NCBI GenBank assembly: GCA_905477785.1
Contig: CAJQGR010000072.1
Span: 1 to 36,114, forward strand
Direction: 5' to 3'
Length of the DNA stretch: 36,114 bases
From: an uncultured Hellea sp.
GTDB taxonomy: Bacteria > Pseudomonadota > Alphaproteobacteria > Caulobacterales > Maricaulaceae
In this document: positions 1-36,114 of the stretch, one piece after another
How the letters are laid out: each line of letters begins with the position of its first letter
Position numbering within the stretch: position 1 is the stretch's first letter
The notes under the pieces: model-generated
Databases searched by the model: none
What the model was told of the DNA's origin: nothing
What the model saw: only the letters and a program-made list of their open reading frames with translations
Program-made: the position numbers and the translations under genes

Positions 1-1
1 C

Positions 2-112
<111 letters not shown>

Positions 113-209
113 TGAAAATTAGTGGTTTTGAATGAGTGGGTAGTTTTCACATTTACGAGGTCGAAACATCAACTAATTTAGTATCCACTTAAGTCTACAA
201 TAGATAAGC

Positions 210-229
210 AGCCCCATTTTATTGGGGTT
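210..229 (+). terminator. weak hairpin downstream of the partial amidohydrolase gene
   Basis: A 7-bp stem (AGCCCCA / TGGGGTT, one G-T pair) with a 6-nt loop lies about 100 nt after the stop at 112. No U-run follows it. It may be a terminator or an mRNA 3'-end structure. Confidence 0.25.
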
Positions 230-313
230 AGTTCATCACAAAACTTCCATAAGCTATCCAATGTGGTTCCATTTTACCACAGAATACTTCTAATTAGATA
301 CTACTTTTAAAGC

Positions 314-337
314 TAACATGGGTCATAACATGGGTCA
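314..337. repeat. two perfect tandem copies of a 12-bp unit in the tRNA-Ser 3' flank
   Basis: The unit TAACATGGGTCA occurs at 314-325 and again at 326-337 without a spacer. Eleven bases of the first copy (318-328) are the inverted counterpart of 428-438, which lies in the variable arm of the neighbouring tRNA-Ser gene. The rest of 113-392 holds no open frame I would call and no other recognisable element. Confidence 0.7.
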
Positions 338-392
338 TTAATAGTTTATCAATATATTAAACTACATAAATCAGTTACTTAAGTTGAGTTGA

Positions 393-483
393 TGGCGGAG
401 ACGAAGGGATTCGAACCCTCGATGGGCTTATGACCCATACTCCCTTAGCAGGGGAGCGCCTTCAACCACTCGGCCACGTCTCC
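393..483 (-). tRNA. tRNA-Ser (anticodon GCU), CCA encoded
   Basis: Read on the minus strand, the gene starts GGAGACGTGGCCGAGTGG and folds into a complete class II cloverleaf. The 7-bp acceptor stem is GGAGACG (477-483) with CGTCTCC (397-403). The anticodon stem is CTCCC/GGGAG with loop CTGCTAA. The long variable arm typical of tRNA-Ser is ATGGG/CCCAT, and the T arm carries GGTTCGAATCC. The anticodon GCU (plus-strand bases 447-449) reads AGC and AGU codons. The discriminator base is G, and the terminal CCA is encoded at 393-395, so the 3' end needs only trimming. The gene stands alone, with no other tRNA in the window. Confidence 0.97.
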
Positions 484-654
484 GTCGGCGGGAGTAGCGA
501 AAAGATTGGGGTGTAGCAAGCATTAATGGTTTAAAAAGTTATAATTTCATTATTTTTTAGCTTGGATGCTCTAATTAGGGTTTTTTTTATGTACTACTAT
601 GGAAGAATTAGATAATAATCATAATTACGAAACTAGCTTTTATGAGGTGTAATA

Positions 655-1209
655 ATGGATAATTTAAAGTTTAGGAAAATTCTTATATTATTTCATTTAT
701 TAGTAGCAGGTTTTATGGCGCCTGCTTTCATTTTAGTTGCAATCACTGGTGGTCTCCACATGGTAGGAGGGGGAGAAAAACAAGATATTCAAACTATAAT
801 ATTAACTGAGAACGCAAGTTTAGATTTTAGTAGTAAAACAATTGAAGATGATGTGCGAGCTTTATTAGAATCAGCTGGAGTTAATCATGATTTTGAATAT
901 CTTAAAAATAGAGGATCTTCTGCTCAGACGCGTCCTACATCAAGGCCATATGTATCTTTCAAAATATCAAATAAAGAGCTTATAGCAGAAATGGTTACAC
1001 CTAATTTTCAAAAGGCAATGATGGAAATTCATAAAGGTCACGGCCCTAAGATATTGAGAAGTTACCATAAATTGGTTGCGCTTTTACTTTTCGCAGTTGT
1101 ATTTGGCGGTATTTTAGTTGGTTTGATGTCTAATGTTTACAGAAAAAAGACAATAGTTACGTTATTTTCGGGATCTTTAATTTATATATTGCTGATTATG
1201 TTTGGTTAA
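655..1209 (+). CDS. PepSY-associated-type membrane protein
   Basis: This 184-residue protein has a hydrophobic segment near the N-terminus (about 9-36), a soluble periplasm-sized stretch (about 40-135) and two further membrane segments (about 138-158 and 166-183). The loop-to-membrane transition (HKGHGPKILRSYHKLVALLL) resembles the PepSY-associated TM family, where HG precedes a helix bundle. Those proteins are often linked to iron or flavin reduction, but no haem, metal or flavin motif is visible here. The start is ATG 655 with GAGGTG about 8 nt upstream. It ends three bases before the oppositely oriented FAH gene, so the two are convergent. The family call is by resemblance only; the role is unknown. 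Confidence 0.5.
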   Translation: MDNLKFRKILILFHLLVAGFMAPAFILVAITGGLHMVGGGEKQDIQTIILTENASLDFSSKTIEDDVRALLESAGVNHDFEYLKNRGSSAQTRPTSRPYVSFKISNKELIAEMVTPNFQKAMMEIHKGHGPKILRSYHKLVALLLFAVVFGGILVGLMSNVYRKKTIVTLFSGSLIYILLIMFG

Positions 1210-1212
1210 AAT

Positions 1213-1863
1213 TTATATAAATTTGACATTTATTGTTTCAAGTCCATCTATTTGACCTAAAAGAGTATCACCTGGTAAAACTGGCCCCACTCCGGCGGGG
1301 GTTCCTGTGTAGATAAGATCGCCTGGTTTTAAGTCCATATCATTTTCAAGATAAGACATTATTTCGTTTATAGACCAAATTAATTTAGAAATATTAGATT
1401 TTTGTACAATTTTATTGTTTTTAAATAATTTTATTTCTGCATTTTGTATTTCAACCTGATTGATGAGGGTTATATCAGAACATATTGCTGAGTTGGGAAA
1501 GTCTTTTGCTCGTGTCCAAGGACCGCCTTTATCTTTTGCGATTTTTTGAACGTTCCTTCTGGTCATGTCCAGTCCTACAGAATATCCAAAAACTCCATTA
1601 GGTCCAATGGCCACAACGAGTTCGACTTCATAATGTAAGTTAGTAGTGTTCCTCGGGTAAGGAATTTTTGAATAATTTTTAATTAAAGCTTGGGGTGATT
1701 TAGTAAAAAAAACAGGCTCATTACGTTTGGAGTTTCCCCCCATTTCTATAATATGATCAGCATAATTTTTTCCAACACAATATATTCTTCTTATAGGAAA
1801 ATTTTCATTAGAATTTACGATTGGAAGAGTAACTGGAGCAATTGGTTTAAAAGCATATTTCAT
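1213..1863 (-). CDS. fumarylacetoacetate hydrolase (FAH) family protein
   Basis: This 216-residue protein has the single-domain FAH fold hallmarks: VGKNYADH near the N-terminus with the conserved His, FFTKSP for substrate binding, HYEVELVVAIG with the metal-binding acidic residues, GLDMTRRNVQ, and the C-terminal GDLIYTGTPAGVGPV. It most resembles the FAHD1/acylpyruvase and 2-hydroxyhepta-diene-dioate isomerase group. Members cleave C-C bonds of, or decarboxylate, 2-oxo acids such as acylpyruvates or oxaloacetate, using Mg2+. Its length is slightly below the usual 220-230. The start ATG is preceded by GAGGAT about 4 nt upstream. It diverges from the small ParB-like gene across 59 bases. The exact substrate is not determinable. 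Confidence 0.88.
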   Translation of the reverse strand: MKYAFKPIAPVTLPIVNSNENFPIRRIYCVGKNYADHIIEMGGNSKRNEPVFFTKSPQALIKNYSKIPYPRNTTNLHYEVELVVAIGPNGVFGYSVGLDMTRRNVQKIAKDKGGPWTRAKDFPNSAICSDITLINQVEIQNAEIKLFKNNKIVQKSNISKLIWSINEIMSYLENDMDLKPGDLIYTGTPAGVGPVLPGDTLLGQIDGLETINVKFI

Positions 1864-1922
1864 TTTATCCTCATTGCATAAACAGCACTAAATCGCTAGC
1901 TTTAAAAAGAGGAGTAATAATT

Positions 1923-2168
1923 ATGCGCATAGTTGATATACCTATAGATAAAATTTACATACCAGCAGCAAAAAGAAGAACCTTGAATGAAGAAAAAGTT
2001 TTGCCGCTAGCCGAAAATATTCTTGAAAATGGAATGGAAACTCCAATATACGTTCGAGTTGGAAAAGATAGGTTTGTTTTACAGGAAGGCCTTCACCGTG
2101 TGGAGGCGATGAAGTTATTAGGGGGCGAACTTATAGAGGCTCATATAGTTCAGGCTAAAAAATATTAA
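1923..2168 (+). CDS. stand-alone ParB/sulfiredoxin-like domain protein
   Basis: This protein of only 81 residues is a complete ParB N-terminal (sulfiredoxin-like) fold. It opens with an IPIDKIYIP strand, continues with a helix LNEEKVLPLAENILENG and TPIYVRV, and carries the nucleotide-binding loop QEGLHRVEAMKLLG (54-67). The loop matches the ParB GxxR box and is comparable to GCHR of sulfiredoxin, but with Leu where sulfiredoxin has its catalytic Cys, so sulfiredoxin activity is not expected. There is no HTH or dimerisation domain, so it is not a chromosome-partitioning ParB. A strong SD (AGAGGAG) precedes ATG 1923. It diverges from the FAH gene. Similar isolated ParB-like domains occur in other alphaproteobacteria, to my knowledge without an assigned role. 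Confidence 0.75.
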   Translation: MRIVDIPIDKIYIPAAKRRTLNEEKVLPLAENILENGMETPIYVRVGKDRFVLQEGLHRVEAMKLLGGELIEAHIVQAKKY

Positions 2169-2348
2169 CAATTTTATTATAACTTAAATAAATTAATATG
2201 GATAACATATATTTTTATACAAAATCCTTTTTAAAATAATGAAAGAAATCCCTTTCGTGAGTTAATGAGAGATTTCGTTCAAAAGGAAATAATGCGTAAT
2301 TTTGAGGCAAGTTAGATGGGTTATTAGGATGCTCTCTATGCAAATAAT

Positions 2349-3314
2349 CTAAAGCATGTTTATTACTACTTTACCCATGGCTTTTCTATTTGTTAGTTCG
2401 TCAAATGCTAATGCAAAGTCTTCTAGTTTGTAAATGTTGCTAATACGTGGATTTATTTTTCCTGCCTTATAAAATGCTAATATTTCATCCATGTTAGATT
2501 TATGTTGTTTGGGATATTTTACAGTCCAAGTACCCCAAAATACTCCACGAATATCAATTGACTTTAAAAGTGCTAAGTTGAGGGGTATTTTAGGAATTTC
2601 CCCAGCTGCAAAACCAATCACTAGATACCGTCCGTACCATTTTAAAGACCGCATTGCTGGCTCAGCATAATTATCGCCTACAGGATCGTATATTACATCG
2701 CACCCTCCAAGCTCTTTAACACGTGTTTTAATATTTTCATTTGTATAGTTAATAGTTTCATCAGCTCCATGCTTTTTACAAATATTAAGTTTTTCATCTG
2801 TTGATGCAGCAGCAATTACCTTGGCGCCCATTGCTTTTCCAAGTTCTACAGCGGCTAAGCCTACACCACCGGCTGCTCCCAATACTAATAAGGTTTCACC
2901 TTTTTGTAATTGTGCCCTTTGTTTTAAAGCATAGTAAGAAGTTCCATAAACAAGAGCTAAACCAGCAGCTTTCTCAACAGGCATTTTTCCGATTTTCCAT
3001 ACTAGACTTTCTGGACATATAACTTCTGTTGCAAACGCTCCGTTCATGACCATTGCCGCTACTTTATCACCGACTTTTAAGTCCTTTATATCTTCAGAAA
3101 TCTCAATGATTGTTCCTGCACACTCAGATCCTGGAATAAATGGAAATGGAGGTTTTATTTGATACCTTCCTTCCACCATCAATATATCTGGAAAGTTTAA
3201 GCCGGCAGAAGCGATAGATATACGTACGTGCCCCGGTTTCATTTTTGGTGATGGAAGCTCCTCAATCTTTTGATTTTTATATGGATTAAATTCATGAATA
3301 TTTAGAGCTTTCAT
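2349..3314 (-). CDS. NADPH:quinone oxidoreductase family (zinc-independent MDR) protein
   Basis: This 321-residue medium-chain dehydrogenase/reductase has an N-terminal GroES-like domain (ASAGLNFPDILMVEGRYQ and PFIPGSECAGTI, residues 36-69). A Rossmann domain follows, with the dinucleotide motif LGAAGGVGLAAVELGKAMGA (145-164), then HGADETINY and CDVIYDPVG. The cysteines and histidines of the catalytic and structural zinc sites of alcohol dehydrogenases are absent, which places it with QOR/crotonyl-CoA-reductase-like enzymes. Expected activity is NAD(P)H-dependent reduction of a quinone or activated double bond. It lies 14 nt downstream of the TIGR03084-type gene on the same strand, so the two are probably co-transcribed. 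The physiological substrate is unknown. Confidence 0.87.
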   Translation of the reverse strand: MKALNIHEFNPYKNQKIEELPSPKMKPGHVRISIASAGLNFPDILMVEGRYQIKPPFPFIPGSECAGTIIEISEDIKDLKVGDKVAAMVMNGAFATEVICPESLVWKIGKMPVEKAAGLALVYGTSYYALKQRAQLQKGETLLVLGAAGGVGLAAVELGKAMGAKVIAAASTDEKLNICKKHGADETINYTNENIKTRVKELGGCDVIYDPVGDNYAEPAMRSLKWYGRYLVIGFAAGEIPKIPLNLALLKSIDIRGVFWGTWTVKYPKQHKSNMDEILAFYKAGKINPRISNIYKLEDFALAFDELTNRKAMGKVVINML

Positions 3315-3328
3315 AATGTATTTCCGTT

Positions 3329-4156
3329 TTAATTAATGATTTTTATTCTAGTTCCCTTTGCAGGGGGCACCTCAGAAACACCTGCAAAACACTGAGCTAT
3401 AGTCATCCAAGTTGATGCAATACTTCCAATGCATTCTAAGTTTGTATCTTTAATATTCCTGCATTGTGTTACTACCTGGCAGAATTCTTCTGCATTACCA
3501 GTAATTTTGTTATTATTCTGTGGCTCATTCCATTCCCATATTTTTCCATTTGGAGATATGAGTTTTACATAGGGTTTAGGACTTGGAGGTATTAATTCTT
3601 TTATTTTAAATGACCAAGAATAGGTGATAACTCCGATGTGAGCAATATTCTTTAGACTTTCAGAGTTAATTCTATCTATTCCAAGTACGTCGAATATTGC
3701 TTGCGAGTGAGCCCATGTCTCCATTTGACGTGCGATTATACAACTTTTTACTGACATGTCTGGACCACCCCATTTTACTCGTCTTAAAGGGTCTGCATTT
3801 AGATAATGCTGGACTACTTGCTTATAACCTTCTTGCCATGCAGCAAAAAGGCATTCTCCAGAATTTAACTTTAAGGTTTGACACCATTCTTTTTGCAGTT
3901 TTTGATGGGTTTGACCTCCTTGAAATACTTTCATAACCTCAACCATCAACTGTTCAAATTTATATGGTTCATTTAGAGTCCAGATGGCAGCCATATTCCA
4001 AAGATGTAAATGTGCTATAATATCAAAAATAGTCCATGTTTTAAACTGCGTCTTTGTGCTGTAATCAAGATTTTTTACTTTGATTAAAAGGCTTTCTAAT
4101 GATTTACATTCATTTTCAAAGTCTATGGCTTCTTGCATAATTTTTTTACTTACCAT
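3329..4156 (-). CDS. TIGR03084-type metal-binding protein (DinB / maleylpyruvate-isomerase-like fold)
   Basis: This 275-residue protein resembles the TIGR03084 family. It has an N-terminal four-helix DinB-like domain with FDIIAHLHLWN (His ligand region, about 44-54), a segment RRVKWGGPDMSVKSC, and RQMETWAHSQAIFDVLG with the second His. A C-terminal domain of about 90 residues carries LISPNGKIWEWN. Relatives of this fold bind a divalent metal and some use low-molecular-weight thiols, as in mycothiol-dependent maleylpyruvate isomerase. The function of this branch is not established. I kept ATG 4156 as the start; an in-frame ATG five codons downstream is possible, and neither has a clear SD. It forms a two-gene unit with the quinone reductase. 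Confidence 0.75.
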   Translation of the reverse strand: MVSKKIMQEAIDFENECKSLESLLIKVKNLDYSTKTQFKTWTIFDIIAHLHLWNMAAIWTLNEPYKFEQLMVEVMKVFQGGQTHQKLQKEWCQTLKLNSGECLFAAWQEGYKQVVQHYLNADPLRRVKWGGPDMSVKSCIIARQMETWAHSQAIFDVLGIDRINSESLKNIAHIGVITYSWSFKIKELIPPSPKPYVKLISPNGKIWEWNEPQNNNKITGNAEEFCQVVTQCRNIKDTNLECIGSIASTWMTIAQCFAGVSEVPPAKGTRIKIIN

Positions 4157-4455
4157 GATTGGAATATTAATACCTTGATTGCAATTATGTGCATACCAGA
4201 AACTAAGTTACAAGTTAAATATACTTCTACTTATTATTTTAAACTATTAAGAAACCAAGAACCCTATCAAAATGGCTTGTAAATTTAGTAATAAAACTAA
4301 ACCATCGTTGTGGTATTGGGTGTTGTAGAACAAAGTCTTAAATCTTTGATTACTATTAGAAATACTAATATGGTAATATATCATCTAGGGCTGTAATTTA
4401 TTTTTTTTTGAAATTATATAGATAGTCTAGTAAACAAGGTAAAAGAGGATTTTAA
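4157..4455. other. divergent intergenic region upstream of the formate dehydrogenase operon
   Basis: These 299 bases separate the minus-strand TIGR03084-type gene from fdsG. They hold no credible open frame. The visible structures are a 17-bp dyad at 4354-4370, a T-run at 4401-4409 and the fdsG Shine-Dalgarno near 4443-4449. A TTGAAA at 4408-4413 with TAAACA 17 nt downstream looks sigma70-like. It would give an mRNA starting only about 13 nt before the fdsG start codon, so I do not call it. Confidence 0.5.
4354..4370. promoter_or_regulatory. 17-bp dyad, candidate regulator site for the fds operon
   Basis: TATTAG-AAATA-CTAATA is a perfect 6-bp inverted repeat with a 5-bp spacer, centred about 94 nt upstream of the fdsG start. 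It contains the T-N11-A form common to LysR-type sites. In other bacteria fds operons are controlled by a LysR-type regulator (FdsR), but no such gene is in this window, so the assignment is an inference. Confidence 0.4.
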
Positions 4456-4938
4456 GTGACTACACTCTTAAATACAATTGAACATGCTTTCGCCAAGAAA
4501 GTTTGCGTTGCACATCATGATCGATCTGATGAACTTCTCGAAATTCTGCATGAGATTCAGAAAGAGGAAGGATTTTTATCTGATGCGGCTTTACGTACCA
4601 TATCGAAATCTTTAAATTTATCTCGTGCTGAGGTACATGGAGTTGTCAGTTTTTACCATGACTTTAAGAGAGAAAAGCAAGCAGAAAATGTAATTAAAAT
4701 TTGTCGAGCTGAAGCTTGTCAAGCTGTAGGTGTTAACGAATTGATTAGAGATGCAGAAAGTTACTACGGGGTAAAATTAGACAATGGAGGAGATACAGTA
4801 TCTTTAGAGTCTATTTTTTGCCTAGGAAATTGTGCTCTTGGTCCAGCAGTTTTATACAATAATAATTTATATGGGCGTGTGAGTCTCTCAGAAATACAAA
4901 ACATGATAAAATTTAATAAAGAGGTCCAGGGGCAATGA
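4456..4938 (+). CDS. fdsG: NAD-dependent formate dehydrogenase gamma subunit
   Basis: This 160-residue NuoE/24-kDa-type protein carries the four ligands of a thioredoxin-like [2Fe-2S] cluster: Cys83 and Cys88 in CRAEACQ, and Cys122 and Cys126 in CLGNC. The HGVVSFYHDF segment (61-70) is typical of FdsG/HoxE/NuoE. Together with FdsB it forms the diaphorase half of the soluble molybdenum formate dehydrogenase, passing electrons from formate to NAD+. Translation starts at GTG 4456, with AGAGGA about 8 nt upstream. The stop overlaps the fdsB start by 4 nt (ATGA), which suggests translational coupling. It is distinguished from the respiratory NuoE at 33518 by its genomic neighbours and by lacking that protein's C-terminal tail. 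Confidence 0.93.
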   Translation: MTTLLNTIEHAFAKKVCVAHHDRSDELLEILHEIQKEEGFLSDAALRTISKSLNLSRAEVHGVVSFYHDFKREKQAENVIKICRAEACQAVGVNELIRDAESYYGVKLDNGGDTVSLESIFCLGNCALGPAVLYNNNLYGRVSLSEIQNMIKFNKEVQGQ

Positions 4939-6473
4939 TAGTTAATGTTTATGTTCCATGTGATGCTGCAGCGTTATCAGTTGGCGCTGATAATGTAGCT
5001 AACACTATATTGAAGCAGTCAAATGGAAAAGTTAATATCATTCGAAACGGTTCGAGGGGTATGCTTTGGCTTGAACCACTAGTTGAAGTAGAAACTTTAA
5101 AAGGACGCGTTGCATATGGCCCTGTTGGTGTTGATGATGTAAAGTCTTTGTTTGATTCAAATTTTCTTGAAGGTGGAGATCATTCCCTTTGCCATGGCTT
5201 AACTGAAGAAATACCTTTTTTTGCTAATCAAGAGAGATTAACTTTTGCCAGAGTTGGAAAAATTAACCCTCTAGACTTAAATGATTATGAGGCAAATGGT
5301 GGCCTATTAGGTTTAAAAAATGCATTGAGCATGAAGCCAAGTCAAATTGTTGATATTATAAAAGATTCAGGATTGAGAGGTAGGGGTGGCGCGGGGTTTC
5401 CTACTGGGATAAAGTGGGAAACTGCTTGTGCTCAGCCTGATGGACAAAAATATATATGTGCAAATGCTGATGAAGGCGACAGTGGAACATTTGCAGATAG
5501 AATGTTAATGGAAGGAGACCCTTTTTCCTTAATTGAGGGAATGATAATAGGTGCAAGAGCTATTGGCGCTGATAAAGGCTATATCTATGTAAGGTCTGAA
5601 TATCCGCACGCCATCCGTACATTAAAATCAGCGATTATTATTATGGAAGAGTCCGGTTGGTTAGGTGAGGGTATTAATGATACGGAAACTAACTTTAAAT
5701 TGTCAGTAAGAATTGGAGCTGGCGCTTATATTTGTGGTGAAGAAAGTTCAATGCTAGAAAGCCTTGAAGGTAAACGTGGCCAAGTTAAAGTAAAGCCTCC
5801 TATACCGGCCGTAAGCGGCATGTTTGGTAAGCCCACAATTGTGAATAATGTACTAACTTTAGGATCCGTTCCATTTATTTTAGCTCATGGAGCAAAATCC
5901 TATGCTAATTTTGGAGAAGGAAGATCGAAGGGCACTCAACCATTTCAGCTGGCTGGGGATATAAAACGAGGCGGATTGGTTGAAAAAGCATTTGGAGTAT
6001 CAATGGAAGAGCTTATAAATGTTTATGGCGGAGGAACTAAGTCTGGAAGACCTATTAAAGCTGTACAAGCGGGTGGCCCTCTTGGTGGATACATAACGCC
6101 AGAAAGTTTTAATGTAACAATGGGATATGAAACTTTGGCTAAAGCTAAAACTATGCTTGGCCACGGAGGTTTGGTTGTTTTTAACGATACTACAAACATG
6201 TTGAGTTTAGCACGTTATGCAATGGAATTTTGTGAAATTGAGTCCTGCGGAAAATGTACTCCGTGCCGAATTGGTTCAGTTCGCGGTAAAGAAACACTTG
6301 ATAAAATAGCATCTGGAAAAAATATTGAAGAAAATATTCAAATACTTGATGACTTATGCGATTTAATGGAAGAGGCGTCTCTTTGTGCAATGGGGGGATT
6401 AACTCCGATGCCAGTGAGAACCGCAATGCAATTATTTCCAGATGAATTTACTAACCCACTAATTGAGCGTTAG
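4935..6473 (+). CDS. fdsB: NAD-dependent formate dehydrogenase beta subunit (FMN/NADH-binding)
   Basis: This 512-residue protein has an FdsB-type N-terminal region (RNGSRGMLWLEPLVEVET, cysteine-free as a cluster site). A NuoF-like core follows, with the FMN/NADH-binding glycine motif [16 protein letters not shown] and the segments CANADEGDSGTF and [20 protein letters not shown]. The C-terminal [4Fe-4S] site is ESCGKCTPCRIG plus a distal Cys in SLCAMGG. It binds FMN and reduces NAD+ with electrons arriving from FdsA through the Fe-S chain. Its length is normal for the family. It overlaps fdsG by 4 nt and is followed after 10 nt by fdsA. Confidence 0.94.
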   Translation: MIVNVYVPCDAAALSVGADNVANTILKQSNGKVNIIRNGSRGMLWLEPLVEVETLKGRVAYGPVGVDDVKSLFDSNFLEGGDHSLCHGLTEEIPFFANQERLTFARVGKINPLDLNDYEANGGLLGLKNALSMKPSQIVDIIKDSGLRGRGGAGFPTGIKWETACAQPDGQKYICANADEGDSGTFADRMLMEGDPFSLIEGMIIGARAIGADKGYIYVRSEYPHAIRTLKSAIIIMEESGWLGEGINDTETNFKLSVRIGAGAYICGEESSMLESLEGKRGQVKVKPPIPAVSGMFGKPTIVNNVLTLGSVPFILAHGAKSYANFGEGRSKGTQPFQLAGDIKRGGLVEKAFGVSMEELINVYGGGTKSGRPIKAVQAGGPLGGYITPESFNVTMGYETLAKAKTMLGHGGLVVFNDTTNMLSLARYAMEFCEIESCGKCTPCRIGSVRGKETLDKIASGKNIEENIQILDDLCDLMEEASLCAMGGLTPMPVRTAMQLFPDEFTNPLIER

Positions 6474-6483
6474 GAGTGCTTAT

Positions 6484-9321
6484 ATGGCTTTACTGATTGA
6501 AGAAGATTTTGGCACACCAAAAATAGTAGCCAATGAACATGTAAAACTGACAATAGATGGGATAGATATTTCTGTTCCTATGGGAACCTCCGTTATGAGG
6601 GCTGCGGCTGAGGCCGGAATTAAAATTCCTAAACTATGTGCAAGCGATAATTTGAACGCTTTTGGGTCTTGTAGGTTATGTGTCTGTACTATTGAGGGTA
6701 AAAGAGGGACTCCTGCATCATGCACTACCCCTGTAGAAGATGGTATGCAGGTAGTCACTAAAAATGATAAAATAACAAAAATTAGAAAAGGTGTTATGGA
6801 GCTTTATCTTTCTGATCACCCTGTAGATGCAATATCTAGACCTGGGGCAAAAGAGAGTGAGTTTTTTAAGATGGTCGAAGAAACAGGCATCACTAATGTG
6901 AGGTATGGTTTAGCTGGGGATTCGCATCTCAATTCAATGGTTGATGAAAGTAACCCTTATTTTATCTTCGATGAAAGTAAGTGTATTTTATGTTCGCGTT
7001 GTGTCCGTGCATGTGATGAGGTTCAAGGAACGCTTGCACTCACTGTTGAGAATAGAGGTTTTAAATCTAAAGTGGCAGCTTCTATGAATGAGTCATTTAT
7101 GGACTCAGAGTGTGTATCATGCGGTGCATGTGTTCAAGCCTGCCCAACAACTTCATTGCAGGAAAAATCTGTTATTGAAAAGGGTATGCCAGATGAAACT
7201 GTTTTAACCACATGCGCTTATTGCGGTGTAGGATGTTCCTTTAAGGCTGAAATCAAATCTGGCGAAGTCATACGGATGGTTCCATGGAAGGATGGAAAAG
7301 CAAATCATGGCCATTCTTGTGTAAAAGGCAGGTTCGCATATGGCTATGCAACTCACGGAGATCGTATAACAGAGCCTATGATAAGAGAGAAAATAACTGA
7401 TCCTTGGAGAACCGTTTCATGGGAAGAAGCATATGAATTTTCCGCTAAAGCTCTTAAGTCTGCTCAAGATAAATTCGGTATAAAGTCTATTGGTGGCATT
7501 ACCTCATCTAGGTGTACTAATGAAGAAGTATGGCTAGTCCAAAGACTTATTAGGCAAGGATTTGGGAATAACAATGTCGATACATGCGCAAGGGTATGTC
7601 ATTCACCTACTGGTTACGGTTTGAAGCAAACCTTTGGAGAAAGTGCAGGAACTCAGAACTTTGATTCAGTCATGGATGCTGATTGTATTTTGGTTATTGG
7701 TTCTAATCCAACAGATGCGCATCCTGTATTCGGCTCTCAAATGAAACAAAGGCTACGTCAAGGGGCTAAATTAATTGTTGCAGACCCAAGGGGTATAGAT
7801 TTAGTGAGATCTCCTCATATAAAATCAGATTATCATCTGCAGTTGCTACCAGGAACCAATGTTGCCTTAATAAATGGATTGGCATATGTCGCGGTTTCAG
7901 AAGGGCTTATTGATGAAGATTTTATTAAGAGCCGTTGTGAGATTGATAGTTATGAGATTTGGAAAAAACAAATTTTAAACTCGGTCAACAGCCCTGAATC
8001 TGTATCTAGAATTACAGGAGTACCTATTGATGATATTGTAGGGGCTGGCAGGTTATTTGCTACACAAAAAAATTCAGCAATATATTACGGATTAGGTGTA
8101 ACTGAACATAGTCAGGGCTCAACTATGGTTATGGGTATGGCTAACTTGGCTATGGCAACAGGCAATATAGGTAGATCAGGTGTTGGGGTAAATCCAATGC
8201 GTGGACAAAACAATGTTCAAGGTTCCTGTGATATGGGAAGTTTCCCTCATGAGTTCTCTGGCTATCGATCTGTAGCAGATGACTCAGTACGAAGTATTTT
8301 TGAAAAAAAATGGGGTAAGAGTTTAGATGGTGAGCCTGGATATCGAATACCTAATATGTTTGATGAAGCGATAGGGGGTAACTACAAGGGAATGTATATT
8401 CAAGGTGAAGATGTTGCACAGTCAGATCCAAATATTAAACATGTTGAAGCAGCATTAAAATCTTTGGATATATTAATCGTTCAAGACTTATTTTTAAATG
8501 AAACAGCTCGTTTTGCGCACGTCTTTTTACCCGGAACAAGTTTTCTGGAAAAAGATGGAACATTTATAAATGCTGAGCGAAGAATTAATCGTGTGCGACC
8601 CGTGATGAAACCACTTACAGGTAAACATGAATGGGAGGTTACCCAAGATTTAGCTAGAGCAATAGGAATTGAAATGGGCTTTAGAACTTCTTCTGAAATA
8701 TTTGATGAAATCGCATTCTTAACTCCGCAATTTGAAGGAGTGTCATTTGAAATTCTAGATGAGCAAGGAAGCTTACAATGGCCTGTTAATAGTCAAAACC
8801 CGGAAGGCGCAGAGGTCATGCATGTTGGTGAATTTGTGAGGGGTAAAGGAAAATTTATACCTACAGAATATCAACCCACACCTGAGAAAACTAACCGTAG
8901 ATATCCTTTCATCTTAACTACTGGAAGAATACTTAGTCAATACAATGTTGGTGCTCAAACCCGTCGAACGGAAAATAATATTTGGTGGGAAGAAGATACT
9001 TTGGAAATCCACCCAAGTGATGCGGAAGCTCAAGGTATAGCTGACAAGCAATGGGTTTCCTTAGCTTCTAGAAAAGGTGAAATAACGCTTAAGGCCACAC
9101 TTTCAGATAGAATGGCCCCGGGCGTTGTTTATACAACTTTTCATCATCCAGATACTGGTGCCAATGTGGTTACTACTGAAAATGTTGATTGGGCAACAAG
9201 CTGCCCTGAGTATAAAGTAACGGCAGTTTCTGTGACTCCTGCAAACCATAAATCAACGTGGCAAATGAATTATCAGGATGAACTCCTTGAGTATAGAAAA
9301 ATAGCTGAGCCTGCGGAATAA
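6484..9321 (+). CDS. fdsA: NAD-dependent formate dehydrogenase alpha subunit (Mo-bisPGD catalytic subunit)
   Basis: I start this gene at ATG 6484 (945 aa), with AGGAG at 6472-6476, rather than at the upstream TTG 6463. Domains in order: a [2Fe-2S] ferredoxin (Cys52, 63, 66, 80); two [4Fe-4S] sites (Cys167/170/173/177 and Cys210/213/216/220); the Mo-domain [4Fe-4S] (Cys244/247/251 and Cys279); and the molybdopterin oxidoreductase domain with C-terminal cofactor-binding barrel. The active-site residue is Cys372 in ARVCHSPT, encoded TGT, so this is a cysteine and not a selenocysteine enzyme; His373 follows. Formate is oxidised to CO2 at this subunit. Oddly, the His-Cys3 [4Fe-4S] motif expected after SDHP retains only His112: Ala116, Arg119 and Ser125 occupy the cysteine positions. 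Confidence 0.95.
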   Translation: MALLIEEDFGTPKIVANEHVKLTIDGIDISVPMGTSVMRAAAEAGIKIPKLCASDNLNAFGSCRLCVCTIEGKRGTPASCTTPVEDGMQVVTKNDKITKIRKGVMELYLSDHPVDAISRPGAKESEFFKMVEETGITNVRYGLAGDSHLNSMVDESNPYFIFDESKCILCSRCVRACDEVQGTLALTVENRGFKSKVAASMNESFMDSECVSCGACVQACPTTSLQEKSVIEKGMPDETVLTTCAYCGVGCSFKAEIKSGEVIRMVPWKDGKANHGHSCVKGRFAYGYATHGDRITEPMIREKITDPWRTVSWEEAYEFSAKALKSAQDKFGIKSIGGITSSRCTNEEVWLVQRLIRQGFGNNNVDTCARVCHSPTGYGLKQTFGESAGTQNFDSVMDADCILVIGSNPTDAHPVFGSQMKQRLRQGAKLIVADPRGIDLVRSPHIKSDYHLQLLPGTNVALINGLAYVAVSEGLIDEDFIKSRCEIDSYEIWKKQILNSVNSPESVSRITGVPIDDIVGAGRLFATQKNSAIYYGLGVTEHSQGSTMVMGMANLAMATGNIGRSGVGVNPMRGQNNVQGSCDMGSFPHEFSGYRSVADDSVRSIFEKKWGKSLDGEPGYRIPNMFDEAIGGNYKGMYIQGEDVAQSDPNIKHVEAALKSLDILIVQDLFLNETARFAHVFLPGTSFLEKDGTFINAERRINRVRPVMKPLTGKHEWEVTQDLARAIGIEMGFRTSSEIFDEIAFLTPQFEGVSFEILDEQGSLQWPVNSQNPEGAEVMHVGEFVRGKGKFIPTEYQPTPEKTNRRYPFILTTGRILSQYNVGAQTRRTENNIWWEEDTLEIHPSDAEAQGIADKQWVSLASRKGEITLKATLSDRMAPGVVYTTFHHPDTGANVVTTENVDWATSCPEYKVTAVSVTPANHKSTWQMNYQDELLEYRKIAEPAE

Positions 9322-10113
9322 ATGATTTTCCCGGTAAAAATTAGCGGGACACCAAGCGCTTTAATGCAAAATGTTATAGCCGGAACGCAAAGCTGGTTTG
9401 TTGCGGAGGAAGTGCCAATTGCGTTTGTCTTTAATCAAAGAAACTATTCTATTATGATGGCAACTCCGGATGACCTTATTGACTTTGCTTTGGGCTTTTC
9501 ACTTTCCGAAGAAGTCATAAAATACCCTGAAGAAATTAAATCTCTTGAAGTTTTACATTCAAAAAAAGGAGTTGATTTAAAGTTTAAGATTTCAATGAAA
9601 GCTATTGAAAAATTTGATATTATGCAAAGAAAACGTAATTCAATAGGGTCAGCAAGCTGTGGATTATGTGGATTAGAAAGTTCCAACTCTTTGTTCAAAA
9701 AATTACCTAGTGTTGGTGAAGTAAAAATGAAAGTAGATACTAAGGTTGCCGAAATGGCTGTGTTTGCTTTACGTGAGAAGCAACTTCTTAATTCCAAAAC
9801 TCATAGTGTTCATGCTGCCGCGTGGGTGAATTTAAGTGGTGAGATTGTTATTATACGTGAAGATGTTGGTCGTCATAATGCTTTAGATAAGTTATTAGGT
9901 GCAATGGCGTTACAATCAGTTAATCCCTCGAAGGGTTATGTACTAATGTCAAGTCGTTGTTCTTATGAAATAGTTGAGAAGTCAGCCAAGAGAGGCGTGA
10001 AGATTATACTGTCCATTTCTGGGCCAACGGCTTTTGCGTTACGTAAGGCAAAAGAGGCTAATATATCGATCTACTCTCTTGATAAGAATAGGGTAGTTGA
10101 GATTATTTTATAA
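9322..10113 (+). CDS. fdhD: formate dehydrogenase accessory sulfurtransferase FdhD/FdsC
   Basis: This 263-residue FdhD-family protein is the chaperone that delivers sulfur to, and binds, the bis-MGD cofactor before insertion into formate dehydrogenase. The functional cysteine pair is in SASCGLCGLES (Cys113, Cys116). Conserved downstream segments include HSVHAAAW, REDVGRHNALDKLLGA and SSRCSYEIVEKSA. Its ATG directly abuts the fdsA stop codon (TAA-ATG), so it is translated as part of the same operon. It is called fdsC in Rhodobacter-type nomenclature. No fdsD-like small gene follows it in the 105 bases before the next gene. Confidence 0.94.
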   Translation: MIFPVKISGTPSALMQNVIAGTQSWFVAEEVPIAFVFNQRNYSIMMATPDDLIDFALGFSLSEEVIKYPEEIKSLEVLHSKKGVDLKFKISMKAIEKFDIMQRKRNSIGSASCGLCGLESSNSLFKKLPSVGEVKMKVDTKVAEMAVFALREKQLLNSKTHSVHAAAWVNLSGEIVIIREDVGRHNALDKLLGAMALQSVNPSKGYVLMSSRCSYEIVEKSAKRGVKIILSISGPTAFALRKAKEANISIYSLDKNRVVEIIL

Positions 10114-10218
10114 TTTTTACTTATTCAGTCATTTTCTAACTTGTGTTGTTACTTAACCCGTAATAGAGGCAAATTATAGTCATCTAAGCGGCTGCGTTCC
10201 GCTAATAAGGTAATTGCC

Positions 10219-11463
10219 ATGAGAGCTATAATAAGTTCAATCGGAGCTCTACTTGTTTCCGCAGCTATCCTGCTTGCAGGTGGAGGTTTACTAGGAACTT
10301 TAGTTGCTGTTAGCGCAGAACTTAATGAGTTTCCAATAATTGCCATAGGTTTTCTCTCCTCTGCTTATTTTGCAGGTTTCATGGCAGGTTGTATAAGTAC
10401 CCCGCATTTGGTGAAAAGGGTGGGGCATGTGAGAGTTTTTGCAGCACTATCGTCGCTAGTTGCTGCATGTGCTTTGAGTCATATGCTTTTTGTGAATGTA
10501 ACTAGTTGGGCTATATTAAGAGCTTTAACAGGCTTTAGTTTTGCTGGTTTATATATGTTAATTGAAAGCTGGATTAACGAACAGGCTCCAGCTGAAAAAC
10601 GTGGTCAAGTATTATCTATTTATAGAATGGTTGATTTGATAGCAGTTACCATTGGTCAATTTTTACTTACTATTGCAGATCCCAAAGATTATGTATTGTT
10701 TTCAATAGTAGCTATATTAATTTCTTTAGCAATATTCCCTATATCACTATCAACCTCAAAAGCCCCAATGGCTGTTTCTACTACTAAGCTAAACATTAGA
10801 AGGCTTATAAGAATATCTCCATTGGCTGTAGCTGGTTGCTTTGCCGTTGGTTTATCTAGTGGTGCATTTTGGGCGGTAGCTCCAGTATTTGTTCAAAAAC
10901 TTGGTTATTCTGTACTAATGGTATCAATATTTATGAGTGTTGTTGTTTTTTCAGGTGCAATAATGCAATGGCCAATTGGCTGGATTTCTGACAAAGTCGG
11001 TAGGCGAATTGTTATCATATTTGTTTCTTTAGGGGGCGCATTTAGCGGTATATTTTTATGGAAGTTTGCTCCATTTTCTTCATTTTATATGATAATAGGT
11101 GGGGTGTTTTATGGTCTATTTGCAATGCAAATTTTTGGGATGTCAGCCGCTCATGCGAATGATTATGCAAAAGCTGATGAGTTTGTGTCCGTAAGTGGAG
11201 GGCTACTTCTAGTTTATGGAATAGGATCAGTAATAGGTCCATCAGTAGCACCTGTTGTAATGACTTTTGCGGGGCCTTCATCCATGTTTGCTTATACAGC
11301 ACTAATTCAATTAATATTGGCAATCTATGGTCTTTATAGATTAACAAAACGAGATGCACCTGATGGCAGTGATGACTATGTAGCGATGCCAAGACCACGT
11401 GCAACTTTATTGGTACTAAGGTCTGACCCTCGAAATTTATTAAAACGTAAAAAAAAGTTTTAA
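10219..11463 (+). CDS. MFS transporter (YcaD-like)
   Basis: This 414-residue protein has about 12 hydrophobic segments in two halves. A typical MFS loop motif DKVGRR follows WPIGWIS in the second half, and LTGFSFAGLYMLIESWINEQ in the first half is characteristic of YcaD-like members. A basic C-terminal tail of about 35 residues follows the last helix. Transport substrate is unknown. It starts 105 nt after fdhD, so it may or may not share the fds transcript. A short dyad (AGCGG / CCGCT, 10187-10203) sits just before the start and could be a control site. It is followed by the ALDH and GMC genes on the same strand. Confidence 0.85.
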   Translation: MRAIISSIGALLVSAAILLAGGGLLGTLVAVSAELNEFPIIAIGFLSSAYFAGFMAGCISTPHLVKRVGHVRVFAALSSLVAACALSHMLFVNVTSWAILRALTGFSFAGLYMLIESWINEQAPAEKRGQVLSIYRMVDLIAVTIGQFLLTIADPKDYVLFSIVAILISLAIFPISLSTSKAPMAVSTTKLNIRRLIRISPLAVAGCFAVGLSSGAFWAVAPVFVQKLGYSVLMVSIFMSVVVFSGAIMQWPIGWISDKVGRRIVIIFVSLGGAFSGIFLWKFAPFSSFYMIIGGVFYGLFAMQIFGMSAAHANDYAKADEFVSVSGGLLLVYGIGSVIGPSVAPVVMTFAGPSSMFAYTALIQLILAIYGLYRLTKRDAPDGSDDYVAMPRPRATLLVLRSDPRNLLKRKKKF

Positions 11464-11600
11464 TAAATGATATTTTGAGTGGTTTTTCTAATTCCTGACT
11501 TGCATTAAACAATGGCTAGTGCATTATTTATGATTAATACTAGTTTTTTATCAGTATATTTTCATAAAAAGCTTTTCTAGCTAAGCGTAAGGTAACTATA

Positions 11601-13055
11601 ATGGTTCGAATAAACCCCAAAAAAAAATCTCGAAAAAATATGACTAATTTTGATGAAATTAAGGATAGTCTCAAAAACCAAAAAAAATCATTCTTAGCAG
11701 AGCCAAATATCTCGTGGCAAAAAAGAAAAGAAAATTTAAAAAAACTTGGAACAGTTATCCAGGAGCATGAAGCTCAATTTATAGAGGCTATATCAAAAGA
11801 CTTCGGAAACAGAGCGGCAGAAGAGACTGTAATTGCTGAAATGATGGTTATCCAAGGTGGTATAAGTCATGCAATCAAGCACACTCCTAAATGGATGCGT
11901 GTTCGTAAGGCACCAACAGCATTACAATATAAACCAGCTTATAATAGAATTATCCCGCAGCCTCTTGGAGTAATTGGTATAATGAGCCCATGGAATTATC
12001 CTCTTCAGCTTGCTGTGATGCCTTTGATTGGAGCTTTAGGAGCAGGTAATAGGGCTATGATAAAACCGAGTGAATATACCCCCTTGTTCTCAGAATTGTT
12101 AAAAACTGTCTTGGGAAAAGTTTTTTCTGATAATGAAGTCTATGTTGCGCTTGGTGGTGTTGATGTGGCTAGCTACTTTTCTTCACTCCATTTTGACCAT
12201 TTATTATTTACTGGTTCAACAAGTGTGGGGCGGATTGTTGCAAAGTCTGCAGCAGAAAATCTAGTTCCTTGTACATTAGAGCTTGGTGGTAAGTCACCAG
12301 CTATTATTGATAGCTCTGCTAATATGAAAACAGCAGTTTCTAGATTGACTAATGCTAAATTACTTAACGCGGGTCAAACGTGTGTTGCTCCCGATTATTT
12401 GCTGATGCCAAAGTCCCAAGTCAGTGATTTTGCGAATTCTATGATCAGTCAGGCAGAGACTTTTTACCCAAAGGTTGCAGGAAATAAGGACTACACTTCA
12501 ATTATTGCTGATTCTCATTACGCACGCTTACAAAATTTATTAGAAGATGCGGAAAATAAAGGTGCCAAAATTCAAGTTGCAGGGAATGATGATAAACAGC
12601 AATTGGCAAAAGAACGCCGTATACCACTAACTATTCTAACTGAAACTACCTCAGATATGAAAATAATGCAGGAAGAAATCTTTGGTCCTCTTTTACCTAT
12701 TGTGGCATCTGATAATTTAGAAAACTCTTTGAATTATATCTCACAGCGCGATAGACCATTAGCATTATATTGGTTTGGGAATAATAAGAAAAAACTAAAC
12801 CAAGTATTAAAAGAGAGTATTTCCGGCGGAGTAACTATAAATGATGCAAGTTGGCATGTTATTCAGGAAGATATTCCGTTTGGCGGAGTGGGGCCATCAG
12901 GTATGGGAGCCTATCATGGCGAGGTTGGGTTTAAAACATTTTCTCATATGAAAGGTGTCTTTTTTCAAAGTAAATTTAGTCAAGGTGCAAAATTACACCC
13001 GCCTTATGGGCCTATGACATCTAAAATGATTAAGCTTATGAAAAAAATAATATAG
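11601..13055 (+). CDS. aldehyde dehydrogenase, coniferyl-aldehyde-dehydrogenase type
   Basis: This 484-residue NAD(P)+-dependent aldehyde dehydrogenase has the catalytic Cys261 in NAGQTCVAPDY, the general base Glu227 in LELGGKSP, Asn132 in MSPWNYP and the cofactor loop FTGSTSVGR. The N-terminal ISKDFGNR segment and the NAGQTCVAPDY context place it with the class-3-like coniferyl aldehyde dehydrogenases (CalB), although that family probably includes enzymes for other aldehydes. The start at ATG 11601 has AAGGT upstream; an in-frame ATG at 11640 would remove a lysine-rich leader of 13 residues. It is followed after 14 nt by a GMC oxidoreductase. The pair could oxidise an alcohol to an aldehyde and on to an acid. 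Confidence 0.87.
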   Translation: MVRINPKKKSRKNMTNFDEIKDSLKNQKKSFLAEPNISWQKRKENLKKLGTVIQEHEAQFIEAISKDFGNRAAEETVIAEMMVIQGGISHAIKHTPKWMRVRKAPTALQYKPAYNRIIPQPLGVIGIMSPWNYPLQLAVMPLIGALGAGNRAMIKPSEYTPLFSELLKTVLGKVFSDNEVYVALGGVDVASYFSSLHFDHLLFTGSTSVGRIVAKSAAENLVPCTLELGGKSPAIIDSSANMKTAVSRLTNAKLLNAGQTCVAPDYLLMPKSQVSDFANSMISQAETFYPKVAGNKDYTSIIADSHYARLQNLLEDAENKGAKIQVAGNDDKQQLAKERRIPLTILTETTSDMKIMQEEIFGPLLPIVASDNLENSLNYISQRDRPLALYWFGNNKKKLNQVLKESISGGVTINDASWHVIQEDIPFGGVGPSGMGAYHGEVGFKTFSHMKGVFFQSKFSQGAKLHPPYGPMTSKMIKLMKKII

Positions 13056-13069
13056 GTTACCAGTAACTT

Positions 13070-14674
13070 ATGAAAACATATGATTATATAATAGTCGGAG
13101 CAGGTTCAGCGGGATGCGTTTTAGCTCATAGATTGACTGAAGACCCTAATGTATCTGTTTGTCTACTGGAGGCGGGGGGTACTCATAAACACTGGAGTGT
13201 TTGGGTGCCAGCTGCGACTATAATTAATATGGTTACTAAAAAACGGAATTGGTCTTTTGAAACTATACCGCAGAAAGGCCTCAATGGAAGAAAAGGCTAT
13301 CAGCCCCGTGGTAAAATGCTTGGAGGCTCCTCTAGTTTGAATGCTATGGTTTATAACCGTTGTCACCCAAACGATTATGATCAATGGGAAAAATTGGGCA
13401 ATAAAGATTGGTCATGGAAGAATGTTCTGCCATATTTCAAAAAATCTGAGAATTATGAACCTGGTGAAAATGATCTCCATGCCCAAGGCGGATTATTAAA
13501 TGTTTCAAAATTGCGTAGTCCTGGTTCAATAAATGATATATTTTTTGAAGCTGCCAAAGAAAATCAGTACAAAATATTGGAAGACTTAAACGGTGTGGTT
13601 GACGGCCCAGACTTTGAGGGTATGGGATATTACGATGTAACTCATAAAAATGGAGAACGATGGTCAACGGCTAGAGCTTTCCTAGATACCGCAATTGAGC
13701 GAAATAATTTAACAGTTATAACTCATGCCCATACCGAAAAAGTAATAATTGAAAACAAGAAGGCTAAATCAGTCAGGTTTAGTGTCAAAAATAAGGTTAA
13801 TCTAATTCATGCAAATAAGGAGATAATCTTATCCGCAGGTGCTTTTGGGTCACCGCAGATATTATTATTGTCAGGAATTGGTTCAATAGAAAAACTTAAG
13901 CCTCATGGAATAGGCTTAGTTCATGAACTACCAGGTGTTGGAGAGAATTTACAAGATCATATTGATTATGTGATGGGATATAATTCAAATGTCAAAGATA
14001 ATATAGGTTTCTCTATTATGGGAACTTTTCGTTTGATTGGTGAGATCTATAAATATGTAACTAAGCGGAGAGGTATGATAACGACTAATTATGCAGAAAG
14101 TGGTGGATATTTCTATACTGACAAGTCAGAGCCTTCGCCAGATATAAAACTGACCTTTGTTCGCTCTGCTGTTGATGATCATGGACGTAAATTACATTTA
14201 GGGCATGGTTATAGCTGCCACACTACAGTCTTAAGGCCAAAAAGTAGAGGCTCATTGTGGTTAAATAGTCCTAATCCAATGGATCCGCCTGCTATTGACC
14301 CTGCTTTTTTGGAGGATGATAGAGATATGGAGACACTATTTAGGGGTGTCAAAAAAACTCAAAGTATATTAAAGTCTCCAGCATTTGACTGTGTACGCGG
14401 TAAACCATTTTATGCATCTGACTCTGATGATGATGCAGTATTAAAAAAAGATATCAGAGATAGATCTGATACTGAATACCATCCAGTGGGTACATGTAAG
14501 ATGGGTCATGACGATATGTCAGTTGTTGATGATAGACTAAAGGTACATGGAATAATGAATTTAAGAGTTGTCGATGCATCTATTATGCCAAATCTTGTTT
14601 CAGGAAATACTAATGCACCTACTATTATGATAGGCGAAAAAGCTGCAGATATGATCAAACAAGATAATCAATAA
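13070..14674 (+). CDS. GMC-family FAD oxidoreductase (choline/alcohol dehydrogenase-like)
   Basis: This 534-residue glucose-methanol-choline oxidoreductase has an N-terminal FAD Rossmann motif [13 protein letters not shown] from residue 9, followed by LLEAGG. It also has the GMC signatures [15 protein letters not shown] and [17 protein letters not shown]. The catalytic pair is His471 ([11 protein letters not shown]) and Asn515 (GNTNAPT), spaced as in choline oxidase. Such enzymes oxidise primary alcohols and pass electrons to quinone, a cytochrome or oxygen. No signal peptide is seen, so it is cytoplasmic or membrane-peripheral. It is almost certainly co-transcribed with the upstream ALDH. 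The true substrate may be an aliphatic or aromatic alcohol; sequence alone does not decide. Confidence 0.92.
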
Positions 14675-14704
14675 ACTTTGATACACCTGTTAGGTATTTT
14701 TGAA

Positions 14705-14872
14705 TCATTTTTTAAAATAAATCCATAAAGGTATCCATATAAAACTTAGAGTTACTATACCTTTTAAAGACTGATAACTAACCCAAGCCCAGAATAACTC
14801 TTTTTTATGAGATTTGATATAAGATATAGCTCTTAAAGGATTGTAGTTACTTATTTTTTTAAAATTTAACAT
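14705..14872 (-). CDS. 55-residue single-span membrane mini-protein downstream of the MBL hydrolase
   Basis: A complete open frame (ATG at 14870-14872, TGA at 14705-14707) begins 10 nt after the stop of the MBL-fold gene on the same strand. The peptide has a basic N-terminal part (NYNPLRAISYIKSHKKELFW), an aromatic patch (WAWVSYQ) and one probable membrane helix (about residues 36-53, ending IWIPLWIYF) followed by two lysines. The composition reads as protein rather than random AT-rich DNA, and the spacing fits a two-gene unit. No clear SD is visible, so translational coupling is possible. I do not recognise a named family or function. It is too short for most automatic gene callers. Confidence 0.6.
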   Translation of the reverse strand: MLNFKKISNYNPLRAISYIKSHKKELFWAWVSYQSLKGIVTLSFIWIPLWIYFKK

Positions 14873-14882
14873 TTATGAACTA

Positions 14883-15749
14883 TTATGCAGTATTGATAGG
14901 TATTTTTAAATAATGCTTACCATTATTCTCTGCTTTGGGTAGTTTTCCAGCTCTCATGTTTATTTGAATAGATGGTAACAATAACTTTGGTGTTTTTAAT
15001 GTCTTATCACGCATTGTTCGCATTTCTATAAAGGATTGTCTTTCTACACTGCTGTTTAAATGAATATTTTTTTCTTTTTGTTCATCAACTGTGGTTTCCC
15101 ATTTGTAATAATTGCGGTTTTTCGTTCTGTAATCGTGACAATGGAACAATCGGGTCTTTCCAGGTAGTTGATAGATTTTTTGCACTGAGTCATAAAGGCT
15201 TCCTGCATCACCACCTGGAAAATCACACCTTGCTGAACCGTAATCAGGCATGAATAATGTATCTCCAATAAATAATGCATCTGATATATGATAGGCAACA
15301 CAAGCGGGTGTGTGACCAGGTACGCTTATAACGGTTACACTCAAAGTACCAATTTGAAATTTTTCGCCATCATTAAATAACTTATCAAACTGGCTTCCAT
15401 TTCTTTTGAATTCTTTATTTTCGTTATATATTTTACCAAAAGCCTTTTGTACAAGAGGAATATTGCATCCCATAGCTACTTTACCACCAAGCCTACTCTT
15501 CAGAACCCCGGCTGCTGACAAATGGTCGGCATGCGCATGAGTTTCCAGTATCCATTGTGTCTTAAGATTATTATTGTTAATATAACTTATTATTTTTTCT
15601 AGCGATTCATCTGATGTGTATGCTGAATAAATATCAAACCCTAGTACTGAGTCTATTATTGCACATGATAAGCTTTTTGGGTCTGAGACGACATAGCTTA
15701 CTGTATTTGTACACTCATCAAAAAATGCTTCTATAATAGGTTTACTCAA
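14883..15749 (-). CDS. MBL-fold hydrolase, persulfide dioxygenase (ETHE1/Blh)-like
   Basis: This 288-residue metallo-beta-lactamase-fold protein has the metal motif THAHADHLSAA (His71, His73, Asp75, His76), His146 in PGHTPA, Asp163 in FIGDTLF and His205 in FHCHDY. The segment DYGSARCDFPGGD (169-181) is characteristic of the ETHE1 persulfide dioxygenase / Blh group, where a single iron oxidises glutathione persulfide to sulfite. It is more likely a sulfide or persulfide detoxification enzyme than a lactamase or glyoxalase II. A long dyad about 36 nt upstream suggests transcriptional control. Alphaproteobacterial relatives are commonly under ArsR-family sulfide sensors (BigR/SqrR). The 55-aa mini-protein follows it. 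Confidence 0.85.
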   Translation of the reverse strand: MSKPIIEAFFDECTNTVSYVVSDPKSLSCAIIDSVLGFDIYSAYTSDESLEKIISYINNNNLKTQWILETHAHADHLSAAGVLKSRLGGKVAMGCNIPLVQKAFGKIYNENKEFKRNGSQFDKLFNDGEKFQIGTLSVTVISVPGHTPACVAYHISDALFIGDTLFMPDYGSARCDFPGGDAGSLYDSVQKIYQLPGKTRLFHCHDYRTKNRNYYKWETTVDEQKEKNIHLNSSVERQSFIEMRTMRDKTLKTPKLLLPSIQINMRAGKLPKAENNGKHYLKIPINTA

Positions 15750-15783
15750 AGATTTAATCCCTCGTAAAAATTTTCTTTAAAAT

Positions 15784-15831
15784 AAGATAACTAAAATATC
15801 ATATTTAGTATATTTAAATATTAGTTATCTT
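15784..15831. promoter_or_regulatory. operator-like long inverted repeat between the MBL hydrolase and M28 peptidase genes
   Basis: Two perfect 11-bp arms, AAGATAACTAA (15784-15794) and TTAGTTATCTT (15821-15831), flank a 26-bp AT-only-like core that itself contains further pairing bases. The element lies 35 nt upstream of the MBL start and about 95 nt upstream of the peptidase start. This fits a dimeric repressor site overlapping one or both divergent promoters. There is no U-run tail or GC content to make it a terminator. Confidence 0.5.
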
Positions 15832-15925
15832 TTATGAAAAATTCTATTTTGCTTTATTATGGTTTATGAATCTAGTAAACCGCAAGATAACATTTTAGTT
15901 AAGACCTAAAAATTAGGACAATTGA

Positions 15926-17299
15926 ATGCAGTATTTAAAAAATATTTATTTTTATCTCTTTTTAATACTATTTTCTTCTGGAGTAAACGCCAAGGACCTA
16001 GCTCAAGTTCCTCAGAGTGAAATACTGGACTTTTACTCAATAGTATCTGAAGTATCGCCGGCAAGAATTTCAAAGGATATAAATAAACTTGCAAACTTTG
16101 GGACGCGGCACACTTTGTCCGATAAGTTATCAAATCAACGAGGGATTGGTGCGGCAACTCGTTGGATATATAATGAATTCCAAAAGATTTCAGATCTATG
16201 TAATGGCTGTATTGAGGTTATGTATGTCTCTGATACTGTATCAGGTGAGAGCCGTGTTCCCCATCCAACAGAAATTGTGAATGTAATAGCTATTCAACGA
16301 GGTTCAGAGAGGCCAAATGATTTTGTAATGATGTCAGGTGATATAGACAGTAGGGTATCTGACCCTATGAACAGCATATCAGATAGCCCTGGTGCAAATG
16401 ATAATGCTTCAGGAATGGCAGGTGTTTTGGAGGCGGCACGTGTGCTATCTAGCAGAGAATACGCAAGTTCAATAATATATGCAGGTTTATCTGGCGAAGA
16501 GCAGGGCCTTTTTGGAGGGCAAATTTTTGCAAAGCATGCAATCAAACATGGATGGGATATTAAAGGAGTATTGAATAATGATATGATCTCTAATATTGAG
16601 GGAATAAATGGAGTAATAAATAATTCTTCTGTCCGAATTTTTTCGGAGGGCACACGTGCTAATGAAACAAAAGAAGAGGCCCTAATAAGACGTTTTACTG
16701 GAGGCGAAGTTGATAGCCCCTCAAGAAATTTAGCGCGTTTTATAAAAAAATTAGGAAACCAATATATTGTTAATTTAGATATTAAGCTCATTTACAGGTT
16801 AGATCGATATGGTCGAGGAGGGCATCACCGTCCATTTAATGAATTTGGTATACCCGGTGTTCGAATAATGGAAACTAATGAACATTATGACAGACAGCAT
16901 CAGGACGTAAGGTCCGAAAGGGGTCAGTTTTTTGGTGATACTATGATTGGAGTAGATTCAGAATATGCCGCTAAATTAACTTCATTAAATTTAATAACTT
17001 TAGCACAGATAGCTGGAGCCCCAGCATTTCCAACATCTGTGGAGCTTTCAGGTGCCGTTAAAGCTTCAGCAAAACTAGTATGGGAAAATCAGAACTCTAG
17101 TTCAAATCTTATGGGTTATAAAGTTTATTGGCGTGAGACTTCTGAGGCTGAATGGACTAATTCTAGGTTTGTGGGGGATGTAGATGAATGGGAGTTTAAA
17201 AACCTAGTAATTGATAATTATTTTTTCGGTGTATCCTCAATTTCAAAAGACGGATATGAAACTCCTGTGGTATTTCCTGGTGCTGCTGGAAGATTCTAG
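15926..17299 (+). CDS. secreted M28-family metallopeptidase with C-terminal FnIII-like domain
   Basis: This 457-residue protein has a signal peptide (residues 1-22, hydrophobic YFYLFLILFSS, cleavage after VNA). The M28 zinc peptidase domain follows: SGDIDSR (136-143), SPGANDNASG with Asp159, LSGEEQGLFGG with Glu191/Glu192, NNDM with Asp219, and EHYDRQHQD with the last His ligand. After about residue 360 comes a fibronectin-III-like module (KLVWENQNSS, GYKVYWRET). The family normally cleaves N-terminal residues from peptides in the periplasm or outside. The position that is His in well-studied M28 enzymes is Asp139 here, so metal binding may differ. It diverges from the MBL hydrolase gene. Confidence 0.88.
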   Translation: MQYLKNIYFYLFLILFSSGVNAKDLAQVPQSEILDFYSIVSEVSPARISKDINKLANFGTRHTLSDKLSNQRGIGAATRWIYNEFQKISDLCNGCIEVMYVSDTVSGESRVPHPTEIVNVIAIQRGSERPNDFVMMSGDIDSRVSDPMNSISDSPGANDNASGMAGVLEAARVLSSREYASSIIYAGLSGEEQGLFGGQIFAKHAIKHGWDIKGVLNNDMISNIEGINGVINNSSVRIFSEGTRANETKEEALIRRFTGGEVDSPSRNLARFIKKLGNQYIVNLDIKLIYRLDRYGRGGHHRPFNEFGIPGVRIMETNEHYDRQHQDVRSERGQFFGDTMIGVDSEYAAKLTSLNLITLAQIAGAPAFPTSVELSGAVKASAKLVWENQNSSSNLMGYKVYWRETSEAEWTNSRFVGDVDEWEFKNLVIDNYFFGVSSISKDGYETPVVFPGAAGRF

Positions 17300-17364
17300 T
17301 TTAATTCTTAACTAAATTTATAATAATGATTAAGTTCTATCGAGTAGTAAAAGTATAACATTAA

Positions 17365-18372
17365 ATGCAAAAAAACTATAATTTTACAGTCAGTGTGGCT
17401 CCAATGATGGATTGGACTGATAGGCATTGTAGGTGGTTTCATAGAAAGCTATCTAAAAATATTTTACTTTATACGGAAATGGTTGTTGCTGAAGCAATTA
17501 TTTATGGGGATAAAGATTTTTTAATATCCTATAACACTGAGGAGCATCCAGTCGCATTACAGCTTGGCGGAAGTAACCCACAAAAACTTTCAAGAGCTGC
17601 TAAGATTGGCGAGCAATTTGGGTATGATGAGATTAATATAAATATTGGTTGTCCATCTGACAGGGTGCAATCTGGAAGATTTGGCGCGTGTCTTATGAGA
17701 GAGCCTGAATTAGTAGCGGATTGCTATGCTGCTATCAAAAATACTGTAGATATACCTGTTACTGTTAAATGCCGACTTGGAGTAGATCAACAAAATGTAT
17801 CTGAAACATTACCTCATTTTATTGAGACAGTATCCAGATCGGGTTGCGAACATTTTATTATACATGCCAGAAAAGCTTGGCTTAATGGTTTATCACCCAA
17901 AGAAAATCGTTCAATACCCCCTTTGCAATATTCAATGGTACATGAAATAAAAAAACAATTTTCAAATTTAGAAATTATATTAAATGGAGGTTTGAAGAAT
18001 ATATTAGACGCTAAAAATAATTCAATTGGGTTAGATGGCGTAATGTTTGGAAGAGCTGCATATCAGAACCCTTGGTTTTTAACTAAAGTTGATAAAAGTT
18101 TTTACGAAGAGCCAGTATTCACTGAAGGTCGTGATGACTTAGTTGAAGATTTAATTAGGTATGCCGAGTTAAAGCAAGACAGTGATAGATCTACAAAATC
18201 TCTTATTCGCCATATTATGGGTTTGTATGCTGGACAAATAGGAGCGCGGGCTTGGCGTAGGGCATTGAGTGAAGGAATATCTAATGGTCTAAAGCCATCC
18301 AAAATTATTAAAAAAGCGGCAGAAGAAGTTGATAAGACTAAAAACATTCTCAAAGTAAATTATGATGCCTGA
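17365..18372 (+). CDS. dusA: tRNA-dihydrouridine(20/20a) synthase
   Basis: This 335-residue FMN-dependent Dus enzyme reduces uridine 20/20a in the D-loop of tRNAs using NADPH. Motifs: VAPMMDWTDRHCR at the N-terminus, QLGGSNP (66-72) and NINIGCPSDRVQSGRFGACLM with catalytic Cys109. Further motifs are TVKCRLGVD, FIIHARKAWLNGLSPKENR (the DusA-specific KAWLxGLSPKENR element) and LNGG for FMN phosphate. Its length matches DusA. The last 11 nt overlap the TauE/SafE gene that follows. Confidence 0.96.
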   Translation: MQKNYNFTVSVAPMMDWTDRHCRWFHRKLSKNILLYTEMVVAEAIIYGDKDFLISYNTEEHPVALQLGGSNPQKLSRAAKIGEQFGYDEININIGCPSDRVQSGRFGACLMREPELVADCYAAIKNTVDIPVTVKCRLGVDQQNVSETLPHFIETVSRSGCEHFIIHARKAWLNGLSPKENRSIPPLQYSMVHEIKKQFSNLEIILNGGLKNILDAKNNSIGLDGVMFGRAAYQNPWFLTKVDKSFYEEPVFTEGRDDLVEDLIRYAELKQDSDRSTKSLIRHIMGLYAGQIGARAWRRALSEGISNGLKPSKIIKKAAEEVDKTKNILKVNYDA

Positions 18373-19198
18373 GTATTTTTTATTAGTTTTGATTTTACTA
18401 TCTGTGGGAGTTTTAGCGGGATTTAGTGCTGGCTTGTTTGGAGTAGGTGGTGGAGCCGTAATGGTTCCAGCTTTGTATTATGCTTTTAATGTTATCGGTG
18501 TTTCTGATGAATTAGTCATGCATTGTGCAGTCGCAACATCATCAGCTATAATAATCTTCAATAGTTTAAGGGCTGTCAAAAGTCATAATAAATTGGGTGC
18601 AATTGATTGGGAGCTATTATGGCCTGACTCAATTTTATCCTCTTATGTTTTTTGGATTGTAATAGGTTCATTCTTTGCAGCAAGTTTCTTGGCTTCAATT
18701 ATGTCTGCTCAATTCTTGATAATTTTATTTGCAATGGTGATGATACTAGTTTCATTGCATTTTATTTTTGGAAATAATAACTTAGAAATCCGTTCTTCTA
18801 TTCCTACTGGTTTAGCTACCCCAATTATTGGTTCATTGGTTGGTGCTTTGTCCTCATTAATGGGAATTGGGGGAGGGTCTATAACCGTTCCTTTAATGAA
18901 TATGTGCAGAATACCAATGAATAGAGCGGTGGCTACAGCCTCAGGTTTTGGATTTGCTATTTCTTTACCCGCCACAATAGGTTTTATTATATCTGGGTGG
19001 GGTATTGATGGCCGGCCCTCTTTCTCACTAGGGTATGTAAATGTTGTAGCATTAGTCTGCATTTTGAGCTCTGCTTTTTTTGTAATTCCTTATGGAGCAA
19101 AAATTGCGCAAATCTTACCTCAGAAACGATTAAAACTGCTATTTGGTTTGTGCTTACTTGCAGTAGCTTTAAACATGGCAAAGAATTCACTGTATTGA
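18362..19198 (+). CDS. TauE/SafE-family sulfite exporter-like permease
   Basis: This 278-residue protein has about eight membrane segments arranged as two repeats, each opening with a glycine-rich motif: GLFGVGGGAVMVPAL near the N-terminus and LMGIGGGSITVPLM in the middle. This is the hallmark of the TauE/SafE (DUF81) family, whose members export sulfite, sulfoacetate or other organic anions. The substrate here is unknown. The nearby persulfide-dioxygenase-like gene, whose relatives produce sulfite, makes sulfite export conceivable, though the two genes are in different transcription units. It overlaps dusA by 11 nt (start ATG 18362). Confidence 0.88.
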   Translation: MMPEYFLLVLILLSVGVLAGFSAGLFGVGGGAVMVPALYYAFNVIGVSDELVMHCAVATSSAIIIFNSLRAVKSHNKLGAIDWELLWPDSILSSYVFWIVIGSFFAASFLASIMSAQFLIILFAMVMILVSLHFIFGNNNLEIRSSIPTGLATPIIGSLVGALSSLMGIGGGSITVPLMNMCRIPMNRAVATASGFGFAISLPATIGFIISGWGIDGRPSFSLGYVNVVALVCILSSAFFVIPYGAKIAQILPQKRLKLLFGLCLLAVALNMAKNSLY

Positions 19199-19299
19199 GT
19201 ATTAGTTAAATTTTATTGCTATTTAATTGATACCTAAACGTATGTATACTGCCGAAAATTATATTAACACTTTGTGTATTGAAGTATTAGAGCCAAATT

Positions 19300-20274
19300 A
19301 TGAAAAATGACCAACCTTTTGATGATATTATTGGATTAATAAATTCTGTACCAAGCCTAGATAATGTAGCATTTGAAGAAATTTATCAAGTTGCAGAAAA
19401 ATATGATTTAAAAACTTATTTAGGTAACAAAAATACAGATACTTTGAAAGTATTAGCCGCTGTGCAGGGCCATATTCCTGCGATTAAAAGACCTCTAATT
19501 TCTATATTTGCGGGAACTCATGGTGTTGCAGAAAGAATTTTAAATGGGAATATTTCTCACATCGCAAAAGATAAATTAAAGGCTGTTACCGATGGCAGCT
19601 CTGGTGTGCGAGGCATCGCAAAATCACTACAGGCAGCCTTCAAAGTTTATGAATTAGGAGTAGAATATCCATCTACTGACTTCGCGAAAGCGCCTTCGTT
19701 ATCGGAAAAGGACTGTGCGGCCGCTATAGCTTTTGGTATGGAGGTTGTAGCTGAGGGTGCTGATATCATAGCGATAGGGTGTGTAGGGCTTGAAACAAAT
19801 ACAGCGGCTAAAGCAATTGCTGCCAGCTTATATGAAGAAAGTCCTGTTTATTACTTCAAGGACCTCCGCAAGGAAAATAGTTCACGCTTAGAGGCATTAG
19901 AAAAGGGGCTATTATTGCATAAAAATTTTATGAACTCGCCTTTAGATATTCTTAGGTGCTTTGGGGGCCGCGATATAGCTGGAATGCTCGGAGCCATAAT
20001 TGCAGCAAGGCATCAATGTATACCTGTGATATTAGACGGTTTTTCTGTTTGTATAGCTGCTGCCATTCTGCACAGCATTAACAAAGAGTCCATTTCTCAC
20101 TGTATTGCTGGGCATGTAACAACTGAACGGGGACATGAAGCTCTACTAGAGAAGATTAGTTTAATTCCAATTCATGATATGGGTATTGGAATTGGAGATG
20201 GATCTGGAGCTGCTTTTGCACTAAATACGATGAGGCTTAATTGCGAAGCCCTATCAACAATTATTGAAAAATAA
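19300..20274 (+). CDS. divergent CobT-family (nicotinate-nucleotide:DMB phosphoribosyltransferase-like) protein
   Basis: This 324-residue protein aligns by eye to CobT along most of its length: RPLISIFAGTHGV (64-76), LSEKDCAAAIAFGMEV, GGRDIAGMLGAIIAA (222-236), IPVILDGF and the C-terminal IGIGDGSGAAFAL. CobT forms alpha-ribazole phosphate, the lower ligand of cobalamin, from nicotinate mononucleotide and a base. Several signature sites differ: the N-terminal TKPxGSLG element is absent, AGDHG is AGTHG, GEMGIGNT is GCVGLETNT (Cys161 for the catalytic Glu), and GEG is GDG (Asp300). It may be a paralogue with another substrate. No cobalamin riboswitch precedes it. It is followed after 16 nt by a leucine-dehydrogenase-type gene. 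Confidence 0.75.
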   Translation: MKNDQPFDDIIGLINSVPSLDNVAFEEIYQVAEKYDLKTYLGNKNTDTLKVLAAVQGHIPAIKRPLISIFAGTHGVAERILNGNISHIAKDKLKAVTDGSSGVRGIAKSLQAAFKVYELGVEYPSTDFAKAPSLSEKDCAAAIAFGMEVVAEGADIIAIGCVGLETNTAAKAIAASLYEESPVYYFKDLRKENSSRLEALEKGLLLHKNFMNSPLDILRCFGGRDIAGMLGAIIAARHQCIPVILDGFSVCIAAAILHSINKESISHCIAGHVTTERGHEALLEKISLIPIHDMGIGIGDGSGAAFALNTMRLNCEALSTIIEK

Positions 20275-20290
20275 TATTACGGATTACTAT

Positions 20291-21331
20291 ATGTCTATTT
20301 TTTCAAATCCAGAATTTGACAATCATGAAAGTGTTTATGCTTTTACAGATCCTAAAAGTTTGATGCGTTGTTTTATTGCTGTTCACAATACTAAAATGGG
20401 TCCTGCAAGTGGAGGTACTCGTTTTTGGAACTATGCCGATGATGAAGAAGCCCTAAGTGACGCGTTGAGGCTTTCTAAAGCGATGAGCTATAAGAATGCC
20501 CTAGCGGGAATACCTTTGGGGGGTGGAAAGGGGGTTATAATTAAGCCTAAAGAACCATTTGACAGAAAAAATTTATTCACCGCCTACGGTAAAGCAATAG
20601 ATAAAGTTGGAGGTAAATACATAACGGCAGAGGATGTCGGCGTAAGTCCAGATGATATGGCGACAATAAAGACTGAGACTGATTTTGTAGCTGGGTTAGA
20701 AGTTGGAATTTCTGCCTCAGGTGACCCATCGCCACATACAGCCGATGGTATTCTACGTGGAATGGAAGAAGCTGTTAAATATAAACTTGGTGTGGAGGGT
20801 TTGGGAGGAATTACTGTAGCTATTCAAGGTTTGGGTCATGTGGGATATGATCTAGCTAGGCGATTGCATCGTGTTGGCGCACATTTAATAGTATCAGACA
20901 TCAATAAATGTTTAACTAAAAAAGCAGAGCAAGAACTAGATGCTACTGTTGTTTCTATAAATGAAATTCATGCCCAAGAAGCTGATATTTTTTCTCCTTG
21001 TGCACTGGGTGGGTCTATTAACCCCGATACACTACCTGACATTGAAGCTTATATTATTGCAGGTGCAGCTAATAATCAGCTTTCAGATAGTTCAATTGGA
21101 ATAAAACTGCTCAAGAAAAATATATTACATTGCCCCGATTACATAATAAATGCAGGTGGAATAATTAATGTAGCCTCAGAGATTTCCGGACACTATGATC
21201 GATCTTGGGTGAGCGATAAAATAGATAATATTCGAAGAAATTTAAAAGAAGTGTTTAAACAGTCAGAATTATCAAAAACTCCAACTAATGAAGTTGCTGA
21301 TAATATGGCTAGGAAGCTTTTGGGAAGATAA
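20291..21331 (+). CDS. leucine dehydrogenase-type Glu/Leu/Phe/Val dehydrogenase
   Basis: I start at ATG 20291 (346 aa) rather than the TTG at 20264 inside the CobT-like gene. With this start the catalytic lysines fall at Lys68 and Lys80 (SYKNALAGIPLGGGKG), the same numbering as in Bacillus leucine dehydrogenases. The substrate loop GPASGGTRFW (37-46), the hinge aspartate region ITAEDVGVS and the NAD-binding GLGHVGYDLARRL are all present. The enzyme should catalyse NAD+-linked reversible deamination of branched-chain (or aromatic) amino acids to 2-oxo acids. It is probably co-transcribed with the CobT-like gene. Confidence 0.92.
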   Translation: MSIFSNPEFDNHESVYAFTDPKSLMRCFIAVHNTKMGPASGGTRFWNYADDEEALSDALRLSKAMSYKNALAGIPLGGGKGVIIKPKEPFDRKNLFTAYGKAIDKVGGKYITAEDVGVSPDDMATIKTETDFVAGLEVGISASGDPSPHTADGILRGMEEAVKYKLGVEGLGGITVAIQGLGHVGYDLARRLHRVGAHLIVSDINKCLTKKAEQELDATVVSINEIHAQEADIFSPCALGGSINPDTLPDIEAYIIAGAANNQLSDSSIGIKLLKKNILHCPDYIINAGGIINVASEISGHYDRSWVSDKIDNIRRNLKEVFKQSELSKTPTNEVADNMARKLLGR

Positions 21332-21347
21332 AGTAATTGTTACAAAC

Positions 21348-21380
21348 TGTATCAACTCGTGAGAATTGAGATACATTTTA
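21348..21380 (+). terminator. candidate terminator after the leucine dehydrogenase-type gene
   Basis: TGTATC (21348-21353) and GATACA (21370-21375) form the outer stem, with additional imperfect inner pairing (CAACTC/GAATTG). TTTTA follows at 21376-21380. It lies 17 nt after the stop. Confidence 0.4.
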
Positions 21381-21458
21381 TATGTTAGAGTTATATTTAC
21401 TAATTAATGCAATATAATCTAAAAGATAATAAAGCGGGAAAAAATATAGGCAAGATTA

Positions 21459-23213
21459 ATGAATCAACCTACCCCAACAAATCGCGGTAAGTCCATACGA
21501 CATGGTGATTTTGATACACTTTGTGATGCACTGGATTATGCTGCTTTATGCGAAACTGGTCTCAATTTTTTTGACGGTCGAGCAAGGCTTAAAGAATCAC
21601 TTACATATAAAAACTTAAGAATAAAGTCGCAAGCTCTTGCAAAACGTTTAGTTCCATTTGCGGCTAAGAACTCCAGAATAGGTCTTGCTGCAGTGACAAC
21701 ACCGGAATTTGCTATCATTTTCATGGCCTGTCAATATGCTGGTCTTGTGCCTGCCCCATTGCCACTTCCTGTAACTTTGGGAGGTAGAAATTCATATGAA
21801 AGGCAACTTCAAAGATTAGCAGATACAGGCGATTTTCATGCTCTTTTCTGTCCTGAGTCTATGCAACAGATTATGGGGTCTGCATTAAATGATAAAGCCA
21901 TTCCAGTAATGTCATTCGAAGATTTAGAAAAACTCCCTGATGGAAATGAATTAAGACCGTTTGATAAAGATGATTTGTGTTACATTCAATATTCGTCAGG
22001 TTCCTCGAGTTCACCTAAAGGAATAATAGGCACTCAGGCTTCCGTCTCTGCTAATTGTCATGCAATTACAAAATTTGGTATGGAAATGGATGATAATGAT
22101 AGAGGGACAAGCTGGCTACCTCTTTATCATGATATGGGATTGATTGGATTTATGCTCGCCCCAATAATGAGTCAGATGACTGTAGACTATATTGACCCTC
22201 AAGATTTCACACGTAGGCCTATTACTTGGTTGCAGTTAATTAATGACCATAAGAGCACTTTTTCTTTTTCACCCACATTTGGCTATGAATTATGTGTTCG
22301 TCGCTGGAGAAATGATAGAAATCTAGACCTCTCTAGTTGGAAGGCAGCTGGCATAGGAGGGGACATGGTGCGACCTGAGCCATTGACTGAATTTTCAACT
22401 TTATTTTCGAAGATGGGTTTTTCTGAAGGTACTTTTAAGCCTAGTTATGGTTTGGCAGAGACTACACTTGCCGCAACTTTTTCACCTCCGGGGCAAGGGT
22501 TATTAAAGCATACTATTGATATGGAAAGATATGAGCGCACCTCAGAAGCTATCGAAGCAAATGAGATTACTAATATTGAACATAAAAGAACTTTTGTAGC
22601 ATGTGGACTTGTCCTTCCAGGTCATGAAATCGAAATTAGAGACTTTGATGGTAATGTTCTAGATGGGAATAAGGTAGGAAAAATTTGCTTAAGAGGACCA
22701 AGTGTTTCACCCGGATATTTTCGTAACACTCAAGCAACCGAAGCAAGTTTTTCATCAGATGGTTGGCTGGATACAGGAGATTTAGGTTATTGGCTTGATA
22801 ATCAATTAGTCGTTACTGGAAGGTTTAAAGATCTTATACTTTGGCATGGTAGAAACATTTGGCCACAGGATATAGAATGGGCAGCACAAGCAGCAGCTCC
22901 TCATCGTATTGGCAGGGCCTGCTCTTTTGCGATGGGCGGTGTCGGTGATCAGAAAGAAATTATGCTTTTATTGGAATGTAGAACTAGAGATCAAAAGCTA
23001 CTTGATGAAATATACAGTTCAGTCATGACCGCTATAAGATTGGAAGTGGGCGTTCCAGTGCGATTGCAGTTAGTCCCTAAAAGCACCATGGTTATAACAT
23101 CTTCTGGAAAGTTATCACGTGCACGTGTAAAAGCGAAGTTCCTTAATGGTGAAATAATTGATATTCAAGCTGATAGTCCGGTATCTATTATCGGAAATGA
23201 GACTGCTTTATAA
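21459..23213 (+). CDS. fatty acyl-AMP ligase / acyl-ACP synthetase of the sphingolipid cluster (AasR-like)
   Basis: This 584-residue adenylate-forming enzyme has the P-loop YSSGSSSSPKG (178-188) and the FAAL hallmark WLPLYHDMGLIG (219-230). It also has YGLAETTLA, DTGDLGYW, GRFKDLILWHGRNIWPQDIE and the C-terminal lysine element TSSGKLSRARVKAKF. It belongs with fatty acyl-AMP ligases that load an acyl group onto an ACP rather than CoA. Its operon partners are an ACP and serine palmitoyltransferase. Its likely role is therefore charging that ACP with a fatty acid for sphingolipid long-chain-base synthesis, as proposed for AasR in Caulobacter. It is the first gene of the unit; the next gene starts 1 nt after its stop. 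Confidence 0.88.
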   Translation: MNQPTPTNRGKSIRHGDFDTLCDALDYAALCETGLNFFDGRARLKESLTYKNLRIKSQALAKRLVPFAAKNSRIGLAAVTTPEFAIIFMACQYAGLVPAPLPLPVTLGGRNSYERQLQRLADTGDFHALFCPESMQQIMGSALNDKAIPVMSFEDLEKLPDGNELRPFDKDDLCYIQYSSGSSSSPKGIIGTQASVSANCHAITKFGMEMDDNDRGTSWLPLYHDMGLIGFMLAPIMSQMTVDYIDPQDFTRRPITWLQLINDHKSTFSFSPTFGYELCVRRWRNDRNLDLSSWKAAGIGGDMVRPEPLTEFSTLFSKMGFSEGTFKPSYGLAETTLAATFSPPGQGLLKHTIDMERYERTSEAIEANEITNIEHKRTFVACGLVLPGHEIEIRDFDGNVLDGNKVGKICLRGPSVSPGYFRNTQATEASFSSDGWLDTGDLGYWLDNQLVVTGRFKDLILWHGRNIWPQDIEWAAQAAAPHRIGRACSFAMGGVGDQKEIMLLLECRTRDQKLLDEIYSSVMTAIRLEVGVPVRLQLVPKSTMVITSSGKLSRARVKAKFLNGEIIDIQADSPVSIIGNETAL

Positions 23214-23214
23214 G

Positions 23215-24132
23215 ATGTCAAAACCTTTAATAGCAATAACTGGTGGTTCGGGTTTCATCGGTAAGCATATGATATCGGCTCTATTAAGCAGTGGATATAA
23301 AGTTAAGGCACTTGTAAGAAAAAAAATAAAATTAGTGCATTTAAAGCACCCTAACTTAGAAATACTAGAAGGCTCTCTAGATGATAATGGGGTAGCATTA
23401 GTTAAGGGTTCAGATATTCTCTTATCATTTGCAGGTGCAGTAAAGGGTCGAAACTTTTCTGAATTGATGGAAATAAATTGTCATTTTAACAGTAATTTAG
23501 CTAGAATTGCAAATGAACAGGGTGTGACTAGATTAGTATTATTATCATCGCAAGTTGCGTCTCAGCCTCATCTTTCAAGTTACGCTCTTTCAAAGTTTCA
23601 TGGTGAAAATGCGGTAAAAGAAAATTTTACAAATAATATTGCTATAATTCGTGCACCTGCTGTTTTTGGACCAGGTGATAAAGCTACTAAGCCATTTTTT
23701 GATTTTATAGAAAAAGGTATATTGCCAGTTGCAGGTGGTAAGGATTGGCGTAATCGCAAAACTGCAATGGTTTATGTATCTGACTTAGTAAATGATATAA
23801 TAGAGAATGCTTTAATTGGTAATTATGATGATAAGGTAATTACTCCATCCTCTATAGGGGGCGTTTCTTGGGAAAGTTTTGCAAATTACTCAAAATTAGC
23901 ATTAGGAAAAAGAATTAAAATTTTACCAATTCCACTACCTATATTATATGTTTTTGCTGCTATGAATTCACTTAGCTTGCGCTTGTTTGGAATTGGCCAT
24001 TTGTCTATAGGCAAATTACGAGAATTCCTTTATGTAGATTGGTCAAGTAAGGATTTTATTAAAAACTCAACACCGTTTACTGAAGCGTTACGTATTACGT
24101 CTAATTACTACAAGAAAGAAAAAAATGTCTAA
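23215..24132 (+). CDS. NAD(P)-dependent SDR/epimerase-type reductase, CerR-like
   Basis: I start at ATG 23215 (305 aa), one base after the ligase stop, rather than at an upstream TTG. The N-terminal Rossmann motif ITGGSGFIGKHM and the active-site-like YALSK (in SSYALSKFHGE) mark an extended SDR of the NDUFA9/epimerase-like type. In Caulobacter a homologue in the same gene neighbourhood (CerR) reduces the ketone of the sphingoid base or ceramide intermediate. The same role is inferred here from context. It lacks UDP-sugar epimerase-specific features I could identify. The stop overlaps the ACP start by 8 nt. Confidence 0.82.
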   Translation: MSKPLIAITGGSGFIGKHMISALLSSGYKVKALVRKKIKLVHLKHPNLEILEGSLDDNGVALVKGSDILLSFAGAVKGRNFSELMEINCHFNSNLARIANEQGVTRLVLLSSQVASQPHLSSYALSKFHGENAVKENFTNNIAIIRAPAVFGPGDKATKPFFDFIEKGILPVAGGKDWRNRKTAMVYVSDLVNDIIENALIGNYDDKVITPSSIGGVSWESFANYSKLALGKRIKILPIPLPILYVFAAMNSLSLRLFGIGHLSIGKLREFLYVDWSSKDFIKNSTPFTEALRITSNYYKKEKNV

Positions 24133-24373
24133 GCCAACACGTAAAGAAATTCATAATAAAATTTGTGAACTACTAAAGCCATATAATCCAAAAAATCATC
24201 CAATTAAAGAAAGCAGTGGGATAATGACAGACTTAGAAGTAGATTCTGTAGCTGTTTTTGATCTAGTGATGGGGCTTGAGGACTTCTATGATATATCTAT
24301 ACCTATGGAATTAATCTCTGACATAAGAACTGTTGGTGAGTTATCAATCGCAATAAAAGAACTAATTGAATAA
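24125..24373 (+). CDS. acyl carrier protein of the sphingolipid cluster (AcpR-like)
   Basis: This 82-residue acidic ACP has the phosphopantetheine attachment Ser41 in LEVDSVAVFDLVMGLEDFY. The DSV triplet replaces the DSL of the fatty-acid-synthesis ACP. Only one such dedicated ACP is seen, placed between the CerR-like gene (8-nt overlap) and serine palmitoyltransferase (11-nt gap). Its expected role is to present an acyl thioester, made by the upstream ligase, to serine palmitoyltransferase. The window shows no holo-ACP synthase. Confidence 0.92.
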   Translation: MSKPTRKEIHNKICELLKPYNPKNHPIKESSGIMTDLEVDSVAVFDLVMGLEDFYDISIPMELISDIRTVGELSIAIKELIE

Positions 24374-24384
24374 TAGGTTTAAAA

Positions 24385-25635
24385 ATGAGTAACGTCTTGA
24401 ACTATGCTGCATCATCGATTTTTGATAAATACGCGATCTTACAATCACGCGTAGATTTAATGATGAAGATCGGCAAGGATGCTTTGGGTTTGAAATTTGA
24501 TGATATTGTAAGTGCAACCAAAGGAAAAATTGATGGTCGAGAAATATTGTTGGCGGGTACAAATAATTATCTTGGTTTAACTTTTGATGATGACTGCATG
24601 AAAGCTGCAAAGAATGCGGTTGATAAGCATGGTACCGGAACGACAGGTTCTCGTGTAGCTAACGGAAGTTATAACGAACATATCCAGCTTGAAAAAGCAT
24701 TAGCTGAGCACTTGAAAATGGAAAGTTGCGTGGTTTTCACAACGGGTTATCAGACAAATCTAGCTGCTATATCGGGTTTAGCGGGTGATAATGATGTAAT
24801 ATTTATGGATGCAGATGCTCATGCCTGCGTAATTGATGGTACAAGACTTACCTCTTCTTCTACCATACGGTTTAGACATAATAATCCAGAAGACTTGGAT
24901 AAGAGACTTAAGCGTCAGGGAGACATCTCTGATGGGCATGCTTTGGTTGTGATTGAGGGTATGTATTCAATGTTTGGAGACATAGCTCCTGTCGATGAAT
25001 TTGTAGACGTGACTCACAGACACGGTGGTTATTTATATATAGATGAAGCACACTCCTATGGTGTTTTTGGCCCCACGGGGTGTGGCATTGCTGAAGAACA
25101 GGGTGTTTTAGATAAAATAGATTTTATTTCTGGTACATTTTCTAAATCACTTGCTTCGGTTGGAGGCTTTTGTGCCTCAAGACATAAAGAGTTTGAGATA
25201 CTTAGGAAGGTAATGAGACCATACATGTTTACTGCCTCTGCCACACCTTCAAATATTTGTGCGGCATTAATGGCAGTAGAAAAGGTAAAAGAGGGACATC
25301 ATTTAAGAAAAAATTTAAAGACCCGTTCCTTACAGTTGCACTCTGGACTTAGTGAAATGGGCTACGATATATGCGCTGATGCTAGTCCAGTTATTGCTGT
25401 ACGGAGGCCTAATGAAGCAGTTGCTGCCATGGAATGGAATTGGCTTATTGAAAATGGTGTGTATGTAAATTTAGCTGTACCGCCAGGTACTCCACAGAGC
25501 TCAAGTTTACTACGAATTAGTTTGTCAGCTGCCCACACTGAAATGGATATTAATACAATACTCAAAGCTTTCTCTAATTTAAAATCAAATCAACAGGAGT
25601 TAATGGCGAGAATGTCCGCTCGTTTAGCAAAGTAA
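24385..25635 (+). CDS. spt: serine palmitoyltransferase
   Basis: This 416-residue PLP enzyme belongs to the alpha-oxoamine synthase family. Motifs are GTNNYLGLTFD (58-68), HGTGTTGSR (82-90), EGMYSMFGDIAP, DEAHSYGVFG (220-229) and the PLP lysine Lys254 in GTFSKSLASVGG. The family also includes KBL, AONS and ALAS. The neighbouring dedicated ACP, acyl ligase and CerR-like reductase favour SPT, which condenses L-serine with an acyl thioester to 3-keto-sphinganine. It is the last gene of the operon and ends 15 nt before a strong hairpin. Confidence 0.92.
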   Translation: MSNVLNYAASSIFDKYAILQSRVDLMMKIGKDALGLKFDDIVSATKGKIDGREILLAGTNNYLGLTFDDDCMKAAKNAVDKHGTGTTGSRVANGSYNEHIQLEKALAEHLKMESCVVFTTGYQTNLAAISGLAGDNDVIFMDADAHACVIDGTRLTSSSTIRFRHNNPEDLDKRLKRQGDISDGHALVVIEGMYSMFGDIAPVDEFVDVTHRHGGYLYIDEAHSYGVFGPTGCGIAEEQGVLDKIDFISGTFSKSLASVGGFCASRHKEFEILRKVMRPYMFTASATPSNICAALMAVEKVKEGHHLRKNLKTRSLQLHSGLSEMGYDICADASPVIAVRRPNEAVAAMEWNWLIENGVYVNLAVPPGTPQSSSLLRISLSAAHTEMDINTILKAFSNLKSNQQELMARMSARLAK

Positions 25636-25650
25636 TAATTATTCATAAAA

Positions 25651-25671
25651 AACCCCGCATTAGGCGGGGTT
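25651..25671. terminator. bidirectional rho-independent terminator between spt and rplI
   Basis: AACCCCGC (25651-25658) pairs with GCGGGGTT (25664-25671) around a 5-nt loop. Read on the minus strand the stem is followed by a run of T (complement of 25645-25650), giving a strong terminator for rplI. On the plus strand the tail is a weaker TTAATTGTGTTT, serving spt. Confidence 0.9.
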
Positions 25672-25695
25672 AATTGTGTTTATTATTTCAGATTT

Positions 25696-26322
25696 CTATT
25701 CAGATGTTTCTGTTTTTTCTTCTGATAAACTTTCGGGTGCAATGAACTCTTCAGGAGCATCACCCTCAAACATTGAAACTGCATTTGCTGCTCTCTCATC
25801 ATTCGCTTCTTTTGCATCAGTTGCTTCTTCAGCGGCTTGAGTGGCAATAACATCTTCGCCTTTTTCTTGACGTACAGCTTCATCTTCTGTTCGAGCAACA
25901 TTGACTTTAATTGATACGGTAACCTCAGGGTGCAAGCGAATTTTCACTTCATGTACGCCAAGTGCCTTGATGGGTTCCTCAAGAATTACCATATTTCTTT
26001 TAACTTCTTTGTTATTTAAAAGTTCAGCAATATCCCTTGCAGATACCGAACCATAAAGTTGTCCAGTATCACCAGCTTTTCTTATGCAAACGATTGAATG
26101 TCCTTCAACAGCTTTACCTGAGGCATCAGCTTTTTCTCTGTTTTCTGCATTTCTTGCTTCTAGGTACTCACGTTCGGCTTCAAATCGGGCTAGGTTAGAC
26201 TTAGTAGCTCTTAAAGCTTTATCGTGTGGTAATAAGTAGTTTCTTGCAAAACCTGGTTTAACATTCACTACATCGCCCATGTCACCAAGTTTTTCTATGC
26301 GTTCTAATAATATAATTTCCAT
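25696..26322 (-). CDS. rplI: 50S ribosomal protein L9 with long acidic C-terminal extension
   Basis: This 208-residue protein starts with the L9 N-terminal domain (MEIILLERIEKLGDMGDVV, KPGFARNYLLP), then the connecting helix rich in Ala, Arg and Glu. The C-terminal domain follows (GQLYGSVSARDIAELL, HEVKIRLHPEVTVSI). After about residue 150 comes an acidic, Ala/Glu-rich tail of some 55 residues not found in the roughly 149-residue E. coli protein. Comparable tails occur in alphaproteobacterial L9. It is the third gene of rpsF-rpsR-rplI, 9 nt after rpsR, with GGAGCG before the start. Confidence 0.97.
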   Translation of the reverse strand: MEIILLERIEKLGDMGDVVNVKPGFARNYLLPHDKALRATKSNLARFEAEREYLEARNAENREKADASGKAVEGHSIVCIRKAGDTGQLYGSVSARDIAELLNNKEVKRNMVILEEPIKALGVHEVKIRLHPEVTVSIKVNVARTEDEAVRQEKGEDVIATQAAEEATDAKEANDERAANAVSMFEGDAPEEFIAPESLSEEKTETSE

Positions 26323-26331
26323 TACACGCTC

Positions 26332-26595
26332 CTATTTAACTTCGTAGGGCAATAACCCCAAATAACGAGCACGCTTTATAGCTTTGGCAAGTTCACGTTG
26401 TTTTTTATGGGTGACTGCAGTGATACGGGATGGAGCTATTTTGCCCTTTTCAGACATATAACGCAGTAACATTTTGGGATCTTTATAATCTATTTTTAGT
26501 CCGTTTTCTCCTGAGAATGGACACACCTTACGTCTACGACTAAATGATGTTCTTGAAGGCAGGTTCTCTATTTTTATGGAATCTCTTTTTGACAT
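26332..26595 (-). CDS. rpsR: 30S ribosomal protein S18
   Basis: This 87-residue protein has the S18 core: RRRKVCPFS near the N-terminus, [38 protein letters not shown] and ARYLGLLPY at the end. It binds the central domain of 16S rRNA as a heterodimer with S6. It sits 4 nt downstream of rpsF, with AGGAGT as SD inside the intergenic junction. Confidence 0.98.
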
Positions 26596-26599
26596 TAGT

Positions 26600-26953
26600 C
26601 TACTCCTTACTTTCGCGACGTTTACGTTCTTCGCGCTTTTTTAGGATTGGTGATGGCTCTTCCAGAAACTCATCAACACGTATGGACAGGTATCGCAGTA
26701 TGTCCTCATTAATTCTATGTTGCCGTTCGATTTCATGGATAGTTTCGGGTAGTGCGTTTATTTTAAGAAGACTATAGTGAGCTTTCCTATTTTTTTTCAT
26801 TCGGTAGGCTAAATTCCGTAAGCCCCAATATTCAGCTCCTTCAACGGAACCTCCCATATTTTCAATTTTAGTTGCAAGATTTTGAACAAACTCTTCAACT
26901 TGTGTAGTGGAAATATCTGGGCGTGTGATAACCACATGCTCGTAAAGAGACAT
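26600..26953 (-). CDS. rpsF: 30S ribosomal protein S6
   Basis: I start at the ATG of MSLYEHVV (117 aa). The open frame extends five codons further upstream, but AAGGAA lies 6 nt before this inner ATG and the family begins at this point. The S6 fold is evident from [39 protein letters not shown] and [13 protein letters not shown] charged tail follows. It partners with S18 on 16S rRNA and heads the rpsF-rpsR-rplI operon. Its 5' leader carries a structured element that could bind the S6:S18 dimer. Confidence 0.97.
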
Positions 26954-26974
26954 AATAAATTCCTTCATTTTTAA

Positions 26975-27068
26975 GGATATGGCGTTTAGTCAGTGAAGGC
27001 CGACTAGAACGATGGCTCTAAAAGTATGCTTCAACCCCATGTTAAAATTTTACAGTTAGACCATATCC
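26975..27068 (-). promoter_or_regulatory. structured rpsF leader, candidate S6:S18 autoregulatory element
   Basis: On the minus strand GGATATGG (27061-27068) and CCATATCC (26975-26982) are perfectly complementary over 8 bp and would close a domain of about 94 nt. The domain ends 21 nt before the rpsF start. An inner helix AGTC/GACT is also visible around 26987-27005. Many bacteria regulate this operon through an S6:S18-binding leader hairpin with a bulged CCG. I could not confirm that exact signature here. Confidence 0.45.
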
Positions 27069-27078
27069 GTTTGGCGGG

Positions 27079-27106
27079 CTTATATATAAATAGCATAGAG
27101 GTGCAA
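27079..27106 (-). promoter_or_regulatory. sigma70-type promoter of rpsF-rpsR-rplI
   Basis: On the minus strand TTGCAC (27101-27106) is followed after 16 nt by TATAAG (27079-27084). Transcription would start near 27072, only a few bases before the left arm of the leader helix. This mutually supports both calls. Confidence 0.55.
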
Positions 27107-27141
27107 GTGGTTTTTATATATTAACCTTGGTATATAGTATA

Positions 27142-29469
27142 TTATGCATTTTCTGTTGGTTTAGGTGCGGGCAAGCCTTTTCCCCCTTTTCTGCCTTCGA
27201 TCTTTAATTTTTCAGGAGGAATAACTTTAAATGATAAATTCTCTTTTTTATTATCTATACCTATTTTTACTAATCCACCATTCTTAAGTTTTCCAAATAA
27301 GATTTCATCTGCAAGGGGTTTTTTAATAAATTCCTGTATAGTCCTACCTAGGGGTCTTGCGCCATAACGTTTATCATACCCTTTATTTGCCAACCAAAGG
27401 TTAGCCGCTTTAGTTACCTCAAACTCGATTTTTCTATCGGCGAGCTGTGCTTCAAGCTGAATTATGAATTTATCAACTACCTTGGCAATATCTGAGGGTG
27501 TGAGCGCATCAAAAGATATAATAGCATCCAAGCGATTACGAAACTCTGGAGAAAACCGTTTTTTTATAGCAATATTTTGCTCATCGCTCTTATAGCCTCT
27601 GCCAAAACCAATTTCAGCTTTACTCGCATCAGCAGCGCCAGCATTTGTTGTCATTATTATTATAACATTTCTGAAATCAACTTTACGGCCATTAGAATCT
27701 GTAAGAAACCCGTTGTCCATTACCTGTAACAAAATATTATATATGTCTGGGTGTGCTTTTTCAATTTCATCAAGCAATAGTACACTGTGAGGATTTTGAT
27801 TTACAGCATCAGTTAGTAGTCCTCCTTGGTCATAACCTACATAACCTGGAGGGGCGCCAATAAGTCTACTAACAGTATGTCTTTCCATGTATTCAGACAT
27901 GTCAAATCTTAATAACTCAAGTCCTTGAGTCATTGCTAATTGATTAGCAACTTCAGTTTTTCCGACACCAGTAGGCCCGGCAAAAAGATAGGACCCAATG
28001 GGTTTGTTTGCTTCTCTCAACCCTGCGCGTGCTAGTTTAACAGCGGAGCTAACTTGTTCAATCGCCTTGTCTTGACCAAAGATAACGCGCTTGAGATCTA
28101 TTGGTAAAGATTTAAGGGCTTTTTCATCATCACGTGATATAGATTTTGGAGGAATACGGGCTATTTTAGCAACAACTGACTCAATTTCTTTAGTGTCAAT
28201 TTTTCTTTTTCTGTTTTTTTCTTCAACAAGTTTGGTTCTTGCGCCAGCCTCATCAATAATGTCGATAGCCTTATCGGGTAATTTTCTATCAGTTATATGA
28301 CGAACTGAAAGGTCAACCGAAGCTTTTATTGCTGCATTAGTATACTTAATATCATGAAAACTTTCAAAATAAGGCTTTAACCCCATTAGTATCTTAACTG
28401 CATCATCAGAGGAAGGCTCGGTTACATCGATTTTAAGAAAGCGTCGTGATAGTGCCCTGTCTTTTTCAAAATGTTGTTTGTACTCTTTGTAAGTTGTGGA
28501 TCCCATGCAACGTAATTTTCCAGACTGTAGGGCAGGTTTAAGAAGGTTGGAGGCATCCATTGCTCCACCACTAGTGGCACCCGCACCTATAATTGTGTGT
28601 ATTTCATCAATAAATAAAACTGCATCATCAATTTCCTGAAGCCTTTTCATGACTAGCTTCAGTCGTTCTTCAAAGTCACCTCGGTATCTTGTTCCAGCTA
28701 GCAATGCGCCCATATCGAGTGAGTAAATAGTAGCATTTTTTAGTATGACTGGAACTTTATTGTTCACTATTCTTCTTGCTATTCCTTCTGCAATTGCTGT
28801 TTTGCCTACTCCTGGGTCGCCCACCAAGAGAGGATTATTTTTTCTTCTGCGTGAAAGAACCATTATGCATCTTTCAACTTCATCATCTCTCCCTATTAGT
28901 GGATCGATTTCACCATCAGCTGCCTTTTGATTTAGATTAACTGTGTATTCTTGAAGTGGATCTTTTTGTTTTGTTTCATTCTCTCCTATATCCTCACTTC
29001 CTGAGGTTGATTTTTTCGGTATTGAGTCACCAGATTTTGATATCCCGTGACTTATGTAATTGACTACATCATAGCGTGTCATATCCCTTTCTTGAAGAAA
29101 GTAGACTGCATGGCTTTCCCTTTCGGCAAATAGTGCTACTAAAGCATTTGCGCCTGTTACTTCTTCGCGGCCTGATGACTGAACGTGAATAACTGCTCGT
29201 TGTATTACTCTGTGAAAGCCTGCTGTAGGTCTTGATTCTTCAAAATCCTCGATACGTAGAGAAGACAAATCATTATCAAGATAATTTTTGACATCAGCCC
29301 TAAGGGGTTCAATATCAACGTCACAAGCGTTAATTACAGAAACTGCGTCTTTGTCCTCTAGAAGCGCAAGTAGTAGATGCTCTAAAGTAGCAAGCTCGTG
29401 TTTTCTTTCCGTTGCAAGGGTGAGTGCCCGGTGAATAGTCTCTTCCAATACTGAGGAAAATGAAGCCAT
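27142..29469 (-). CDS. clpA: ATP-dependent Clp protease ATP-binding subunit ClpA
   Basis: This 775-residue AAA+ unfoldase has an N-terminal double Clp domain (1-142), D1 with Walker A GDPGVGKT (217-224) and Walker B LFIDEIHT, and D2 with Walker A AGPTGVGKTE (about 505) and Walker B LLLDEIEKAHPD. D2 also has a sensor region FRNRLDAIISFD. The long coiled middle domain of ClpB/ClpC is absent, as expected for ClpA. It forms a hexamer that feeds unfolded substrates to ClpP. It is encoded 32 nt downstream of clpS, whose product steers N-degron substrates to it. The C-terminus ends in a Gly/Lys/Pro-rich tail. clpP is not in the window. Confidence 0.98.
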   Translation of the reverse strand: MASFSSVLEETIHRALTLATERKHELATLEHLLLALLEDKDAVSVINACDVDIEPLRADVKNYLDNDLSSLRIEDFEESRPTAGFHRVIQRAVIHVQSSGREEVTGANALVALFAERESHAVYFLQERDMTRYDVVNYISHGISKSGDSIPKKSTSGSEDIGENETKQKDPLQEYTVNLNQKAADGEIDPLIGRDDEVERCIMVLSRRRKNNPLLVGDPGVGKTAIAEGIARRIVNNKVPVILKNATIYSLDMGALLAGTRYRGDFEERLKLVMKRLQEIDDAVLFIDEIHTIIGAGATSGGAMDASNLLKPALQSGKLRCMGSTTYKEYKQHFEKDRALSRRFLKIDVTEPSSDDAVKILMGLKPYFESFHDIKYTNAAIKASVDLSVRHITDRKLPDKAIDIIDEAGARTKLVEEKNRKRKIDTKEIESVVAKIARIPPKSISRDDEKALKSLPIDLKRVIFGQDKAIEQVSSAVKLARAGLREANKPIGSYLFAGPTGVGKTEVANQLAMTQGLELLRFDMSEYMERHTVSRLIGAPPGYVGYDQGGLLTDAVNQNPHSVLLLDEIEKAHPDIYNILLQVMDNGFLTDSNGRKVDFRNVIIIMTTNAGAADASKAEIGFGRGYKSDEQNIAIKKRFSPEFRNRLDAIISFDALTPSDIAKVVDKFIIQLEAQLADRKIEFEVTKAANLWLANKGYDKRYGARPLGRTIQEFIKKPLADEILFGKLKNGGLVKIGIDNKKENLSFKVIPPEKLKIEGRKGGKGLPAPKPTENA

Positions 29470-29501
29470 ATTATAACCTTGTTACCTTTTCTTATGTTTA
29501 T

Positions 29502-29852
29502 TTATGCTTTTTCAAGCCTGCATTGTAATGGATGCTGATCTCTTTTTGCGGCATCCATTACTTGTGCGACCTTAGTTTCAGCTATCTCATAAGTGTATAC
29601 GCCACATGTTCCTATACCGTTTTGATGTACGTTAAGCATAATTTGGGTGGCCTCTTCTTGAGTTTTAAAAAAAATACCCACTAGCACCGAAACAACAAAT
29701 TCCATTGGAGTATAATCATCATTGAGAATTAACACTCTAAACATAGATGGTTTTTTAGTTTTAGGACGTAACTTGGTGGTAACACCTTGTTCAGGGGTTT
29801 GATCTTTGTTAGCATCTTGATTGCTTAGGACTATGTTCTTCGGTTTAATCAT
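29502..29852 (-). CDS. clpS: ATP-dependent Clp protease adaptor ClpS
   Basis: This 116-residue protein has a disordered N-terminal stretch of about 35 residues, which enters the ClpA pore, and the ClpS core. The core has [14 protein letters not shown], whose Asn-Asp-Asp contacts the N-terminal amino group of N-degrons, and [11 protein letters not shown] with the conserved His. It ends with CRLEKA. It delivers proteins with bulky hydrophobic N-termini to ClpAP. The gene precedes clpA on the same strand and diverges from the YcgN-family gene. Confidence 0.97.
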
Positions 29853-30024
29853 ATTATTAATTTAGTAACAAAGATGGTGAATTAAAAGGCCAAGATGGTC
29901 ACATTAAGAATATAATTGATGGAATTTTTAATAATGTTGTTAATATTTATAACTAAATTAATAATGATTCATATTATTATTGGTTAATTATTACTGCTAT
30001 GAAATTTATAAATTGGTTAAGCGA

Positions 30025-30507
30025 ATGGATAATGATTCTCAAGTTAACATAAAAAAAGAAAAACCTTTTTGGCGTGTAAAAAAAATGCAAGACATGAATG
30101 AACAAGAATGGGAGAGTCTTTGCGATAATTGCGGTAAATGCTGTTGCATTAGATTAGAGGATGACGATACGGGTGAGATATACATTACCGATGTGGTATG
30201 TAAGCTTTTTGATTCCGAATCTTGTAAGTGCACATCTTATATAAACCGTAGCAAAAAAGTACCTGATTGCGTAACATTAACAAAAGATAACATTGATAAA
30301 CTTCATTGGATGCCAAAAACATGTGCTTACCGATTAATTTCCGAAGGAAAAGAACTTCCACATTACCATCACCTTGTGAGCGGATCTTCTTCAACTATTC
30401 ACGATGAAGGAATGAGTGTAAAAAATGCAGTAATCAGTGAAACTCTAGTTCCTGAAGATGAACAAATAAAAAGAATTGTAATTTGGCCTGGGGAGCCTTC
30501 TGTTTAA
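30025..30507 (+). CDS. YcgN (UPF0260)-family cysteine-cluster protein
   Basis: I use ATG 30025 (160 aa) rather than the upstream TTG 29980, because the family begins shortly before the KPFW motif found at residues 13-16. The cysteine cluster CDNCGKCCC (40s), the later Cys pair in SCKCTSY and the CAYRLISEGKELPHYH block match E. coli YcgN closely. A cysteine-rich metal or Fe-S site is likely, but to my knowledge no reaction is established. It diverges from clpS across about 170 AT-rich bases in which I see no strong regulatory motif. A weak hairpin follows the stop. Confidence 0.92.
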   Translation: MDNDSQVNIKKEKPFWRVKKMQDMNEQEWESLCDNCGKCCCIRLEDDDTGEIYITDVVCKLFDSESCKCTSYINRSKKVPDCVTLTKDNIDKLHWMPKTCAYRLISEGKELPHYHHLVSGSSSTIHDEGMSVKNAVISETLVPEDEQIKRIVIWPGEPSV

Positions 30508-30509
30508 TA

Positions 30510-30540
30510 TAAACTTTTAAAATTAATAAGTTTATTTTTT
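30510..30540 (+). terminator. AT-rich hairpin with U-run after the YcgN-family gene
   Basis: TAAACTT (30510-30516) pairs with AAGTTTA (30528-30534) over an 11-nt loop, followed by six T residues (30535-30540). The stem has one G-C pair only, so termination may be partial. Confidence 0.4.
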
Positions 30541-30702
30541 AATAAATAATAAGGCATAAAACGCCGCATTGAAAAGCCTGTAAATTTGATTGTAAATATT
30601 GTAATTTAGTAATTGCATTCGTTGCGTCTCCTGACTAGGTTCCGCAAAAAATTAGCTGTTAATTTATTTTTTTTACAGCGTGTAAATATAAAGAGGGCAT
30701 TG

Positions 30703-31068
30703 ATGTCTGAGTTTTTATTGGAATACTTACCAGTAGTTATTTTACTAAGTATAGCCACAGTTTTTTCTTTAGCTTTATTGCTAGCTCCGGCTGTCATAGC
30801 TCCAAAGCAACCAGATACTGAAAAATTATCTACATATGAATGTGGTTTTAATGCTTTTGATGATAGTCGAATGAAGTTTGATGTTCGCTTTTATCTGGTT
30901 GCTATACTCTTTATCATATTTGATATAGAGGTCGCTTTTCTTTTTCCTTATGCTGTAACTCTTGATCAGGTAGGTTTTTGGGGATGGGTCGTTGTGATGA
31001 TTTTTTTAGCCGAGCTTGCTGTGGGTCTTGCATACGCATGGAAGCTAGGTGCGTTGGATTGGGAGTAA
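30703..31068 (+). CDS. nuoA: NADH-quinone oxidoreductase subunit A
   Basis: I start at ATG 30703 (121 aa), with AGAGGG upstream, not at the TTG 90 nt before it. Three membrane helices are visible. The conserved NuoA segments are [21 protein letters not shown] between helices 1 and 2, and [11 protein letters not shown]-type [13 protein letters not shown] in helix 2. NuoA is a membrane subunit of respiratory complex I at the junction of the membrane and peripheral arms. It opens the nuo operon, and nuoB starts 4 nt after its stop. The 5' region 30541-30702 holds no other gene I can support. Confidence 0.97.
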
Positions 31069-31072
31069 ATCC

Positions 31073-31639
31073 GTGAATAATTCATTTAAGTCTTCAAATG
31101 CATCGGCCTTAGACAAGGGTACTCCCGCCTATGATCCAAAAAAGCATGACCCTTTTTTTGATGGGATGAGTAATCAATTAGCCGATAGAGGATTTGTTAC
31201 TGCTGCATCAGATGATTTAATTACATGGGCAAGAACAGGATCTTTGATGTGGATGACCTTTGGATTAGCTTGCTGTGCTGTTGAAATGATGCAAGCATCA
31301 ATGCCTAGATATGACTTGGAAAGGTTTGGTTTTGCCCCGCGTGCATCGCCCAGGCAGTCGGATGTAATGATAGTTGCCGGAACCCTAACCAATAAAATGG
31401 CTCCAGCGCTAAGAAAAGTTTACGACCAGATGCCAAACCCCAGATATGTTATTTCTATGGGATCATGCGCTAATGGTGGGGGTTATTATCATTATTCTTA
31501 TGCGGTAGTTCGCGGATGTGATCGAATAGTTCCAGTTGATATCTACGTTCCAGGCTGCCCACCTACTGCAGAAGCACTAGTTTACGGTATACTTCAGTTG
31601 CAAAAGAAAATTCGCCGCGAAGGAAATATCGAGAGATAA
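31073..31639 (+). CDS. nuoB: NADH-quinone oxidoreductase subunit B
   Basis: I start at GTG 31073 (188 aa), with GGGAG about 8 nt upstream and just after the nuoA stop; an in-frame GTG at 31049 overlaps nuoA and is less likely. The N2 [4Fe-4S] cluster ligands are present: the tandem cysteines in [17 protein letters not shown] and [11 protein letters not shown]2 is the last Fe-S centre before quinone. The [13 protein letters not shown] loop is characteristic. It is part of nuoABCDEFG. Confidence 0.98.
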
Positions 31640-31642
31640 TAA

Positions 31643-32236
31643 ATGGAAGATTTAAAAGAACATATAGCGACGCATCTAGGTGAATCAGTCAATTCATTGA
31701 ATATTGTAAATGAAGAGCTTGTCATTGTGGCTCGACGAGCAGAAATACATAACATCATATTATTTTTAAAAGATGATCCATTGTGTAAATTTTCAACTCT
31801 AATAGATCTTTGTGGAGTGGATTACCCCGGAAGGGAAAGAAGGTTTGAGGTGGTTTATCATTTACTCTCCATGTCTCATAATACTCGAGTACGCATAAAA
31901 GTTAGAACGAACGAAATTGTGCCTTTGCACAGTATTTCCTATATTTTCCCAAATGCTAATTGGTACGAGCGCGAAGCCTTTGATATGTTTGGAATATTGT
32001 TTGACGAACACCCTGATTTAAGAAGGCTTCTCACTGATTACGGTTTCGAGGGGCACCCATTGAGAAAAGATTTTCCTTTGTCAGGATTTGTTGAAGTTAG
32101 ATATGATGAAGAAAGAAAAGCTGTTATTTATGAAGATGTTGATCTACCTCAAGAATATAGAAGTTTTGACTTTACAAGTCCTTGGGAAGGAACTGAATAT
32201 TTTCCTAACCAAATCTTAGCTAATGAGAAGGATTGA
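31643..32236 (+). CDS. nuoC: NADH-quinone oxidoreductase subunit C
   Basis: This 197-residue 30-kDa-type subunit has the signature region FPNANWYEREAFDMFGILFDEHPDLRRLLTDYGFEGHPLRKDFPLSG. It is separate from NuoD, unlike the NuoCD fusion of enterobacteria. It stabilises the NuoD-NuoB part of the peripheral arm. It starts 3 nt after nuoB, with GAGAGA upstream. Confidence 0.98.
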   Translation: MEDLKEHIATHLGESVNSLNIVNEELVIVARRAEIHNIILFLKDDPLCKFSTLIDLCGVDYPGRERRFEVVYHLLSMSHNTRVRIKVRTNEIVPLHSISYIFPNANWYEREAFDMFGILFDEHPDLRRLLTDYGFEGHPLRKDFPLSGFVEVRYDEERKAVIYEDVDLPQEYRSFDFTSPWEGTEYFPNQILANEKD

Positions 32237-32241
32237 TTTCT

Positions 32242-32325
32242 ATGTTTTCATCTTGCCTTGAATATTCTCATAAATGCTTTGTATTGGATCTAAAATGTCA
32301 ATATTATCTTTTGGAAATTGAATAA
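32242..32325 (+). CDS. possible 27-codon micro-ORF coupled to nuoD
   Basis: An ATG at 32242 preceded by AAGGA opens a 27-codon frame with three Cys residues. Its TAA shares its last base with the nuoD ATG (TAATG). It fills an 88-nt gap that is long for this operon. It could be a translational-coupling leader, or chance. Confidence 0.2.
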
Positions 32326-33521
32326 TGAGTAGAACAGAAGCTATATTAGAGGGTGATGATCGCAACTTTACTATCAATTTTGGTCCTCAACATCCTGCAG
32401 CGCATGGGGTTTTACGTCTTGTTCTGGAGTTAGAGGGAGAGGTTATTGAACGTGTAGACCCTCATATTGGCCTGTTACACCGTGGTACGGAGAAGCTAAT
32501 TGAACATAAAACTTACTTACAGGCTCTACCATATTTTGATCGATTGGACTATGTCGCACCCATGAATCAAGAGCATGCATTTTGTATGGCTATTGAAAAG
32601 TTAATGAATATTGATGTTCCGAGGCGCGCAAAATTCATTAGGGTTATATATTCTGAGATTGGTAGGGTTTTGTCCCATATGTTAAATATTACAACTCAAG
32701 CAATGGATGTTGGAGCCCTCACACCGCCTGTTTGGGGGTTTGAAGAACGAGAAAAATTAATGGTTTTTTATGAGCGTGCTTGTGGGTCCAGGATGCATGC
32801 TATGTATTTCAGACCGGGTGGGGTTCATCAAGATCTGCCTCAAAAGCTCCTAGAAGACATATCGTTGTGGTGTAAACAATTTCCTAAAAAGCTAAATGAT
32901 ATAGAGACATTGCTAACAGGCAATAGAATATTTAAGCAGCGCAATGTAGATATTGGTGTTGTATCTAAGCAGGATGCTTATGATTGGGGTTTTTCTGGTG
33001 TTATGATTCGTGGGTCTGGTATTCCTTGGGATTTACGTAGAAACCAACCTTATGAAATATATTCAGAGTTAGAGTTTAAAATACCTTTGGGTAAAAATGG
33101 CGACTGCTATGATCGTTATTTGTGCAGGGTTGAAGAAATGCATGAGTCTGTAAAGATTATTCGTCAGTGTTTAGATATTATGCCTGAGGGTCCTGTAATG
33201 TCGGAAAACAATAAAGTAACACCGCCACGAAGATCAGAAATGAAGCAGAGTATGGAGGCACTAATTCATCATTTTAAGCTCTATACTGAGGGGTTTCGAG
33301 TACCAGAAGGAGAGGTATACTCTTGTGTTGAGGCGCCCAAAGGTGAATTTGGGGTATATTTGGTTTCAGATGGATCAAATAAACCTTATAGGTGTCATAT
33401 ACGTGCTCCTGGTTTCCCGCATTTGGCTGCTATGGACTATCTCAACAAGGGACATATGTTGGCAGATGTTTCTGCAATACTGGGTTCTCTTGATATAGTT
33501 TTTGGGGAGATTGATAGATGA
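32325..33521 (+). CDS. nuoD: NADH-quinone oxidoreductase subunit D
   Basis: This 398-residue 49-kDa-type subunit lines the quinone-binding cavity with NuoB. Conserved features: [21 protein letters not shown] at the N-terminus with the quinone-site His, [21 protein letters not shown]-type [14 protein letters not shown], and the C-terminal [13 protein letters not shown]. Its length is standard. It overlaps nuoE by 4 nt (ATGA). It lies 88 nt after nuoC. Confidence 0.98.
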
Positions 33522-34384
33522 GTGCTAGGCGCCTATCCATTAGCCAGCCTGCTAATTTTGTGCTATCTGAACGTGCTAATAAAGAAATAAATAAGTGGAT
33601 TAAAAAGTATCCTAAGGATCGAAAGCGATCTGCTTTAATACCAGCCCTTTGGATAGCACAAAAAGATGCAGGAGGTTGGTTACCTGAATTAGCTCTTCGT
33701 GCAATTGGTGATATGTTAGAAATGGCCTATATTCGTGTTTATGAGGTTGCAACTTTCTACACAATGTTTAATTTAAAGCCAGTTGGTGCTCATTATATCC
33801 AAATGTGTGGAACAACCCCATGTTGGCTTAGGGGTTCAGATAAGCTTAAGGATCTACTTACCCGAAAGATAGGAGAGCAAAATACTTTGTCTGTTGACGG
33901 TAAGCTCTCATGGCTAGAGGTTGAGTGTCTGGGCTCATGCTCGAACGCACCTATGGTTCAAATATCTAATTCTGAAAGCGATCATTATTATGAGGATTTA
34001 TCTCCTGAAAATTTAGAAAATATTCTTGATGAATTGGTTGCCGGTAAAAAACCCTCGCAGGGCCCTAAGAACGGTAGGTTTAGTTCTGAACCACTAGGCG
34101 GATCAATTGTATTAACTGAAGAATTATACAATAAAAACAGTATATTAAAAAAATTACCTAATGCAGAAAAATCGGCTAAAGTTAATTATTATGAATGGGA
34201 TCCAAAGGCTAAAAGAGCAACGCGTAAGGGTTGGATCGATCCAAAAAGAAAAGCTAACTCTGATCCAAAAAAGCGAAGTGGAAATCTTGGTCGAGACCTA
34301 ACAGCAGGTTTAGTTGACAAGGATCCTGCCATTGCCAGACCTAAACGATCCATGAGTGTTAATGGCAAGAAAGCTGGTAAATAA
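33518..34384 (+). CDS. nuoE: NADH-quinone oxidoreductase subunit E with basic C-terminal tail
   Basis: This 288-residue 24-kDa-type subunit has the [2Fe-2S] N1a ligands Cys97 and Cys102 (CGTTPC) and Cys137 and Cys141 (CLGSC). Its core ends near residue 180. A further roughly 105 residues, rich in Lys, Pro and Arg ([28 protein letters not shown]), follow. Extended NuoE tails of this kind are known in alphaproteobacteria, although their role is unclear. It overlaps nuoD by 4 nt and nuoF by 1 nt. Confidence 0.97.
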
Positions 34385-35691
34385 TGGTTGAGCTCCTTCA
34401 GGATAAAGATAGAATTTTTCAGAACCTTTATGGATTTAATGATTGGGGGCTTGATTCTGCCCGTGATCGCGGAGCTTGGCTGGGTACATCTGCAATTTTA
34501 GCTCAGGGTAGAGATTGGATTATTGATCAAGTCAAATCTTCTGGCCTCAGAGGGCGTGGCGGAGCTGGCTTTCCAACCGGCTTAAAGTGGTCATTCATGC
34601 CAAAAGAGGTAGGAAATCGTCCACATTATTTAGTTGTTAATGCAGATGAGTCTGAGCCTGGTTCTTGTAAGGATCGAGATATTCTCAGGCATGAGCCGCA
34701 TTTGTTGATCGAGGGCTGCTTGGTTGCTGCATATGCAATGCAAGCACATGCATGCTATATTTATGTAAGAGGCGAATATATCCAAGAACGAAATAGACTT
34801 GATGAAGCTATCAAGCAGGCTTATGCAGCTGGTTTGGTAGGAAAGAATGCATGCGGTTCTGGTTGGGATTTTGATATTTATATGCATCATGGGGCTGGAG
34901 CATATATTTGTGGAGAAGAAACAGCACTTTTAGAGTCTTTAGAAGGCAAGAAAGGTCAGCCTCGCCTTAAACCGCCATTTCCAGCTGGTGCGGGATTATA
35001 TGGATGCCCCACCACAGTCAATAATGTTGAATCAATTTCTGTAGTACCAACTATATTGCGTAGAGGTGTTGATTGGTGGACTCAGTTTGGACGAGAAAAT
35101 AATAAAGGAACCAAAGTTTTTTCAATTTCTGGACATGTTAATAACCCATGCAATATTGAAGAAGCCTTATCTATACCTATGCGAACATTGTTAGAAACAT
35201 ATGCTGGGGGTGTTCGAGGTGGATGGGATAACCTCAAGTGTGTTATACCTGGCGGATCTTCAGTTCCCTTATTACCCAAAGAAATATGCGATACAGTTTT
35301 AATGGATTTTGATGCTCTTCGAGAAAATCAATCTGGATTGGGAACAGCTGCTGTAATTGTGATGGATAAGTCAACAGATGTTATAAAAGCCATAGCGCGT
35401 TTAAGTTACTTTTATAAACATGAGAGTTGTGGTCAATGTACACCTTGTAGGGAAGGTACTGGCTGGATGTGGAGGGTTATGGAACGTATGGTGAAGGGCG
35501 AAGCTGATACTTCTGAAATAGATATGCTTTTATCAGTATCGAAGCAAGTTGAAGGACATACTATTTGTGCTTTAGGGGATGCAGCTGCTTGGCCAATTCA
35601 GGGACTTATTAGGCATTTTCGGCATGAAATTGAAGATCGTATCGATAATTACAGGGCTAATAAGCCCGTATTTGTTCAGGCTGCAGAGTAA
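34384..35691 (+). CDS. nuoF: NADH-quinone oxidoreductase subunit F
   Basis: This 435-residue 51-kDa-type subunit binds NADH and FMN and holds cluster N3. Motifs: [53 protein letters not shown] with the FMN/NADH contacts, and the N3 [4Fe-4S] ligands [11 protein letters not shown] plus the Cys in HTICALGD. The ESEPG element is typical of the respiratory enzyme, in contrast to DEGDSG in FdsB in this window. It starts at 34384, sharing a base with the nuoE stop. Confidence 0.98.
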
Positions 35692-35694
35692 GAT

Positions 35695-36114
35695 ATGTCT
35701 AATTTACGTAAAATAAACATTGATGGAACTGAGTATGAGGTTCCGGGTGAATATACTTTAATGCAAGCCTGTGAAGAGGCTGCAGGTGCAGAAATACCTC
35801 GCTTTTGTTATCATGAGAGACTTAGTGTAGCTGGAAATTGCCGAATGTGTCTGGTTGAGTGGGTGGGGGCGCCAAAACCACAGGCTTCATGTGCTCTAAC
35901 TGTTAACGACCTAAGGCCGAATCGGGATGGTACTCCAGCGAATATACGGACTAACTCTGAAATAGTAAAAAAAGCTCGCGAGGGTGTGATGGAGTTTTTA
36001 TTAGCTAATCATCCATTAGATTGCCCTATTTGCGATCAAGGTGGAGAGTGTGACCTTCAAGATCAGGCGATGGCATATGGACGAGATTCAGCACGTTTTG
36101 ATGAAAATAAGAGA
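35695..36114 (+). CDS. nuoG: NADH-quinone oxidoreductase subunit G, N-terminal part (cut by window end)
   Basis: The first 140 codons are present, from ATG 35695 (3 nt after nuoF) to the edge. The [2Fe-2S] N1b ligands are seen in [21 protein letters not shown] and ASCAL. The His-Cys3 N5 motif is intact in [20 protein letters not shown], a useful internal contrast with FdsA. The N4 and molybdopterin-like domains lie beyond the window. Confidence 0.97.

Follow-up and report, generated by a model that had tools for sequence, protein, structure and literature searches.

What does a CobT homologue do once the residues with which CobT works have been replaced, in a genome that carries none of the partners needed to use its product? 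The question is raised by a 36,114-nucleotide stretch of DNA (the window), corresponding to contig 72 in the assembly (genome G000; 1.83 Mb, 97% complete) of a bacterium close to Hellea in the Caulobacterales. Four adjacent genes are central to it:

17365..18372 (+), DusA tRNA dihydrouridine synthase (NCBIfam PRK11815, 474 bits; synteny)
18362..19198 (+), TauE/SafE-family transporter (PF01925, 148 bits; synteny)
19300..20274 (+), altered CobT-like protein, 324 aa (Pfam DBI_PRT, alignment, clade with 100/100 support)
20291..21331 (+), ELFV (leucine-dehydrogenase-type) dehydrogenase (PF02812 and PF00208; synteny)

A CobT homologue with an altered active site

A sequence-only reading had described the frame at 19300-20274 (+) as a CobT homologue, and the frame is indeed open for 324 aa. 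Its product belongs to the CobT superfamily, scoring 181 bits with PF02277 (DBI_PRT; cut-off 22.6) and covering profile positions 35-319 of 329. Models specific to CobT give only about half of their cut-offs (TIGR03160, the CobT equivalog, 158 bits against 319; NF000996, 179 against 306). The protein is homologous over residues 52-319 to the CobT enzyme (EC 2.4.2.21; Salmonella 1d0s, Thermus 1wx1, E. coli b1991), and the nearest solved structures are Thermus CobT, ArsA (4hdk) and the Salmonella-type CobT. An AlphaFold model based on four sequences was unusable (pLDDT 36).

In Salmonella CobT, Glu317 is the general base and Glu174 contacts the ribose O2' (PMC9561151). An alignment with E. coli CobT and 110 relatives confirmed that both glutamates are substituted in the window protein: Cys161 aligns with the glutamate of GELGMANTT (the Glu174 position), and Asp300 with that of LGEGSGAA (the Glu317 position). 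The TKPxGSLG element, also reported as missing, proved to have no counterpart, the E. coli LLKPVGSLGKLE loop being replaced by YDLKTYLGNKNT. At the phosphate site, lysine has become Arg196. DGF, GGxD/E, His272 and the glycine framework are still present. The window protein differs from the enzyme in missing two active-site glutamates, a KPxGSLG loop and a phosphate-site lysine, and in coming from a genome without CobS or CobU.

One supposed anomaly did not survive comparison. AGTHG had been listed among the deviating motifs, but among alphaproteobacterial CobTs whose catalytic motifs are all present, AGNHG, AGSHG and AGTHG occur at this site (sequences L079-L106 were checked for AGxHG); as AGTHG occurs in L100, whose motifs are intact, it was dropped as a sign of altered catalysis. 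Cys161 is private to the window protein, the residue being Ser in an 81%-identical sister (L002) and Asn in 13 of the 16 members of the family to which both belong (f1). It was rejected as a new catalytic residue because the position is not conserved in f1. Asp300, by comparison, is common to all 16.

The place of the former cobS-cobT pair

In most Alphaproteobacteria examined, cobT stands head-to-head with cobS, and DusA and the TauE/SafE transporter are conserved upstream markers of this old locus. The order in L050, for example, is DusA, retropepsin, cobS, cobT, and in L080 and L081 the pair is followed by acyl-CoA dehydrogenase genes. In families f1, f2 and f3, the DusA (TauE) retropepsin block leads directly into the altered gene, without cobS; at the window locus the retropepsin is absent too. 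After the altered gene come acyl-CoA dehydrogenases in f2 and f3, and a leucine-dehydrogenase-type gene in f1. This gene order suggests that cobS dropped out and that the altered gene stands at the old cobT position.

The ELFV dehydrogenase gene lies directly downstream of the altered cobT with a gap of 16 bases, and its start at 20291 matches the starts in relatives. It is probably an operon partner, in family f1 only. Its proximity had been read as support for a different job of the CobT-like protein, a use that the wider comparison does not bear out. Two sister families have acyl-CoA dehydrogenase genes there instead; the leucine-dehydrogenase-type gene is found in 52 of 59 f1 genomes, with or without a CobT-like gene, including whole genera that have none; and in genus g2 it is several genes away. 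The link between the two genes is therefore positional and restricted to f1: the altered gene occupies the old cobT place and the dehydrogenase occurs independently. A functional dependence on it was rejected, since the dehydrogenase gene occurs in genomes without a CobT-like gene.

A variant of the pair was seen in genome G439 (family f14), where a weak CobS-like protein (L110:321-1322, -; 32 bits) stands head-to-head with an altered CobT, in the ancestral order; its sequence is REDGLVETVN where CobS has the HEDGLAD motif. Both members of the cobS-cobT pair appear to be altered there.

Two kinds of CobT in the Caulobacterales

A genome search found CobT homologues in 85 of 200 genomes of the order, in two strata. 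The lower one consists of E. coli-like CobTs adjoining cobS, and all of those examined have intact catalytic motifs. The upper one holds the orthologues of the window gene, and here genus g15 (family f4) and G057 (f3) retain every motif along with a head-to-head cobS. Catalytic motifs have been lost in f1, the window's family, in f2 and in genus g21 of f3, each in a different manner. The catalytic pair reads Asn/Ser/Cys/Ala and Asp in f1, and mostly Val and Gly in f2, where two proteins counted as altered (L021 and L034) have both glutamates present and the KP pair and part of the phosphate loop gone. In f3 g21 the pocket loops are deleted; judging from these sequences, the catalytic constraint is gone.

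A tree places the f1 proteins, except those of genus g2, in a single clade (support 100/100) inside the alphaproteobacterial CobT lineage; a second clade (100/98) is made up of the E. coli-like copies. The separate clade asked about earlier was therefore recovered, and the alternative, clustering inside functional CobT with the same substitutions, is not what the tree shows. The catalytic-pair states need six changes on this tree, so the alteration was not a single event; resolution is poor for the deep branches that connect the altered groups, and the bootstrap had not settled. From its sequence relationships, the window gene is an altered descendant of an ordinary alphaproteobacterial cobT. 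A search of viral contigs returned no relatives.

Co-occurrence with CobS

With CobS counted only as a strong match (E < 1e-38), all 48 of the surveyed Caulobacterales genomes that have an intact CobT also have CobS, which occurs in none of the 37 with an altered CobT only. In 32 Caulobacterales genomes the altered gene is found together with a second, intact E. coli-like CobT beside CobS. Four g17 genomes with weak CobS-like matches (E ~1e-7) and no CobT were left out of the counts. Elsewhere in the class 27 of 27 genomes fit: all 20 with intact CobT have CobS, as do none of the 7 without a fully intact CobT. These are counts of related genomes, so not of independent events; the lineages behind them are f1, f2, f3, f14, f120, f57, f16 and f100, with f62 as an intermediate.

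The window genome follows the same rule. A canonical CobT elsewhere in it was looked for and none was found, the window protein being its sole CobT homologue. No PF02654 (CobS) match was found in this or any listed f1 genome, and no CobU in the window genome. With neither CobS nor CobU in the genome, the known route offers no way to attach any alpha-ribotide made. The proposal of a different job, outside cobamide assembly, is strongly supported by this, and the association of an altered CobT alone with the lack of CobS held in every genome tested. By sequence and by genome context alike, the window protein is a member of the CobT superfamily that does not qualify as CobT the enzyme.

The genome shows signs of B12 use. 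A cobalamin riboswitch lies upstream of a TonB-dependent receptor gene, and a small B12-binding protein is encoded along with a 715-aa frame that has a B12-binding domain; the organism appears to import and use B12 while being unable to assemble the nucleotide loop. Such import and use is one reason to consider that the protein may still be a working CobT, with Asp300 replacing Glu317 as the base and alpha-ribotides serving cobamide salvage or remodelling. Its membership of the same protein family and the conservative nature of a Glu-to-Asp change point the same way. Nevertheless, with no known route to attach the alpha-ribotide, no CobS in any family genome carrying the gene, and both the base-side loop and the ribose-contacting glutamate gone, we regard this as very improbable.

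Two previously described kinds of CobT homologue can be compared with the window protein. The CobT of Methanocaldococcus jannaschii (MjCobT) has Val at position 317 and uses Asp52 as base (PMC9561151), which shows that a CobT can work without a glutamate there. However, MjCobT is active, keeps a ribose-contacting Glu150 and serves cobamide synthesis, whereas the window protein has Cys161 at that position and a genome without CobS. ArsA and ArsB of Sporomusa-type bacteria are CobT homologues that activate phenolic bases and are specialised away from DMB; they are encoded by tandem genes in cobamide producers (PMC6461909), unlike the window gene, which is single and in a genome without nucleotide-loop assembly. 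The Caulobacter 'cobT' CCNA_01367 (PMC11870441) was set aside as a cobaltochelatase subunit that shares only the name. No description of these altered CobT-like proteins was found in the open-access papers searched.

Selection and conservation

The altered genes are under strong purifying selection. Between close pairs, dN/dS is 0.03-0.21, against 0.03-0.25 for intact CobT, and on these values a pseudogene was rejected; the window frame, in which the earlier reading had seen no sign of decay, is likewise under purifying selection. Compared with its sister L002, the window has a dN/dS of 0.21 in the CobT-like gene and 0.04-0.17 in the neighbours. In the same pair, synonymous divergence (pS) is 0.37 in the CobT-like gene, lower than the 0.54-0.59 of the FAAL, SPT-like and LeuDH neighbours.

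A functionless relic of a lost B12 pathway, in slow decay, could account for the raised ratio in this streamlined lineage. It would also fit the loss of the gene from several f1 genera with flanking order unchanged; the gene is evidently dispensable, because half of the f1 genera have lost it, and this counts against the pseudoenzyme reading below. In addition, a six-frame search found three altered matches in f3 g21 (G196, G171 and G116) with one in-frame stop, which may come from reading past the genuine end of the gene or from decay confined to single species. Against a relic stand dN/dS values down to 0.03-0.07 in f2 and f14, the full-length open frame that the altered gene keeps in more than 60 verified genomes, and conservation outside the pocket that equals or exceeds that of intact CobT of similar divergence. 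Slow decay is therefore an improbable explanation, if a less improbable one than a working CobT.

Conservation was also compared between the pocket loops and the remainder of the protein. In two intact CobT groups the pocket is more conserved than the rest (0.84 and 0.85 against 0.72 and 0.70; p = 1e-6 and 6e-9), a comparison that favours intact CobT by construction, since the pocket set was taken from canonical motifs. The informative result is that altered groups fall below their own rest: 0.66 against 0.77 in f1, 0.81 against 0.86 in f2, and 0.86 against 0.91 in f3 g21. Conserved residues outside the pocket include Pro6, Asp9, Glu148, Arg224 and Gln239. The sequence-only reading had left open whether the protein activates another base or uses another phosphoribosyl donor, or is non-catalytic. 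That it is no longer an ordinary CobT stands; of the two options, the non-catalytic one is favoured by the conservation pattern, in that the pocket has become less conserved than the rest.

Nevertheless, some features of the pocket argue for a re-specified site. In f1 several of its positions have been refixed, with Asp300, Arg196, Ser133 and Asp225 each invariant in 16 of 16 proteins, and in f2 the new loops (GMGREGDFGRLG, GAGxGT, TGGGxGS) are near-invariant between genera in some 35 sequences. Both could reflect a new ligand site, and archaeal CobT shows that another acid can act as base, Asp doing so in MjCobT (PMC9561151). The protein might then still be a phosphoribosyltransferase or ligand binder outside cobamide metabolism, for another base or ribosyl donor, with Asp300 acting as base and Arg196 occupying the phosphate site. 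The lower conservation of the pocket in all three groups speaks against this, as do changes that are incompatible among the three families and have deleted parts of the pocket in f3 g21. We consider such a site unlikely, although a more serious contender than a decaying relic.

A probable pseudoenzyme

With its catalytic residues lost and purifying selection kept, the window protein has the marks of a pseudoenzyme of the CobT fold. It most likely has no base-activating activity, and we think it probable, though by no means certain, that it has a non-catalytic role exerted through its fold or surface.

The gene goes back by vertical descent to an alphaproteobacterial cobT that stood head-to-head with cobS, between the DusA/retropepsin block and downstream catabolic genes. 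When assembly of the cobamide nucleotide loop ceased in the lineage, cobS would have been lost and CobT freed of catalytic constraint. The altered cobT has been kept under purifying selection, presumably for a job other than activation of the lower-ligand base and independent of the DMB pocket; the protein might, for instance, be a regulator or a binding partner.

This job may even date from before the loss, as a second role of CobT that survived the first, a possibility raised because several lineages show the same outcome: three families of the Caulobacterales, and several lineages besides, have lost cobS and still have cobT in place, with a pocket dismantled in a different way in each. More generally, alphaproteobacterial CobT might serve a further purpose unconnected with cobamides (binding of a partner or sensing of a metabolite), one that persists after B12 assembly is lost and was kept independently in several lineages, including genomes with a second, intact CobT of another type. 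This broader idea is tentative, and clearly less probable than the pseudoenzyme reading itself.

These results also bear on annotation. Databases would give such genes a CobT label, a misleading one, in many Caulobacterales and other Alphaproteobacteria that have no rest of nucleotide-loop assembly, and B12 predictions that count cobT are misled by them. Because intact CobT and CobS co-occur without exception, a simple rule can tell real from altered CobT. The parallel retentions raise a testable question: what is CobT's job once B12 is no longer made?

Other features of the window and its genome

No MetH activation domain was found in the window genome. All six genomes of the genus Hellea are without it, and it is present in 45 of 59 family genomes. 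G000 also encodes a corrinoid protein beside a DUF1638-like protein (C3:31678-32007, L182), presumably a pair as in methylamine or betaine demethylation sets.

At 14883-15749 (-) the window encodes an MBL-fold protein that resembles part of the Blh dioxygenase; it scores 371 bits with NF040641, below the cut-off of 625, and aligns to profile positions 141-422 of 423 only. At 21459-25635 (+), genes for a fatty acyl-AMP ligase, an NAD-dependent epimerase, an acyl carrier protein and a serine-palmitoyltransferase-type aminotransferase form a row that is conserved in relatives and looks like a bacterial sphingolipid-type cluster.
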